Position numbers and translations under genes: made by a program. A DNA stretch of 64,000 nt from Pseudomonas alloputida (lineage in GTDB: Bacteria > Pseudomonadota > Gammaproteobacteria > Pseudomonadales > Pseudomonadaceae): assembly GCF_021283545.2 (NCBI RefSeq), contig NZ_CP128540.1:2019501-2083500 (forward strand), given 5' to 3'. The notes under the pieces were generated by a model. That model did not search any database. It saw nothing but the letters and a program-made list of their open reading frames with translations, and was not told where the DNA came from. Of the stretch, positions 1-64,000 are shown one piece after another. Position 1 is the first letter of the stretch; each line of letters opens with the position of its first letter.

Positions 1-1019
1 ATGCCGCGCGCCACTTTTTCGGCGAAGTCGGGGTTCATCTGCCAGAGCTGGGTCAGTTCGGGGCTGAACGACTGCAAGGCATCACAGGCGCGCCACACTT
101 GCTGGCGATCAAAATGCTGGGCTGAACCCTGGATATAAAGGCTGTGTTCAGCGCTGAAGTCCTTGGTCCAGCGCAACGAGCCCGCATAGTCCTTGGCGTT
201 GACGTCGGCATTGTTCCCGGACTCGTACTGCTGGAACACCGGTTGGTAGGTGTAGGGCCGCTGATTGCTGCCTTCCTTGGCCGCCAGTTGCCACTCCAGG
301 GTCTGGTCGACCGCCAGGTTGTGGTTGGCGCTGAGGTTGAAGCGGGTCAGGCGGCGGCTGTCGCGGTAGTCCTGGCCGAACTGGTTCTCATCGAAGCCGT
401 CGTCCTGTTGGCCCGACAGCGACAGGCGCATGTCGCCACCGTCCCAGCCCAAGCCGTGGCTGGCATAGAAGTCGTTGATACCGTCCTGGCCGCGTGTCAC
501 TTTCAGCCGCGTACCATGGCTGTCGGCGGGTTTGCGGGTGAGGATGTTGACCACCGCCATCAGCGCGTTGGCGCCATAGCTGACGGTATTCGGGCCACGA
601 AACACCTCGATGCGCTCGATATCCTCCATGGCCAAGGGGATGTCGCTCCAGTCCACCGTGGCCAGGCCTGCGCGGTATACCGAGCGGCCATCGATCAATA
701 CCTGCATGCGCCGTGCGTCGTTGACGTTGCTGCCGTGGTAGTTGACCGTGGGTTGATTACCGGCACCGTAGCCGATCATCATGCCCGGTACCAGGCGCAG
801 CAGTTCGGGGATGTCACGGGCACCGCTGGCGCGAATCAGTTCGCTGTCGAGTACGGTCATGCTGCCCGGGACAGCGGCGGGGGATTGTTTCAGGCGTGTG
901 GCGGTCAGAACCTGTGGCAGGTCGGTGTTGTCGATGAACAGGTCGTCGGCCACGGCCTGACCGCCGAGCAGGGCGGTCAATAACAGCAGGCGCGGGTACG
1001 GGGGCGTGCCAGGGAACAC
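1..1019 (-). CDS. TonB-dependent outer-membrane receptor, N-terminal part
   Basis: The minus-strand frame stays open to the window edge, so only the first ~340 residues are present and the C-terminal barrel is missing. A hydrophobic signal segment (LLLLTALLGGQAVA) is followed by a plug domain: LTATRLKQSPAAVPGSMTVL, then ARDIPELLRLVPGMM, VLIDGRSVY and IERIEVFRGPNTVSYGANAL, the usual plug motifs of TonB-dependent receptors. The first barrel strands follow. I chose the GTG at 1019 because an in-frame TGA lies six codons upstream of it and AAAGG sits about 9 bases before it. Such receptors import siderophores, cobalamin or other nutrients; the substrate cannot be told from this part. Divergent from gpsA. 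Confidence 0.85.
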   Translation of the reverse strand, partial: MFPGTPPYPRLLLLTALLGGQAVADDLFIDNTDLPQVLTATRLKQSPAAVPGSMTVLDSELIRASGARDIPELLRLVPGMMIGYGAGNQPTVNYHGSNVNDARRMQVLIDGRSVYRAGLATVDWSDIPLAMEDIERIEVFRGPNTVSYGANALMAVVNILTRKPADSHGTRLKVTRGQDGINDFYASHGLGWDGGDMRLSLSGQQDDGFDENQFGQDYRDSRRLTRFNLSANHNLAVDQTLEWQLAAKEGSNQRPYTYQPVFQQYESGNNADVNAKDYAGSLRWTKDFSAEHSLYIQGSAQHFDRQQVWRACDALQSFSPELTQLWQMNPDFAEKVARG

Positions 1020-1177
1020 GGAGCGGCCTTTGTTTCAGGATTGAAACAGGCATGGTAACTGACCGTGGGGGTTTTGCCAGTGGGTGTCGGGCGTACGTCT
1101 TGAAAAGTACCGCGTGGCGGTGCTCGATCTCGACGGCTCCGAAAATGCCATGGCAAGTACCGCAAACGTCCAGACAC

Positions 1178-1205
1178 TGGTTCTGTAGCAGGCGAGCCGT
1201 ATAAT
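1178..1205 (+). promoter_or_regulatory. Possible sigma-70 promoter of gpsA
   Basis: A perfect TATAAT lies at 1200-1205, about 40 bases before the gpsA ATG. The matching -35 (TGGTTC, 16-bp spacing) is poor, so this rests mainly on the -10 hexamer and its position in the 227-bp divergent gap. Confidence 0.35.
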
Positions 1206-1246
1206 GGCCGGGTCGCCACTTAACTTTTGGCTTTAATGGATTGGAT

Positions 1247-2272
1247 ATGACTGAACAGCAACCTGTTGCGGTTCTGGGCGGCGGCAGCTTCGGCACCGCC
1301 GTGGCAAACCTGCTGGCGGAAAACGGTGTGCCGGTGCGCCAATGGATGCGCGACCCGGCGCAGGCCGAGGCCATGCGTGTGAATCGCGAGAATCCGCGCT
1401 ATCTCAAGGGTATCCGCCTGCACGATGGGGTTGAGCCGGTCAACGACTTGCTGGCCACCCTGCAGGCCAGCGAGCTGATCTTCGTTGCCCTGCCATCGAG
1501 TGCCTTGCGCAGCGTGCTGGCACCGCATGCCGAGCTGCTGCGCGGCAAGGGCCTGGTCAGCCTGACCAAGGGCATCGAAGCGCAAAGCTTCAAGCTGATG
1601 AGCCAGATCCTCGAAGAGATCGCCCCCGAGGCGCGCATCGGCGTTTTGTCGGGGCCCAACCTGGCGCGCGAAATCGCCGAACATGCGCTGACTGCCACAG
1701 TGGTGGCCAGTGAGCACGAAGACCTGTGCCAGCAGGTACAGGCCGTACTGCACGGGCGCACCTTCCGCGTCTACGCCAGTGCCGACCGTTTCGGCGTCGA
1801 ACTGGGCGGTGCACTGAAGAACGTCTACGCGATCATCGCCGGCATGGCGGTGGCCTTGGGGATGGGCGAGAACACCAAGAGCATGCTGATTACCCGGGCC
1901 TTGGCCGAGATGACCCGTTTCGCCGTCAGCCAGGGCGCCAACCCCATGACGTTCCTCGGCCTGGCCGGTGTCGGTGACCTGATCGTCACCTGCTCCTCGC
2001 CCAAGAGCCGCAACTATCAGGTTGGCTACGCACTGGGGCAGGGCCAAAGCCTGGAAGAGGCGGTCAACCGCCTGGGCGAAGTGGCCGAGGGGGTCAACAC
2101 GCTCAAGGTGCTCAAGACCAAGGCCCAGCAAGTGCAGGTGTACATGCCGCTGGTGGCTGGCCTGCATGCCATCCTGTTCGAAGGGCGCACGCTGAACCAG
2201 GTGATCGAGCACCTGATGCGCGCCGAGCCCAAGACCGATGTCGATTTCATTTCCATCAGCGGTTTCAACTGA
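1247..2272 (+). CDS. gpsA: NAD(P)H-dependent glycerol-3-phosphate dehydrogenase
   Basis: Cytosolic enzyme that reduces dihydroxyacetone phosphate to sn-glycerol 3-phosphate, the backbone precursor of phospholipids. The protein (341 aa, normal for the family) opens with the Rossmann motif [20 protein letters not shown], followed by [19 protein letters not shown], the substrate-site [12 protein letters not shown] and the catalytic [14 protein letters not shown], and in the C-terminal domain [24 protein letters not shown] chose the ATG at 1247; a TTG two codons upstream would add two residues but has no advantage. It heads a run continued by the DUF4389 gene and sixA, a grouping I remember from other Pseudomonas. 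Confidence 0.96.
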
Positions 2273-2308
2273 GCCCTTGGCGGCTCTGACACGAGCAAGG
2301 AGCAACAC

Positions 2309-2656
2309 ATGAACGATACGCCCGAACGCGCCCAGCGCGAGTCGATCATCCTGCGGGTGCTGTGGATGCTGGTGTTCCTGGTGGTCTGGCAACTGGCCGA
2401 GTTGCTGTTGGGTGGCCTGGTGCTGGTACAGCTGATCTACCGACTGGTGTATGGCGCGCCCAGCGCCAGCCTGATGAACTTCGGCGACAGTCTGAGCCAG
2501 TACCTGGCACAGATCGGCCGCTTCGGCAGTTTCCACAGCGACCAGAAGCCGTGGCCGTTCGCAGACTGGCCGGCCCCGCGTGCGCCGGAAGGTGAAGCAG
2601 CGCACGCCGTGGCACCGGCCGCGCATCCGGTGCGTGACGAGGAACCCAAGCTGTGA
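2309..2656 (+). CDS. DUF4389 family membrane protein
   Basis: A 115-residue protein with one long hydrophobic stretch at about residues 13-48 (RVLWMLVFLVVWQLAELLLG and onward), then a hydrophilic tail with the DUF4389-type sequence NFGDSLSQYLAQIGRFGSFHSDQKPWPF and a proline/alanine-rich end. An AGGAG ribosome site lies 7 bases before the ATG. It sits between gpsA and sixA and overlaps sixA by four bases (GTGA), so the two are probably translationally coupled. The biochemical role of DUF4389 is unknown; an inner-membrane location is inferred. Confidence 0.85.
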   Translation: MNDTPERAQRESIILRVLWMLVFLVVWQLAELLLGGLVLVQLIYRLVYGAPSASLMNFGDSLSQYLAQIGRFGSFHSDQKPWPFADWPAPRAPEGEAAHAVAPAAHPVRDEEPKL

Positions 2657-3111
2657 AGCTGTGGGTGCTGCGCCACGGTGAAGCTGAGCCGCGGGCCAAG
2701 ACGGATGCCGAGCGCCGGTTGACTGCCCATGGTCGCGAGCAGGTGCTGCACAGTGCGGCTTACCTGATCGGGCAGCCATTGCAGGCGATTGTTGCCAGCC
2801 CTTACGTACGCGCCCAGCAGACCGCCGCGCTGGTGCATGACACCCTGGGCTTCGCCGAACCGGTGCGCACCGTGCCCTGGCTGACGCCCGAGGGTGATGT
2901 GCAGCAGGTCATCGGCGAAATCGAGCGACTGGGGCTCGAGCATGTGCTGCTGGTCAGCCACCAGCCGCTGGTAGGTACCTTGGTCGGTGCACTGGAGCAC
3001 GGCGACAGGCAACAGCCGGCAGCCATGAGCACTGCCAGCCTGGCGGAGCTGGAAGGGGAGTGGCCGCTGGCCGGGTTGATGACGCTTCGGGCCATCCACT
3101 CACCCGCGTGA
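2653..3111 (+). CDS. sixA: Phosphohistidine phosphatase SixA
   Basis: Histidine phosphatase superfamily, 152 aa, typical of SixA. The catalytic RHG motif is at the N-terminus (MKLWVLRHGEAEPRAKTDAE), followed by RLTAHGREQV, the second arginine in ASPYVRAQQTA, and the second catalytic histidine in LLVSHQPLVGTLVGALEH. Known family members remove phosphate from histidines of phosphorelay or nitrogen-PTS proteins. Starts with GTG inside the stop codon of the preceding gene. Confidence 0.92.
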   Translation: MKLWVLRHGEAEPRAKTDAERRLTAHGREQVLHSAAYLIGQPLQAIVASPYVRAQQTAALVHDTLGFAEPVRTVPWLTPEGDVQQVIGEIERLGLEHVLLVSHQPLVGTLVGALEHGDRQQPAAMSTASLAELEGEWPLAGLMTLRAIHSPA

Positions 3112-3182
3112 ACTTCCCATGGCTTGTGCAGGCCAATGTTTCGCTCGCGTCTGCATGCTGGCATGGGTAAAGATCGATAAGG

Positions 3183-3204
3183 CAACTGGCATTTTTGTCA
3201 GTTG
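3183..3204. other. Hairpin in the sixA downstream gap
   Basis: CAACTGGCA and TGTCAGTTG form a 9-bp stem (one G-T pair) around a TTTT loop. It is in the 126-bp gap after sixA. No T-run follows, so a simple rho-independent terminator is not well supported; it could be a weak terminator or an RNA processing site. Confidence 0.35.
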
Positions 3205-3237
3205 TCGCGCTTCACCACCGCTTGCTAGCGTTGCCAC

Positions 3238-3648
3238 ATGGCAAACATCAGGGAACGGCGAATGAGGGGTGAAATGCTGGAACTGTTGCGCTCCCTGGAC
3301 CTGCAACCCACCCTGGAACAGGTTGACCAAGGTACTTCGCTGGATTTCGCCCAATACAGCCTGCTGCGTGAATCGGCCGATGCCAAGCTTTACCACCTGA
3401 TGCGCAAGGTGAACGACAACCCTGGGCTGGACCCTGCTGCGAGGCAACAATGCGAGCAGGACCTGCGTACGCTGCAGGATGCCTGCCTGCGGGTCTCGCA
3501 CCTGCTGCAAACCAGTTGTCTGGCCTTGCGCCGCCTGCAACTGGACTACCAGGACCAGCGTCTGGCCCGCGAGGCGCTGGAGAGCCAAGTGGCCTACATG
3601 CAGGCCTGCCTGCGTCGGTCGCTGAGCAGTTTCGACCGCTCGGCATGA
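3238..3648 (+). CDS. Small helical (coiled-coil) protein of unknown function
   Basis: Up to 136 residues, rich in Leu, Gln, Arg and Asp with heptad-like spacing (RTLQDACLRVSHLLQTSCL, LEDQ-type patterns), suggesting a mostly alpha-helical cytosolic protein; no signal peptide or membrane segment. I do not recognise a named domain. The start is uncertain: ATG 3238 has no ribosome site, ATG 3262 has AGGGAA six bases upstream, and ATG 3274 has AGGGG four bases upstream, so the real protein may be 8-12 residues shorter. It precedes the two hydrolases on the same strand. Confidence 0.7.
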   Translation: MANIRERRMRGEMLELLRSLDLQPTLEQVDQGTSLDFAQYSLLRESADAKLYHLMRKVNDNPGLDPAARQQCEQDLRTLQDACLRVSHLLQTSCLALRRLQLDYQDQRLAREALESQVAYMQACLRRSLSSFDRSA

Positions 3649-3740
3649 CCTGATCCCCCTCGCCGATGACCTTTATGGACATTGCCGAACTGCCCCGCGA
3701 TGCCGACAATGGGCCATCATTCCGGTCCGGACCAGGCGCC

Positions 3741-4529
3741 ATGTCGCAGCAGATCTTCTTCGCCCATGCCAACGGTTTCCCATCGGCCACCTACGGCAAG
3801 CTGTTTGCCGCGCTGGCGCCGGACTATCAGGTGCAGCACCTGGCCCAGCATGCGCATGACCCGCGTTTTCCCGTGGACGAAAACTGGCAAAGCCTGGTCG
3901 ATGAATTGTTGCATCACCTGGCGCAGCAGGATCAGCCGGTCTGGGGCGTTGGCCATTCGCTGGGTGGCGTGTTGCACCTGCACGCGGCATTGCGCTGCCC
4001 CGAGTACTACCGGGGGCTGGTGATGCTCGACTCTCCGGTGCTCACCCGCGCTGATCAATGGCTGCTGCGCACAGCCAAGCGCTTTGGTTTCATCGACCGT
4101 ATCACACCGGCCGGGCGCACCCTGGGGCGTCGCGAAACGTTCAATGACCGCGACAGCGCCCGGGACTATTTCGCTGGCAAATCACTGTTCCGCCATTTCG
4201 ATCCCGATTGCCTCGACGCTTATGTAGAACACGGCCTGCAGGTGGTGGGGCAAGGGCTGCAGTTGCGCTTCGACCCTGCCACTGAAATCAGCATCTACCG
4301 CAGCATCCCGCATACCAGCCCCGCCCCCGCGCGCCAGTTGCAGGTGCCGCTGGCCATGGTGCGCGGCAACCGCAGCAACGTCATTCGTCGCCACCACACC
4401 TTGGCTGTGCGCGGTATGCCCAAAGGTGAATACCACAGTGTACCGGGTGGGCACATGTTCCCCCTGGAGCGCCCGGCCGACACTGCCAGCCTGATCAAGG
4501 GCCTGTTCGACCGCTGGAGCCAGGCATGA
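3741..4529 (+). CDS. Alpha/beta hydrolase (first of a tandem pair)
   Basis: A 262-residue alpha/beta-hydrolase fold protein. It begins MSQQIFFAHANGFPSATYG, where HANGFP is the oxyanion-loop motif; the nucleophile elbow is GVGHSLGG (Ser73), and the catalytic His is in the C-terminal VPGGHMFPLERP. The frame is open 25 codons further upstream to ATG 3666, but those residues are not hydrolase-like, so I start at 3741. The following hydrolase begins inside its stop codon (ATGA), implying co-translation. The substrate is unknown; esters or acyl thioesters would be usual for the fold. Confidence 0.85.
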   Translation: MSQQIFFAHANGFPSATYGKLFAALAPDYQVQHLAQHAHDPRFPVDENWQSLVDELLHHLAQQDQPVWGVGHSLGGVLHLHAALRCPEYYRGLVMLDSPVLTRADQWLLRTAKRFGFIDRITPAGRTLGRRETFNDRDSARDYFAGKSLFRHFDPDCLDAYVEHGLQVVGQGLQLRFDPATEISIYRSIPHTSPAPARQLQVPLAMVRGNRSNVIRRHHTLAVRGMPKGEYHSVPGGHMFPLERPADTASLIKGLFDRWSQA

Positions 4530-5380
4530 GCGCACACGTTGAGGAAATTCGCCTGAGCCTGGGCCATATCGAGCTGGCTGCACACCTGTTCGGCCCCGAA
4601 GACGGGCTGCCGGTGATTGCCCTGCATGGCTGGCTGGACAACGCCAACAGCTTTGCCCGCCTGGCACCGCAGCTGAAAGGTCTACGCCTCGTCGCCCTGG
4701 ACCTGGCCGGCCATGGTTATTCGGAGCACCGCCCGCTCGGCGCCGGATATGCCCTGGCCGACTATGCCCATGACGTGCTGCGCGTGGCCGAGCAACTGGG
4801 TTGGCCGCGTTTCGCCCTGCTGGGGCATTCGCTGGGCGCGATCATTTCGGTGCAACTGGCCGGTGCATTGCCCGATCGGGTCAGTCACCTGGCGCTTATC
4901 GACGGCGTCATCCCGCCGACTGGCGCCGAGCAGGACGCAGGCGAGCGTTTGGGGATGGCACTGCAAGCCCAGTTGCGGCTGGATGGCAAACGCAAGTCGG
5001 TGTATGCGACATTGGAAGCAGGGGTGCAAGCCCGGATGAAAGGCATGGTCGCGGTCAGCCGTGAAGCGGCCGAGCTGCTGGCCCAGCGTGGCCTGATGCC
5101 AGTGCCCGGTGGCTACAGCTGGCGCAGCGACAGCCGGCTGACCCTGCCCTCGCCGGTGCGCCTGAGCGAGGCCCAGGCCATGGCCTATGTGCGGCGGGTG
5201 AGTTGCCCGGCGCTCTTGGTGGTGGCCGCCGACGGCATGCTGGCGCGCCACACCGGGTTGCTGGAGCAGCTACCCTTTGAACAGGTGACGCTGCCCGGCG
5301 GCCATCACCTGCACCTGAACGATGCGCAGGGCGCAGCCCTTGTTGCAGACTGTATCAATCGCTTCTTTGGCTTTGCTTGA
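4526..5380 (+). CDS. Alpha/beta hydrolase (second of a tandem pair)
   Basis: 284 residues with the canonical alpha/beta-hydrolase series: oxyanion motif ALHGWLDN, DLAGHGYSEH after strand 4, nucleophile elbow LLGHSLGA (Ser102), and C-terminal LPGGHHLHLND with the catalytic His. A cap region lies between about residues 125 and 215. The ATG overlaps the stop of the upstream hydrolase by four bases. No signal peptide, so cytosolic. It is a distinct sequence from its neighbour rather than a recent duplicate. Substrate unknown. Confidence 0.88.
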   Translation: MSAHVEEIRLSLGHIELAAHLFGPEDGLPVIALHGWLDNANSFARLAPQLKGLRLVALDLAGHGYSEHRPLGAGYALADYAHDVLRVAEQLGWPRFALLGHSLGAIISVQLAGALPDRVSHLALIDGVIPPTGAEQDAGERLGMALQAQLRLDGKRKSVYATLEAGVQARMKGMVAVSREAAELLAQRGLMPVPGGYSWRSDSRLTLPSPVRLSEAQAMAYVRRVSCPALLVVAADGMLARHTGLLEQLPFEQVTLPGGHHLHLNDAQGAALVADCINRFFGFA

Positions 5381-5430
5381 CTTGCACCGGACAAGTGTCG
5401 AGGCTTGGCGGGTTGAACAGGGAGACAACC

Positions 5431-5493
5431 ATGCAACTGCCAGACATCCTGGAGCTTCAATTCGGCGCTGAGCGCCGCCTGGTTCGCCAATGA
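5431..5493 (+). CDS. Possible 20-residue leader peptide, coupled to the DUF4892 gene
   Basis: ATG 5431 is preceded by GGGAGA, a good ribosome site at normal distance, and opens a 20-codon reading frame (MQLPDILELQFGAERRLVRQ) whose TGA at 5491-5493 overlaps the ATG of the next gene at 5490. The arrangement suggests translational coupling. It could equally be the remnant of a longer gene. There is no separate ribosome site of comparable strength for the downstream gene, which favours use of this start. Confidence 0.4.
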   Translation: MQLPDILELQFGAERRLVRQ

Positions 5494-6284
5494 GCGTGCC
5501 TGTTTCCATTCGCACTGCCTTGGCTGCCTGCCTGGTGCTCGCCACCCCCGTGTCGTGGGCCGGCAGCCTACCGGTCCCGCAGGACGCCAAGGTGGTCGAT
5601 CAACGCCCGGCGACGGAGCAGGAGCGGGTCTACCCGATGGGCCCGCTACGCAAGATCAGTGGCCGCCTGCGGGTCGATGACAAAGTCGAGAGCCGCGGTC
5701 AGGTCAGCTCGGTGACCTACGAATTGCCCGTCGAGCGTACTGCACGCGAGGCCTTCACCAGTGCCCGCGAAGCACTTGTACGCGAGGGTGGCTACCCGTT
5801 GTTCTGGTGTCAGGGGCGTGATTGCGGTGAGGCCAGCCTGTGGGCCAATGATGTGTTCGCCAATGCCCGCCTCAACGGAGGCGACGAGCAGCAGGCGTTC
5901 ATCCTGCTGCGCCGCTCGGCAGACGAGGCCGACACCCTGGTCGCGCTGTACAGCGTTACCCGTGGCAACCGCCGTGCCTATCTGCATGTGGAAGAGTTCA
6001 TCTCAGGCAGCCCGCTGGGCGAGCTGCTGCCAACCGCCGCTACGGTGCTGCGCGAAATGCGTGACACCGGCAAGCTCGACTACCCTGACCTTGCTGCACC
6101 GCAAGACGCCTGGGTAAACCTGCTGGCCCGCAGCCTGAACCTTGACAGCACCTTGCGCGTCAGCCTCAGTGGCGCCCAGGCTGAGGCCTGGCGCGAGGCG
6201 CTGGTCAAGGCCGGGGTGCGCAATCGCCGTCTTGAAGTCGGCAGCGCGCCTACAGACGGCCTGCACCTTGAACTGATCCCTTGA
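5490..6284 (+). CDS. Exported DUF4892 domain protein
   Basis: 264 residues with a clear signal peptide (MSVPVSIRTALAACLVLATP, cleavage near SWA-G at about residue 25), so periplasmic or surface-associated. The mature part carries the DUF4892 pattern: QERVYPMGPLRKISGRLRVD, YELPVERTAREAF, the cysteine pair in LFWCQGRDCGEASLWAND, and YSVTRGNRRAYLHVEEF. The C-terminal 60-70 residues look like a separate small domain. Function unknown. Located between a hydrolase and a permease gene on the same strand, 12 bases before the latter. Confidence 0.85.
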   Translation: MSVPVSIRTALAACLVLATPVSWAGSLPVPQDAKVVDQRPATEQERVYPMGPLRKISGRLRVDDKVESRGQVSSVTYELPVERTAREAFTSAREALVREGGYPLFWCQGRDCGEASLWANDVFANARLNGGDEQQAFILLRRSADEADTLVALYSVTRGNRRAYLHVEEFISGSPLGELLPTAATVLREMRDTGKLDYPDLAAPQDAWVNLLARSLNLDSTLRVSLSGAQAEAWREALVKAGVRNRRLEVGSAPTDGLHLELIP

Positions 6285-6296
6285 ACGAGCACCCTC

Positions 6297-7349
6297 ATGG
6301 TTAACAATGATCGCCTGCTGGTCCAGATTCTGCTGGTGGCATTGCTGGGGGCCGGCCTGTGGGTGATGGCACCCTTCATATCGGCATTGCTGTGGGGCGC
6401 CATCCTGGCCTTTGCCAGCTGGCCGTTGATGCGCTTTCTTACGCGCCTGCTGGGCGGTCGCGAGACGCTGGCCGCCGGCCTGCTGACCATGGCCTGGATC
6501 CTGATCGTGGCACTGCCGCTGGTGTGGCTGGGGTTCAACCTGGCCGATCACATTCGCGACGCTACGGCGTTCGTGCGTGACGTGCAGGTCGACGGCCTGC
6601 CCGATGCACCGGCCTGGCTGGGTGGCATTCCTTTCGTTGGCGAGCGTCTGGTCAACGGTTGGCAATCGCTGGACCAGCAAGGCGCAGCCTTGCTTACCTC
6701 GATCAAGCCTTACTTTGGGCAGGTGGGCAACTGGTTGCTGGCGCGCAGCGCGCAGATCGGCAGCGGCGTGCTGGAACTGACCCTGAGCCTGGTGTTCGTG
6801 TTCTTCTTCTACCGCGACGGACCACGCTTGGCGGCATTCGTGCTGCGCTTGCTGCACCGGCTGGTGGGCGAGCGCGCCGAGTATTACCTGGACCTGGTAG
6901 CCGCTACCGTGCAGCGGGTGGTCAACGGGGTGATCGGCACGGCGGCCGCGCAGGCCCTGCTGGCACTGATCGGCTTCCTGATCGCCGGGGTGCCCGGGGC
7001 GATCGTGCTGGGGTTGGTCACCTTCATGCTCAGCCTGATCCCCATGGGGCCGCCACTGGCCTGGATCCCGGCCACCGCTTGGCTGGTGTGGAAGGGCGAA
7101 TACGGCATGGCGGTGTTCCTGGGTGTGTGGGGCACGTTCGTCATCAGCGGCGTGGACAACGTGCTCAAACCGTACCTGATCAGCCGTGGCGGCAACCTGC
7201 CGCTGGTGATCGTGCTGCTGGGCGTGTTCGGCGGCTTGCTTGCCTTTGGCTTCATTGGCCTTTTCATCGGGCCGACCTTGCTGGCGGTAGGCTACAGCCT
7301 GCTGCTGGACTGGAGCCGTAACGCGGCGCAGCAGCCGCCACAACAATAA
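6297..7349 (+). CDS. AI-2E family (PerM-like) membrane transporter
   Basis: 350 residues with about 7-8 hydrophobic segments: LLVQILLVALLGAGLWVMAP near the N-terminus, a second pair around residues 60-85, a soluble region with two amphipathic helices (about 90-155), then ELTLSLVFVFFFYRDGPRLA and the C-terminal block GPPLAWIPATAWLVWKGEYG and DNVLKPYLISRGGNLPLVIV, which are hallmarks of the AI-2E/PerM family. Members export small molecules or act as Na+/H+ antiporters; the substrate here is not predictable. Followed directly by a strong inverted repeat. Confidence 0.9.
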   Translation: MVNNDRLLVQILLVALLGAGLWVMAPFISALLWGAILAFASWPLMRFLTRLLGGRETLAAGLLTMAWILIVALPLVWLGFNLADHIRDATAFVRDVQVDGLPDAPAWLGGIPFVGERLVNGWQSLDQQGAALLTSIKPYFGQVGNWLLARSAQIGSGVLELTLSLVFVFFFYRDGPRLAAFVLRLLHRLVGERAEYYLDLVAATVQRVVNGVIGTAAAQALLALIGFLIAGVPGAIVLGLVTFMLSLIPMGPPLAWIPATAWLVWKGEYGMAVFLGVWGTFVISGVDNVLKPYLISRGGNLPLVIVLLGVFGGLLAFGFIGLFIGPTLLAVGYSLLLDWSRNAAQQPPQQ

Positions 7350-7399
7350 GCCTGTAACGGCCCTTTCGCGGGCAAGCCCGCGAAGAGGCCGTTACAGGC
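7350..7399. terminator. Long inverted repeat after the permease gene (REP-derived terminator)
   Basis: Arms GCCTGTAACGGCC and GGCCGTTACAGGC pair perfectly, and inside them TTCGCGGG and CCCGCGAA form a second stem around CAAG. The stop codon of the permease gene ends at the base before. No long T-run, but the structure is strong in both directions. The inner part matches the core of the REP elements found elsewhere in this window. Confidence 0.65.
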
Positions 7400-7416
7400 A
7401 GACCACAACGCTGATT

Positions 7417-7433
7417 TTTACGCATTCTTTATA
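7417..7433 (+). promoter_or_regulatory. Candidate KdpE operator upstream of kdpF
   Basis: TTTACG, five bases, TTTATA: two direct hexamers with the spacing of the E. coli KdpE site as I remember it (TTTATA-N5-TTTACA), here in reversed order. It lies about 95 bases before kdpF. A pyrimidine-rich stretch follows at 7434-7495. Confidence 0.4.
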
Positions 7434-7525
7434 CCCACCCCCACCCCCCGATCTCGCCCCTTTACGCCTCTCCCTCGGACAATTTCCCCAAAGCGGCCCA
7501 AGCCGTAACACGGGGAGATCCACAC

Positions 7526-7615
7526 ATGAACATGCTCGACGGGCTGTCACTGCTGCTGGCAGTGGCATTGGCGTTTTATCTGCTGGTGGCGCTGCTGCGC
7601 GCCGATCGCAGCTAG
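7526..7615 (+). CDS. kdpF: KdpF, small stabilising subunit of the potassium ATPase
   Basis: A 29-codon gene, MNMLDGLSLLLAVALAFYLL then VALLRADRS, consisting of a single membrane helix with a positively charged end, exactly the form and position of KdpF. GGGGAG precedes the ATG by about 8 bases and kdpA starts 9 bases after the stop. KdpF stabilises the KdpABC complex in the inner membrane. Confidence 0.9.
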   Translation: MNMLDGLSLLLAVALAFYLLVALLRADRS

Positions 7616-7624
7616 GGAGCGGCC

Positions 7625-9319
7625 ATGCACAGTTACGATTTCGCCTTGCTCTTGGCATTCTTTGTCATCGTGCTGCTACCGGCACCCTGGCTCGGGCGGT
7701 TCTACTACAAGGTCATGGAAGGCCAGCGTACCTGGCTGACCCCTGTGCTGGGGCCGGTCGAGCAGGGCTGTTACCGGCTGGCGGGTGTGAACGCCAGCCA
7801 GGAGCAGAACTGGCGGCAATACACCCTGGCCCTGTTGGCGTTCAACCTGGTCGGCTTCCTGCTGCTGTTCGCCGTGCTGCTGTTGCAGGGCTACCTGCCA
7901 CTCAACCCTCAGAACCTGCCTGGCCAGGAATGGTCACTGGCGTTCAACACCGCCGTCAGTTTCGTTACCAACACCAACTGGCAGGCCTACAGCGGTGAGG
8001 CGTCGGTCAGCTACCTGAGCCAGATGCTTGGCCTGACCGTGCAGAACTTTGTCAGCCCTGCCACCGGCCTGGCCGTACTGGTTGTCCTGTGCCGCGGTAT
8101 CGCCCGGCGCAGCGCGACGACGCTGGGCAACTTCTGGGTCGACATGACCCGTGCCACCCTCTACGGCCTGCTGCCGCTTTGCTTGCTGCTGGCGCTGCTG
8201 CTGGTATGGCAGGGCGTACCGCAGACCTTTGCCGACTACGCCCACGCGCTGACCTTGCAAGGGGCCGACCAGACCATTCCGCTGGGGCCGGCCGCCAGCC
8301 AGATCGCCATCAAGCAGCTGGGTACCAATGGCGGTGGCTTCTTCGGCGTCAACTCGGCGCACCCGTTCGAAAACCCAACGGCCTGGAGCAACCTGTTCGA
8401 GGTGGCATCGATCATCCTCATTCCAGTGGCATTGGTGTTCACCTTCGGTCACTACGTGAAGGACCTGCGTCAGAGCCGCGCCATCCTCGCCTGCATGCTT
8501 GCCCTGTTCCTGATCGGTGGCAGCACGGCGCTGTGGTCCGAGCATCAGCCGAACCCGGCCCTGGAAAGCACGCAGGTGCAACAGACCGCCCCTCTGGAGG
8601 GCAAGGAAAGCCGCTTCGGTACCACCGGTTCGGTGCTGTGGGCGGTCACCACCACCGCTGCCTCCAACGGTTCGGTCAACGCCATGCACGACAGCCTGAA
8701 CCCGCTGACCGGTATGGTGGCGATGGTCAACATGATGGTCGGCGAGGTGATATTCGGCGGCGTCGGCGCGGGCCTCTACGGCATGCTGCTGTTCGTCCTT
8801 ATCGCGGTGTTCCTGGCCGGGCTGATGATTGGCCGTACCCCGGAATACCTGGGCAAGAAGCTGCAGGCCCGTGAAGTGCAGCTTCTGGTGGCAACCCTGC
8901 TGGTGATGCCGGTTGGCGTGCTGGTACTTGGCGCCATCGCCGCCAGCCTGCCCGGCCCGGCCGGGGCGGTCACCAACCCGGGGGCGCATGGTTTCAGCCA
9001 GTTGCTGTACGCCTATACCTCGGGCTCGGCCAACAACGGCTCGGCCTTTGCCGGGTTTGGCGCCAACACCGTGTACCACAACCTGATGATCGGCCTGGCC
9101 ATGCTCATCGGCCGCTTCGGCTACATCCTGCCGATACTGGCGTTGGCCGGCAGCCTGGCGGCGAAAAAAAGCGCGCCGCTGGGGCAGAACAGCTTCCCGA
9201 CTCACGGCCCGCTGTTCACCGGCTTGCTGCTGGTGACCATCCTGCTGGTCGGTGGCCTGACCTTCCTGCCGACCCTGGCCCTTGGGCCAATCGCCGAACA
9301 CCTTAGCTTGGGTTTTTGA
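7625..9319 (+). CDS. kdpA: Potassium-transporting ATPase, K+-binding subunit A
   Basis: 564 residues, typical length, with about ten membrane segments. It selects and conducts K+ for the KdpB motor. Selectivity-loop sequences are visible: [39 protein letters not shown], a third around [19 protein letters not shown], and [20 protein letters not shown]. Preceded by GGGAG and the kdpF stop codon; kdpB begins 9 bases downstream. Expressed, in known systems, when K+ is scarce under KdpDE control. Confidence 0.97.
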
Positions 9320-9328
9320 GGACCGATC

Positions 9329-11383
9329 ATGAACATGCCCATTCCTGAAGTGAATAGCCGGCACAGTGCCAAGGACCAGACCCGCTTCGCCGCGCTGTGG
9401 CGCCCGGCGCTGGTGCAGGCGTTCGTCAAGCTCGACCCGCGTCAGCTCAAGCGCTCCCCGGTAATGCTGGTGGTGGCCCTGACCGCGGTGCTGACCACCG
9501 TGCTGTGTTTCGCCCCCGGCGGCGGCGTGAGCATCGGCGTTGCGGTGCAGATTGCCCTGTGGCTGTGGTTCACCGTGTTGTTCGCCAACTTCGCCGAGGC
9601 GTTGGCCGAAGGCCGTGGCAAGGCCCGCGCCGACAGCCTCAAGGCCGGCAGCCAGGGCCTGACCGCCCAGCGTCGTCTGCGTGATGGCAGCTACGAGACG
9701 GTGGCTGCCAGCGCGCTGCGCAAGGACGACGTGGTACGCGTGGTCGCCGGCGAAATGATCCCCGGCGACGGCGAGGTGATTGAAGGCATTGCGGCCGTCA
9801 ACGAGGCCGCCATTACCGGCGAATCCGCACCGGTAATACGCGAATCAGGTGGCGACCGCTCGGCGGTGACCGGCAATACGCGGCTGGTCTCCGACTGGCT
9901 GCTTATCCGCATCACCAGCAACCCGGGCGAGTCGACCCTGGACCGCATGATCGCCCTGGTCGAAGGTGCCAAGCGGCAGAAGACCCCAAACGAAATCGCC
10001 CTCGACATCCTGCTGATCGGCCTGACCCTGATTTTCCTGATCGTGGTGGTGACCTTGCAGCCGTTCGCCCACTTCGCGGGTGGCAGCCTGCCGCTGATCT
10101 TCCTGGCCGCGCTGCTGGTGACGCTGATCCCGACCACCATCGGCGGCCTGCTGTCGGCCATCGGTATCGCCGGCATGGACAGGCTGGTACGGCTGAATGT
10201 CATTGCCCGCTCGGGCCGCGCCGTCGAGGCGGCCGGGGACGTGCATACGCTGATGCTCGACAAGACCGGCACCATCACCTTCGGTAACCGCCGCTGCAGC
10301 GCACTGCATGCTGCACCGGGCATTACCGCCAAGGAACTGGGGGAGGGCGCCTTGCTGGCCTCGCTGGCCGACGACACCGCCGAAGGCAAGTCGATTGTCG
10401 AATACCTGCGCCAGTTGCACGACTTCGTCGACCCGCCTGCCGGGCAGTTCGAAGCGGTGGCTTTCAGTGCCGAGACACGCCTGTCGGGCATCGACTTCGA
10501 ACAGCACCGCTACCGCAAGGGCGCCGTCGATGCGGTGCTGGCATTCGTCGGTATGCAACGCCTGGAAATGCCGGCGGCGCTGGCTCGCGAAGTCGAACGC
10601 ATCGCGCAGAGTGGCGGCACACCGTTGCTGGTGTGCGTCGACAAGCGTTTGCTGGGTGTGATCCACCTCAAGGACGTGGTCAAGCCTGGTATCCGCGAGC
10701 GCTTCGCCGAGCTGCGCAAGCTGGGCATTCGCACGGTCATGGTGACCGGCGACAACCCGTTGACTGCGGCCGCCATCGCCGCCGAAGCGGGGGTCGATGA
10801 CGTGCTGGCCGAGGCCACGCCCGAGAAGAAGCTGGCGCGCATTCGCCAGGAGCAGAATGACGGCCGCCTGGTTGCCATGTGTGGCGACGGTGCCAACGAC
10901 GCCCCGGCACTAGCCCAGGCTGACGTAGGCATGGCCATGAACGACGGCACTCAGGCTGCGCGGGAGGCCGCGAACATGGTCGACCTGGACAGCGACCCGA
11001 CCAAGCTGCTGGACGTAGTCCAGGTCGGCAAGGAGCTGCTGGTCACCCGCGGTGCGTTGACAACGTTCTCCATTGCCAACGACGTGGCCAAATACTTCGC
11101 CATCCTGCCGGCGCTGTTCGCAGCCATCTACCCGCAACTGGGTGTGCTCAACCTGATGCAACTGGCCAGCCCGCAGAGCGCGATCCTGTCGGCGATCGTG
11201 TTCAACGCGCTGATCATTATCGTGCTGATCCCGCTGGCGCTGCGTGGGGTGCGCGTGCAGGCGGCCAGTGCGGCGCACCTGTTGCGGCGCAACCTGCTGA
11301 TCTACGGGCTGGGTGGCATTGTGGTGCCGTTTGCCGGGATCAAGCTGATCGACCTGCTGCTCAACGCCCTGAACCTGGTCTGA
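9329..11383 (+). CDS. kdpB: Potassium-transporting P-type ATPase subunit B
   Basis: 684 residues; the ATP-hydrolysing subunit of KdpFABC. The phosphorylated aspartate is Asp311 in [13 protein letters not shown]; the actuator TGES loop is in [17 protein letters not shown]; the hinge motif [14 protein letters not shown] and the Mg-binding [18 protein letters not shown] follow. The P-type membrane core is in [19 protein letters not shown]. Spacing to kdpA (9 bases) and kdpC (10 bases) indicates one operon. No anomalies in length or motifs. Confidence 0.97.
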
Positions 11384-11393
11384 GGAGGCCGCC

Positions 11394-11951
11394 ATGACTG
11401 CTTATCTACGCCCGGCATTGAGCCTGGCTTTGTTGATGACCCTGGTGACGGGCGCCCTGTATCCGCTGGCGGTGACCGGTATTGCCCAAGTCGCTTTCCC
11501 GAACCAGGCCAACGGTAGCCTGGTACGCGATGCGCAAGGCCAGGTGCGGGGTTCGGCATTGATCGCCCAGGACTTCCAGGGCGATGGCTGGTTCCACTCG
11601 CGGCCCTCGGCAGGTGCCTACGCGACCGTGGCCAGCGGCGCCAGCAACCTGTCGCCGAGCAACCCGGCGCTGGCTGAGCGGGTAAAGGGCGATGCGGCCA
11701 CGTTGTATCAGGCGCAGCAGGGGCCAGTGCCGCAGGCGCTGCTGACCACCTCGGGCAGCGGCCTGGACCCGCACTTGCCACCGGAGGCCTTGGCCTATCA
11801 GATCCCGCGGGTGGCGGCGGCACGGCAGCTGCCGGTCGAGCGCTTGCAAGCCTTGCTGGAACAGGCCACCCTCCACCCATTGATCGGCCCGCCGGTGGTC
11901 AACGTGCTGGCGTTGAACCAGGCCTTGGAAAAGCTCGCCATTGTCAGGTAA
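11394..11951 (+). CDS. kdpC: Potassium-transporting ATPase subunit C
   Basis: 185 residues with one N-terminal membrane anchor ([20 protein letters not shown]) and a periplasmic domain with the family signatures [49 protein letters not shown] and the C-terminal [16 protein letters not shown]. KdpC assists K+ loading and complex assembly. AGGAGG precedes the ATG. Last gene before a REP pair that separates the structural genes from kdpDE. Confidence 0.96.
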
Positions 11952-11972
11952 TCGAAGCGCTGGCAGGAAGCC

Positions 11973-12044
11973 TGTAGGAGCGGGTTCACCCGCGAATGCG
12001 GTGGTGGTGCCACTGACGTATTCGCGGGTAAACCCGCTCCTACA
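11973..12044. repeat. Head-to-head REP pair between kdpC and kdpD
   Basis: TGTAGGAGCGGGTTCACCCG and its continuation GCGAATGCG (11973-12000) are mirrored by ATTCGCGGGTAAACCCGCTC and CTACA (12018-12044), separated by about 17 bases. Each copy carries its own GCGGGT/ACCCGC stem. This is the standard P. putida intergenic REP arrangement and would also form a long hairpin in the transcript, which could limit read-through from kdpABC into kdpD. Confidence 0.85.
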
Positions 12045-12100
12045 CGTTAAGGGGGCTTTCCCTGAAGCGGCGGACTGTTGGACAAAGTAAAGGATGAAAC

Positions 12101-14755
12101 ATGAGTGACTCCGCCCGCGCCGATGCGCTGTTGGCCAACCTCCCACGCACCGGCCGGGGCCGGCTGAAGGTGTTCCTGGGCGCTGCCCCCGGCGTCGGCA
12201 AGACCTTCGCCATGCTCCAGGCCGCACACGCCCAGCAACGCCAGGGCGTGCAGGTGTTGGCCGGGGTGGTCGAAACCCATGGCCGCGCCGAAACCGAAGC
12301 GTTGCTCGGAGGGCTGCATCAGCAGCCCTTGTTGCGCAGCCAGTACCGTGGCGTCACCCTTGAGGAAATGGACCTTGACGGCCTGCTGCGTGCCGCGCCG
12401 GCCTTGGCCCTGGTGGACGAACTGGCCCACACGAACGCCCCCGGCAGCCGCCACGCCAAACGCTGGCAGGATGTGCAAGAACTCTTGGCCGCGGGCATCG
12501 ACGTGTACACCACGGTCAACGTCCAGCACCTGGAAAGCCTCAACGACAAGGTCCGCGACATTACCGGCGTGCAAGTGCGCGAGACCCTGCCGGACTGGGT
12601 GCTGCAGGAAGCGTTCGAGCTGGTGCTGATCGACCTGCCTCCGCGAGAGCTGCTCGAACGCCTGCGTGAAGGCAAGGTGTACGTGCCCGAGCAGGCAAGG
12701 GCGGCCATCGATGCGTATTTTTCGCAAACCAACCTCACCGCCCTGCGCGAGCTGGCCATGCAGACCGCCGCTGCTCAGGTCGATGCCGACCTGGCCCACG
12801 GCTATCGTCAGCGCGGCCAGGAGGCGCCGGCCTTGCGCGGCCGGTTGCTGGTGGGCATAGACGGTGACGACCAGGCCGAACGCCTGGTGCGCCATGCCAG
12901 CCGCGTGGCCCAGCGCCGCCACCTGCCCTGGAGCCTGGTGCATGTGGACAACGGCCGCCTGCGTGACGAAACCGCACGGCATCGTTTGCAAGCCGCGCAG
13001 CAACTGGCCGAGCGACTGGGCGGGGAGGTGGTACTGCTGCGTGCTGGCGAAGTGGCCCGTACGCTGATCCAGCATGCTGTCGAGCGGCGGGCCAGCCTGG
13101 TGCTGGTCGGGCAGTCCCGCAACCGCCTGCGTAGGCGTTTGTTCGGCGCGGGTGTGGCGGCGCGGCTGCTGCGCGAAAGCCGTGGCCTGGAAATCAACGT
13201 GCTGGACCGCGACGTGCAGCCGCCAGCGCCGCGTTCAGCCGTGCGGCGGGTGTGGGTGTGGCGTCATTACCTGCTTGCGCTGCTGGCCACCGTGATGGCT
13301 GCGGGTCTGGCCTGGGCGGTGTCCAGTGTGCTCGCGTTGCCCAATATCTCGCTGGTGTTCCTGGCGGCGGTGTTGCTGGTCGCGGTGCGCAGTAGCCTGG
13401 GACCTGCGCTGGCTTGCGCCGCGCTGTCGTTCCTGGTCTATGACTTCCTGTTCATACCGCCCAACTTCTCGTTCACCATCCAGCGCGAAGAAGACGTGCT
13501 GACACTGGTGTTCTTTCTGTTGATGGCTGCGCTTACCGGCAACCTGGCCGCGCGCCAGCGTCGCCAGTTGCAGGCGCTGCGCGAGACCCAGGCACAGACC
13601 AGCCAGTTGCTCGACCTGTCTCGCCGGTTGACGGTAGCCACCGACCGCCAAGCCATATTCAAGGCTGCCGGCCAGCACCTGGACGGGTGGCAGGACGCCC
13701 AGGTGTGCTTGCTGGAGCGCAACGCCGAAGGCCAGTTGCAAGTGGCCAGCGGGGAAGCCTGCACCTTCAGCGACACCGAACGGGCGGCTGCCGATTGGGC
13801 CTGGCAGCATGGGCAGGCCGCCGGTCACGGCAGCGATACCCTGCCTAATGGCCGCTGGTGGTGGTGGCCATTGGCGGTAGACGATCAGCCGCTGGCGCTG
13901 CTGGGTGTGCGCCCGCGCAACGGGCAGCCGCTCAGCGACCCACGCCGGCGCCTGCTCACCGCCCTAGGCCAGCCCCTGGCCCAGGCCCTGGCCCGCGCAC
14001 GCCTGGCTGAACAGCTGGAAGCCGCACGCCTGCACGGCGAAACCGAGCAACTGCGCAGCGCCCTGCTGGCTTCCGTATCCCATGACTTGCGCACGCCGTT
14101 GACCGCCATGCGTGGCAGCATCGACAGCCTGTTGGCGTTGGGCGATGCGATCCCGGCTGAAGACCGCCGCGAGCTGCTGGAGGGCACCCGTAACGAAGCC
14201 GAACGCCTCGATCGCTACATCCAGAACCTGCTGGACATGACCCGCCTGGGCCATGGCGGCCTCAAGCTGGCCCGCGACTGGGTGGCCCCGGCGGATATCG
14301 TCGGCAGTGCGCTCAACCGCCTGCGGGTGGTGCTGGCGCCGCTGCGTGTGCACACGGACGTGCCGACCGAGCTGCCATTGCTGTTCGTGCATGCGGCGTT
14401 GATCGAGCAGGCACTGGTCAACGTGCTGGAAAACGCCGCACGCTTTTCGCCGGCCAATGGTCGGCTTGAGCTGCAGGTGGCGGTGCATGACGACCAACTG
14501 CGCTTGACCGTCAGCGACCAGGGCCCCGGCATTCCTGAAGCCGACCGCGAGAAAATCTTCGATATGTTCTACACCGCCGCCCGTGGCGACCGCGGCGGGC
14601 AGGGTACCGGGCTGGGCCTGGCTATCTGCCAGGGCATGATCGGTGCCCATGGCGGGCAGATTCTGGTGGGCGAAGGCATTGATGGCCAAGGCACCAGCAT
14701 CACTCTATGCTTGCCGCTGCCTCCTCAACCTGAAGCCGAAAGCGAAACCCCATGA
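12101..14755 (+). CDS. kdpD: Potassium-responsive sensor histidine kinase KdpD
   Basis: 884 residues with the full KdpD layout: N-terminal KdpD domain with a P-loop (FLGAAPGVGKTFAML, residues ~26-40), a UspA-like domain (~245-370), four closely spaced membrane helices of the DUF4118 type (~385-490), a GAF-like domain (~515-625), and the kinase core with the phosphorylated His661 in SVSHDLRTPLTAMRGSIDS, N-box NVLENAARFSP and GQGTGLGLAICQGMIGAHGG. It phosphorylates KdpE and senses K+ supply. The next gene starts inside its stop codon (ATGA). Confidence 0.97.
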   Translation: MSDSARADALLANLPRTGRGRLKVFLGAAPGVGKTFAMLQAAHAQQRQGVQVLAGVVETHGRAETEALLGGLHQQPLLRSQYRGVTLEEMDLDGLLRAAPALALVDELAHTNAPGSRHAKRWQDVQELLAAGIDVYTTVNVQHLESLNDKVRDITGVQVRETLPDWVLQEAFELVLIDLPPRELLERLREGKVYVPEQARAAIDAYFSQTNLTALRELAMQTAAAQVDADLAHGYRQRGQEAPALRGRLLVGIDGDDQAERLVRHASRVAQRRHLPWSLVHVDNGRLRDETARHRLQAAQQLAERLGGEVVLLRAGEVARTLIQHAVERRASLVLVGQSRNRLRRRLFGAGVAARLLRESRGLEINVLDRDVQPPAPRSAVRRVWVWRHYLLALLATVMAAGLAWAVSSVLALPNISLVFLAAVLLVAVRSSLGPALACAALSFLVYDFLFIPPNFSFTIQREEDVLTLVFFLLMAALTGNLAARQRRQLQALRETQAQTSQLLDLSRRLTVATDRQAIFKAAGQHLDGWQDAQVCLLERNAEGQLQVASGEACTFSDTERAAADWAWQHGQAAGHGSDTLPNGRWWWWPLAVDDQPLALLGVRPRNGQPLSDPRRRLLTALGQPLAQALARARLAEQLEAARLHGETEQLRSALLASVSHDLRTPLTAMRGSIDSLLALGDAIPAEDRRELLEGTRNEAERLDRYIQNLLDMTRLGHGGLKLARDWVAPADIVGSALNRLRVVLAPLRVHTDVPTELPLLFVHAALIEQALVNVLENAARFSPANGRLELQVAVHDDQLRLTVSDQGPGIPEADREKIFDMFYTAARGDRGGQGTGLGLAICQGMIGAHGGQILVGEGIDGQGTSITLCLPLPPQPEAESETP

Positions 14756-15447
14756 GCCAGTCCGCCACCCTGTTGGTCATCGACGATGAACCGCAGATCC
14801 GCAAGTTCCTGCGTATCAGCCTGGCCTCGCAAGGCTACAAGGTGCTGGAGGCCGCCACCGGTGCCGAAGGGTTGGCCCAGGCGGCACTGGGCAAGCCGGA
14901 CCTGGTGGTGCTCGACCTGGGGCTGCCGGACATGGACGGCCAGCAGGTACTGCGTGAGTTGCGCGAATGGAGTGCAGTGCCGGTGATGGTGTTGTCGGTG
15001 CGTGCCAGTGAAGTGCAGAAGGTCGATGCGCTGGATGGTGGTGCCAATGACTATGTGACCAAGCCGTTCGGTATCCAGGAGTTTCTCGCGCGTGTGCGGG
15101 CGTTGCTGCGTCAGGTGCCACAAGCCGGCGGCTCGGAAGTGGCAGCCAGCTTTGGTCCGCTGACGGTCGATTTTGCCTTCCGCCGGGTGACGCTCGACGG
15201 TGTGGAGGTGGCATTGACACGCAAGGAGTATGCTTTGCTGGCGATATTGGCCGGGCACCCCGGGCGGGTGATTACCCAGCAGCAGTTGCTCAAGGATATC
15301 TGGGGGCCGACCCATGCGGAGGATACCCACTACCTGCGCATCGTGGTCGGGCATCTGCGACAGAAGCTGGGCGATGACCCCACGGCGCCGCGGTTCATCA
15401 TTACCGAGGCGGGGGTTGGCTACAGGTTGGTGGCGCCGACAGCATAA
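14752..15447 (+). CDS. kdpE: Response regulator KdpE (OmpR family)
   Basis: 231 residues: receiver domain with acidic pair Asp11-Asp12, phospho-acceptor Asp55 in LVVLDLGLPDMDG and Lys in YVTKPFGIQEFLARV, then an OmpR-type winged-helix domain ending HYLRIVVGHLRQKLGDD and FIITEAGVGYRLVAP. It activates kdpFABC in known systems. Four-base overlap with kdpD. The gene converges with a LysR regulator; the 61-bp gap contains only a short AGCCC/GGGCT hairpin. Confidence 0.96.
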   Translation: MSQSATLLVIDDEPQIRKFLRISLASQGYKVLEAATGAEGLAQAALGKPDLVVLDLGLPDMDGQQVLRELREWSAVPVMVLSVRASEVQKVDALDGGANDYVTKPFGIQEFLARVRALLRQVPQAGGSEVAASFGPLTVDFAFRRVTLDGVEVALTRKEYALLAILAGHPGRVITQQQLLKDIWGPTHAEDTHYLRIVVGHLRQKLGDDPTAPRFIITEAGVGYRLVAPTA

Positions 15448-15508
15448 CCCGCACACAGCCCAAAGGGCTGGGCGAACGCCTGCAGGGCCTGGACGCGTGC
15501 AAGGGATA

Positions 15509-16414
15509 TCAGGCCCTGGGGGGCTCCTTCTCGAACAGCTGGCGCATGACTTCCAGGTAGCGTCGCGCGCCCAGGCCCAACGGGCGCGACTTGATCCAGA
15601 TGATGTCTACCCACAAGCGCAGGCGGTTGGCCATGTTGTCGAAGCGCACCTCGGCCAGTGCGCCCGAGGCAATCAGCGGTTCGACCAATGGCTGCGGCAG
15701 GTAGGCCCAGCCCAGCCCGGACTGCACCAGGTCCAGCGTGGCGAGGTAGCTGTCGGTCAGCCAGATGCGCCGGGACAGCACCATGCGCGGGTCCGATCCG
15801 GTGGCCTTGCCCGAAGCCACGATGATCTGCCGTTGTTCGGCAAAGGCCTCTTCAGGCAATGGCGAACCGCTGTTCTGCCCGGCTGGATGGCGCGGTGAGG
15901 CAACGGCTACCAGCAGTTGGCTGCCGGCCTCGAGGAATGACTCGCGCTCATCGATGCCGGGCCGTTCGAACACCAGGGCCAATTGCACACTGCCGTCATG
16001 CAGCAGGCGAATGGCTTCGGTCTGGGTGGCCGAACGTACCTCGACTTCCAGGCTGGGAAATGCCTGGGCGAGGATTTCTAGCGGCTGGCTCCAGCGGCCA
16101 GTCTGCAACTCGGGCGCCATGGCGATGGTCAGGCGCTTTTCCAGGCCTTTGTGCAATTGCAGGGCCTGGGCATCGAGCAGGTTGAGTTGGCAGATGACCT
16201 GCCTGGCCTGGGGCTCCAGCGCCAGGGCGGCGTTGGTGGGCAAGGCTTTGCGCGTGGCCCGGTCGAACAGGGGCAGGTCCAGTTCCGCTTCCAGTTGGGC
16301 GATTGCCATGCTCACGGCTGAAGGCACACGGCCCAGCTTGCGGGCGGCGGCGGAGAACGAGCCGGCATCGAGCACCGCGAGGAAAATCGCCAGGGAGTCG
16401 CTGGTAAAGGCCAT
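15509..16414 (-). CDS. LysR family transcriptional regulator
   Basis: 301 residues. The N-terminal winged HTH is clear (LAIFLAVLDAGSFSAAARKL and SAVSMAIAQLEAELDLPLFD, residues ~7-58), followed by a type-2 periplasmic-binding-like effector domain from about 88 (RLTIAMAPELQTGRWSQPLE). It is divergent from the flavin oxidoreductase at 16505 with a 90-bp gap that includes a perfect palindrome GATGATCATC at 16431-16440, so regulation of that gene is a reasonable inference. The effector is unknown. Confidence 0.9.
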   Translation of the reverse strand: MAFTSDSLAIFLAVLDAGSFSAAARKLGRVPSAVSMAIAQLEAELDLPLFDRATRKALPTNAALALEPQARQVICQLNLLDAQALQLHKGLEKRLTIAMAPELQTGRWSQPLEILAQAFPSLEVEVRSATQTEAIRLLHDGSVQLALVFERPGIDERESFLEAGSQLLVAVASPRHPAGQNSGSPLPEEAFAEQRQIIVASGKATGSDPRMVLSRRIWLTDSYLATLDLVQSGLGWAYLPQPLVEPLIASGALAEVRFDNMANRLRLWVDIIWIKSRPLGLGARRYLEVMRQLFEKEPPRA

Positions 16415-16504
16415 TGTCAGTAAACCTGATGATGATCATCTTTTATTGCTAAAAATTATGAACATTAATGCACCTGCAGGACAGTCCCCTCAACGGAGAA
16501 AAGC

Positions 16505-17728
16505 GTGCACAGACCAACCGCGTGGCATGTCACCCACTGGAGTAGCGACCCGTTCAGCCTCGGTGCCTACAGTGCCTTGCTGCCTGGCGGATCGCCGTTG
16601 CATCGAAGCGCCCTGGGCCAAGTGCTGCATGGGCGCTTGGTCATCGCTGGAGAAGCTTGTAATGCCAGCGCTCCGGCAATGACTCATGGTGCGTGGAATG
16701 ATGGGCTGCGTGCCGCCGAGGCAGCCGTGAGTGCCGGTGCGAGCAAGGTGATCGTGATCGGTGCGGGGTGTGCAGGCTTGGCTGCCGCTCAACGCTTGCG
16801 GGAAAGGGGTGTCGATTGCACTGTGCTGGAGGCGCGTGGGCGAACGGGTGGGCGCACGCACACTGTCGAGTTGGGTGGCGTGAAAGCAGATGAAGGTGCG
16901 GCATGGCTTCAGCATTTTGCCGAGAACCCATTGGCCGCTGTTGCACTTCAACATGGCTTGGCTTGCGTCGAGACCGATTTCAGTTGCCCGCTTGCAGCGG
17001 CACGCGGCGGGGCGTTGCCGGATATCGACGCCGCCTGGGATGCCTTGACCAGGCGTCTCGATCGGCAACAACCTTTGTCTGACGCGATCGATGGCTACAT
17101 GGCCACACTCGACCCCGCGCTCGCGCGTGCCACGCAGTTCGCCATCGACGCCAACCTTGTACTGGAAGCGTGTTTGCCCGTCGAGCAACTGTCGGCCTGT
17201 GCCTTGGATGAAGAGGGGGTCGGGCATGGTGATCGTATGCTGCCAGGCGGCTACAGCGAGCTTGTCGACTTGCTGTCGAAGCACCTGGATATCCGCCTGA
17301 ACAGTCCTGTCACCCACATCGACTGGTCGAGCGCGCGCGTCATGGTGAATGAAGACGTGTGCGACTTCTGCATTTGCACAGTCCCGGTGGGGGTTCTGAA
17401 AACGTTGCGCTTTACCCCTGCGTTACCTGAAATACAGCAGGGAGCGTTGGCGCATCTGGGGATGGGCAAGCTGGAGAAAGTGATTCTGCAGTTCGATGAG
17501 CGATGGTGGCCGTGCTCACCCTCAGGCTACCTACGCTGGTACGACGTACCCGCCAGTTGGGGAGAATGGCTGGACCTGACCGATGCTGTCGGAAAGCCCA
17601 CCATTGCCGGGCTGATCGCCGCCGATGCGATCGAGCGGCAGTTCACCGGGCGCACCGATGAACAGGTGGCCATGGCCGCGTGTGAGGCATTGCAGGCGTG
17701 GGCCGCAGCCGTCGGGCCCACGCCTTGA
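16505..17728 (+). CDS. Flavin-containing amine oxidase with circularly permuted domain order
   Basis: 407 residues. The FAD Rossmann motif (KVIVIGAGCAGLAAAQRL, GxGxxG at residues 86-91, and VLEARGRTGGRTHT) is normally at the very N-terminus of flavin amine oxidases, but here it is preceded by about 75 residues that match the usual C-terminus: THWSSDPFSLGAYSALLPG (from ~10) and LVIAGEACNASAPAMTHGAW with NDGLRAAEAA (46-74), the second FAD-binding segment. The protein then ends at DEQVAMAACEALQAWAAAVG, the point where that segment would normally begin. No residues appear lost, so this looks like a true permutation. GTG start with GGAG about 8 bases upstream. Substrate unknown; divergent LysR regulator next door. 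Confidence 0.8.
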   Translation: MHRPTAWHVTHWSSDPFSLGAYSALLPGGSPLHRSALGQVLHGRLVIAGEACNASAPAMTHGAWNDGLRAAEAAVSAGASKVIVIGAGCAGLAAAQRLRERGVDCTVLEARGRTGGRTHTVELGGVKADEGAAWLQHFAENPLAAVALQHGLACVETDFSCPLAAARGGALPDIDAAWDALTRRLDRQQPLSDAIDGYMATLDPALARATQFAIDANLVLEACLPVEQLSACALDEEGVGHGDRMLPGGYSELVDLLSKHLDIRLNSPVTHIDWSSARVMVNEDVCDFCICTVPVGVLKTLRFTPALPEIQQGALAHLGMGKLEKVILQFDERWWPCSPSGYLRWYDVPASWGEWLDLTDAVGKPTIAGLIAADAIERQFTGRTDEQVAMAACEALQAWAAAVGPTP

Positions 17729-17731
17729 CAC

Positions 17732-20662
17732 TTACAGACCTTCGCCCAGCACCCGGTCAATGCTGTCGACAAAGTAGTCCACGCTCGCACGGCTGGTGCA
17801 CATCGGCGGCTTGATCTTGAGGATGTTCAGGTAATCGCCGGTCGGCTGCATGAAGATGCCCAGGTCACGCAGGCGATCGCACAGCATCATGGTTTCTTCG
17901 GTGGCCGGCTCCAGGGTGGTGCGGTCGCGCACCAGTTCCAGACCCAGGTAGAAGCCCGAGCCATGTGCCGCGCCGGCCAGCGGGTGCTTGTCGACCAGCG
18001 CCTGCAGGCGTGCCTTGAAGTAGCGCCCGGTGTCACGGGCGTTGTCCCACAGGCCTTCCTCCTGCATGACATCCAGCACTGCCATGCCGATGCGGCAACT
18101 GACCGGGCTGCCACCGGCCGAGGAGAAGAAGTAGCCCTCGGCCTCCAGCGCCTCGGCGATTTCGCGACGGGTGATGACCACGCCCAGCGGCTGGCCGTTA
18201 CCCATGCCCTTGGCCATGGTAATGATGTCCGGCACCACGCCCTGTTCCTCGAAGCCCCAGAAGTACTCGCCCAGGCGGCCATAGCCTACCTGCACTTCGT
18301 CGGCGATGCACACCCCGCCGCGGGCGCGGACCTTGGCATAGGCTGCGCGCAGGTAGCCTGCGGGCAGCGAGATACCGCCGGCATTGCCGTACACCGGTTC
18401 GCAGATGATGCCCGCCAGCTGACGGCCACGGGCGTCGAGGTCAGCCAGCTTGGCGTCGACGTCTTGCAGGTAGTCGGCGGCGCTGTCGGCCCCGCGGAAG
18501 CGGCCGCGGAAGGTGTTCGGTGCTTCGACCGGGTGAACCCAGTCCGGGCGGGTTTCCAGGGCTTGCGGGTTGTCGGCGATCGACGTGGAGATGGCATCGG
18601 TGGCCACCGACCAGCCGTGGTAGGCCTCCAGCACACTGAGCAGATCGCGCCCGCCACTGTAGGCCCAGGCCAGGCGAATCGCCAGGTCGTTGGCCTCGGT
18701 GCCGCTGTTGACCATGAACACCCGGTCGAAACCTTCGGGGGCCAGGTCCAGCAGGCGCTCGGAGAATTCGGTGATTGCTGCGTAATGGAAGCGCGAGTTG
18801 GTGTTCAGCAGCGACCACTGCCGCGCCGACTCGGCAACCATGCGTGGATGGCCATGGCCCAGCACTGCGACGTTGTTGAGCATGTCCAGGTAGGAACGGC
18901 CCTGCATATCGATCAGGTAGTTGCGCCAGCCACGTTCAATGTGCGGCGGTTGCGCATAGTAGTGCTTCTGCGAGCGGGCGAAGCTGGCATCGCGGCGGGC
19001 CAGCAGGGCTTGCGGATCGGGTAGCGGCTCGGCATCGCAATCGAAGCCCAGCAGTGCGGCTGGTGACGGGCACAGGGCCAGCCAGGCGGCGGCCTGTGAC
19101 GGCGTGGCGAAGCGCGGCGGCTGGCTGCCATTGTCCAGGCATACCTGCACGCTGAGGAAGCCGCAGCTGCTGCCCAGGGCCTGGCCTTTTTCCACGGCCT
19201 GGCCGTCTGCCGGTGCGTCTTCCAGGCCTTGCAGCCACAAAGCCCAATGCGGGGTGCGCAGGCAGCCCCGGCCGTCGCCGCTGTGCTGCCAGGTGCCGGC
19301 TGCCGGCGCTTGTACCGGGCTGCCGTTGGGCACATGCAGCTCGACGAAAAGGGCGCAGGTGGCGGGCTCCTCGGGGCGATCGATATGGGTTTGCGACAGG
19401 CGATACTGCCCGTGCAGGCTGCAGGCCGGGGCGGCTTGCGAAGTCAGCAGATGCTGGTCGTAACCGGGTTGCTCCCAGTTGCCGGCCTCGAAGTGTTTGC
19501 TGAGTACTCCCAGGTCCACCCGTGTGACAGCCAGCCCGGCCAGCTCGGGGAGCAGGGGGGCACAGTCGTTCCAGTCCGGCGCCGCGGGTTGCAGGCCCGC
19601 AGCCTGCAGAATGGCCGCCTCCATCAGGGCGAAAGGCACGGCGGTGGCCGTGTCGAAAATTTCCCATTCGTGGGCAATGTTGTCGCGGGTGTACTGGTTG
19701 CCCGGGTCGACGGTTAGCTGTTGTTCGCTGCTCAGCACCAGCACGGCAGCGCGGTTCAGCACCAGCGGCCACAGGGCGCGCAATTCGGCTTCGGTCAGCG
19801 GGTTGAGCGCCTGGTAGGCCTGCACGGCTGGCAGGATGCGCAGGGGGTCGCCCTCGGCGTGGTGCAACAGCGCAGCGCAGGTCACCGACAGGTCGGCGAT
19901 ACGCCAGGTGCGCAGCAGGTCGCCGAAATCGATCACGCCTTGCAGTTGCCACTGACGCTGGGCATCACGGGCCCACACGGTGTTGTCGTCGGTGATGTCC
20001 AGGTGCACGGCCTGACTGGGCAGTTGATCGACCAGCGGCATCAGGTGCTCGTTGGCCTGTCGCGTGGCGTGTTCGATGCGGGCGCGCTGCCCGCCGTCCT
20101 GCAGCACCGGTAGCAGGTGATCGATCAGTGCCCCGGCATGCTGCGGGTCCCATTGCAAGGTACGCGCAAGGCCCGGGTGATCGAAATGGGCAAGCGCCTT
20201 GTCCAGCTTTGCACAGAGCCCGCCCAGTTCAGCCATCAAGCGCGGCTCCATGTGCTTGAGGCGGGTCAGCGGTTGGCCTTCGATGTAATCGAGCAGGCGC
20301 AGGCGCAGTGGTTGCGCGTCGATGTCCAGTTCCAGCAACCCCATGCCGTTGTGGGCTGAGCGCACGGCGGGTACCGGCAAACCTTGATCGCGCAGGAAGG
20401 CCAGGGCGGCGTGCTGGGCTTCAAGCTCCAGTTGGGCGTAGCTGCCGTGGCAGGCCTTCAGCACATAGCCACCCTGCGGTGTGACCACGCGAAAGTTCAG
20501 GTCCTGCTGGCTGCCCAGTACCGAAAGGTTGCCGGCAAGGCCATAGTGGGCCTGCAGCACGGCGTGTGCCTGGGCTTCGCTCAGCGTTGGGCTGGGCTGG
20601 CCGGAGCGCTGGATCAGGGTGGCCAGGGCAGGGGAAGCGGGCTGGTGTTGTGGACTGGACAT
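17732..20662 (-). CDS. Three-domain fusion: APH-type kinase, M23-like domain, class-III aminotransferase
   Basis: 976 residues. Residues ~30-310 resemble aminoglycoside/choline phosphotransferases (AVHLDITDDNTVWARDAQRQ and GVIDFGDLLRTWRIADLSV, the Brenner and DFG-like motifs). Residues ~430-540 resemble the M23/lysostaphin fold (VPNGSPVQAPAAGTWQHSGD, EKGQALGSSCG) but lack the HxxxD and HxH metal ligands, so this part is probably not a peptidase. Residues ~555-976 are a PLP class-III aminotransferase with CIADEVQVGYGRLG and the cofactor lysine Lys818 in IITMAKGMGNGQPLG. I recall this domain combination being annotated as a PLP-dependent transaminase acting on phosphorylated or amino substrates; the actual substrate is not evident. 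Converges with the amine oxidase gene, 3 bases apart. Confidence 0.85.
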   Translation of the reverse strand: MSSPQHQPASPALATLIQRSGQPSPTLSEAQAHAVLQAHYGLAGNLSVLGSQQDLNFRVVTPQGGYVLKACHGSYAQLELEAQHAALAFLRDQGLPVPAVRSAHNGMGLLELDIDAQPLRLRLLDYIEGQPLTRLKHMEPRLMAELGGLCAKLDKALAHFDHPGLARTLQWDPQHAGALIDHLLPVLQDGGQRARIEHATRQANEHLMPLVDQLPSQAVHLDITDDNTVWARDAQRQWQLQGVIDFGDLLRTWRIADLSVTCAALLHHAEGDPLRILPAVQAYQALNPLTEAELRALWPLVLNRAAVLVLSSEQQLTVDPGNQYTRDNIAHEWEIFDTATAVPFALMEAAILQAAGLQPAAPDWNDCAPLLPELAGLAVTRVDLGVLSKHFEAGNWEQPGYDQHLLTSQAAPACSLHGQYRLSQTHIDRPEEPATCALFVELHVPNGSPVQAPAAGTWQHSGDGRGCLRTPHWALWLQGLEDAPADGQAVEKGQALGSSCGFLSVQVCLDNGSQPPRFATPSQAAAWLALCPSPAALLGFDCDAEPLPDPQALLARRDASFARSQKHYYAQPPHIERGWRNYLIDMQGRSYLDMLNNVAVLGHGHPRMVAESARQWSLLNTNSRFHYAAITEFSERLLDLAPEGFDRVFMVNSGTEANDLAIRLAWAYSGGRDLLSVLEAYHGWSVATDAISTSIADNPQALETRPDWVHPVEAPNTFRGRFRGADSAADYLQDVDAKLADLDARGRQLAGIICEPVYGNAGGISLPAGYLRAAYAKVRARGGVCIADEVQVGYGRLGEYFWGFEEQGVVPDIITMAKGMGNGQPLGVVITRREIAEALEAEGYFFSSAGGSPVSCRIGMAVLDVMQEEGLWDNARDTGRYFKARLQALVDKHPLAGAAHGSGFYLGLELVRDRTTLEPATEETMMLCDRLRDLGIFMQPTGDYLNILKIKPPMCTSRASVDYFVDSIDRVLGEGL

Positions 20663-20875
20663 GGGCTCTACCGTGGGTACTGGGAGTTGACGGCGGAGAA
20701 TTTATGCCCGATTCGGCTGATGATGGAAGACGATTATTGTCAGAAAAATTGATCACAGCTGCTTGATTCTGTTTGCGTGGTAACGAGCGGGGCTTTTCAT
20801 AGGCTTGGTTTTACGGGTATGGCTGATCAATCCCGGATGATCGCCTTGCTGCCCTAGAAAGTCTGCTGGGCATAC

Positions 20876-21451
20876 TCAGAGGAGGAACTTGAATGCTGAA
20901 AGCAGTTTCACTGTCTCGGGAAGCTTCTGCTGAAGCAGCCTGTCGAGATACTGCTGTACGCTGTGCGGTGGGTTCTTCAGCGATATTCGCTGCCGCTGGG
21001 CAGCTTCGAGGACTGCTGCCTTGTCCAGGTCCCAAAGGTCAGCGATGAAGTCGTCCGGATGCAAGGGTTCAATATCGAAGGCACCAAGAACCGCCTTGGA
21101 AAAATCCTTCAAATTGAAGGTGACGATGACCGAAGCGTTGCACTTGATTGCAGCTGCGAGAACATGTCGATCATCCCTATCTGGCAAGTCCAGCCCTTCG
21201 ACCAGTGAATCGTAGTCAGTGACGAGTGCATCAGGCACCGCAGCATCCATCAGCGATGACGTGCGATCCAAATGTTCAGGCGTGAGGTCAGGTCGGTTGA
21301 GTAGCAGATTGCGCTTCCACTCGTCATGAATGCTCGCTGACCAACGTGCCCGGTAGATGCCCGTCAGCGCTAGGTTCATCAGGAAATCACGCAGTGGAGC
21401 AGGGTAAAGTACATTCGCGTCGTATATGGCCGTGAAGGGCGAGTGCTTCAT
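20876..21451 (-). CDS. PIN domain protein, likely toxin-type ribonuclease
   Basis: 191 residues with the acidic residues of a PIN nuclease: FTAIYDANVLYPAPLRDFL (first Asp), SASIHDEWKRNLL (Glu/Asp), and GLDLPDRDDRHVLAAAIKCN followed by VIVTFNLKDF, the usual C-terminal PIN signature. Longer than a minimal VapC (about 130 aa) because of a C-terminal extension. Its ATG overlaps the stop of the upstream HTH gene by four bases (ATGA), as in toxin-antitoxin operons. PIN toxins cleave RNA; the target here is unknown. Confidence 0.82.
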   Translation of the reverse strand: MKHSPFTAIYDANVLYPAPLRDFLMNLALTGIYRARWSASIHDEWKRNLLLNRPDLTPEHLDRTSSLMDAAVPDALVTDYDSLVEGLDLPDRDDRHVLAAAIKCNASVIVTFNLKDFSKAVLGAFDIEPLHPDDFIADLWDLDKAAVLEAAQRQRISLKNPPHSVQQYLDRLLQQKLPETVKLLSAFKFLL

Positions 21452-21915
21452 TCGTACCCCATCTTCAATTCCTGAGCTTGGGCTGCCAGCGCATCTATCG
21501 CAGCGCGGCTCACCCCATCACGTTTGTCCTTGTAGGCAACCAGGTCTGAGAATTTGACACGACGATGGCGGCCTGTCTTGGTGTGCGGAATCACCGCTTC
21601 GTCGAGCAGCTTTACCAAGTGCGGCCGGGAGACGTTAAGCAGGTCTGCTGCTTCCTGGGTAGTTAGTTCGGCGTGGATTGGAACGACTTTGACTGAGTTA
21701 CCCAAGGCCAGTTCGCTGAGAATTTCGCCGAATAGGCGTAGGGCGAAAGTAGGTACTTCAACAACCTGGCGCTGATTTTCCTCGTTGAGCAGTTCGATCC
21801 GTTGGGTATCTGATTTTGTCGAGAGGAACGCTGCCAGCGTGCGGCTTGACTCGACTGCCACGGCAATTTCTTTCTCGTCAGGAAGCACATGGCTAGAGAG
21901 GTTGGCGGTGGTCAT
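21448..21915 (-). CDS. HTH (excisionase-type) protein, likely antitoxin of the PIN gene
   Basis: 155 residues from the ATG at 21915, chosen because GGAG lies seven bases upstream; the frame stays open 16 codons further. A helical N-terminal half (LAAFLSTKSDTQRIELLNEE) is followed by a MerR/excisionase-like HTH: AELTTQEAADLLNVSRPHLV then KLLDEAVIPHTKTGRHRRVK and FSDLVAYKDKRD. Order (DNA-binding partner first) and the four-base overlap with the PIN gene fit an autoregulated toxin-antitoxin module. The upstream DNA at 21970-22020 is AT-rich compared with neighbours, which fits acquisition. Confidence 0.78.
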   Translation of the reverse strand: MTTANLSSHVLPDEKEIAVAVESSRTLAAFLSTKSDTQRIELLNEENQRQVVEVPTFALRLFGEILSELALGNSVKVVPIHAELTTQEAADLLNVSRPHLVKLLDEAVIPHTKTGRHRRVKFSDLVAYKDKRDGVSRAAIDALAAQAQELKMGYE

Positions 21916-22062
21916 GGGCATCTCCAGAGCGGTATCGATTGCGGGGCTGTGGCGACGATGCAACAGCCTGAGTTCGAGTTATATTCGAAATATTCGCAAA
22001 TCGCAATAAACGAAACGACCGATCAAAGGATGATTGCTTGGCGAACACGCACCCTTTCCCTA

Positions 22063-23667
22063 CTAACCCCCAACCTCCAAAAACGCCGCCTCCAGCAACT
22101 GTCGGGTATACGGATGCTGCGGCGCATGGAAGATCGCCTGCGCGTCCCCTTGCTCCACCACATGCCCATGCTTGATCACCATCAACTGGTGACTCAACGC
22201 CTTCACCACCGCCAGGTCATGGCTGATGAACAGGTAGGTCAGGTTGTACTTTTGCTGCAGGTTACGCAGCAATTCCACCACCTGGCGCTGTACGGTGCGG
22301 TCCAGTGCGGACGTGGGTTCATCCAGCAGAATCAGTGCTGGCTTCAACACCAGCGCCCGGGCAATGGCAATGCGCTGGCGCTGCCCGCCGGAAAACTCAT
22401 GGGGGTAGCGATGGCGGGTGCGCGGGTCCAGGCCTACTTCCTCCAGGGCCGCGATAATCGCCGCTTCCTGTTCCTGCGCGGTGCCAATGCGGTGAATGCG
22501 CAGCCCTTCACCGACAATGTCCGCCACGCACATGCGCGGGCTCAGGCTGCCAAACGGGTCCTGGAACACCACCTGCATTTCCCGCCGCAGGGGGCGCACG
22601 GCTTTCTGGTTCAGCCCTTCGAGGTTCTGCCCATGAAAGCGAATGCCGCCCTGGCTGGAAATCAGCCGCAAGATCGCCAGGCCCAATGTGGACTTGCCCG
22701 ACCCGGATTCGCCAACAATGCCCAGCGTCTGGCCCTGGGGCAAGCTGAAGTTGACCCCGTCCACCGCCTTCACATGGTCGACCGTGCGCTGCAGAAAGCC
22801 CTTCTTGATCGGGAACCAGACCTTGAGGTCATCCACCTCCAGCAACGGCGCGCCCACCGGGTTGTGCGCCGGCAGCCCGCTGGGCTCGGCATTGATCAGC
22901 ATCTGTGTGTAGTGGTGCTGTGGCGAGCTGAACAGCGTCGCGCATTCGGCTTGCTCGACAATTTGCCCACGCTGCATCACGCACACGCGGTGAGCGATGC
23001 GGCGCACCAGGTTCAGGTCATGGCTGATCAGCAACAGGGCCATGCCCATACGCGCCTGCAATTCCTTGAGCAGCTCGAGGATCTTCAGCTGCACGGTCAC
23101 ATCCAGCGCCGTGGTCGGCTCGTCGGCAATCAGCAGCTCGGGCTCGTTGGCCAGCGCCATGGCGATCATTACCCGCTGGCGCTGGCCGCCCGACAATTCG
23201 TGGGGCAGGGCCTTGAGGCGCTTGCGCGGCTCTGGAATGCCGACCATATCCAGCAACTCCAGGGTGCGCGCAGTCGCTTCCTTGCCCGTCAGGCCCTTGT
23301 GCAGCAGGAGGATTTCGTTGATCTGCTTTTCGATGCAATGCAGCGGGTTGAGCGAGGTCATCGGCTCCTGGAAGATCATCGCAATGCGGTTGCCGCGAAT
23401 GCGCTGCAGGGTCTTCTCGCTCTGCTGCAGCAGGTCCTTGCCTTCGTAGCGGATGCTGCCGCTGGGGTGCCGGGCCAGGGGATAGGGCAGCAGGCGCAGG
23501 ATCGAGTGCGCGGTGACCGATTTGCCCGAGCCACTTTCGCCCACCAGGGCCAGTGTCTCGCCTTTGCGAATATCGAAGCTGACGCCGTCCACCACCCGGT
23601 TGACCTGGTCCCCGGTCACGAACTCCACGGCCAGGTCCCGCACTTCGATCAGGTTCTGTTCACTCAT
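22063..23667 (-). CDS. nppD: ABC importer ATPase with two nucleotide-binding domains (NppD/YejF-like)
   Basis: 534 residues containing two complete ATP-binding cassettes of the DppD and DppF type: Walker A GESGSGKSVTAHSIL and GESGSGKSTLGLAIL, signatures ELSGGQRQRVMIAMALANEP and EFSGGQRQRIAIARALVLKP, Walker B LLIADEPTTALD and LILLDEPTSALD. It energises import through the two permeases encoded immediately upstream (start one base before the end of nppC). Gene order and the adjacent mltD match the P. aeruginosa Npp system for peptidyl-nucleoside/peptide uptake, as I recall it. Confidence 0.93.
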   Translation of the reverse strand: MSEQNLIEVRDLAVEFVTGDQVNRVVDGVSFDIRKGETLALVGESGSGKSVTAHSILRLLPYPLARHPSGSIRYEGKDLLQQSEKTLQRIRGNRIAMIFQEPMTSLNPLHCIEKQINEILLLHKGLTGKEATARTLELLDMVGIPEPRKRLKALPHELSGGQRQRVMIAMALANEPELLIADEPTTALDVTVQLKILELLKELQARMGMALLLISHDLNLVRRIAHRVCVMQRGQIVEQAECATLFSSPQHHYTQMLINAEPSGLPAHNPVGAPLLEVDDLKVWFPIKKGFLQRTVDHVKAVDGVNFSLPQGQTLGIVGESGSGKSTLGLAILRLISSQGGIRFHGQNLEGLNQKAVRPLRREMQVVFQDPFGSLSPRMCVADIVGEGLRIHRIGTAQEQEAAIIAALEEVGLDPRTRHRYPHEFSGGQRQRIAIARALVLKPALILLDEPTSALDRTVQRQVVELLRNLQQKYNLTYLFISHDLAVVKALSHQLMVIKHGHVVEQGDAQAIFHAPQHPYTRQLLEAAFLEVGG

Positions 23668-23668
23668 G

Positions 23669-24688
23669 TCACTTCCTCGGGTCGAAGGCGTCGCGGGCGG
23701 ATTCGCCGATGAACACCAGCAGGCTCAGCATCAGCGCCAGCACGGCAAAGGCGCTGATGCCCAGCCATGGCGCTTGCAGGTTGGACTTGCCCTGCGCCAC
23801 CAGTTCGCCCAGCGAGGGCGAACCGGCGGGCAGGCCGAAGCCGAGGAAGTCCAGGGCGGTGAGGGTGCCGATGGCGCCGGTGAGGATGAACGGCATGAAG
23901 GTCATGGTCGAGATCATCGCGTTGGGCAGGATGTGCCGGTACATGATTGCGCCGTTGCGCATGCCCAGGGCGCGTGCGGCGCGCACGTATTCCAGGTTGC
24001 GCCCGCGCAGGAACTCGGCGCGTACCACATCCACCAGGCTCATCCACGAGAACAGCAACATGATGCCCAGCAGCCACCAGAAGTTGGGTTGCACGAAGCT
24101 GGCCAGGATGATCAGCAGGTACAGCACAGGCAGGCCGGACCAGATTTCCAGAAAGCGTTGCCCGGCCAGGTCGACCCAGCCACCGTAGAACCCCTGCAGG
24201 GCGCCTGCGATGACGCCGACAATGGAGCTGGCCACGGTCAAGGTGAGGGCAAACAGAACCGAGATGCGGAAGCCGTAGATCACCCGCGCCAGCACGTCGC
24301 GGCCCTGGTCGTCGGTGCCCAGCCAGTTGTCCGCCGAAGGTGGGGCGGGGGCGGGGACGCGCAGGTCATAGTTGATGCTCTGGTAGCTGAACGGAATGGG
24401 TGCCCACAGCACGAAGCTGTCTTTCTTCGCCAGCAGCTCGCGGATGTAGGGGCTCTTGTAGTTGGCTTCCAGCGGGAATTCCCCGCCGAAGGTGGTTTCC
24501 GGGTAACGCTTGAACGCCGGGAAGTACCATTGGCCGTCGTAACGTACGGCGATCGGTTTGTCGTTGGCGATCAGTTCGGCGCCCAGGCTCAGCCCGAACA
24601 GAATCAGGAACAGCCACAGCGACCACCAGCCACGGCGGTTGGCCTTGAAACGCTCGAAGCGCCGGCGGTTGAGGGGGGACAAGGCCAT
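23669..24688 (-). CDS. nppC: ABC importer permease (NppC/YejE-like)
   Basis: 339 residues from ATG 24688, which has GGGAG eight bases upstream and begins MALSPLNRRRFERFKANRRG, the usual YejE start. There is one N-terminal membrane helix (WWSLWLFLILFGLSLGAELI), a soluble insert with WLGTDDQGRDVLARVIYGF, then five helices and the EAA-type loop EFLRGRNLEYVRAARALGMR, which contacts the ATPase. One base separates it from the end of nppB. Confidence 0.93.
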   Translation of the reverse strand: MALSPLNRRRFERFKANRRGWWSLWLFLILFGLSLGAELIANDKPIAVRYDGQWYFPAFKRYPETTFGGEFPLEANYKSPYIRELLAKKDSFVLWAPIPFSYQSINYDLRVPAPAPPSADNWLGTDDQGRDVLARVIYGFRISVLFALTLTVASSIVGVIAGALQGFYGGWVDLAGQRFLEIWSGLPVLYLLIILASFVQPNFWWLLGIMLLFSWMSLVDVVRAEFLRGRNLEYVRAARALGMRNGAIMYRHILPNAMISTMTFMPFILTGAIGTLTALDFLGFGLPAGSPSLGELVAQGKSNLQAPWLGISAFAVLALMLSLLVFIGESARDAFDPRK

Positions 24689-24689
24689 G

Positions 24690-25763
24690 TCAGTGCTCCC
24701 GGCTGGCAAAGTCGATGCGCGGATCGACCAAGGTGTAGGTCAGGTCGCCGATCAGTTTCACCACCAGCCCTAGCAGGGTGAAGATGAACAGGGTGCCGAA
24801 GACCACCGGGTAGTCGCGGTTGATGGCCGCTTCGAAACTCATCAGGCCCAGGCCGTCGAGGCTGAAGATCACCTCGATCAGCAAGGAGCCTGTGAAGAAG
24901 ATGCCGATGAACGCCGAGGGGAAGCCGGCGATCACCAGCAGCATGGCGTTGCGGAACACGTGGCCGTACAGCACCCGTGATCGGCTCAGGCCCTTGGCCT
25001 TGGCGGTGACCACGTACTGTTTGTTGATTTCGTCGAGGAAGCTGTTCTTGGTCAGCAGGGTCATGGTGGCGAAGTTGCCGATGACCAGCGCGGTGATCGG
25101 CAGCACCAGGTGCCAGAAGTAGTCCAGCACCTTGCCGGTGGTGCTCAGTTCGTCGAAGTTGTTGGAGGTGAGGCCACGCAGCGGGAACCAGTCGAAGTAG
25201 CTGCCACCGGCGAACAGCACGATCAGCAGGATGGCGAACAGGAACGCCGGGATGGCGTAGCCGACGATGATTGCCGAGCTGGTCCACACGTCGAAGTGGC
25301 TGCCGTGGCGCACGGCCTTGGCGATCCCCAGCGGGATCGACACCAGGTACATGATCAGCGTGCTCCATAGCCCCAGCGAGATCGAAACCGGCATCTTCTC
25401 GGCGATCAGGTCGATCACCTTGGCGTCGCGGAAGAAGCTGTCGCCGAAGTCCAGCTGGGCGTAGTTCTTGACCATGATCCACAGGCGCTCGGGCGGCGAC
25501 TTGTCGAAGCCGTACATGCGTTCGATTTCAGCGATCAGCGCCGGGTCCAGGCCCTGGGCGCCGCGGTAGCTGGAGCCGGCCACGGAAACCTCGGCACCGC
25601 CACCGGCAATGCGGCTGGTGGCGCCTTCGAAGCCTTCGAGCTTGGCGATCATTTGCTCGACCGGGCCACCGGGGGCGGCCTGGACGATGATGAAGTTGAT
25701 GATGAGGATGCCGAACAGGGTCGGGATGATCAGCAGCAGGCGGCGCAGGATGTAGGCCAGCAT
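24690..25763 (-). CDS. nppB: ABC importer permease (NppB/YejB-like)
   Basis: 357 residues, six membrane helices. It begins [20 protein letters not shown], typical of DppB/YejB permeases, carries a periplasmic insert with the [20 protein letters not shown] region, and has the EAA loop [20 protein letters not shown] and the C-terminal [20 protein letters not shown]. It starts one base after the stop of nppA2. Forms the channel with nppC. Confidence 0.94.
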
Positions 25764-25764
25764 C

Positions 25765-27600
25765 TTAGTTGGCCTCGTCCGCAGGCGCTTCGCTGACCGC
25801 CGGGGTTACATCGGGCTTGATCCACCAGGTGTCGATGCCGATGTCGTACTTGGGCGACACGTTCGGGTGGCCGATGTGGTTCCAGTAGGCCACACGCCAG
25901 GTCTTGATGTGCCAGTTGGGGATCACGTAATAGCCCCACAGCAGCACGCGGTCGAGGGCGCGGCAGTGGTCGATCAGGCTCTGCCGAGAGTCGGCGTTGA
26001 TCAGCTGGTCCACCAGTTGGTCGATGGCCGGGTCGCGCAGGCCGATGAAGTTGCGGCTACCGGGGTTGTCGGCGGCGGCGCTGGACCAGAACTCGCGCTG
26101 CTCGTTGCCTGGCGAGTTGGATTGCGGGTAGCCGCCAACGATCATGTCGTAGTCACGCGAGCGCAGGCGGGTTATGTACTGCGAAACGTCGACGCGGCGA
26201 ATGTTCAGCTCGATACCGAGGTCGGCAAGGTTGCGCTTGAACGGCAGCAGAATGCGTTCGAACTCGGTCTGCGCCAGCAGGAACTCGATGCTTGCCGGCT
26301 TGCCTTGGGCGTCGACCATCTTGTCGTCGACGATTTTCCAGCCGGCTTCCTGCAACAACTTGTAAGCCTGGCGCTGTTGCTCGCGGATCATGCCGCTGCC
26401 GTCACTGACCGGGTTGTGGAAGACCTCGGTAAATACTTGCTCGGGCACTTTGCCGCGCAGTGGTTCGAGGATTTTCAGCTCGTTGGGGCTGGGCAGGCCG
26501 CGGGCGGCCATTTCCGAGTTCTCGAAGTAGCTGCCGGTACGGGTGTAGGCGCCGTTGAACAGCTGCTTGTTGGTCCACTCGTAGTCCAGCAGCAGGCTCA
26601 GGGCCTGGCGCACACGCACATCCTGGAAAACCGGGCGGCGGATGTTGAAAATGAAGCCCTGCATACCGGTGGGGTTGCCGTTGGGCAGCTCTTCCTTGAT
26701 CAGGCGACCTTCGCGCACGGCGGGCACGTTGTAAGCGGTGGCCCAGTTCTTGGCACTGACTTCCAGGCCATAGTCGAATGCCCCGGCCTTGAGGGCCTCC
26801 AGGGCGACGGTGGTGTCGCGGTAGGCGTCGAACGTCATGGCATCGAAGTTGTAGAAGCCGCGGTTGATGGGCAGGTCCTTGGCCCAGTAGTCCTTGACCC
26901 GTTCGTAGCGCACCGAGCGCCCGGCCTTGACCTTGGCGACCTTGTACGGGCCGCTGCCCAACGGGATTTCCAGATTGCCGCGGTTGAACTCGCGGTTTTC
27001 GTACCAGTGCTTGGGCAGTACCGGCAGCTGGCCGAGAATCAGTGGCAGCTCGCGGTTGTTCTTGTGCTTGAACTTGAACAGCACCTTCAGCGGTTCTTCG
27101 GCGACCACTTCGGCAACGTCGGCGTAGTACTGGCGGTACAGTGGGGCGCCGTCCTTGATCAGGGCGTTGAAGGTGAACACCACGTCGTCGGCGCGCATCG
27201 GATGGCCGTCATGGAAGCGCGCTTCGGGGCGCAGGTAGAAGCGCACCCAGCTGTTATCCGGGGCCTTTTCGATCTTGCCGGCAACCAGGCCGTATTCGGT
27301 GAACGGTTCATCCTGGCTCTGGCGCATCAGGGTGTCGTAGATAATGCCGATGTTCTCGGCCGCCACGCCTTTGTTGATGAACGGGTTGAGGCTGTCGAAG
27401 CCGCCAAAGCTGGACTGGCGGAAGGTGCCGCCCTTGGGCGCATCCGGGTTGACGTAGTCGAAGTGCTTGAAGTCGGCGGGATACTTGGGTGGCTCATCGT
27501 AAAGGGTGAGCGCGTGCTGCGGTGCGGCCAGCGCGGGAAGGCTCAGGCAGGCGAGCAACAGGCTGCCTGCCAGCCGGCGCAGACGGTGCGTTGGCGTCAT
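25765..27600 (-). CDS. nppA2: Periplasmic peptide-binding protein (second of two, NppA2/YejA-like)
   Basis: 611 residues from ATG 27600. A signal peptide ([20 protein letters not shown]) is followed by an SBP family 5 domain: [93 protein letters not shown], and the C-terminal [19 protein letters not shown]. It delivers ligand to the permeases. The start codon overlaps the stop of nppA1 (ATGA), with GGAG upstream. A second, clearly related binding protein precedes it; the pair probably widens the ligand range. Confidence 0.93.
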
Positions 27601-29426
27601 TGGGCTTTCTCCGAAGTCTTGATCCACCAGCTATTCAGCCCAAGGGTGTAGGGCGGCGTGGTGACGAAGGCGAACCGGTTGCGGTAGGCCAGGCGATGGT
27701 TGTCGAGGTACCAGTTGGGGATCATGTAGTAGTGCCATGAGAGCACGCGGTCCAGGGCGCGGGCAGCGGCGACCTGGTCATCGCGGGTGCGGGCGGCGAG
27801 CAGGGTGTCGAGCAGGTGGTCGACCACCGGGTCCTTGACCCCAGCATAGTTCTTGCTGCCCTTTGTCGCGGCCTGGCTGGAATGGAAGTACAGCCATTGT
27901 TCGAGGCCGGGGCTGAGGGTCTGGTTCAGGGTCATCAGAATCATGTCGAAATCGAACTGGTCCAGACGTTGTTTGTACTGGGCACGGTCCACGGTGCGCA
28001 AGCGCGCATCGATGCCGATGCTGGACAGGTTTTCGACATAAGGTTGCAGGATGCGTTCAAGGTTGGGGTTTACCAGCAGCAGTTCCATGCGCAATTGCTG
28101 GCCCTTGCTGTCGACCAGGCGCTGGCCGTGCAGCTTCCAGCCGGCCTCGGCGAGCAGGCCCAGAGCCTGGCGCAGGGTCTGGCGGCTGATACCCCTGCCA
28201 TCGGTGTGGCTGACCTTGTACGGTTCGCTGAACAGCTTGGCGGGCAACTGGTCACGGAATGGCGCCAGCAGCAGCCACTCCTTGCCGGTGGGCAGGCCGC
28301 TGGCGGCGAACTCGCTGTTTGGGTAGTAGCTGGTCGAGCGGCGGTAGGCGCTGCTGAACAGCGCGCGGTTGGTCCACTCGAAGTCCAGCATCAGCCCCAG
28401 CGCCTGGCGTACCCGCGGGTCACTGAACGCGGCCCGGCGGCTGTTCATGAACAGGCCCTGTGTTTGCGTGGGGATGCTGTGCGGGATTTGTGCCTTGATC
28501 ACTTCACCCCGGCGCACGGCAGGGAAGTTGTAACCGTTGGCCCAGTTTTTTGCCTGGTGCTCGATATAGATGTCGAACTCGCCGGCCTTGAAGGCTTCGA
28601 AGGCCACCGTCGCGTCACGATAGAACTCGTATTCGACCCGATTGAAATTGTACTTGCCACGGTTGACCGCCAGGTCTTTGCCCCAGTAGTTCTTCACCCG
28701 TTCGAACACCAGGCGTCGTCCGGGTTGTACCTGGGTGATGCGGTAGGGGCCGCTGCCCAAGGGGGGCTCGAAGGTGGTGGCCTTGAAGTCGCGCTTCTGC
28801 CAGTAGTGTTTGGGCAGTACCGGCATTTCGCCCAGGCGCAGGATCAGCAGCGGGTTGCCGGCGCGTTTGAACACGAAGCGGATGCGTAGCGGGCCGAGGA
28901 TGTCTACCCGCTGCACTTCCTGCAGGTTGGTGCGGTAGATCGGGTGGCCATCCTTGAGCAGCGTGCGGTACGAGAAGGCCACGTCAGCCGAGGTGATGGG
29001 CTGGCCGTCATGCCAGCGGGCTTCGGGGCGCAGGTTGAACACCACCCAGCTGCGGTCCTCGCTGTACTCCACCGAGCGGGCGATCAGGCCATAGCTGGAG
29101 GTTGGCTCGTCACCGGACGGGTCGTACTGGCCCGTGCCGACCATCAGTGGCTCGTTCAGCTCGCTGATGCCGTACTGCTGGAAATTGGGCGTGGTAATCG
29201 GGCTCGACCCTTTGAAGGTGTAGGGGTTGAGCGTGTCGAAGGTACCAAAAGCCATGGCCCGCAACGTGCCGCCCTTGGGCGCTTGCGGGTTGACCCAGTC
29301 GAAGTGGGTGAAGGTGGCTGGGTACTTGAGCGTGCCGAACTGCGCGTATCCGTGGCTTTCGCTCACGATCGCGGCTGCGGGAAAGCTCAAGGCCAGGCTG
29401 AGTGACAGCAGGAGGGGACGTATCAA
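27597..29426 (-). CDS. nppA1: Periplasmic peptide-binding protein (first of two, NppA1/YejA-like)
   Basis: About 609 residues. I place the start at TTG 29426, directly before the signal peptide IRPLLLSLSLALSFPAAAIV; the open frame continues to an ATG at 29570, but that region is part of a REP element and codes for no plausible protein. Family-5 binding-protein motifs: HFDWVNPQAPKGGTLRAMAF, RWHDGQPITSADVAFSYRTL, LGEMPVLPKHYWQKRDFKAT, LGLMLDFEWTNRALF and MIPNWYLDNHRLAYRNRFAF. Clearly related to the downstream nppA2. First gene of the transporter operon. Confidence 0.88.
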   Translation of the reverse strand: MIRPLLLSLSLALSFPAAAIVSESHGYAQFGTLKYPATFTHFDWVNPQAPKGGTLRAMAFGTFDTLNPYTFKGSSPITTPNFQQYGISELNEPLMVGTGQYDPSGDEPTSSYGLIARSVEYSEDRSWVVFNLRPEARWHDGQPITSADVAFSYRTLLKDGHPIYRTNLQEVQRVDILGPLRIRFVFKRAGNPLLILRLGEMPVLPKHYWQKRDFKATTFEPPLGSGPYRITQVQPGRRLVFERVKNYWGKDLAVNRGKYNFNRVEYEFYRDATVAFEAFKAGEFDIYIEHQAKNWANGYNFPAVRRGEVIKAQIPHSIPTQTQGLFMNSRRAAFSDPRVRQALGLMLDFEWTNRALFSSAYRRSTSYYPNSEFAASGLPTGKEWLLLAPFRDQLPAKLFSEPYKVSHTDGRGISRQTLRQALGLLAEAGWKLHGQRLVDSKGQQLRMELLLVNPNLERILQPYVENLSSIGIDARLRTVDRAQYKQRLDQFDFDMILMTLNQTLSPGLEQWLYFHSSQAATKGSKNYAGVKDPVVDHLLDTLLAARTRDDQVAAARALDRVLSWHYYMIPNWYLDNHRLAYRNRFAFVTTPPYTLGLNSWWIKTSEKAQ

Positions 29427-29530
29427 ATCGGCATCCGATCCAGAGGCGTTGGGCTTTGATCGAGTACAGTAACAGCTTGGTGGGGTTGGAAAAAGAGAGG
29501 GGCTAGGGTTTTCCAGTGGCTGGGTTTTCA

Positions 29531-29638
29531 GGCCCATTCGCGGGCACGCCCGCTCCCACAGGTACGACACCGGCTTTGAGGACTGTGAAAAACCTCTGGG
29601 GGCGGGCGTGCCCGCGAATGGGCTGCAAAGCAGCCCCT
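29531..29638. repeat. REP pair between nppA1 and mltD
   Basis: CCATTCGCGGGCACGCCCGC plus TCCCACAGG (29534-29562) is mirrored by GGCGGGCGTGCCCGCGAATG (from 29600); the second copy continues into a GGGCTGCAAAGCAGCCC hairpin (about 29619-29636). These copies use the GGGCACGCCC core variant rather than GGGTTTACCC. Confidence 0.8.
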
Positions 29639-29646
29639 GTAACGAC

Positions 29647-31077
29647 TCAACGCCCGAGGTAGACGGTCAGGGTCTGGCCTGGCTTGAGGGCGTGGCCGCT
29701 GCGTGGGTTCCAGCGCTTGAGGTGCTTCATTTCCACATTGAAGCGCTTGGCCACCAGGTACAGAGAATCGCCCTTGCGGACCTTGTATTGCGTGGAGCGC
29801 TTCCCGGAGGCAGCAACCCGGTTGCCGGCGGCGCTTGGCGCACTGCCACCACGCAGGGCCAGAACCTGGCCAGCGCGCAGACTGTTGCCGGACAAGCGGT
29901 TCCAGCGCTTGATGTCCTTGACCGATACACGGTTGGCCTTGGCGATGGCGCTCAGGTTATCGCCACGCTTGACCCGGTAGCTGCGTGCCCCCACCGGTGC
30001 CTTGGCTTCGGCCACGGCCCGGGCAAACGCTGCTTTCGGGGGTTGCAGGCTGACCAGTTGCTCCGGGTTGAGGTTGGACAGGCTGGCACTGAGCAACTGC
30101 GCCTTGGCGGTGGGCACCAGCAGCTGTTTCGGGCCATCGACGGTCATGCGTTTCTTGAATGCCGGGTTGAGCTGGATCAGCTCGTCCTCGTCGATGTTGG
30201 CAAAGGCCGCGACCCGGGAAAGGTCCAGACGGTCATTGATCGCCACCGCTTCAAAGTACGGTTCGTTGGCGATCGGGGTGAGATTGACACCATAGGCTTC
30301 TGGCGTGGACACCACCTGCGACAGTGCCAGCAACTTGGGTACGTAGTCGCGGGTTTCCTGTGGCAGCGGCAGGTTCCAGTAGTCGGTCGGCAGGCCGAGC
30401 CTTTCGTTGCGCTCGATGGCTCGGCTGACGGTGCCTTCGCCGGCATTGTAGGCCGCCAGGGCCAACAGCCAGTCGCCGTTGAACATGTCGTGCAGGCGGG
30501 TCAGGTAGTCCAGCGCGGCGTTGGTCGACGCGGTGACATCGCGGCGGCCGTCATAGAAGTTGGTCTGGCGCAGGTTGAAGTGGCGACCGGTAGCCGGCAT
30601 GAACTGCCACATGCCGGCAGCGCTGGCGCGTGAGTAGGCCATGGGGTTGTAGGCACTTTCGATGGCTGGCAGCAGGGCCAGTTCCAGCGGCATGTCGCGT
30701 TCTTCAAGGCGCTCGACGATGTAGTGCAGGTAGAGGCTGCCACGTTCCCCGGCGCTTTCGATGAAGGTCGGGTTGCTGGCGAACCACAAGCGCTGCTGCT
30801 CGATGCGCGGGTTGACATCGATACTGTCCTGCAGGGCGAAGCCCTGGCGCATGCGCTCCCAGACATCCTGCGGCGCCTGTTCGGCCGGCTTGACCAGCAG
30901 CGGGGAAGGTTTGTGCTTGATCCGTGCCTGGTAGTTGTGCGCGCGAACGCTATCGGATTCGTCGAGCTGACGGGTGCTCTGGCAGCCCACCAAGGTGGCT
31001 GCCAGGGCCAGCGCACTGATTTGGGCCAGGCGCGTCAGGGCGACGGAATGAGAGGTTCTGCGGCTACGGGAAGACAT
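29647..31077 (-). CDS. mltD: Membrane-bound lytic murein transglycosylase D
   Basis: 476 residues. Lipoprotein signal with lipobox (LALAATLVGC-Q, Cys about 32); SLT catalytic domain at ~110-260 with the catalytic Glu in LALLPAIESAYNPMAYSRAS and AGMWQFMPATGRHFNL, AALDYLTRLHDMFNGDWLLA; then two LysM repeats (YRVKRGDNLSAIAKANRVS and YKVRKGDSLYLVAKRFNVE). It cleaves peptidoglycan with 1,6-anhydro product formation at the outer-membrane inner leaflet. The neighbouring gloB and transporter genes are its usual neighbours in Pseudomonas. Confidence 0.95.
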   Translation of the reverse strand: MSSRSRRTSHSVALTRLAQISALALAATLVGCQSTRQLDESDSVRAHNYQARIKHKPSPLLVKPAEQAPQDVWERMRQGFALQDSIDVNPRIEQQRLWFASNPTFIESAGERGSLYLHYIVERLEERDMPLELALLPAIESAYNPMAYSRASAAGMWQFMPATGRHFNLRQTNFYDGRRDVTASTNAALDYLTRLHDMFNGDWLLALAAYNAGEGTVSRAIERNERLGLPTDYWNLPLPQETRDYVPKLLALSQVVSTPEAYGVNLTPIANEPYFEAVAINDRLDLSRVAAFANIDEDELIQLNPAFKKRMTVDGPKQLLVPTAKAQLLSASLSNLNPEQLVSLQPPKAAFARAVAEAKAPVGARSYRVKRGDNLSAIAKANRVSVKDIKRWNRLSGNSLRAGQVLALRGGSAPSAAGNRVAASGKRSTQYKVRKGDSLYLVAKRFNVEMKHLKRWNPRSGHALKPGQTLTVYLGR

Positions 31078-31177
31078 CGGCTGATACAGGTATCCGGGCG
31101 AAAAAGTTCGGCGATTCTAGAAACCGCTCCGGGCCTGGTCAACCTTTGACCATCACTTGCGATATATCTTGCGGTTA

Positions 31178-31957
31178 TCAGAAGGTGTCCTTCCAAGACC
31201 TCAAGGCAGCAAAAACAGCGACATGCGAGTTGTTTGAATGTCCCTTCCATTCGTCTGCTTTTTGTTTAACTAATGTTTCAGCGGTACGCAGAAAGGGGTT
31301 GGTCAGGCGCTCCAGGCCGATCGTTGAGGGCAAGCTGATGCGATTTTCGGCGCGCAAACGGGTAACGTCCTCGAAGCGTTGCTGAACGTGCGGGTTGGTC
31401 GGTTCCACAGCCTTGGCGAAGCGCAGGTTGCTGAGGGTGTATTCATGGGCGCAGTACACTTGTGTCTGCTCTGGCAGGGCCGCCAGGCGGGCGAGGGCGG
31501 GCTGCATCTGTTCGGGTGTACCTTCGAACATGCGCCCGCAACCGGCGGCGAACAGGGTGTCGCCACTGAACAGGATGGGCGTTGCTGGCTGGTCGCTGAA
31601 GAAGGCGATATGCCCCAGGGTGTGGCCGGGTACCGCCATTACCTGGAACGTCACACCCAGCACGTCCACCCTATCGCCTTCGTCCAGTGCCAGGTCGCGG
31701 CCGGGAATGCGCTCGTTGGCAGGGCCACAGACCCGTGCGCCGGTCAATTGCCTGAGCCGTTCCACCCCACCGACATGGTCATTGTGGTGGTGGGTGACGA
31801 GGATGTCGCTCAGCACCCACTCGGGGTTGGCAGCCAGCCAGCGCTCCACTGGGCCGGCATCGCCCGGGTCGACCACCGCACAACGGCGTTTGGCAGTATC
31901 CTGTAACAACCAGATGTAGTTGTCGGAGAAAGCGGGGAGAGCTTCGATCTGTATCAT
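31178..31957 (-). CDS. gloB: Hydroxyacylglutathione hydrolase (glyoxalase II)
   Basis: 259 residues of the metallo-beta-lactamase fold. The metal-binding motif is THHHNDH (residues 55-61), with further ligands in [33 protein letters not shown] and [15 protein letters not shown]; the C-terminal substrate domain ends [10 protein letters not shown] with the glutathione-binding region. It hydrolyses S-lactoylglutathione in methylglyoxal detoxification. Divergent from the methyltransferase gene at 32043. Confidence 0.96.
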
Positions 31958-32042
31958 GGTGCGGATCCGATTCGCCTAGCGTGGCACATGAGGGCATCTT
32001 AGCCGCGATGGCGCGGTGGGAGAACCTTCGAGGGAGAGCGCA

Positions 32043-32816
32043 ATGACCGACCAAGCCTTTGCCCAGGCCGACCCGGACTGGGTCGAGCTGATCAGCCTGG
32101 CCCGTGAGTGGTTCAACGGCCCACTTGGGCAACTGATGCTCAAGGAGGAGGACAAACTGCTGGAAGAAGAGCTCGGGCGCTTCTTTGGCGGCTATCTCGT
32201 GCATTACGGGCCCTGCGCCGAGCCACCGCCCAGAGCCCCCCAGGTGCAGCGTAATGTGCGCCTTGGTGCGCCCTTGCCGGGTGTGGAGATTGTCTGCGAA
32301 GAACAAGCCTGGCCGTTGAGCGAGCACGCTGCCGACGTGGTGGTGCTGCAGCATGGCCTGGACTTCTGCCTGTCGCCCCATGGCCTGCTGCGCGAGGCCG
32401 CCAGTGCCGTACGCCCGGGCGGGCACCTGCTGATCGTGGGGATCAACCCCTGGAGCAGCTGGGGCATGCGCCATTTCTTCAGTCACGGTGCTCTGCGCAA
32501 GGCGCGCTGCATCTCGCCGTCCCGGGTGGGCGACTGGCTCAACCTGCTGGGCTTCGCGCTGGAGAAACGCCGCTTCGGGTGCTATCGTCCGCCGCTTGCC
32601 TCACCTGCCTGGCAGCAACGCCTGGAGGGCTGGGAACGACTGGCTGGCGGCTGGCAGGGTTCCGGTGGTGGGGTGTACCTGCTGGTGGCGCGCAAGATGG
32701 TGGTGGGCCTGCGGCCTTTGCGGCCGGAACGTCGCGAGCCAATGGGCAAACTGCTGCCGCTGCCACTGGCGAAGGTCAACCGCACCGCAGCCAACCCCGA
32801 AACTGACAAGCACTGA
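32043..32816 (+). CDS. Class I SAM-dependent methyltransferase-like protein
   Basis: 257 residues from ATG 32043 (GGGAGAG upstream). The central region carries a degenerate SAM methyltransferase fold: LPGVEIVCEEQAWPLSEHAA, VVVLQHGLDFCLSPHGLLRE and VRPGGHLLIVGINPWSSWGM, where the post-II to motif-III section is well kept but the first glycine-rich motif is weak. Upstream of rnhA with 15 bases between, on the same strand. This is the usual gene between gloB and rnhA in Pseudomonas; its substrate is unknown to me. Confidence 0.82.
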   Translation: MTDQAFAQADPDWVELISLAREWFNGPLGQLMLKEEDKLLEEELGRFFGGYLVHYGPCAEPPPRAPQVQRNVRLGAPLPGVEIVCEEQAWPLSEHAADVVVLQHGLDFCLSPHGLLREAASAVRPGGHLLIVGINPWSSWGMRHFFSHGALRKARCISPSRVGDWLNLLGFALEKRRFGCYRPPLASPAWQQRLEGWERLAGGWQGSGGGVYLLVARKMVVGLRPLRPERREPMGKLLPLPLAKVNRTAANPETDKH

Positions 32817-32831
32817 ATTCAAGAGTGGTAC

Positions 32832-33278
32832 ATGAGCGATAGCGTCGAGATGTTTACTGATGGTGCCTGCAAGGGCAACCCTGGCCCGGGTGGCTGGGGC
32901 GTGCTGATGATCTACAAGGGCGTCGAGAAGGAACTGTGGGGCGGCGAACGTGAGACCACCAACAACCGCATGGAGCTGATGGCTGCGATCCAGGGCCTGA
33001 TGTCGCTCAAGCGTGAATGCGAGGTGGTGCTGACCACCGACTCGCAGTACGTGATGAAGGGCATCAACGAATGGATGGTCAACTGGAAGAAGCGTGGCTG
33101 GAAGACCGCCGCCAAGGAGCCGGTGAAGAACGCTGACTTGTGGCAGCAGCTCGATGAGCAGGTCAACCGCCACAAGGTAACCTGGAAGTGGGTGCGCGGC
33201 CATATTGGCCACCCCGGCAACGAACGCGCCGACCAGCTGGCCAACCGTGGGGTCGATGAGGTGCGCGCCCAGCGTTGA
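32832..33278 (+). CDS. rnhA: Ribonuclease HI
   Basis: 148 residues, normal for bacterial RNase HI. All four acidic catalytic residues are present: Asp in [19 protein letters not shown], Glu in [14 protein letters not shown], Asp in [18 protein letters not shown], and Asp in [18 protein letters not shown]. It degrades RNA in RNA-DNA hybrids. The basic handle region ([20 protein letters not shown]) is also present. dnaQ follows 50 bases downstream. Confidence 0.97.
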
Positions 33279-33328
33279 GCTGGGGTACAATCGCGGCCTT
33301 TGTAACGGATGCAAGTTGGAGCGCCCGC

Positions 33329-34087
33329 GTGGAGCAGCAGCAAGATAAACGGTTCGTCATTCTCGATACCGAAACCACGGGTATGCCGGTTGGCGAAGGC
33401 CACCGGATCATCGAGATCGGCTGTGTCGAGGTCATCGGCCGGCGCCTGACCGGGCGGCACTTCCACGTCTACCTGCAGCCCGACCGCGAGAGTGACGAGG
33501 GCGCGATCAACGTTCACGGCATCACGGATGCCTTCCTGGTCGGCAAGCCACGTTTTGGCGATGTCGCCGAGGAGTTCTTCCAGTTCATCCAAGGCGCCAC
33601 GCTGGTCATCCACAACGCGGCGTTCGACGTTGGCTTCATCAACAACGAATTCGCCTTGCTGGGCCAGCAGGACCGCGCTGACATTTCGCAGCACTGCACC
33701 ATTCTGGACACCCTGCTGCTGGCACGTTCGCGCCACCCGGGGCAGCGCAACAGCCTAGATGCGCTGTGCAAACGCTACGACATCGACAACTCGGGCCGTG
33801 AGTTGCACGGCGCACTGCTCGACTCGGAACTGCTGGCCGACGTTTACCTGGCAATGACCGGTGGCCAGACCAGCCTGTCGTTGGCTGGGAATGGCGCAGA
33901 TACCGAAGAGGACGGGCAGGGCGCTGGCGGCAGCGAGATCCGCCGGATTGTCGGGCGTGCGCCAGGGCGGGTGATCATGGCCAGCGCTGAAGAGCTGGAG
34001 GCGCATGCCGAGCGGCTGGCGGCCATTGCCAAGTCGGCGGGTGGGCCTTCGCTGTGGCAGGCCCTGACTGAGACGCCAGCCGGCTGA
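33329..34087 (+). CDS. dnaQ: DNA polymerase III epsilon subunit (3'-5' proofreading exonuclease)
   Basis: 252 residues from GTG 33329, chosen because GGAG lies eight bases before it and the conserved sequence begins at once (VEQQQDKRFVILDTETTGMP); the frame is open upstream through the rnhA stop. Exonuclease motifs: Exo I DTETTG, Exo II HNAAFDVGFINNEFALLG, Exo III with HGALLDSELLADVYLAMTGG. The C-terminal tail (about 190-252) should bind the polymerase alpha subunit. rnhA-dnaQ side by side is common in gamma-proteobacteria, though usually divergent in enterics; here both are on the same strand. Confidence 0.96.
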   Translation: MEQQQDKRFVILDTETTGMPVGEGHRIIEIGCVEVIGRRLTGRHFHVYLQPDRESDEGAINVHGITDAFLVGKPRFGDVAEEFFQFIQGATLVIHNAAFDVGFINNEFALLGQQDRADISQHCTILDTLLLARSRHPGQRNSLDALCKRYDIDNSGRELHGALLDSELLADVYLAMTGGQTSLSLAGNGADTEEDGQGAGGSEIRRIVGRAPGRVIMASAEELEAHAERLAAIAKSAGGPSLWQALTETPAG

Positions 34088-34119
34088 TCTTTCGCCCTGC
34101 AACAGAAGTGGAGATCGTC

Positions 34120-34148
34120 GTAGGAGCGGGTTCACCCGCGAAAGGGCC
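34120..34148 (+). repeat. Single REP element after dnaQ
   Basis: GTAGGAGCGGGTTCACCCGC followed by GAAAGGGCC; one copy only, in the gap before the lysine decarboxylase gene. Same orientation and sequence family as the copy at 11973. Confidence 0.75.
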
Positions 34149-34214
34149 AGTACAGGCAATACAAGGCTCAACTACCCTGAAATGGACGCCACGTCCTTCG
34201 GAGGTAGCCACCTG

Positions 34215-36464
34215 ATGTACAAGGACCTCAAGTTCCCGATCCTCATCGTCCACCGCGCCATCAAGGCCGACAGTGTTGCCGGCGAGCGCGTGCGGGGCAT
34301 CGCCGAGGAATTGCGCCAGGATGGCTTTGCCATTCTCGCCGCCGCTGACCACGCCGAAGCGCGCCTGGTCGCCGCCACCCACCACGGCCTGGCCTGCATG
34401 CTCATCGCGGCCGAAGGCGCTGGCGAGAATACCCATTTACTGCAGAACATGGCCGAGCTGATCCGCCTGGCCCGTCTGCGTGCACCCAACCTGCCGATCT
34501 TCGCCCTGGGCGAGCAGGTGACCCTGGAAAATGCCCCCGCCGAAGCCATGAGCGAGCTCAACCAGCTGCGTGGCATCCTTTACCTGTTCGAAGACACCGT
34601 GCCGTTTCTCGCCCGCCAGGTGGCGCGTGCTGCACACACCTACCTCGACGGCCTGCTGCCGCCGTTCTTCAAGGCGCTGGTACAGCACACCGCGCAGTCC
34701 AACTATTCCTGGCACACCCCGGGCCATGGTGGCGGTGTGGCCTATCATAAAAGCCCGGTAGGCCAAGCCTTTCACCAGTTCTTCGGGGAAAACACCCTGC
34801 GCTCGGACCTGTCCGTTTCCGTGCCGGAGCTGGGTTCGCTGCTCGACCACACAGGCCCGCTGGCCGAAGCCGAGGCCAGGGCGGCGCGCAACTTCGGCGC
34901 CGATCACACCTTTTTCGTCATCAATGGCACCTCCACGGCCAACAAGATCGTCTGGCATGCCATGGTCGGCCGTGACGACCTGGTGCTGGTGGACCGCAAC
35001 TGACACAAGTCGGTGGTGCACGCGATCATCATGACGGGTGCCATCCCGTTGTACCTGTGCCCGGAGCGCAACGAACTGGGCATCATTGGCCCGATCCCGC
35101 TCAGCGAGTTCAGCCCCGAGGCGATCGCCGCGAAGATTCAGGCCAACCCCCTTGCCCGTGATCGTGGGCAGCGTATCAAGCTGGCGGTAGTGACCAACTC
35201 CACCTACGACGGGCTGTGTTACCACGCCGGGCTGATCAAGCAGGCCCTGGGTGCCAGTGTCGAGGTGCTGCACTTCGACGAGGCCTGGTTTGCCTATGCC
35301 GCGTTCCACGACTTTTTCACCGGGCGCTACGCCATGGGCACCGCCTGCGCGGCAGACAGCCCGCTGGTGTTCAGTACCCATTCCACCCACAAGCTGCTCG
35401 CGGCGTTCAGCCAGGCCTCGATGATTCATGTGCAGGACGGGGCCAGGCGGCAGCTGGACCGGGACCGTTTCAACGAAGCGTTCATGATGCACATCTCTAC
35501 CTCGCCGCAGTACAGCATTCTCGCCTCGCTGGATGTGGCTTCGACCATGATGGAAGGGCCGGCCGGGCGCTCGCTGCTGCAGGAGATGTTCGACGAGGCG
35601 TTGAGTTTTCGTCGTGCCCTGGCCAACCTGCGTGAGCACATTGCCGCAGCGGACTGGTGGTTCAGCATCTGGCAGCCGCCAAGTGCCGAGGGCATCCCCC
35701 GTCTGGCCGCGCAGGACTGGCTGCTGCAGCCGGGGGCGCAATGGCATGGGTTTGGTGAAGTGGTGACCGACTATGTGCTGCTCGACCCGCTGAAGGTGAC
35801 CTTGGTAATGCCGGGCCTGAGCGCAGACGGTGTGCTGGGCGCGCGCGGTATCCCGGCAGCGGTAGTCAGCAAGTTTCTCTGGGAACGCGGGCTGGTGGTG
35901 GAAAAAACGGGCCTGTACAGCTTCCTGGTACTGTTTTCCATGGGCATCACCAAGGGCAAGTGGAGCACCCTGCTCACCGAGCTGCTGGAGTTCAAGCGCC
36001 ACTATGACGGCAACACCCCACTCAGCAGCTGCCTGCCCAGTGTGGGGGCTGCCGACGCCTTGCGCTACCAGGGCATGGGCCTGCGCGACCTGTGCGACCA
36101 GTTACATGACTGCTACCGCGCCAATGCCACGGCCAAGCAGCTGAAGCGGCTGTTCACCCGTTTGCCGGAGGTGGCCGTCAGCCCGGCCCAGGCCTATGAC
36201 AAGATGGTGCGTGGCGAAGTGGAGGCGGTGCCGATCGAGGCATTGCTGGGGCGTGTGGCGGCGGTGATGCTGGTGCCGTACCCGCCTGGCATCCCGTTGA
36301 TCATGCCGGGTGAGCGGTTCACCGAGGCGACCCGCTCGATCCTTGATTACCTGGCATTCGCCCGAGCATTCAACCAGGGCTTTCCCGGGTTTGTCGCCGA
36401 TGTGCACGGCCTGCAGCACGAAGGGGGCCGCTACACGGTGGATTGCATCACGGAATGCGCGTGA
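34215..36464 (+). pseudogene. ldcA: Lysine/ornithine/arginine decarboxylase interrupted by one in-frame TGA
   Basis: One 749-codon frame broken only by TGA at codon 263 (35001-35003). The start MYKDLKFPILIVHRAIKAD has GGAGG ten bases upstream and matches my memory of P. aeruginosa LdcA; the whole frame corresponds to a full-length PLP fold-type I decarboxylase. Codon 263 falls in the PLP-pocket motif normally reading VDRNCHKS, here VDRN-TGA-HKS. The Schiff-base lysine is intact (Lys393 in STHSTHKLLAAFSQASMIHV), as are WHTPGHGGG and the C-terminal domain. Lysine decarboxylase makes cadaverine for lysine catabolism and acid or stress response. A nonsense mutation is the simplest reading; read-through or selenocysteine at this site cannot be excluded. 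The gene's end overlaps the next, convergent gene by 17 bases. Confidence 0.75.
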
Positions 36465-36666
36465 TCTCGACGCCGGAGCGTGCCAGTTCGAAACGGTTTT
36501 CACCCAGGTGGTTGACCTTGTCGCCGATGGCCAGGCGGTAGGTGGTGATGGGGGCGCCCAGCGTGCTGCCGTCGAGTTGCAGGGTGGATTCCTGAAACTC
36601 GTGCACGGGGTAGATGCGGCCTTCGGCGTCACGGGCGTGGAATTGGCCGACCATTACTGCTGCCAT
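36448..36666 (-). CDS. Small conserved hypothetical protein
   Basis: 72 residues, no signal peptide or membrane segment, beta-strand-like composition (MAAVMVGQFHARDAEGRIYP, YRLAIGDKVNHLGENRFELA). It is convergent with, and overlaps by 17 bases, the 3' end of the lysine decarboxylase gene. I do not recognise the family by name; it resembles small Pseudomonas proteins found at this locus. Confidence 0.65.
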   Translation of the reverse strand: MAAVMVGQFHARDAEGRIYPVHEFQESTLQLDGSTLGAPITTYRLAIGDKVNHLGENRFELARSGVEITRIP

Positions 36667-36822
36667 TTGGGTGGAAACCTCTGAATTACGTAGGAAATGT
36701 ATGAAGGCATAGACCGTGAAACAGACGTGGAAGTTTTCGCCCTGCGGAAAAAAAACTCAGGCACAGGAGAACGGTCATCTATAACTACAACGTCTATTTA
36801 ACCCGCAAAGGTTGGAATTGCC

Positions 36823-37383
36823 ATGAGCCAGGTGTATTCGGTAGCAGTCGTCGTGGGCAGCTTGCGCAAGGAGTCCTACAACCGCAAGGTCGCCCGCGCA
36901 CTTTCGGAGCTGGCGCCGTCCAGCCTTGCGCTGAAGATCGTCGAGATTGGCGACCTGCCGCTGTACAACGAAGATATCGAAGCCGAGGCACCGCCGGAAA
37001 CCTGGAAGCGTTTTCGCGATGAAATCCGCCGCAGTGATGCGGTGTTGTTCGTCACCCCGGAATACAACCGCTCGGTGCCAGGCTGCCTGAAAAATGCCAT
37101 CGATGTGGGTTCGCGTCCTTACGGGCAAAGTGCCTGGAGCGGCAAGCCGACGGCGGTGGTGAGTGTGTCGCCGGGGGCGATTGGTGGCTTTGGCGCCAAC
37201 CATGCGGTGCGCCAGTCGCTGGTGTTTCTCGACATGCCCTGCATGCAGATGCCCGAGGCTTACCTTGGCGGTGCGGCGAGCTTGTTCGAGGATTCGGGCA
37301 AGCTCAATGACAAGACGCGACCGTTCTTGCAGGCGTTTGTCGACAGGTTTGCGTCATGGGTGAAGTTGAACAGGGCGGTCTGA
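36823..37383 (+). CDS. chrR: NADPH-dependent FMN reductase (ChrR-type quinone/chromate reductase)
   Basis: 186 residues of the flavodoxin-like NADPH_dep_FMN_red family. FMN phosphate loop VVVGSLRKESYNRKVARALS at the N-terminus, LPLYNEDIEAEAP, the signature FVTPEYNRSVPGCLKNAIDV, and VSVSPGAIGGFGANHAVRQS. Very like the P. putida ChrR described for chromate and quinone reduction and peroxide protection, as I remember it. Two-electron quinone reduction avoids semiquinone formation. Upstream 156-bp gap is relatively AT-rich and probably holds its own promoter. Confidence 0.88.
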   Translation: MSQVYSVAVVVGSLRKESYNRKVARALSELAPSSLALKIVEIGDLPLYNEDIEAEAPPETWKRFRDEIRRSDAVLFVTPEYNRSVPGCLKNAIDVGSRPYGQSAWSGKPTAVVSVSPGAIGGFGANHAVRQSLVFLDMPCMQMPEAYLGGAASLFEDSGKLNDKTRPFLQAFVDRFASWVKLNRAV

Positions 37384-37565
37384 ACCCCTAATCCTGCTGT
37401 GCAACGCCCCTGTGTAGGAGATTCTATGGCCGGAGGCAAATTTTCAGTAAAAACGCCATCGGCCTCTCTCAGCAACCTCGAGGTACGAGTCAGCGTGCCA
37501 GAGAATTTCTCCCCAGCATTGGATACTGCCCGTCAGTTTGGGCGGGCTGCGTTGCAGCCCCAGCC

Positions 37566-38531
37566 TCAGCTGGCCGGCTTGGCACCTCCGGTATATATCT
37601 CGGGCTTCCAGTCGGCCTGATGCCTCATCAGGCCGAAGGCCAGCCGAGCCAAGCGACGTGCAAGGATCACCAAGGCTTGAGTGGTTTTCTTCCCCCGGGC
37701 TTGGTGATGGGCGTAATACTGCTTCCAGGTCGCGGTTCGACTGCCGCTCATCGAGGCGTTGTACAGGAGTCTACGGACCTCCGAGTCTCCGCGCTTGCTC
37801 AACTTCCCTCTGCCTGCCCATTTACCGGATTGGGAAACCGTTACATCCATGCCTAGATAAGCGACAAAGGCGTCGCTGTTCTTGAACTCGCCGCGCATGA
37901 AGGACATCACCAGGCCGGCAGCCGTTAAGAAACCAACACCCGGAAGCCTCTGAACACGGCGCATCTGATCGGAAAGCCCCGCCTTCTTGATCACCGCACG
38001 CAGCTGTTTTTCCAGCGAAAGCTCTATGCGTTCGAGCACTTCCTCAACACGTTTGAGTTCTGAGGCAAACAATTTGTCGCCCGACAAGCTCATCCGCAGC
38101 ATGCCGCGCACTGCTACAAGTTTGGCGCGGCGGCGCAGCAGCACCTGGATCTCACGATGCCCGGCTGGTGGCGGAGTCCAAGCCTTCAAAGAGCCCCGCT
38201 CGTTGCTCAGGAAGCGGGCGAGCAAAGCGGCATCATGGGCATCTGTTTTTGCCCGTATAGCAACACTTTCCCGGTACTTACTCAGCCTCAGCCCATCGAT
38301 AACGTATACCGCGAAGCCCGCAGCATGGGCTTGCTCCGCCATTTCCATGTGATAGGTACTGGTCGCTTCGATGGCCAGCGCTGAGCCTTTGGGCAGCGTC
38401 TTGAGCCAGGCTTTGATTGCTTTCGGAGTGTTAGGGATGGCGAAGGATTTGGTATTCGGAGCGGCTTGAATCACCAGTTCATCTTTGGAGGTGTCCACGC
38501 CAGCTTCGATTGGGATTGCGGACATTGCCAT
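37566..38531 (-). CDS. IS110-family transposase (DEDD recombinase)
   Basis: 321 residues. N-terminal RuvC-like DEDD domain: first Asp in EAGVDTSKDELVIQAAP, Glu in ALAIEATSTYHMEMA, and two Asp in RAKTDAHDAALLARFL; a coiled central region (~120-185); and a C-terminal Tnp20-type domain with LPGVGFLTAAGLVMSFMRGE, YLGMDVTVSQSGKW, and RRLLYNASMSGSRT containing the conserved serine. Complete, with no frameshift, so the element may be active. IS110 enzymes act with a guide RNA encoded in the element's ends. Confidence 0.94.
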   Translation of the reverse strand: MAMSAIPIEAGVDTSKDELVIQAAPNTKSFAIPNTPKAIKAWLKTLPKGSALAIEATSTYHMEMAEQAHAAGFAVYVIDGLRLSKYRESVAIRAKTDAHDAALLARFLSNERGSLKAWTPPPAGHREIQVLLRRRAKLVAVRGMLRMSLSGDKLFASELKRVEEVLERIELSLEKQLRAVIKKAGLSDQMRRVQRLPGVGFLTAAGLVMSFMRGEFKNSDAFVAYLGMDVTVSQSGKWAGRGKLSKRGDSEVRRLLYNASMSGSRTATWKQYYAHHQARGKKTTQALVILARRLARLAFGLMRHQADWKPEIYTGGAKPAS

Positions 38532-38734
38532 GAATAGCTGCTCCTTGTAGCGTAGTGTGACTTGAAGGGCACACCCTGGCGCAGGCTTGCTTCTATTGTC
38601 GCTTGCTCGCGAGGCATTCCTTATCGGCGCTTGGGTGTTGAAAGGAGGAGGGGTGATTTCTCCTACGGTCTGTACTGCGCGAACAGTCAGAAGCGAGTTA
38701 TGGCCCTCCTCCTCCCTTCAAGTCCTACCATACA
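38532..38734 (-). ncRNA. Candidate bridge (guide) RNA region in the left end of the IS110 element
   Basis: 203 bp of non-coding DNA upstream of the transposase, the place where IS110-group elements encode their bridge RNA. Structure is visible: TTGAAGGGAGGAGGAGGGC pairs with CCCCTCCTCCTTTCAA (a ~15-bp stem with one irregularity, forward 38639-38720), and GTGTG/CACAC near 38550-38574 forms a small hairpin. On the transposase strand GTAGGAG (forward CTCCTAC 38660-38666) is complementary to the CTCCTAC half of the REP target. The guide role is inferred from the family. Confidence 0.5.
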
Positions 38735-38806
38735 AGCGGGTTTACCCGCGAATGCGTCGGCAAATTCAATGACGCATTCGCGGGTAAACCCGCGCCCACC
38801 CGTCAG
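38735..38806. repeat. REP pair cut by the IS110 element
   Basis: The first REP (AGCGGGTTTACCCGCGAATG, 38735-38754) has lost its TGTAGG end, which is on the far side of the insertion at 37413-37420. A second, inverted copy (CATTCGCGGGTAAACCCGCG) follows at 38773-38792. Confidence 0.8.
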
Positions 38807-40875
38807 CGGAAGCTGTAGGAAACCCCGGCATACACGCCAAATCCTTCGCCCGGTGTCGAACGGGCATTGTCCTGGCCGGCGTCGTTGTAGGCCGGCGTCA
38901 CGGTCGCTGCATAGCGCTGGTTGGTCAGGTTGCGCAGGTCCAGCCAGGTCTGCCAGTCCTGTTTCGGTGAGTCCCAGCCAACGCGCGCACCGAGCAAGGC
39001 ATATTCATCGGCGTGGTAGCTATTGGCATAGTCCACCTGCACCTTCGAGGCCATTTGTGTATTGACCCCGGCATAGAAGCCGTTCGGCCAGTCATAGCGC
39101 AGCTCGGCCTGGTAGTAGTGCATGGGGATGCCGGGCAGACGGTTGTCGCCAAACGTGTCGTCATCACGGTAGTGGAAGTCGCTGAAGGTGTAGGCCTGGC
39201 GCAAGCTCAGCTTGCCAGTGCCCGCGCGCTCCCACAGGGTGCTGTCGAGGCCGGCTTCCACGCCTTGGTGCACGGTAGCGCTGGCGTTGAATTCCGAGGT
39301 GAAGTTCGGCACTACCTCAACGGCCAGCAGTTCGTGGCGTACTTGCGAGTAGTACCAGGCCAGGTCCCAGCGGCCGAGCGCCGAGTCGCCACGGGCGCCC
39401 AGTTCCAGGGTGGTGGCTGTCTGGTTCTGCATCTCGATCGGCTGGATCTGCTTGCCGCCTGTGCTGGGCGCGCTCCAGATCAGCGACCACGGGTGTGGCG
39501 GCTCTACCGAGCGGCTCAGGTTGCCGTACACCTGCAAGTCCGGGCGGATGTCGTAGCGCAGCCCCAGGCGGGGGGCATAGTCCCAGTCATGCATGCTCAC
39601 CTTGCCGCCTTCAGAGGGGTAGGTCACGTCACTTTCGCGGCGCGTGTAGATCATGGCCAGGCCGGTGCTCAGCCACAGGTTGGGGACCAGTTCCAGGTCG
39701 TTGCCAACATGCAGCACGGTGTCCGAGCCCTGGTAGGTGAAGTCTCGGGTGCGCTCGCCGAACACATCGCCATTGCGGGTAAATTGCGAAGCGCCGCTGT
39801 TGGGCAGGTGCTTGGTGGTACGCCAACCGACGGTGGTCTTGCTCTCGCGGCCGAACAGTGTGTCGCGGCGGAAATAGTTCAGCGTGCCGCTGACATCGGT
39901 ATAGGCGACCTTCAGGCGCATGGGGCCTTCGCGCAGGTCCATCGGGTAGTCGTGATAGACCAGGCCGGCTTCCAGGCGTGCCTCGTCTTCGAGGTAGAAG
40001 GTCGTCTTGTTGCCCACCCAGGTGCTGCCTGGTTGCGGGCGGCTGTCGTCGCGTGCCAGATAGTTGGGGTTGGCCGCGCGCGGGTGGTGCTTGATCTGGT
40101 CCTTGGTCAGGCGGCCGGGCAGTTCGTTTTCAGTTTCCCGATAGCGCAGGTAGAAGCGGGTTTCCAGGTTGGGGTTGAAGCGGTAACCGGCATTGGCGGC
40201 AATGCCCTTGGCGCTGCCGCTGCTGTGCGCCTGGTAGCCGTCATATTCCGAATCGGTCAGGGCCACGTAATAGTCAAGGTTGCCCAGCACCTGGCCCGAA
40301 CTGATGTGCCGATGCTGATAGCCGCGGCTACCGACTTCGTAGCGTACTTGCAGTGCAGGCGCGTCGTAGCCGGTGTGGGTGACGTAGTTGATCGCACCGC
40401 CCAAGGCCAGGGAGCCTTGGTCAAAGCCATTGGCGCCACGCAGCACTTCGGCACGGCTCAGCCACAGCGGTTCGAACAGTTCGTAAGGCGTGCCGCCCGG
40501 GCCGGTCAACGGCAGGCCGTCGAACATGGTGTAGACACCGGAACCGTGCGCCCCCGGCGCACGGTTGAGGCCCGAGCCGCGTATCGACAGCTTGATGCCA
40601 TCGTTACCTGCCGATTGGGCGAACACCCCTGGCTGGTAGGCCAGCACGTCCTGGTTGCTGGCCACTCGGCCTTGCCCCACGCGCTGCATGTCCACCAGGT
40701 TGCTGGCTCCCGGTATTTCACGCAGGCGCTCGCCGGCTGCCGTCAGCTCGTTCTGCTCCTCATCGGTGATCAGCACCCGGCCCAGTTCGACCGCGGATGC
40801 CCCCAGGGCGGGCTGGGTGGCAGCCAGTGCCGCCAGCAGGCCGAGGCAGGATGAGAGGGGTAAATCGGAACGCAT
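38803..40875 (-). CDS. TonB-dependent receptor (ferric citrate/siderophore type)
   Basis: 690 residues, complete. Signal peptide LSSCLGLLAALAATQPALGA; plug domain with LREIPGASNLVDMQRVGQGR, DVLAYQPGVFAQSAGNDGIK, LSIRGSGLNRAPGAHGSGVY, FDGLPLTGPGGTPYELFEP and RAEVLRGANGFDQGSLALGG; then a 22-strand-type barrel ending GEGFGVYAGVSYSFR. The plug resembles FecA-like receptors. The last residue is Arg after the usual terminal Phe. Outer membrane; the ligand is not determined. No clear Fur box in the 220-bp upstream gap. Confidence 0.92.
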   Translation of the reverse strand: MRSDLPLSSCLGLLAALAATQPALGASAVELGRVLITDEEQNELTAAGERLREIPGASNLVDMQRVGQGRVASNQDVLAYQPGVFAQSAGNDGIKLSIRGSGLNRAPGAHGSGVYTMFDGLPLTGPGGTPYELFEPLWLSRAEVLRGANGFDQGSLALGGAINYVTHTGYDAPALQVRYEVGSRGYQHRHISSGQVLGNLDYYVALTDSEYDGYQAHSSGSAKGIAANAGYRFNPNLETRFYLRYRETENELPGRLTKDQIKHHPRAANPNYLARDDSRPQPGSTWVGNKTTFYLEDEARLEAGLVYHDYPMDLREGPMRLKVAYTDVSGTLNYFRRDTLFGRESKTTVGWRTTKHLPNSGASQFTRNGDVFGERTRDFTYQGSDTVLHVGNDLELVPNLWLSTGLAMIYTRRESDVTYPSEGGKVSMHDWDYAPRLGLRYDIRPDLQVYGNLSRSVEPPHPWSLIWSAPSTGGKQIQPIEMQNQTATTLELGARGDSALGRWDLAWYYSQVRHELLAVEVVPNFTSEFNASATVHQGVEAGLDSTLWERAGTGKLSLRQAYTFSDFHYRDDDTFGDNRLPGIPMHYYQAELRYDWPNGFYAGVNTQMASKVQVDYANSYHADEYALLGARVGWDSPKQDWQTWLDLRNLTNQRYAATVTPAYNDAGQDNARSTPGEGFGVYAGVSYSFR

Positions 40876-41095
40876 TGTACGACTCCAGGCGAAAGGCGAA
40901 TGGACAACGGCGTTGAGACGAGCGAAATGCGGCTTGGAGCACGCAGAAAGTCAGCAAATCGTGCGCATCCTTCGTCATACGGTCTTGTACGAAAGTTCTT
41001 TACAAACCACGGCGGTGGAGGCAGGTGGCCTGTGCTTCGTAAGGTGACTGCAGGTAGGCAGCAATGCCCCGCTCAATCACCCGTGGAGTTCAAAC

Positions 41096-41344
41096 ATGAC
41101 TGACAACGCTCGACACTCGCAGCAACCCCTGGCGGACGCCCCGGTTCGCCTGACGCCACGTGAACAGCAAGTGCTGTTGTGGTGTGCTTATGGCAAGAGC
41201 TCGTGGGAGATCGGCCAGATCCTTGAATGCAAGGAGTCGACGGTGAATTTTCACGTATCCAACATCCTGCGCAAATTTGAAGTGCCTACCCGGGTGGCTG
41301 CTGTGATCAAGGCCATTCGCTACGGCATGCTGGCCGAGCAGTAA
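41096..41344 (+). CDS. Small LuxR-type HTH protein (DNA-binding domain only)
   Basis: 82 residues: a short N-terminal leader, then a complete GerE/LuxR HTH (VRLTPREQQVLLWCAYGKSS, WEIGQILECKESTVNFHVSN, ILRKFEVPTRVAAVIKAIRY). There is no autoinducer or receiver domain, so it is a solo DNA-binding domain; such short forms can modulate full-length LuxR-type regulators. It stands 11 bases before a phage gpL-like gene, on the same strand. Confidence 0.85.
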   Translation: MTDNARHSQQPLADAPVRLTPREQQVLLWCAYGKSSWEIGQILECKESTVNFHVSNILRKFEVPTRVAAVIKAIRYGMLAEQ

Positions 41345-41355
41345 GGGGGTAGCGC

Positions 41356-41703
41356 ATGAGCAACGATCCACGGCTACCGCGCTTTGCCGATTGCCATGAT
41401 CCGTTCTGGCCACGGGTCGACCTGGGCAGGTTGCGGGAGCACCTGCAACTGCCGCGATCTGTCAGTGAAGCTGCATTGGAAGTGGCCGCGCGTTGCGCTG
41501 CCATCGAGGCAGCACGCGAATTCGCCCGCTGGCGGTCAGTACTGCGAGAGCGGGGCTACAAGCGCCTCGAGGATGTGGCCGGTCATGATCATGGGCGGGC
41601 CTTGCGGGTGTGCTACATCCGTTTTGTCGAAGCGGCGGTCATGTATAGCCTGGGTTCAACCGCCTGTCTGCCTGTTCCGCGCGGAGGGCAAGTGCATGCC
41701 TGA
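41356..41703 (+). CDS. Phage P2 gpL-like (head completion) protein
   Basis: 115 residues. The central part fits phage head-completion protein GpL: WPRVDLGRLREHLQLPRSVS, ALEVAARCAAIEAAREFARW, RERGYKRLEDVAGHD, then RALRVCYIRFVEAAVMYSLG. It is shorter than P2 gpL and no other capsid genes are present, so it is a remnant or has been reused. It overlaps the holin-like gene by eight bases. Confidence 0.6.
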   Translation: MSNDPRLPRFADCHDPFWPRVDLGRLREHLQLPRSVSEAALEVAARCAAIEAAREFARWRSVLRERGYKRLEDVAGHDHGRALRVCYIRFVEAAVMYSLGSTACLPVPRGGQVHA

Positions 41704-42058
41704 GCTATCAGTTTTTGACAACCTGGCCCAGGCATTGGTGGCGTTCCTGGGTGTGGATGGCGATGTCCTGTTCGCCGCGCTGCTGGGAGCACTGTTGGTG
41801 AGCGCGGCACGCGATCGATTGATCACCAGTCAGGCCAGGCGCCTGACACTGGCCAAGAAACTCCTGCTGCTATTCGTGACCGTGGGCGTGGGCCATTTGT
41901 TCGAGCCACTGGTTTCGTCATTGGTGCCTTTGCTGACCCGGGGCATGGCGGCATTCGTGGCCGCTGTGGTGGTGATCCCCATCAGCCTCAAGGTCATGGT
42001 CTGGCTGGATACACTCGACCCACGCGAACTCATCCAGCGCTGGCGCCGTCGGGGTTAG
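41696..42058 (+). CDS. Putative phage holin
   Basis: 120 residues from ATG 41696, with GGAGGG upstream. Three hydrophobic segments (about 7-30, 48-68, 72-95: DVLFAALLGALLVSAARDR, KLLLLFVTVGVGHLFEPLV, GMAAFVAAVVVIPISLKVMV) and a basic C-terminus (RELIQRWRRRG), the pattern of class I holins and of the phage_holin_8 family. Overlaps the gpL-like gene. A lysis enzyme is not present nearby. Confidence 0.65.
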   Translation: MPELSVFDNLAQALVAFLGVDGDVLFAALLGALLVSAARDRLITSQARRLTLAKKLLLLFVTVGVGHLFEPLVSSLVPLLTRGMAAFVAAVVVIPISLKVMVWLDTLDPRELIQRWRRRG

Positions 42059-42432
42059 CCACTGGTTGCGCCGCCGAGCTCGCTCAGTTGCTGTTCCAAC
42101 TGCTGGATGCGCTGTTTGTCCTTGATGAACAGCAGGATGGCCTGGCGATCGCTGTGCGAGAGCGTGCGCAGCCGTTCGAGCATGTCGCACTCCCAACCCA
42201 CATCACTTGGGGCGGCGTTGTGCTCGGCTTGGCCCAGCAATAGCCAGTCCAGTGAGCATGCATGCTTTTTGGCGATATCTATGCAAAGTGAGTAAGGAAT
42301 GCTTTCGCGAACCTTCCAGCTGCTCAGCGTTTGCGGGCTGACCGACAGTGCACGTGACAGCTCGGCATCAGTGTTTGCGCCAGTAAGAAGCTTAAGGCGG
42401 GTGAGCACCTCAGCAAGTATGTGAGTACTCAT
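42055..42432 (-). CDS. CI-like phage repressor (HTH) protein
   Basis: 125 residues. HTH of the phage CI repressor family: VLTRLKLLTGANTDAELSRA, LSVSPQTLSSWKVRESIPYS, LCIDIAKKHACSLDWLLLGQ, followed by a helical C-terminus (about 80-125) instead of the LexA-like peptidase domain of longer CI proteins, so RecA-dependent self-cleavage is not expected. Divergent from the Ogr-like gene pair with a 90-bp control region between them. Its stop overlaps the end of the convergent holin-like gene by four bases. Confidence 0.82.
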   Translation of the reverse strand: MSTHILAEVLTRLKLLTGANTDAELSRALSVSPQTLSSWKVRESIPYSLCIDIAKKHACSLDWLLLGQAEHNAAPSDVGWECDMLERLRTLSHSDRQAILLFIKDKQRIQQLEQQLSELGGATSG

Positions 42433-42522
42433 AACAAATATCCATGACTGGTTTAATGATATTCCATGGGCTTAAACTACTCGTTATGAATACAGCCCTG
42501 CGTTTTAAGGAGCACTTCTGCA
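42433..42522. promoter_or_regulatory. Divergent control region between cI-like gene and ogr-like genes
   Basis: AT-rich 90 bp in otherwise GC-rich DNA. TTTAA (about 42453-42457) and TTAAA (about 42472-42476) flank TGATATTCCATGGGC as an inverted pair, and CATG occurs at two places. A plausible operator for the CI-like protein; AAGGAG at 42508-42513 serves the small gene downstream. Confidence 0.4.
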
Positions 42523-42615
42523 ATGAGAACCATCAAATTGAAGAATACACCCACAGTTGCAGCCAATACTGACACACAGGCTAGCCTGGACAATGCTAGC
42601 AGGTACTTGCCGTGA
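42523..42615 (+). CDS. 30-residue peptide coupled to the Ogr-like gene
   Basis: ATG 42523 has AAGGAG nine bases upstream. The peptide MRTIKLKNTPTVAANTDTQA continues with SLDNASRYLP and ends with TGA at 42613-42615, overlapping the GTG of the next gene at 42612 (GTGA). The strong ribosome site and the overlap make translation likely. I recognise no family. Confidence 0.55.
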   Translation: MRTIKLKNTPTVAANTDTQASLDNASRYLP

Positions 42616-42875
42616 GTACTTACAAGCTGGTTTGCCCGCATTGCCACAGCCGGATGCGCATACGTACTAGCGAAGGGCGCCATATTTTCCTGCGAATCGC
42701 TTATTTGCAATGCACCACCGAGGCGTGTGGCTGGTCAGTGCGCGCCGAATTCGAAATGACCCATGAACTCTCCCCCAGCGGCATGCCCAACCCGGAAGTG
42801 TACCTGCCTTCGGCCAATGGTGATTTGCGCAAGGCCGCCTTGCCGGGCGCAGGCCAGGGCAGTCCGAGTGAGTGA
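42612..42875 (+). CDS. Ogr/Delta-type zinc-finger transcription activator
   Basis: 87 residues with the Ogr/Delta zinc finger: LVCPHCHSRMRIRTSEGRH, then LQCTTEACGWSVRAEFEMTH, giving Cys-x2-Cys and Cys-x4-Cys ligand pairs. In P2-like phages Ogr activates late genes. Here no late tail or head operon is adjacent, so its target is unclear. GTG start translationally coupled to the 30-residue peptide gene. Ends about 40 bases before a strong terminator. Confidence 0.82.
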   Translation: MSTYKLVCPHCHSRMRIRTSEGRHIFLRIAYLQCTTEACGWSVRAEFEMTHELSPSGMPNPEVYLPSANGDLRKAALPGAGQGSPSE

Positions 42876-42915
42876 GGCACCCGTGGGCGCAGGTAGCAAA
42901 ACGTGCAGATAAAAA

Positions 42916-42939
42916 AACACCCCGCCTAGGCGGGGTGTT
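42916..42939. terminator. Bidirectional rho-independent terminator between ogr-like gene and nuoN
   Basis: AACACCCCGCC, TA, GGCGGGGTGTT: a perfect 11-bp stem with a 2-base spacer, A-tract on the left and T-tract on the right. It can stop both the plus-strand ogr-like transcript and the minus-strand nuo operon. Confidence 0.92.
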
Positions 42940-42965
42940 TTCTGTTACCGGGGCTGCCGGGGTGA

Positions 42966-44435
42966 TCAACCGATCAGTTGCAGGCCCGCTTGCTGAACCA
43001 TCTCCAGCAGGGGCTGCGGGTACACACCCAGTACGAAAGCGAGAATGGCGATAGCCAGCAGCATGACACCGCCGGTGCGCTGTTCCCACTTGAGCGGGGC
43101 GTCGTGACGACGCAGGTTCGGCTCGACCAGGTACAGGGTAACCATGACGCGCAGGTAGTAGTACACGCCGATGGCGCTACCGATCACCAGCGCACCGACC
43201 AACCACCACAGGTGCGATTCGACACCGGTAGCGATGATGTAGAACTTGCCGATGAAGCCGGCGGTCAGCGGGATACCCGCCAGCGACAGCATCATCACGG
43301 TCAGTACCGCTGTCAGGTACGGGCGGCGCCAGAACAGGCCGCGGTACTCGTACAGGGCATCGGCGTCACGGCCGCCGTATGGCGAGGACATGAGGGTGAT
43401 GACGCCGAAGGCGCCCAGGCTGGTGATCACGTAGGTGACCAGGTAAACGCCCATGGCTTCCAGGGCCAGGCCCTTGCTGGCGACCAACGCGATGACCAGG
43501 TAACCGAAGTGGGCGATGGACGAGTAACCCAGCAGACGCTTGAGGTTGCTCTGGGTCAGCGCCAGCAGGTTACCAATCAGGATCGAGGCTACGGCAATCA
43601 CCGCCAATACGGTGCTGAGCACGCCGCTGCTGGCAGCAGGGGAGAGCATGAACAGGCGTACGACAACGGCGAATACTGCCACCTTGCTGGCGGTTGCCAG
43701 GAACGCGGCGACCGGCGCCGGAGCGCCTTCGTACACGTCCGGGGTCCACAGATGGAACGGTACCAGCGACAGCTTGAAGGCCAGGCCAACCAGCATCATG
43801 CCCAGGCCCAGCTGGGCCACCAGGCTTGGCATGCTGGTGGTAGCCAGGGCCTTGCCGATCTGGTCGAAGCTCAGGCTGCCGGCGTCGGCGTACAGCAGGG
43901 CCATGCCGAACAGCAGGAAAGCCGAGCCTGCGGCCGACAGCACCATGTACTTGATGCCAGCTTCCAGCGATCGCTTGTTGAAGAAGGCATACGCCACCAG
44001 GCCGTAGACCGGTACCGACAACAGCTCCAGGCCGATGAACAGGCCGGCTAGGTGGTTGGCGCTGACCAGCACCAGGCCACCGAGGGCCGACATCAGCAGC
44101 AACAGGTACAGTTCTTCACGGTTGCCCGGGAAACCCTTGGCGCCCTCGCCGAGGTAGGCGTGGGCGAGGGTGACGCAGGCCAGCGTCGCCACGAGGATGA
44201 TCGCCATGTACAGGCAGGCGAACTTGTCGATGGTGATCAGCGATGTGACCGCCAGCGGCGCGACCTTCAGCGCCGGCAGGAGCGACAGCAGGGCCAGGTT
44301 CAGGCCCACGGTGGACAGCAGGAAGGTCTGCGAGTGGTTGCGCTTCCAGGCGATCGCCAGCATCACCACCACCGTGGTGATGGTGGTGATCAGCATCGGC
44401 GCCAATGCGATGAAGTGTTGAGTGGTGAATTCCAT
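42966..44435 (-). CDS. nuoN: NADH-quinone oxidoreductase subunit N
   Basis: 489 residues from ATG 44435 ([20 protein letters not shown]); the longer frame to 44498 overlaps nuoM. About 14 membrane helices of the antiporter-like proton_antipo_M type, with the conserved Glu in [21 protein letters not shown] segment ([20 protein letters not shown]), Lys in [20 protein letters not shown], and Lys in [18 protein letters not shown]. One of three proton-pumping antiporter-like subunits of complex I. Last gene of the operon, followed by the bidirectional terminator. Confidence 0.96.
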
Positions 44436-44442
44436 AGCGCTC

Positions 44443-45975
44443 TTACCGGGCCGAAGCGAGTTGAGTGAAAGCGGATCCGAGCCACTGCTGCACACCACTC
44501 ATGGTGGCGGCAGAGGTGTCGAGGAACGGCTGCGGATACACGCCCAGCAGGATCAGCAATACCGCCAGACCCAGAACCATGATCAGTTCGCGACCGTCCA
44601 TGCCGGCCAGCACGGTGTCGGTCTTGGCCGGGCCGAAGTAGGCACGGTGGATCATGATCAGCGAGTAAACAGAACCGAACACCAGGCCGGTAGTGGCGAT
44701 CACGGTGATCCACGGTACATGCACGAAGCTGCCGATCAGGATCAGGAACTCGCCGACGAAGTTGCCGGTGCCTGGCAGGCCCAGCGATGCCGCTGCGAAG
44801 AACAGGCTGATGGCCGGCAGGTAGGCGATGCGGTGCCACAGGCCACCCATCTGACGCATGTCACGGGTGTGCAGGCGCTCGTACAGCTGGCCGGACAGGA
44901 TGAACAGCGCCGCAGCCGACAGGCCGTGGGCCAGCATCTGGATCACCGCACCTTGCAGGGCCTGCTGGCTGCCGGAGTAGATACCGATCAGCACGAAGCC
45001 CATGTGCGAGACGCTGGAGAAGGCGATCAGGCGCTTGATGTCGGTTTGTGCGAAGGCCAGGAAGGCACCGTAGAAGATACCGATCAGGCCCAGGGTCATG
45101 GCGATCGGCGCGAACTCGGCCGAGGCGTTCGGGAACAGCGGCAGAGCGAAGCGCAGCAGGCCGTAGGCCGCGGTCTTCAGCAAGATACCCGCCAGGTCCA
45201 CCGAGCCTGCGGTCGGTGCCTGGGCGTGAGCGTCAGGCAGCCAGGAGTGGAACGGCACCACTGGCAGCTTCACCGCGAAGGCGATGAAGAAGCCCAGCAT
45301 CAGCACGTACTCGATACCGGCCGGCAACTCGGCCTTGAGCAGGTCGCTGTAGTTGAAGGTGAGCACGCCAGTGGTGTTGTAGTTGACCAGCACCAGGCCC
45401 AGGATCGCCACCAGCATGATCAGGCCGCTGGCCTGGGTGAAGATGAAGAACTTGGTCGCCGCGTAGATCCGGGTCTTCTTGCCGTCTGCCGAGCTGTGAC
45501 CCCAGAGCGCGATGAGGAAGTACATCGGCACCAGCATCATTTCCCAGAAGAAGAAGAACAGGAACAGGTCCAGGGCCAGGAACACACCGACCACGCCGCC
45601 GAGGATCCACATCAGGTTGAGGTGGAAGAAGCCGACGTGGCGCTGGATCTCTTTCCAGGAACACAGTACCGACAGCACACCGAGCAGGCCGGTGAGCAGG
45701 ATCATCAGCAGCGACAGGCCGTCCAGGGCCAGGTGGATGCTGATGCCGAAACGCTTGATCCACTCGACTTTGTATTCGAGAGCCCAGGCCGGTTCGGCGC
45801 CCGGGGCGGGAGCAAGGGTGTAGTCGCCGGTACCCCACAGCCACAGGCCGATGCCAAGCAGCAGGGACATGGTAAGCAGCGCGATCCAGCGCGGCAGGGT
45901 GGCGCCGAAGCGCTCACCCAGCCAGCAGAGGAAGCCGCCGATGAAGGGGATCAGGATCAGCCAAGGCAAAATCAT
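44443..45975 (-). CDS. nuoM: NADH-quinone oxidoreductase subunit M
   Basis: 510 residues, about 14 membrane helices. Conserved charged residues of the proton channel are visible: Glu in [19 protein letters not shown], Lys in [20 protein letters not shown], and Lys in [40 protein letters not shown] is the family signature. Pumps protons in the membrane arm of complex I. Seven bases before nuoN, 40 bases after nuoL. Confidence 0.97.
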
Positions 45976-46015
45976 GACGGGTTGGTTTCCTTTGGCAAAG
46001 TCGCAAGATTCATAG

Positions 46016-47869
46016 TCATACCGCAGCCACTACCACGGCACCGAGCACCAGCACGGCACCCACGGCGATAGAGGCGGTGTACCAGCGCAGTTGGCCAGTC
46101 TCGGTCTTGCTCATGGCCACGTGGCCACCACGCGCCATCCGAGGAATCAGGCCGATGGTGCGGTCAACCGGGTCCTTGCGCAGGATGTGGCTGATCAGCA
46201 GGTACGGTTTGACGAAAAGCTTGTCGTAGATCCAGTCGAAGCCCCAGGCAGCGAACCACCAGGCCGACAGGACGCGACCGATGCCACTGTTGGCGACGGC
46301 GCTGACGAAGCGGCGCTTGCCCAGGAACAGCAGGGCGGCCAGCAGGATACCGGCGATGGCGATGGCACCCGAGGTGATCTCCAGCGCGTGCTTGGCTTCG
46401 CCACCGGCATGGCCGGCGCTTTCCGGCAGCACACCGGCCAGCGGCGGGGTGATCCAGGCGCCGACGAAAGTCGACAGCACGATCAGCACGCCCAGCGGCA
46501 GCCAGTGGCTGATGCCGTGGCCAGCGTGGGCTTCGGTCTTGGCTTCGCCGTGGAAGGCGATGAAGATCAGGCGGAAGGTGTACAGCGAGGTCATGAACGC
46601 GCCTACCAGGCCGGCATACAGCAGGCCGGTGTTGCCGCTGGCGAAGGCTTCCCAGAGGATCTCGTCCTTGGAGTAGAAGCCTACGGTCACGATCGGCAGG
46701 GCCGCCAGTGCCGCACCACCGACCACGAAGCTGGCGTAGGCCAGCGGCAGTTTCTTCCACAGGCCGCCCATCTTGAAGATGTTCTGCTCGTGGTGGCAGG
46801 CAACGATCACCGCACCGGAGGCAAGGAACAGCAGGGCCTTGAAGAAGGCGTGGGTCATCAGGTGGAAGATCGCCGCGTCCCAGGCACCCACGCCCAGGGC
46901 CAGGAACATGTAGCCGATCTGGCTCATGGTCGAGTAGGCGAGGATACGCTTGATATCGGTCTGTACCAGCGCAGCGAAGCCTGCCAGTACCAGGGTCAAG
47001 CCACCGACCACACCTACAAGGTGCAGGATGTCCGGCGCCAGCAGGAACAGGCCGTTGGTACGGGCGATCAGGTACACGCCCGCGGTCACCATGGTTGCGG
47101 CGTGGATCAGTGCCGAAACCGGAGTCGGGCCCGCCATGGCGTCGGCCAGCCAGGTCTGCAATGGCAGCTGCGCCGATTTACCGACCGCACCACCCAGCAG
47201 CATCAGCGTGGCCAGCACCATCCAGGTGTCGCCAGCCTGGAACTTCTGCGGTGCCAACACCAGCAGTTCCTGCACGTTCAGGGTGCCCAGCTGGGCGAAC
47301 AGGATGAACAGGCCGATGGCCATGAACACGTCGCCGATACGGGTGACGATGAATGCCTTGAGTGCCGCGTTACCGTTGTTGCGGTTGCTGTAGTAGAAAC
47401 CGATCAACAGGTACGAGCACAGGCCCACGCCTTCCCAGCCGAAGTAGATGAACAGCAGGTTATCGCCAAGGATCAGGAACAGCATGCTGGCGATGAACAG
47501 GTTGGTGTACGAGAAGAAGCGCGAGTAGCCGGCTTCGCCACGCATGTACCAGGATGCGAACAGGTGGATCAGGAAGCCGACACCGGTCACCACGCCGAGC
47601 ATGGTGACCGACAGGCCGTCCAGGTACAGGGTGAAGTTCGGCGCGAAGCCGTCCACCGACATCCACTGCCACAGCAGCTGGCTGTACGCGCCGCCCTCAG
47701 GCGGGGCGACGTTGAACTGCCAGATGACGTAGGCGGCCGTGGCGGCCGACAGGCCTACCGAGCCGACGCCGATCAGGGCGGACAGGTTCTCCGAGAACCG
47801 TCCGCGCGAGAACGACAGCAGCAGGAAGCCGATGAGGGGAAAGACGAAAGTCAGGAAGAGAAGGTTCAT
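46016..47869 (-). CDS. nuoL: NADH-quinone oxidoreductase subunit L
   Basis: 617 residues: about 14 antiporter-like helices, then the long lateral helix and final anchor helix that tie the membrane arm together (about 500-617). Motifs: Glu in [39 protein letters not shown], Lys in [20 protein letters not shown] with [20 protein letters not shown], and Lys in [20 protein letters not shown]. Starts within the nuoK stop (ATGA overlap). Confidence 0.97.
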
Positions 47870-48174
47870 CCGCGCATCTCACTGGCAGCATCGATGTCGA
47901 GAGTGTGGAAGCGGCGATACAGCTGCAGCAGGATGGCCAGGCCAATGCTGGCCTCGGCGGCTGCCAGGCTGATCACCAGAATGAACATCACCTGACCGTC
48001 GGGCTGGACCCAACGGGCACCGGCGACGACGAACGCCAGGGCAGAGGCGTTCATCATGACTTCCAGGCTCATGAGCACGAAGAGGATGTTGCGGCGGACC
48101 ATCAGGCCAACCAGACCTAAGCAGAACAGGATGCCGGCGACCGCCAGCCCATGCTCGAGAGGGATAGCACCCAT
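47866..48174 (-). CDS. nuoK: NADH-quinone oxidoreductase subunit K
   Basis: 102 residues, three membrane helices ([40 protein letters not shown] with the conserved Glu, and [20 protein letters not shown] with the second conserved Glu). Part of the proton path at the hinge of the membrane arm. Four-base overlap with nuoL, three bases after nuoJ. Confidence 0.96.
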
Positions 48175-48177
48175 GAT

Positions 48178-48678
48178 TTACTCCTTCGCCTCGTTGCGGC
48201 CCAGGTGGAAGGCGGTGACGGCTGCAGCCAGCAGCAGCATCGACGCCAGTTCGACCACCAGCAGGTACGGGCCGAACAGGCTGATGCCCACGGCTTTCGG
48301 GCCCACGGTGGTACCGCTGATGCCGGCGCCGCTCGGGGCGACGAACAGGACGTACAGCAGCTCCGCCAGCAGCAGGGTGCCGAGGATCACTGGCCCTGCC
48401 CAGATACCGGGCTTGAGCCAGCCCCGTTCCTGGGCGACCGAAGCCGGCCCGAGGTTGAGCATCATCACCACGAACACGAACAGCACCATGATGGCGCCGG
48501 CGTAGGCGATCACTTCCAGGGCGCCGGCAAACGGCGCACCCAGGGCGAAGAAGATCATGGCCACGGAAATCAGCGAAATGATCAGGTAAAGCAAGGCGTG
48601 CACGGGGTTGGTGCCAGTTACCACCCGAAGGGTGGAGACCACGGCGATCCCGGATGCGAAGTAGAAAGCGAATTCCAT
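48178..48678 (-). CDS. nuoJ: NADH-quinone oxidoreductase subunit J
   Basis: 166 residues with five membrane helices, starting MEFAFYFASGIAVVSTLRVV; the conserved stretch ALGAPFAGALEVIAYAGAIM and VLFVFVVMMLNLG is the helix III region that rearranges during turnover in known structures. Membrane-arm core subunit. Lies between nuoI and nuoK. Confidence 0.95.
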   Translation of the reverse strand: MEFAFYFASGIAVVSTLRVVTGTNPVHALLYLIISLISVAMIFFALGAPFAGALEVIAYAGAIMVLFVFVVMMLNLGPASVAQERGWLKPGIWAGPVILGTLLLAELLYVLFVAPSGAGISGTTVGPKAVGISLFGPYLLVVELASMLLLAAAVTAFHLGRNEAKE

Positions 48679-48688
48679 CTTTCTGTCC

Positions 48689-49237
48689 TTATGGGAGCAA
48701 GCTCTTCACGTTGATCGGCTCGGCTTCGTTCTGTGCAGAGCCCTTCGGCTTGCCAGCGATTGCCATACCCGCAACACGGTAGAAGTTGTAGTCAGGGTTC
48801 TTGCCGGGGCCGGAGATCAGCAGATCTTCTTTCTCGTACACCAGGTCCTGACGCTTGAACTCGGCCATTTCGAAATCCGGAGTCAGCTGGATCGCGGTGG
48901 TCGGGCACGCTTCTTCACACAGGCCGCAGAAAATGCAACGCGAGAAGTTGATGCGGAAGAACTCCGGGTACCAGCGGCCGTCCTCTGTCTCGGCCTTCTG
49001 CAGCGAAATGCAGCCCACCGGGCAGGCCACCGCGCAGAGGTTGCACGCTACGCAGCGCTCCTCGCCATCGGGGTCGCGGGTGAGGACGATGCGGCCGCGG
49101 TAGCGCGGCGGCAGGTACACGGGTTCTTCGGGGTATTGCAGGGTGTCGCGCTTGCGGAACCCGTGGGAGAACACCATTGCCAGGCTGCGCAGCTGGGTGC
49201 CGGTGCCCTTAACGATGTCGCCGATATACTTGAACAT
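48689..49237 (-). CDS. nuoI: NADH-quinone oxidoreductase subunit I (two 4Fe-4S clusters)
   Basis: 182 residues with two ferredoxin-type motifs: Cys62, 65, 68 and 72 in [19 protein letters not shown], and Cys101, 104, 107 and 111 in [19 protein letters not shown]. These carry clusters N6a and N6b, passing electrons towards N2 in nuoB. An N-terminal amphipathic helix anchors it to nuoH. Eleven bases after nuoH. Confidence 0.97.
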
Positions 49238-49248
49238 GGGTCAAATCC

Positions 49249-50256
49249 TCACTGGGCCGCGACGGCTGGCGTGTTGTAGAGCACGATCGCAGCGGTCACC
49301 AGCAAATTGATCAGGGTCAGCGGCAGGCAGAACTTCCAGCTGAAGTCCATCACCTGGTCATAGCGTGGGCGCGGGATCGAGGCGCGCAGCAGGATGAACA
49401 GCATGATGAAGAACGCGGTCTTCAGGGCGAACCACAGGAACGACAGTTGCGGCAGGATGCCGAACGGGCCGTGCCAGCCGCCGAAGAACAGGGTTACCAG
49501 CAGCGCCGAGATGAGGATGATGCCGATGTACTCACCGACGAAGAACATGCCCCACTTCATGCCGGCATACTCGATGTGGTAGCCGTCGGCCAGTTCCTGT
49601 TCTGCTTCCGGCTGGTCGAACGGGTGACGGTGAGTCACGGCGACGCCAGCGATGAAGAAGGTGCAGAAGCCGAAGAACTGCGGAATGATGAACCACAGGT
49701 TCTGCGCCTGGTACTCAACGATGTCGCGCATGTTGAACGAACCCACCTGCACCACCACGCCCATCAGCGCCAGGCCCAGGAACACTTCGTACGACACGGT
49801 CTGTGCCGAAGCACGCAAGCTGCCCAGCAGGGCGTACTTGTTGTTCGACGACCAGCCGGCGAACAGCACCGCGTAGACCGACAGGCCGGCCATGGCGAAG
49901 AAGAACAGCAGGCCGATGTTCAGGTCGGCAACGCCCCAGGTCGGGGTGATCGGGATGACCACGAAGGCGATCAGCAGGGCGCTCATGGCCACTACCGGTG
50001 CCAGGGTGAAGATCACGCGATCGACGAAGGGTGGGTTCCAGTCTTCCTTGAAGAACATCTTCAGCATGTCGGCAGCGATCTGGAACATGCCGAACGGGCC
50101 GACGCGGTTCGGACCGTAACGGTCCTGCCACCAGCCCAGCAGGCGGCGCTCGACGAAGCTGAGCAGCGCACCGCAGACCACCACCGCCAGCAGGACCACG
50201 ATGGCCCGCAGCACGGTGAGGATCACATCGATCACTTCGGGGGTGAACCAGCTCAT
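49249..50256 (-). CDS. nuoH: NADH-quinone oxidoreductase subunit H
   Basis: 335 residues, eight membrane helices. Signatures: [40 protein letters not shown], the acidic loop [20 protein letters not shown] and [20 protein letters not shown], plus [20 protein letters not shown] near the end. It forms part of the quinone-binding chamber at the junction of the two arms. Four-base overlap with nuoG. Confidence 0.97.
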
Positions 50257-52967
50257 TGTGCTGCCTCCTGCAGACCTTCGACGGATGCACCGAAGATGGC
50301 AGGCGGAATGCCAGCCAGGCCTTTCGGCAGCGCGACCAGGCCAGCGCCCAGCTCTTCATTGATACGCAGCGGCAGGCGCAGGGCCACACCGGCGACGTTC
50401 AGGCTCAGCAGGGCGCCGTCGTTGACGCCCAGGCGGTCGGCTTCGGACTTGGCTAGGGCCACGTAGGCAGCCGGGATGCGTTCTTGAACCGGGGCGGCGC
50501 GCGAGGAGCTTTCTTCGCTGCCGAACAGGTGGAAGAACGGCACGGCAGTCCAGATGCCACGGGCCGGGTTGAAGGCCCCCGGAATGGCGTTGAACCAGTT
50601 CAGGCGGTCGCCTTGCGATTCGATCAGGCGTACGCCTGGGTCACCGGCACGCAGGTGGCCACCGACCTCGTCCTGAAACTTGTTCCAGGCTTGTGGGGAG
50701 TTCCAGCCCGGCGACCAGGCGAATGGCACCTGCTGGCGCGGTTCGGCCGAACCCGAGTAGCCTTCCATGGAGAAGGCGAACGCGGTGTCCTTGTCTTGCG
50801 GGGTGCGCGGCTCGTGCACACTGATGTTGGCACGCATGGCGGTACGGCCGGAGTAGCGCAGCGGCTCACGGGCCAGCTTCATGCCCTTGATGCGGAACGC
50901 AGCGCTCGGCGCGGCGTTGACGATGCCAGCCAGTTGCGGAGCGGCTTCGGCGCAGGCGCTGGTGACGTGGTCCAGCTGGGTCCAGTCGACCGGCTTGTTC
51001 AGCAGGGTGGCACGCAGGGCGTGCATCCAGCGCCAGCCTTCGTGGATCTGGATGCTGCTGTCCAGGTACTGCGGGTCGAACACCTGGAAGAAGCGCTGGG
51101 CACGGCCTTCCTGGCTGACCAGGGTACCGTCGCCTTCGGCGAACGAGGCGGCCGGCAGCACCAGGTGGGCGCGGTCGACGGTGGCGGTTTTGGAGTGGTC
51201 GGCAACGATCACCACCTTGGCCGCAGCCAGGGCAGCATCGACCTTGGCGGCCGGTACGCGGGCGTACAGGTCGTTTTCCAGCACCACGATGGCATCGGCT
51301 TTGCCGCTGATGACCGCGTCTAGGGCGGCATCGACCGACTCGCCACCGAGCATGGCCAGGCCGAGGCTGTTGGCCTCAGGCACCACCAGGCTCAGCGAGC
51401 CGTTTTTCTCGCGCAGCTTCAGGGCCTTGGCGATGTTGGCAGCCGCTTCGATCAGCGCCGGGTCGGCCAGCGAAGTACCGGCTACGACCAGTGGGCGCTT
51501 GGCGGCGACCAGGGCGTCGGCGATGCGCTGGGCCAGGGCCTGGGCTTCGTCGTCCAGGCCGGCGACGGCAGGGGCGCTCGGGTCGATGGCGTGGGCCACG
51601 GCGAAACCGATGCGGGCCAGGTCGGCCGGCGCGGCGTGTACGCACTCTTCGGCGACGTCGTCCAGCTTGGTTTCAGCCAGGGATGCGATGAACAGCGGGT
51701 ACAGCGCGTGCTGGCCAATGTTCTTCACGGCAGCGTCGAGCCAAAGCTGCACTTTCATGGCTTCGGCCATGGCCTCGGCCTTGCCTTTGGTGGCCTGGCG
51801 CACGGCCAGGGCAACGCGGGCAGCGGTCTGGGTCAGGTCTTCACCGAGCACGAACACGGCGTCGTGGTCTTCGATGTCGCGCAGGGTCGGCACGGGCAGC
51901 GGGCTGTTGTTCAGCACGTTCAGGGCCAGGCGTACGCGGGCCAGTTCGCCAGCTTCCATGCCCGAGTAGAAGTACTCGGCGCCGACCAGCTCACGCAGGC
52001 CGTAGTTGCTTTCGAGGCTGGCGCGTGGCGAGCCGATACCGACGATGGTACGGCCGCGTAGCAGGTCGGCGGCCTTGTCCAGGGCGGCGTCCAGGCCCAG
52101 CTTGGTGCCGTCGGCCAGTTGTGGCTGGCGTGGGCGGTCCTTGCGGTTGACGTAGCCGTAGCCGAAGCGGCCGCGGTCGCACAGGAAGTACTGGTTGACC
52201 GAACCGTTGAAGCGGTTTTCGATACGGCGTAGTTCGCCGTAGCGCTCACCCGGGCTGATGTTGCAGCCGCTGGAGCAGCCATGGCAGATGCTTGGGGCGA
52301 ACTGCATGTCCCACTTGCGGTTGTAGCGTTCGGAGTGGGTCTTGTCGGTGAATACGCCGGTCGGGCAGACCTCGGTCAGGTTGCCGGAGAACTCGCTTTC
52401 CAGCACACCGTCTTCGACGCGGCCGAAGTACACGTTGTCGTGGGCGCCGTAGACGCCCAGGTCGGTACCACCGGCGTAGTCCTTGTAATAGCGCACGCAG
52501 CGGTAGCAGGCGATGCAGCGGTTCATCTCATGGGCGATGAACGGGCCGAGGTCCTGGTTCTGGTGGGTACGCTTGGTGAAACGGTAGCGGCGCTCGTTGT
52601 GGCCGGTCATTACCGTCATGTCCTGCAGGTGGCAGTGACCGCCTTCCTCGCACACCGGGCAGTCGTGCGGGTGGTTGGTCATCAGCCATTCGACGACGCT
52701 GGCGCGGAACGCCTTCGACTCTTCATCGTCGATGGAAATCCAGGTGCCGTCGGAAGCAGGGGTCATGCAGGACATGACGATACGACCACGGGTGTCGTTC
52801 TCGTCGGTGTACTGCTTGACTGCGCATTGCCGGCAGGCACCAACGCTACCAAGCGCCGGGTGCCAGCAGAAATAAGGGATGTCGAGGCCGAGCGACAGAC
52901 ATGCCTGTAACAGGTTGTCTGCACCGTTGACTTCGAGCGCTTTGCCGTCTACGTGGATAGTGGCCAT
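50253..52967 (-). CDS. nuoG: NADH-quinone oxidoreductase subunit G
   Basis: 904 residues. N-terminal [2Fe-2S] domain ([20 protein letters not shown]), His-Cys3 cluster region ([19 protein letters not shown]), [4Fe-4S] motif [13 protein letters not shown], then the CxxCxxxC site of the extra N7-type cluster ([20 protein letters not shown]) and a long molybdopterin-oxidoreductase-like domain without Mo cofactor. Electron wire of the NADH-dehydrogenase module. Separated from nuoF by 132 bp, the widest gap in the operon. Confidence 0.97.
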
Positions 52968-52986
52968 TGTTCAAAGTTCTTCGTTG

Positions 52987-53002
52987 GCCCGCGTGAGCGG
53001 GC
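52987..53002. other. Hairpin in the nuoF-nuoG gap
   Basis: GCCCGC, GTGA, GCGGGC: a perfect 6-bp GC stem within the 132-bp gap between nuoF and nuoG (52968-53099), which otherwise holds no gene I can support. It could affect mRNA processing or relative expression of the two halves of the operon. Confidence 0.4.
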
Positions 53003-53099
53003 GTGGCTAATGGAAATCGGTGAGCTTGCGACACGCCTCGATTGCTCGGGCCTGCCGGTAAGCTGGCGAGTGGCACGGACCACCCGCCTAATCATCTTG

Positions 53100-54461
53100 T
53101 TATGCGCCGACCACGATCGGCTTCGCCAGGTCGGGGCGCAGGGTGGCAGCGCTTTCTGGCGCCACGCCGGCCTCGAACTCCGAGCGGAAGTATTTGATGG
53201 CACTGCCCAGCGGCTCGACGGCACCCGGTGCGTGAGCACAGAAGGTACGGCCCGGGCCGAGGAAGTTGACCAGCCCCAGCAGCGTCTCGATGTCCTCGGC
53301 GCGGCCTTGGCCGTTTTCCAGCGCGCGCAGCATCTTCACGCTCCACGGCAGGCCGTCACGGCATGGGGTGCACCAGCCGCACGATTCGCGGGCAAAGAAC
53401 TCTTCCATGTTGCGCAGCAGCGACACCATGTTGATGCTGTCGTCGACCGCCATGGCCAGGCCAGTACCCATACGGGTGCCGACCTTGGCGATGCCACCGG
53501 CGTACATTTGCGCATCGAGGTGCTCAGGCAGCAGGAAGCCGGTACCGGCGCCGCCTGGCTGCCAGCACTTGAGCTTGAAGCCATCGCGCATGCCACCGGC
53601 GTAGTCTTCGAACAATTCGCGGGCGGTAACGCCAAATGGCAGTTCCCACAGGCCTGGGTTCTTCACCTTGCCGGAGAAGCCCATCAGCTTGGTGCCGTGG
53701 TCCTCGCTGCCTTCGCGGGCCAGCGACTTGTACCAGTCGTTGCCGTTGGCGACGATGGCCGGGACGTTGCACAGGGTCTCGACGTTGTTCACGCACGTCG
53801 GCTTGCCCCACACGCCAACGGCGGCAGGGAAGGGCGGCTTGGAGCGCGGGTTGGCGCGGCGGCCTTCCAGCGAGTTGATCAGCGCGGTTTCTTCACCGCA
53901 GATGTAGCGGCCTGCACCGGTGTGCACGAACAGCTCGAAATCGAAACCGCTGCCCAGGATGTTCTTGCCCAGCAGGCCGGCGGCCTTGGCTTCATCGATG
54001 GCGCGGTTGAGGTTTTTCGCTGCGGTGGTGTACTCGCCACGCAGGAAGATGTAGCCGCGGTAGGCCTTCAGGGCGCGGGCGCTGATCAGCATGCCCTCGA
54101 CCAGCAGATGGGGCTGTTGCTCCATCAGCATGCGGTCCTTCCAGGTGTTCGGCTCCATTTCGTCCGCGTTGCACAGCAGGTAGCGGATGTTCATGGATTC
54201 GTCTTTGGGCATCAGGCCCCACTTCACGCCAGTGGGGAAACCTGCACCGCCACGGCCTTTGAGGCCGGAGTCCTTGACGCTCTGCACGATGTCGTCGGCG
54301 GACATTTGCGCCAGCGCCTTGCGGGCTGCGGCGTAGCCGTTCTTCGATTCGTACTCGGCCAGCCAGACCGGCTCGCCGTCGTCACGCAGGCGCCAGGTCA
54401 GCGGGTGGGTTTCGGCCGAGCGCGCGATGCGGTTGGCCGGGCCGAAGGAAGTAATGGTCAT
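53100..54461 (-). CDS. nuoF: NADH-quinone oxidoreductase subunit F (NADH/FMN-binding)
   Basis: 453 residues. NADH/FMN site: [59 protein letters not shown]; [4Fe-4S] N3 cluster ligands in [16 protein letters not shown] and the later Cys in [21 protein letters not shown] oxidation occurs here. Starts in the stop codon of nuoE (four-base overlap). Confidence 0.97.
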
Positions 54462-54955
54462 ACGTAACCCTCCAGCAGTTTGGAAACGCCAGCCGGCTGC
54501 ACGTCACCGAAGGTGTCGTCGTCGATCATCAGTGCCGGAGCCTTGTCGCAGTTGCCCAGGCAGCACACGGGCAGCAGGGTGAAACGGCCGTCGGCAGTGG
54601 TCTGGCCGAGGCCGATGCCCAGCTCGCTCTGGATCTGGCTGACCACCGACTCATGGCCGCCGATGTAGCAGACCATGCTGTCGCACACGCGGATGATGTG
54701 GCGGCCGACCGGTTGGCGGAAGATCTGGCTGTAGAAGGTGGCGACACCCTCGACGTCGCTGGCCGGAATGCCCAGCACTTCGCCGATGGCGTGAATGGCG
54801 CCGTCCGGCACCCAGCCACGCTCCTTCTGGACGATCTTCAGGGCTTCGATGGACGCCGCGCGCGGGTCCTCGTAGTGATGCATTTCGTGCTCGATGGCCG
54901 AGCGCTCGGTTTCGCTCAGGGCGAAACGGTCTGTCTGGATAAGCGTGCTGTTCAT
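54458..54955 (-). CDS. nuoE: NADH-quinone oxidoreductase subunit E ([2Fe-2S] N1a)
   Basis: 165 residues, thioredoxin-like. The cluster is bound by Cys91, Cys96, Cys132 and Cys136 ([11 protein letters not shown] and [20 protein letters not shown]). An N-terminal helical domain precedes it ([20 protein letters not shown]). Part of the NADH-oxidising module with nuoF. Starts two bases after the nuoCD stop. Confidence 0.96.
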
Positions 54956-54957
54956 GC

Positions 54958-56757
<1,800 letters not shown>

Positions 56758-56779
56758 TCAACGTTAAGAATGAAGCCAG

Positions 56780-56807
56780 GCCGCCGGCTCCTTCGGGAGC
56801 GGGCGGC
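56780..56807. other. Strong hairpin between nuoB and nuoCD
   Basis: GCCGCCGGCTCC, TTCG, GGAGCGGGCGGC: an 11-bp GC stem with one internal G-G mismatch (plus-strand view) and a four-base loop, filling much of the 79-bp gap. The gap is unusual in an operon of nearly touching genes. A processing or stability element is likelier than a terminator because no T-run follows. Confidence 0.55.
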
Positions 56808-56818
56808 AGGTCGCTGGA

Positions 56819-57496
56819 TCAGACTTCGTCGGGGCTGCGCAGGTTGGTTACTGCAATGCGCTGCTCACGACGCAGGTCTTTCTGGGCTGGCATCTCGGCA
56901 CGGTAAATACCTTGATCACCAACAACCCAGGAAAGCGGGCGTCGTTCTTGGCCGATCGACTCCTGCAGCAGCATCAAGCCTTGCAGGAAAGCCTCAGGGC
57001 GTGGCGGGCAGCCAGGCACATAGACGTCCACGGGGAGGAACTTGTCGACCCCCTGAACGACCGAGTAGATGTCGTACATGCCACCGGAGTTGGCGCACGA
57101 ACCCATGGAAATGACCCATTTCGGCTCGAGCATCTGCTCGTAGAGGCGCTGGATGATCGGCGCCATCTTCACGAAGCAGGTACCGGCAATGACCATGAAG
57201 TCGGCCTGACGCGGCGAGGCCCGGATGACTTCGGCGCCGAAGCGGGCGATGTCGTGGGGTGCCGTGAAGGCCGTGGTCATTTCCACGTAGCAGCAGGACA
57301 GGCCGAAGTTGTACGGCCAGAGGGAGTTCTTGCGGCCCCAGTTGACCGCGCCACGCAGCACATCTTCAAGTTTGCCCATGAAGATGTTCTTGTGGACCTG
57401 GTCCTCCAGCAGTTGATCGGTGACGGTTTCCCGTTCACCGACCGGGTACTGCTCGTTGGGCGCATCCGGATCGATTCTGGTGAGATTGTATTGCAT
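56819..57496 (-). CDS. nuoB: NADH-quinone oxidoreductase subunit B (cluster N2)
   Basis: 225 residues. Cluster N2 ligands: the tandem Cys in [15 protein letters not shown], Cys in [19 protein letters not shown], and Cys in [19 protein letters not shown]. It passes electrons to quinone. The C-terminal ~45 residues are the longer form seen in gamma-proteobacteria. Nine bases after nuoA. Confidence 0.97.
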
Positions 57497-57505
57497 GCCA
57501 AAGCC

Positions 57506-57919
57506 TCATTGTTTCAGCTTCGCTTGCCGCTTGCGGCGACCTTCGGGAGCCCAATCAAGTGCCCCGACGCGCCATAGGTAGACAAGACCTGCCAACAGAA
57601 TTGCTATGAAAACGAGTGCTTCGACGAATCCGGTCCAGCCGCTTTCGCGGACGGACACAGACCATGCAAAGAGAAAGAGGGCTTCGATATCGAAGATCAC
57701 GAACAGCATCGCGACCAGATAGAATTTGGCGGACAGGCGCAGGCGAGCGCTGCCGACGGGCAGCATGCCGGATTCGAAGGGTTCGTTCTTGGCGCGGCCC
57801 CAGGCCTTGCTACCGAGCAGGCTGGACAGGCCGAGCATGAAGGCGCACAGGCCGACGACACCCAGGAGGAAGATGGCAAAGCCCCAGTTGTGGGCGATGA
57901 GTCCTGCCGAATCGGACAT
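57506..57919 (-). CDS. nuoA: NADH-quinone oxidoreductase subunit A
   Basis: 137 residues from ATG 57919, with AAGGAT upstream; the frame is open further to 57991 but the conserved protein begins [20 protein letters not shown]. Three membrane helices and the conserved loop [20 protein letters not shown] followed by [20 protein letters not shown]. First gene of the nuo operon, next to the 383-bp control region. Confidence 0.96.
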
Positions 57920-58030
57920 GCTAGAAATCCTTATACAGAGACCCAGCTCTGCAGTCTGAAATAAGTGTAGAGCGGCGACTTGGCGTCGCACATGCAGTGA
58001 CCAAATGTCGCAGCCGGATCAATCGCGCTG

Positions 58031-58059
58031 ATTTTATGGGTAAACCTGGTGCAAGTAAA
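58031..58059 (-). promoter_or_regulatory. Predicted promoter of the nuo operon
   Basis: On the minus strand TTTACT (58059-58054), 17 bp, TAAAAT (58036-58031), giving a start near 58024 and a leader of about 105 bases before nuoA. The hexamers match sigma-70 consensus at 4/6 and 5/6. Confidence 0.45.
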
Positions 58060-58196
58060 ATTTCTGTCGCAAATTTATTCGTAGGATTAAGTACAAAAAA
58101 CGTTCGTAACTGGCTGAGAGCCTTGAAATTCGGGCATTACGCGCGGTTTTGTTAATTATGTTTCTTGCAGCGGGTAACGAATTGCAAACCCTGTAA

Positions 58197-58211
58197 TGAT
58201 AATTAATATCA
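58197..58211. promoter_or_regulatory. Near-consensus Fur box upstream of nuo
   Basis: TGATAATTAATATCA matches the 7-1-7 Fur consensus TGATAATNATTATCA at all but one defined position, and it is embedded in AATGATA/TATCATT perfect 7-base arms (58195-58213). It lies about 140 bases upstream of the predicted nuo -35 and 92 bases past the end of the YhhN gene. The rest of the 57920-58302 gap is AT-rich, with a perfect TTGCAATTGCAA palindrome at 58279-58290 and no gene I can support. Confidence 0.55.
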
Positions 58212-58302
58212 TTTGAACTGCTGCGCTCGAATTTCGCTGTTCTGCGCCTTGTAAAGTTCATCTGGCGATTCCCCCTACTTGCAATTGCAAAAAAACCTTG
58301 TT

Positions 58303-58965
58303 CTAGCAGCTCTCGGTCCTGCGCGCACCGCTCTGGGTCAATACTTTATCGGTTGAGCGATGACCGACTGATGAAGCGATGGCCCATTGGCCGAGCCAGT
58401 AGGCGAGGATGATCAGGTACGGTGCGGCGGCGAACGGGCTGATGAAGCGGTCGATGCCGATCAGGCTGTCGGAGAACACGAACAGGCCGGCACCCAGTGC
58501 TGCCACTCCCCCGCAGGCCAGTGCGCGCCAGAGCATGGCGCTGATGGCCAGGGCGTAGAGTGCTACCGGGATCAGCAACGGGCCGAGGCCGTTGCTGGCC
58601 AGTACGCCGAGCAGCGCGATGCCAGTGATTGCGCTGAAGATCAGTGCGGGCAGGGCGGGGCGCAGGGTAATGCCGCAATAGCCGCGCAGGTAAGCAAGGT
58701 GGGCGCAAAGGAAGGCGGCCAGGCCGAACACGAACAGGTCGGCGGGGATGGCCAGCAGGATGTCACCGAGTACCGAGAAGCCCAGGCCGATCGAGATCCA
58801 CGTGCGATAAGGCGAAACCGGGGTGCTGCGCAGCCAGGCAATCAAGGCCAGCACCGGGATGGGTTTGGCCATCAGGGCGAGCATGGTGTTGTCGCTGGCC
58901 AGTGCATATATATAGAGGGCAGCGGCGGTCAGGGCGAGAATCATCAGGTGGCTTGGACGAGGCAT
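58303..58965 (-). CDS. YhhN family (lysoplasmalogenase-like) membrane protein
   Basis: 220 residues from ATG 58965, which has AAGGA seven bases upstream; an ATG 11 codons earlier lacks this. Eight hydrophobic helices with YhhN/TMEM86 motifs: KPIPVLALIAWLRSTPV, GLGFSVLGDILLAIPADLFV (conserved Asp), FGLAAFLCAHLAYLRGY, and GAGLFVFSDSLIGIDRFISP. Eukaryotic relatives hydrolyse lysoplasmalogen; the bacterial substrate is uncertain. Same strand as nuo but separated by 383 bp. Confidence 0.87.
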   Translation of the reverse strand: MPRPSHLMILALTAAALYIYALASDNTMLALMAKPIPVLALIAWLRSTPVSPYRTWISIGLGFSVLGDILLAIPADLFVFGLAAFLCAHLAYLRGYCGITLRPALPALIFSAITGIALLGVLASNGLGPLLIPVALYALAISAMLWRALACGGVAALGAGLFVFSDSLIGIDRFISPFAAAPYLIILAYWLGQWAIASSVGHRSTDKVLTQSGARRTESC

Positions 58966-59032
58966 GGGCGGTCCTTGCTGCTGGGCTGCCACAAGCATAG
59001 CCCTGATCCGGGGTTTTGCTGTGGCCTGTGCC

Positions 59033-59134
59033 GGCCCTTTCGCGGGTGAACCCGTTCCTGCAGCGGCCTGCGCCCAATCGCCGATGTGTGTCTCCTCCCG
59101 ATCAGTGTAGGTGCGGGTTTACCCGCGAATACGG
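59033..59134. repeat. REP pair upstream of the YhhN gene
   Basis: GGCCCTTTCGCGGGTGAACC plus CGTTCCTGCAG (59033-59063) and, inverted, TGTAGGTGCGGGTTTACCCG plus CGAATACGG (59106-59134). A further degenerate fragment (GGCCCTTTCTCGGGTAAAAA) lies at 59182-59201. Confidence 0.75.
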
Positions 59135-59199
59135 TAGCGGCGGAAACGGTGAACGGCTGGTAAAAATTGGCCAGCAGGCCCGGCCCTTTCTCGGGTAAA

Positions 59200-59239
59200 A
59201 ACAAAGGCCCGGAGCTTTCACAAGCCCCGGGCCTTTGTT
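59200..59239. terminator. Terminator of aceA
   Basis: AACAAAGGCCCGG (59200-59212) pairs with CCGGGCCTTTGTT (59227-59239) around a 14-base loop that itself holds CTT/AAG. On the minus strand the stem ends in a T-rich tract. It lies 17 bases beyond the aceA stop. Confidence 0.82.
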
Positions 59240-59255
59240 CAACGGCAACCCACTA

Positions 59256-60581
59256 TCAGTGGAACTGCTCTTCTTCGGTCGAACCGGTCAGTGCAGTCAC
59301 CGACGAAGCGCCGCCCTGGATCACGGTGGTCATGTCGTCGAAGTAGCCAGTGCCCACTTCCTGCTGGTGCGCCACGAAGGTGTAGCCCTTGCTGGCGTCA
59401 GCGAATTCCTGCTCCTGCAGCTTCACGTAGGCGGTCATGTCGTTGCGGGCGTAGTCGTGCGCCAGGTTGAACATGCCGTGCCACATGTTGTGGATGCCGG
59501 CCAGGGTGATGAACTGATGCTTGTAACCCATGGCCGACAGTTCGCGCTGGAACTTGGCGATGGTGGCGTCGTCCAGGTTTTTCTTCCAGTTGAAGGAAGG
59601 CGAGCAGTTGTACGACAGGATCTGGTCCGGGTACTCCTTCTTGATCGCCTCGGCGAAGCGACGGGCTTCGTCCAGGTCCGGCTTGGCGGTTTCGCACCAG
59701 ATCAGGTCGGCGTACGGGGCGTAGGCCAGGCCGCGGGCAATGGCCTGGTCGAGGCCGGCGCGGACCTTGTAGAAGCCTTCGCGGGTGCGCTCGCCAACCA
59801 CGAACGGCTGGTCGTACGGGTCGCAGTCGCTGGTCAGCAGGTCGGCGGCGTTGGCATCGGTACGCGCCAGGATGATGGTCGGTACACCCGACACGTCAGC
59901 GGCCAGGCGAGCGGCCACCAGCTTCTGCACGGCTTCCTGAGTCGGCACCAGCACCTTGCCGCCCATGTGGCCGCATTTTTTCACCGAGGCCAGCTGGTCT
60001 TCGAAGTGCACGCCGGCGGCGCCTGCTTCGATCATGTTCTTCATCAGCTCGTAGGCGTTCAGTACGCCACCGAAACCGGCTTCGGCGTCGGCCACGATCG
60101 GCGCGAAGTAGTCGATGTAGCCGTCGTCGCCCGGGTTCTTGCCGGCTTTCCACTGGATCTGGTCGGCGCGGCGGAACGCGTTGTTGATGCGTTTGACCAC
60201 GGTCGGTACCGAGTCGACCGGGTACAGCGACTGGTCAGGGTACATCGACTCGGCCGAGTTGTTGTCGGCGGCAACCTGCCAGCCGGACAGGTAGATGGCC
60301 TGGATGCCGGCCTTGACCTGTTGTACAGCCTGGCCGCCGGTCAGGGCGCCCATGCAGTTGACGAAATCTTTGTCGGGGCGGAAGGACGGGTGGGCACCTT
60401 CGGTGACCAGCTTCCACAGTTTTTCTGCGCCCTGACGCGCAAAGGTGTGCTCAGGTTGCACGGAGCCACGCAGGCGAACGACATCAGCGGCGGTGTAGGT
60501 ACGGGTCACGCCTTTCCAGCGCGGGTTTTCGGCCCAGTCTTTCTCGAGGGCTGCAATTTGCTGTTCGCGTGTCAGTGCCAT
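59256..60581 (-). CDS. aceA: Isocitrate lyase
   Basis: 441 residues, the classical (about 430-440 aa) class. Catalytic signature [19 protein letters not shown] with Cys203; metal and substrate motifs [75 protein letters not shown]. It splits isocitrate to succinate and glyoxylate for growth on acetate or fatty acids. Monocistronic here, between a terminator and a long leader with an RccR-like palindrome. Confidence 0.97.
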
Positions 60582-60942
60582 GGAAATAAACCTCGTCGCA
60601 TCGATCTTGGGTTAATTGTGCTGATGCTCGGAGCAGATCAGGTGCCTGGCGGCTGTCCTGTTCGCAGGAATGCGGCGGCGAACGCGAAGGCTCGAAGGGG
60701 AAGGGTGGGCAGACCAGGCGAAGGTGTGCTCCGGCAGGTCGGCTCGTGGTTGCCTTGCTGCGGTGCGACGCGATTGCCAGTACTGCGGTGATGCGCTTCC
60801 GTCCCTCGGGACAACTTCTTCGTTGCAGTCGCAATCCCGTCGAACCGCCTTGTGGGCCGTATAGACACGAGGCGCCTCCTGGGGTGGAAGGAGCGCGCCC
60901 CGAAGGCCCTTGCCAGGGCCCCTGATTAGCGGGAGCGAGGCC
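60582..60942 (-). other. Long untranslated leader of aceA
   Basis: About 360 bp between the predicted -10 and the aceA ATG. It contains several GC-rich inverted segments (for example AAGGCCCTTGCC/AGGGCC near 60904-60920 and CCCTCGGG near 60803) and some short frames in all directions that I do not consider genes. No known riboswitch was recognised. Confidence 0.4.
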
Positions 60943-60972
60943 ATCATGCCCTTGGGAAAAAGACCCTGTCAA
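60943..60972 (-). promoter_or_regulatory. Predicted aceA promoter
   Basis: On the minus strand a perfect -35 TTGACA (60972-60967), 18 bp, then CATGAT (60948-60943, 4/6 match to TATAAT). The RccR-like palindrome lies just upstream of the -35. Confidence 0.5.
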
Positions 60973-60978
60973 ATGTTT

Positions 60979-61004
60979 TGTAGTGCTTTTTTGTCCTTAC
61001 TACA
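60979..61004. promoter_or_regulatory. RccR-type palindrome upstream of aceA
   Basis: TGTAGT, 14 bases, ACTACA. From memory, the RpiR-family regulator RccR of Pseudomonas binds TGTAGT/ACTACA pairs with a spacer of about this length and controls aceA and other pyruvate/glyoxylate genes. The position directly upstream of the -35 fits direct regulation. Confidence 0.6.
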
Positions 61005-61071
61005 TCTTTGGTCTAATGCGACTTGGCAGTCAGTTTCAAGGCCTTTGGTCGAAGCCTTGAATTGCCTGGGA

Positions 61072-61806
61072 TCAGTCGACAAGGTCGACTTTGACCCGCA
61101 ATGTCATGTTTTCACCCCGTTGGGTGCTGTACGTGTGGTTTGACGCGCTGCGGTCGGCTTGGCTCTGCTGGTTGAACCCCGCCAGGGTGATCCACTCGCC
61201 GAGCTTACCCGTGACTGTCGTGTCGGTACTTTGTACTTTCACTACATCTGCACGTTCGTGGCTGATGCGGTCATTATTGCTGCTTATTTGCAGACGAACC
61301 GTTTCGCCGCTCAGGCTCGGGGTTACGTAGAAGCCTTGGGTCACGTTGCGGTATTCGGTGTTGCTTTGAATGCGCCCATAGCCGTCTGTGCTGGTGCTGG
61401 TAATGGGGATGCTCTGGCCCACCTGGATCAGTGCCGGTTGCCCTTCGCTGGCTTGTACCTGTTGCATGCCGCCGTCGCGGTTGCTGGTGCCGTAGTGAAT
61501 GACGCGTGCGTTGCCGCGGTTGTCCTGGAAGTTGCTGTCGTTGTTGTCGACGCTGATCAGCAGGCGCTTGGGCGCGGTGTCCAGCTGTTGCAGCAGGGCG
61601 CGCAGGTCGTCGATGCGCTCGGGGCTGGCGTTGACGATCAGTTTGTTCTCGAAGGCGCTGACCGTGCCGTCCTTGCCGATGAAGGCCTGCAGGGCGGGCA
61701 GCAGTTCGGCGCTGCTGCGATGCTGAAGTGGCACCACCTCGGTGGCGGCATGGGCGGTGAGGCTGGCGACCAGCAACAGGGAGGTGAAAAGGGGGCGTAG
61801 CGGCAT
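61072..61806 (-). CDS. Exported secretin N-domain-like protein
   Basis: 244 residues from ATG 61806 (GGAG nine bases upstream; ATG 61812 is too close to it). Signal peptide LRPLFTSLLLVASLTAHA-A, then a secretin_N-like fold: VVPLQHRSSAELLPALQAFI, GTVSAFENKLIVNASPERID, DLRALLQQLDTAPKRLLISV, and a second half resembling the start of the secretin core (IQVGQSIPITSTSTDG, TQGFYVTPSLSGETVRLQIS, ITLAGFNQQSQADRSA). At 244 residues it is far shorter than a secretin and lacks the barrel-forming C-terminus. Function unknown; periplasmic. Confidence 0.75.
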   Translation of the reverse strand: MPLRPLFTSLLLVASLTAHAATEVVPLQHRSSAELLPALQAFIGKDGTVSAFENKLIVNASPERIDDLRALLQQLDTAPKRLLISVDNNDSNFQDNRGNARVIHYGTSNRDGGMQQVQASEGQPALIQVGQSIPITSTSTDGYGRIQSNTEYRNVTQGFYVTPSLSGETVRLQISSNNDRISHERADVVKVQSTDTTVTGKLGEWITLAGFNQQSQADRSASNHTYSTQRGENMTLRVKVDLVD

Positions 61807-61910
61807 GTCCATGATCTCCGCAGGTGGAATCAACATGATGGCAAATTTGCTGACTTTTTGCCGGATCTGGATCACGCCGGCACTGTTGCGGACGGTCGTA
61901 TTATCCTGGT

Positions 61911-61947
61911 TTATCTTGTAGGCTATAAATTATAGTAGGCAAGATAA
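61911..61947. promoter_or_regulatory. 37-bp interrupted palindrome before the ATPase gene
   Basis: Outer arms TTATCTTG (61911-61918) and CAAGATAA (61940-61947) and inner arms CTATAA/TTATAG (61923-61935) share the same centre at 61929. GTAGGC is also directly repeated inside. It ends 14 bases before the ATG, in AT-rich DNA, so it would cover the promoter or ribosome site. A cognate regulator is not apparent, although the ATPase itself ends in a winged-helix-like region. Confidence 0.6.
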
Positions 61948-61961
61948 TTGAGGTTAATTGC

Positions 61962-63137
61962 ATGTCTCCCGTTCGCCCGCTCCTACGCCGTAATCAGTTG
62001 GCCACCGCACTGGCCCAAGACCTGGCCGGCGAGTCGTTGGTCGATTACAGCTCGGGCATGTTCCTGGCCGCGCCCCGGCGTACGGGCAAGAGCACCTTCC
62101 TCAACAACGACTTCATACCGGAATGCGTACAGCGCGGCTGGCTACCGGTTTACGTCGACCTGTGGTCGGATCGCGACGCCGCCCCTGCGCAGCTCATCAG
62201 CGGCGCCATCGGTACTGCGCTGGCCAGATTCGAAGGTGCGCTGGCCAGGACCGCGAAAAAGGCCGGTATCGACAAGATCAACCTGCTGCGCACCCTGAGC
62301 TGGGATTTCACCCGCCCGCAACTGCCTGCGGGGACTACCCTGGCCCAGGCGCTTGCCGTGTTGCATCAAGTATCAGGGCAGTTGGTAGTACTGATCATCG
62401 ACGAGGCTCAGCACGCCCTTAACAGCGAAGATGGCCTTAATGCGATGTTCGCGCTGAAAGCCGCGCGTGACCACCTTAACCGTGGCGACCGTCCGGACGG
62501 CTTGCGCCTGGTGTTCACGGGCTCTAGTCGCGACAAGCTGGCCAACCTGGTACTCAAGAGCAAGCAGCCATTCTTTGGTGCCAGCATCACGCCATTTCCG
62601 TTGCTGGGGCGTGAATATGTCGAATTCATCACCGCCTTGTGGAACCGTCGCCTGGCCGACAGTAACCAGTTCAAGGTAGAGGACCTGGCATACGCGTTCG
62701 AATTGGTCGGCCGGCGCCCGGAAATGCTCAACAAACTGTTGGCCGAAGTTAGCGTCGGCCTGGGTGAGGCGGGCAACCTGGGTGAACTGCTGCGCAATGG
62801 GGCGCTGAACCATCAAGCTGGGGTGTGGAGTGACTACGAAAGCGCTTGGAACGAACTTACGCCGTTGCAGCAGGCCGTGCTAGAGGTCATGGCCGAGCGC
62901 ACGCTGGGCCGGCAGCCGTTTTCCCCGTTTACCGAGCAAACCCTGGTTGAGGTCAGCCGCAAGCTGGAGCAGGCCCAGGCGGTAGCCAACGTCAACACGG
63001 CAAACGTACAGAAGGCCCTTGATGCCCTGCGCGACAAGGAGCTGGTATGGAAGGCCAATCGTGGCGAGTACGCGTTGGAGGATACTGCCATGGCCGAATG
63101 GCTCGCCCGCGACCAGGCAGTCGCCGGCCACAGGTGA
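61962..63137 (+). CDS. AAA/STAND-like ATPase
   Basis: 391 residues. P-loop MFLAAPRRTGKSTFLNND (residues ~33-50), Walker B VVLIIDEAQHALNSEDG (~142-158), arginine-containing sensor VFTGSSRDKLANLVLKSKQ (~185-205), then a helical lid and a winged-helix-like C-terminus (LTPLQQAVLEVMAERTLG, VQKALDALRDKELVWKANRG). It resembles the MNS/ATPase-2 clade of the STAND group. No signal peptide, so cytosolic. Preceded by the 37-bp palindrome and followed 53 bases later by a secreted subtilase-like gene on the same strand. Confidence 0.8.
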   Translation: MSPVRPLLRRNQLATALAQDLAGESLVDYSSGMFLAAPRRTGKSTFLNNDFIPECVQRGWLPVYVDLWSDRDAAPAQLISGAIGTALARFEGALARTAKKAGIDKINLLRTLSWDFTRPQLPAGTTLAQALAVLHQVSGQLVVLIIDEAQHALNSEDGLNAMFALKAARDHLNRGDRPDGLRLVFTGSSRDKLANLVLKSKQPFFGASITPFPLLGREYVEFITALWNRRLADSNQFKVEDLAYAFELVGRRPEMLNKLLAEVSVGLGEAGNLGELLRNGALNHQAGVWSDYESAWNELTPLQQAVLEVMAERTLGRQPFSPFTEQTLVEVSRKLEQAQAVANVNTANVQKALDALRDKELVWKANRGEYALEDTAMAEWLARDQAVAGHR

Positions 63138-63190
63138 ACCTTTGAGGTGCCCCGTAAGTCGCACTCACAGGGAGCGCGTGGGGTGATTGC

Positions 63191-64000
63191 ATGAAGGGTG
63201 TCCTGATCTTGCTGTTATGGCTTTGCAGTCTTGGAGCACAGGCTGCAGCAGACACGCTGCGCATCAAGCAGCTGCAGCGTTGCGGCGACTTGTTCAGCGA
63301 TAGCCAGCAGCGATGGTGCCTGTGTGCCGAAGGGCTCCGGGCAAATCTGCCAACGGTATGGCTCGGCGGTACGCGGCTGTCAGAAGCCGATATCGAGCGC
63401 CAAGGTGACCGGCTAACGCTGAAACTGGCGAGACAAGCCCAGCGCAGCGCCCCGCTCTGGCTGGCCGATGGCGGCCGCACCAGCAACCCGGTATGGCTGA
63501 CCCGCCAGCGCAGTCATGTGATCGCCGCAGGGCCTGATGAAGTGGCGAAGAACATGGATGGCCTGACCACTTATGTCGATCTGGTCAGCTTGTTGATCGA
63601 AGAAAAATACGACGGCCTCGGCGAGGCCCGGCGCATCGCCGGTAAATACGGCGCCCAGGTTGTCGGTGCCATACCGCCGCTGAATGTCTACCAGCTGCGC
63701 TTGCCGGTAGAGGACCTGGTGCAGCGCGATGCGATGGTCCTGCGCATGGGTAGTGAAGTCAGCGTGGATGCCGTGATTGTCGAAGAATCCGCCCCCGAGC
63801 GCGGGGAGGAGGGCAATGGGCGCGGAACCCGGGCCATCGACCAGGCGGACGAATGGGCCGCCAACCGCTTCATGGACGCGCTGTATTTCTACCGGCGCCG
63901 GATTGCCGCCTCAGGCTTGCCGGTGAAGCCCGTGCGGGTCGGGGTAATCGAGCGCGAAGTGGACTTTGACGCCCCGGGGTTCAGCCATTATCGAGGGGGC
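63191..64000 (+). CDS. Secreted subtilase (S8)-like protein, N-terminal part
   Basis: The frame runs to the window edge (270 codons visible). Signal peptide MKGVLILLLWLCSLGAQA-A, a Cys-containing N-terminal part (LQRCGDLFSDSQQRWCLCAE), a propeptide-like segment (ARRIAGKYGAQVVGAIPPLN, VYQLRLPVEDL) that resembles inhibitor_I9 or fervidolysin propeptides, then the start of a catalytic-type domain, PVRVGVIEREVDFDAPGF. In active subtilases this last motif reads V-x-V-I-D-T/S-G; here Glu stands where the catalytic Asp is expected. The Ser and His regions lie beyond the window. GGGGTGA precedes the ATG. Confidence 0.7.
   Translation, partial: MKGVLILLLWLCSLGAQAAADTLRIKQLQRCGDLFSDSQQRWCLCAEGLRANLPTVWLGGTRLSEADIERQGDRLTLKLARQAQRSAPLWLADGGRTSNPVWLTRQRSHVIAAGPDEVAKNMDGLTTYVDLVSLLIEEKYDGLGEARRIAGKYGAQVVGAIPPLNVYQLRLPVEDLVQRDAMVLRMGSEVSVDAVIVEESAPERGEEGNGRGTRAIDQADEWAANRFMDALYFYRRRIAASGLPVKPVRVGVIEREVDFDAPGFSHYRGG

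What the first reader, a model, noticed from the sequence alone, without database searches (positions are those of the whole stretch)
16505..17728. Circularly permuted flavin amine oxidase
The protein begins with the segment that normally ends flavin amine oxidases (THWSSDPFSLGAYS, then IAGEACNASAPAMTHGAWND and GLRAA) and only afterwards carries the N-terminal Rossmann motif VIVIGAGCAGLAAAQRL. It then stops exactly where the moved segment would normally start. Both FAD-binding halves are kept and nothing seems lost, so this looks like a permutation by tandem duplication and trimming, not a truncated gene. The two halves of the FAD site are adjacent in the fold, so a permuted enzyme is structurally reasonable. 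A LysR regulator is divergent from it.
Basis: partly seen in the sequence, partly recalled or inferred. Interest (0 to 1): 0.82.

Follow-up and report, generated by a model that had tools for sequence, protein, structure and literature searches.

The report
Circularly permuted flavin amine oxidase family
This Pseudomonas gene encodes a flavin enzyme of the amine oxidase family whose usual last 75 amino acids sit at the front of the protein instead of the end, and the same natural rearrangement turns up in related genes from several groups of bacteria.

Summary
The 407-aa ORF at 16505-17728 is a natural circular permutation of a flavin amine oxidase (PF01593). Its first 76 residues alone match PF01593 positions 372-441 of 443; 21 of 21 tails tested match the family. 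A tail profile hits the C-terminal parts of LSD1/LSD2, spermine oxidase, FMS1 and MAO; a core profile hits such chains from their Rossmann start. AlphaFold gives one compact domain (pLDDT 94.9, pTM 0.92), and a sequential structural alignment covers residues 75-406 only. A wrong start, pseudogene or misassembly is unlikely: the start codon is shared, the moved segment is under purifying selection, and independent assemblies agree. Of 375 distinct relatives gathered by similarity, 287 have the segment first, 60 last, 28 none recognised, 0 both. Permuted forms occur in Pseudomonas, Actinomycetota and an alphaproteobacterial clade. One origin is not rejected (AU p 0.179, 0.176), though the best trees need 3 and 6 changes. 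Ten paper searches found no earlier report. FAD binding, activity and substrate are inferred, not shown.

The parts
16505..17728 (+). Permuted flavin amine oxidase gene, 407 aa plus stop
16495..16498 (+). GGAG, likely ribosome-binding site, 6 nt before GTG
   Evidence: sequence; start codon compared with relatives
16505..16732 (+). Moved segment, residues 1-76: canonical C-terminal part (W12, D15-P16, G20-Y22, A48-G49-E50, last helix)
16568..16570 (+). Y22 codon, aromatic substrate-side position (corresponds to LSD1 Y761 by recalled numbering)
   Evidence: alignment, conservation
16652..16654 (+). E50 codon of the AGE motif (FAD contact in canonical members, recalled)
16733..16741 (+). New junction, residues 77-79, where the old C-terminus meets the old N-terminus
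16742..17713 (+). Core, residues 80-403: canonical N-terminal Rossmann part to the last helix before the moved segment
16760..16777 (+). GxGxxG dinucleotide-binding motif, residues 86-91
17477..17479 (+). K325 codon, flavin-site lysine (corresponds to LSD1 K661 by recalled numbering)
   Evidence: alignment, conservation
15509..16414 (-). Divergent LysR regulator, best NCBIfam match AceR at 224.6 bits, below its cut-off of 500; regulation of the oxidase is inferred

Best explanation
The gene encodes a naturally circularly permuted, single-chain FAD-dependent oxidase or dehydrogenase of the PF01593 amine oxidase fold. The canonical C-terminal segment (a strand with the W-x2-D-P-x3-G-x-Y motif, the AGE FAD motif and the last helix) comes first, is joined by about three residues to the Rossmann strand that normally starts the protein, and the chain ends in the loop where that segment would normally begin. 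Shown: the order, homology of both pieces, the shared breakpoint, conservation, selection on the moved segment, and a confident one-domain model. Inferred: the segment folds back onto its own core and completes the FAD site, and the K325 and Y22 positions support hydride transfer from an amine to FAD, which O2 or another acceptor reoxidises. The substrate is unknown; a small amine or diamine is a guess. The event that produced the permutation is unknown.
Against: No biochemical data. The superposition was sequential, so overlay of the moved segment on its canonical place was not shown directly. The tail alone does not fold confidently (pLDDT 56.3), and its alignment was thinner (21 rows against 70). 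Single-sequence phmmer gave the tail only about 7 bits against LSD1. Three of 27 permuted rows lack the flavin-site lysine, so not all need be amine oxidases. A domain-swapped dimer is not excluded. Gene neighbourhoods gave no substrate.
Confidence: 0.88

Rival explanations
1. Fused remnants of tandem amine oxidase genes that act between chains: the moved segment completes the FAD site of a partner subunit (domain-swapped dimer), not that of its own core.
For: Not excluded by any search; the order of pieces is what a tandem duplication trimmed at both ends would leave.
Against: The single-chain model is confident throughout, tail included (blocks of residues 1-80 average pLDDT 91-98), and the junction is short, with 0-4 residues between the two models in 178 entries. 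No intermediate with two copies was seen (0 of 375).
Confidence: 0.08
2. Wrong start, pseudogene or assembly artefact: the first 76 residues are not part of a working protein.
For: GTG start; some database homologues begin four codons earlier at an ATG that is ACG here (P0001); core-only internal starts are possible in principle.
Against: dN/dS 0.10-0.21 in the tail; the same start codon position in relatives; the same order in 33 of 34 loci of named genomes; a leader before the segment in the alphaproteobacterial clade.
Confidence: 0.02
3. Several independent permutations at the same loop, rather than one ancient permutation inherited and transferred.
For: The best trees need 3 changes of order and 6 changes, and in both 0% of 200 bootstrap trees need only one.
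Against: Holding all permuted rows as one clade is not rejected (AU p 0.179 and 0.176), the starred branches force only one change, and deep branches are long and weakly supported. The breakpoint is the same in all clades aligned.
Confidence: 0.4

Closest known systems
Flavin-containing amine oxidoreductases, PF01593 (LSD1/LSD2 amine oxidase domain, spermine oxidase, FMS1, maize polyamine oxidase, MAO-A/B, bacterial monoamine oxidases)
   Same: Both sequence pieces, the fold of residues 75-406, the FAD motifs and (in most) the flavin-site lysine
   Different: The C-terminal segment of about 75 residues comes first, so the chain ends lie in a different loop. Among the 60 PDB sequences shown in each none matches a query of permuted order from tail through core
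Circularly permuted FMN-bind1 domains in multi-flavinylated proteins (PMC11334425; passages seen)
   Same: A natural circular permutation in a flavoprotein, seen in AlphaFold models
   Different: Another domain, named FMN-bind1; a C-terminal helix of the first domain is displaced to the end of a multi-domain chain
Natural circular permutations in general (for example permuted methyltransferases and GTPases; recalled)
   Same: Same segments in rotated order with the old ends joined
   Different: Not previously reported for the amine oxidase fold in the ten paper searches made here

Membership tests
Flavin amine oxidase PF01593 | Score above the curated Pfam cut-off | tested here: met
   183.1 bits against a cut-off of 19.8
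Flavin amine oxidase PF01593 | N-terminal-type Rossmann GxGxxG, E at the strand end and GGR motif | tested here: met
   G86, G88, G91, E109, G116, R117 invariant in 27 permuted and 29 canonical rows
Flavin amine oxidase PF01593 | C-terminal-type segment with AGE motif and final helix | tested here: met
   Present, but at the N-terminus:
Flavin amine oxidase PF01593 | Flavin-site lysine | tested here: met
   K325 here; K in 24 of 27 permuted and 27 of 29 canonical rows
Flavin amine oxidase PF01593 | Usual linear order of the segments (typical rather than formally defining) | tested here: not met
Flavin amine oxidase PF01593 | Binds FAD and oxidises an amine | not testable with these tools
   Needs purified protein
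Natural circular permutation | Both segments homologous to a canonical family, in rotated order | tested here: met
Natural circular permutation | Old ends joined, new ends in one loop, nothing duplicated or lost | tested here: met
   0-4 residues between the models at the junction in 178 entries; loop alignment; 0 of 375 with both copies
Natural circular permutation | Three-dimensional overlay of both segments on a canonical structure | tested here: inconclusive
   Residues 75-406 overlay; the tool aligns in sequence order, so residues 1-74 were not tested; tail-alone model too poor
LSD1/KDM1 histone demethylase | SWIRM domain besides the amine oxidase domain (recalled) | tested here: not met
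   No such Pfam domain at E up to 0.01
MAO-A/B | Covalent FAD through a cysteine in the C-terminal segment (recalled) | not tested
   No residue-level alignment to MAO was printed for that stretch

The most novel reading that the evidence does not exclude
Flavin amine oxidases were circularly permuted several times independently, at the same loop, in Actinomycetota, Alphaproteobacteria and Gammaproteobacteria, so that chain ends in this loop are an evolutionarily favoured alternative topology of the fold. In some lineages the permuted form is exported by the Tat route with its leader fused directly to the FAD-site segment.
Probability: 0.35. Interest if true: 0.8.

Novelty: new variant of a known kind. 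Interest (0 to 1): 0.7.

Why it matters
PF01593 includes the MAO and LSD1 drug targets. A natural, conserved permutation that divides and reconnects the FAD site shows that this fold tolerates moved ends, gives a ready-made series for tests of folding and cofactor loading, and exposes an annotation blind spot: where sources name these proteins, they call them, for example, flavin monoamine oxidase family protein, FAD-dependent oxidoreductase or tryptophan 2-monooxygenase. Whether it arose once or several times at one loop is directly testable.

Tried and rejected
Wrong start, pseudogene and misassembly: rejected (same order in many separate assemblies).

Intermediates with the segment at both ends: none in 375 distinct ORFs and proteins. 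One canonical ORF, L094, showed a second, 6.6-bit hit ahead of its C-terminal one; taken as chance.

Substrate from neighbours: 20 neighbouring ORFs from 10 of the 33 loci L012-L044 were scanned; the ORFs were picked by length and place, and 7 of 20 had no Pfam match at 1e-5, so some are probably not genes. MFS transporters appear in three loci (L018, L024, L028); LysR and AraC-type regulators, a GST-like gene and NUDIX genes (L041, L042) also occur, but nothing recurs across clades.

Fold of the tail alone: low confidence (pLDDT 56.3, pTM 0.38), so no fold search was run with it.

Number of origins: two trees and two AU tests did not settle it. L107, the most divergent permuted row, has a very long branch and its place is unsure.

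Literature: ten searches were read as listings; of three papers I saw passages (PMC4432964, PMC11334425, PMC1282579). None describes a permuted amine oxidase. The library lacks most subscription journals and preprints, so this is not proof of absence.

Full report
What was checked. The ORF at 16505-17728 on the + strand is intact and 407 aa long; GTG 16505 is the first ATG, GTG or TTG after the upstream stop and GGAG lies six bases before it. Relatives L012-L016 and L022 have GTG, and L017, L024, L025, L028 and L032 have ATG, at the same codon. Some database homologues start four codons earlier at an ATG (P0001); in the window that codon is ACG.

The order is permuted. Pfam matches the protein to PF01593 with 183.1 bits in three stretches. 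All 21 tails match PF01593; the window's tail covers profile positions 372-441 of 443. The tail profile hits the C-terminal parts of solved amine oxidases: LSD2 703-772 of 776 (E 2.9e-15), LSD1 572-652 of 660 (9dbp), FMS1 437-501 of 516, spermine oxidase 414-477 of 494, and MAO-B 380-450 of 520, where further residues follow. The core profile hits LSD1, LSD2, spermine oxidase, MAO and others from their Rossmann start onward. A single-sequence search had already shown this order against LSD1, with the tail stretch too weak to count alone.

Nothing is lost. In an alignment of 27 permuted and 29 canonical proteins (canonical order made in the script for alignment only), G86, G88, G91, E109, G116 and R117 are invariant in both groups. 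W12 is W in 27 of 27 and 28 of 29; G20, G49 and A63 are invariant; position 50 is E or D in all; position 22 is Y in 17, W in 7, F in 1 and A in 1 of 27 (the four commonest shown), against Y in 28 of 29. The flavin-site lysine K325 is K in 24 of 27 and 27 of 29. In ten canonical ORFs whose core match reaches the end of the model, 2-7 residues lie between core and tail matches. Permuted entries end close to the same point: of 177 of 178 entries shown, 175 end within 19 residues of the core match; the others end 23 and 88 residues after it (duplicates included). At the new junction 0-4 residues lie between the two models in 178 of 178 entries.

Selection. Against five relatives (L012-L016) dN/dS is 0.10-0.21 in the moved segment and 0.11-0.15 in the core, so the segment is translated and constrained.

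How widespread. The first protein search found 723 proteins at E up to 1e-3 and listed 120: 119 of 120 carry the segment in front (P0077 only part of it) and one 303-aa fragment, P0088, has none. The GTDB scan gave 34 loci: 33 permuted (23 loci from 22 Pseudomonas genomes, 10 from Actinomycetota bins) and one weak match without the segment, L045. Within the genus, 5 of 199 genomes have a permuted copy at E up to 1e-30, G001 two; two more genomes, G044 and G154, match through canonical proteins. Sampled from the phylum of an actinomycetotal bin, 11 of 396 genomes (the centre genome G203 included) have a permuted copy at E up to 1e-30; the copy in G476 is judged from query coordinates alone. In Pseudomonadota it is 5 of 398 at E up to 1e-25, the own genome included (G753 judged from query coordinates). 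Two of these, L134 and L140, led to an alphaproteobacterial clade: the second protein search matched 7598 proteins and listed 120, and 120 of 120 are permuted; the rest was not examined. There the segment often follows a leader with an arginine pair: a loose pattern fits 103 of 120, a strict xRRxx[FLVIM] pattern 57 of 120; no signal predictor was run. In even samples this clade is in 2 of 289 genomes of the class and 6 of 149 of the family; all 7 loci are permuted, one being the gene of L134 again. Another family of Pseudomonadales has a divergent example, L107. Over all 375 distinct ORFs and proteins classified (L155-L161 not counted), 287 have the segment first, 60 last, 28 none recognised and none both. 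The sample was gathered by similarity, largely to permuted queries, so these are not frequencies of the whole family.

Origin. The window's clade is well supported (100/100, 23 rows) and joins Pseudomonas with Actinomycetota; the Pseudomonas rows form one group in it (99/95). With the patchy distribution this suggests transfer between phyla (inference; the root is not known). The permuted rows are not one clade in either best tree: 3 changes of order, 6, and in both no bootstrap tree of 200 has only one. Holding them together is nevertheless not rejected (AU p 0.179; 0.176), and well-supported branches force only one change.

Function. An FAD amine oxidase or dehydrogenase is the likely activity, by fold and retained site. 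The window's protein shows no leader before the segment, so it is probably cytosolic (inference). The divergent LysR gene is next to the oxidase in L012-L016, and a relative of it lies about 1.8 kb upstream in L022; the convergent class III aminotransferase is found in L012-L016 only (of 33 loci). The best NCBIfam match of the LysR protein is AceR, at 224.6 bits against a cut-off of 500. AceR responds to short diamines (recalled), so a diamine is a weak guess. The genome has four other PF01593 places, two of them matching the profile over 1-441 in canonical order, so the permuted gene is an addition and not a replacement.

Verdict. A real, conserved natural circular permutation of a well-known enzyme family, not found described in the ten paper searches made. 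It is a new variant of a known kind; its biochemical function remains to be shown.

Noticed in passing
L134, L140, P0121-P0240: An alphaproteobacterial clade (names in the listing include Roseobacter, Ruegeria, Roseibium, Jannaschia) of permuted amine oxidases with Tat-like leaders directly before the moved segment.
   Followed up: partly
L066, L077 (Actinomycetota): Permuted amine oxidases whose ORFs show an RR and lipoprotein-like leader (ending LAAC or LASC) before the moved segment.
   Followed up: no
L107 (G608, another family of the same order), - strand 1480-2799: Divergent permuted copy with a very long branch; possibly a separate permutation.
   Followed up: partly
L028 and L030 (Pseudomonas sp. 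URMO17WK12:I2): One genome with two permuted copies, each 63% identical to the window's (G001).
   Followed up: no
L033 4369-4992 + and 4977-6224 +: In P. veronii a GST-like ORF overlaps the start of the permuted oxidase ORF, a possible two-gene operon.
   Followed up: no
window 20876-21963, - strand: PIN_3-domain gene and an overlapping HTH_17 gene, resembling a toxin-antitoxin pair.
   Followed up: no
window 17732-20662, - strand: 976-aa fusion of an APH-type phosphotransferase domain and a class III aminotransferase (PRK06149 family), convergent with the oxidase.
   Followed up: no
window 12101-15447, + strand: KdpD-type sensor kinase and an overlapping response regulator gene.
   Followed up: no
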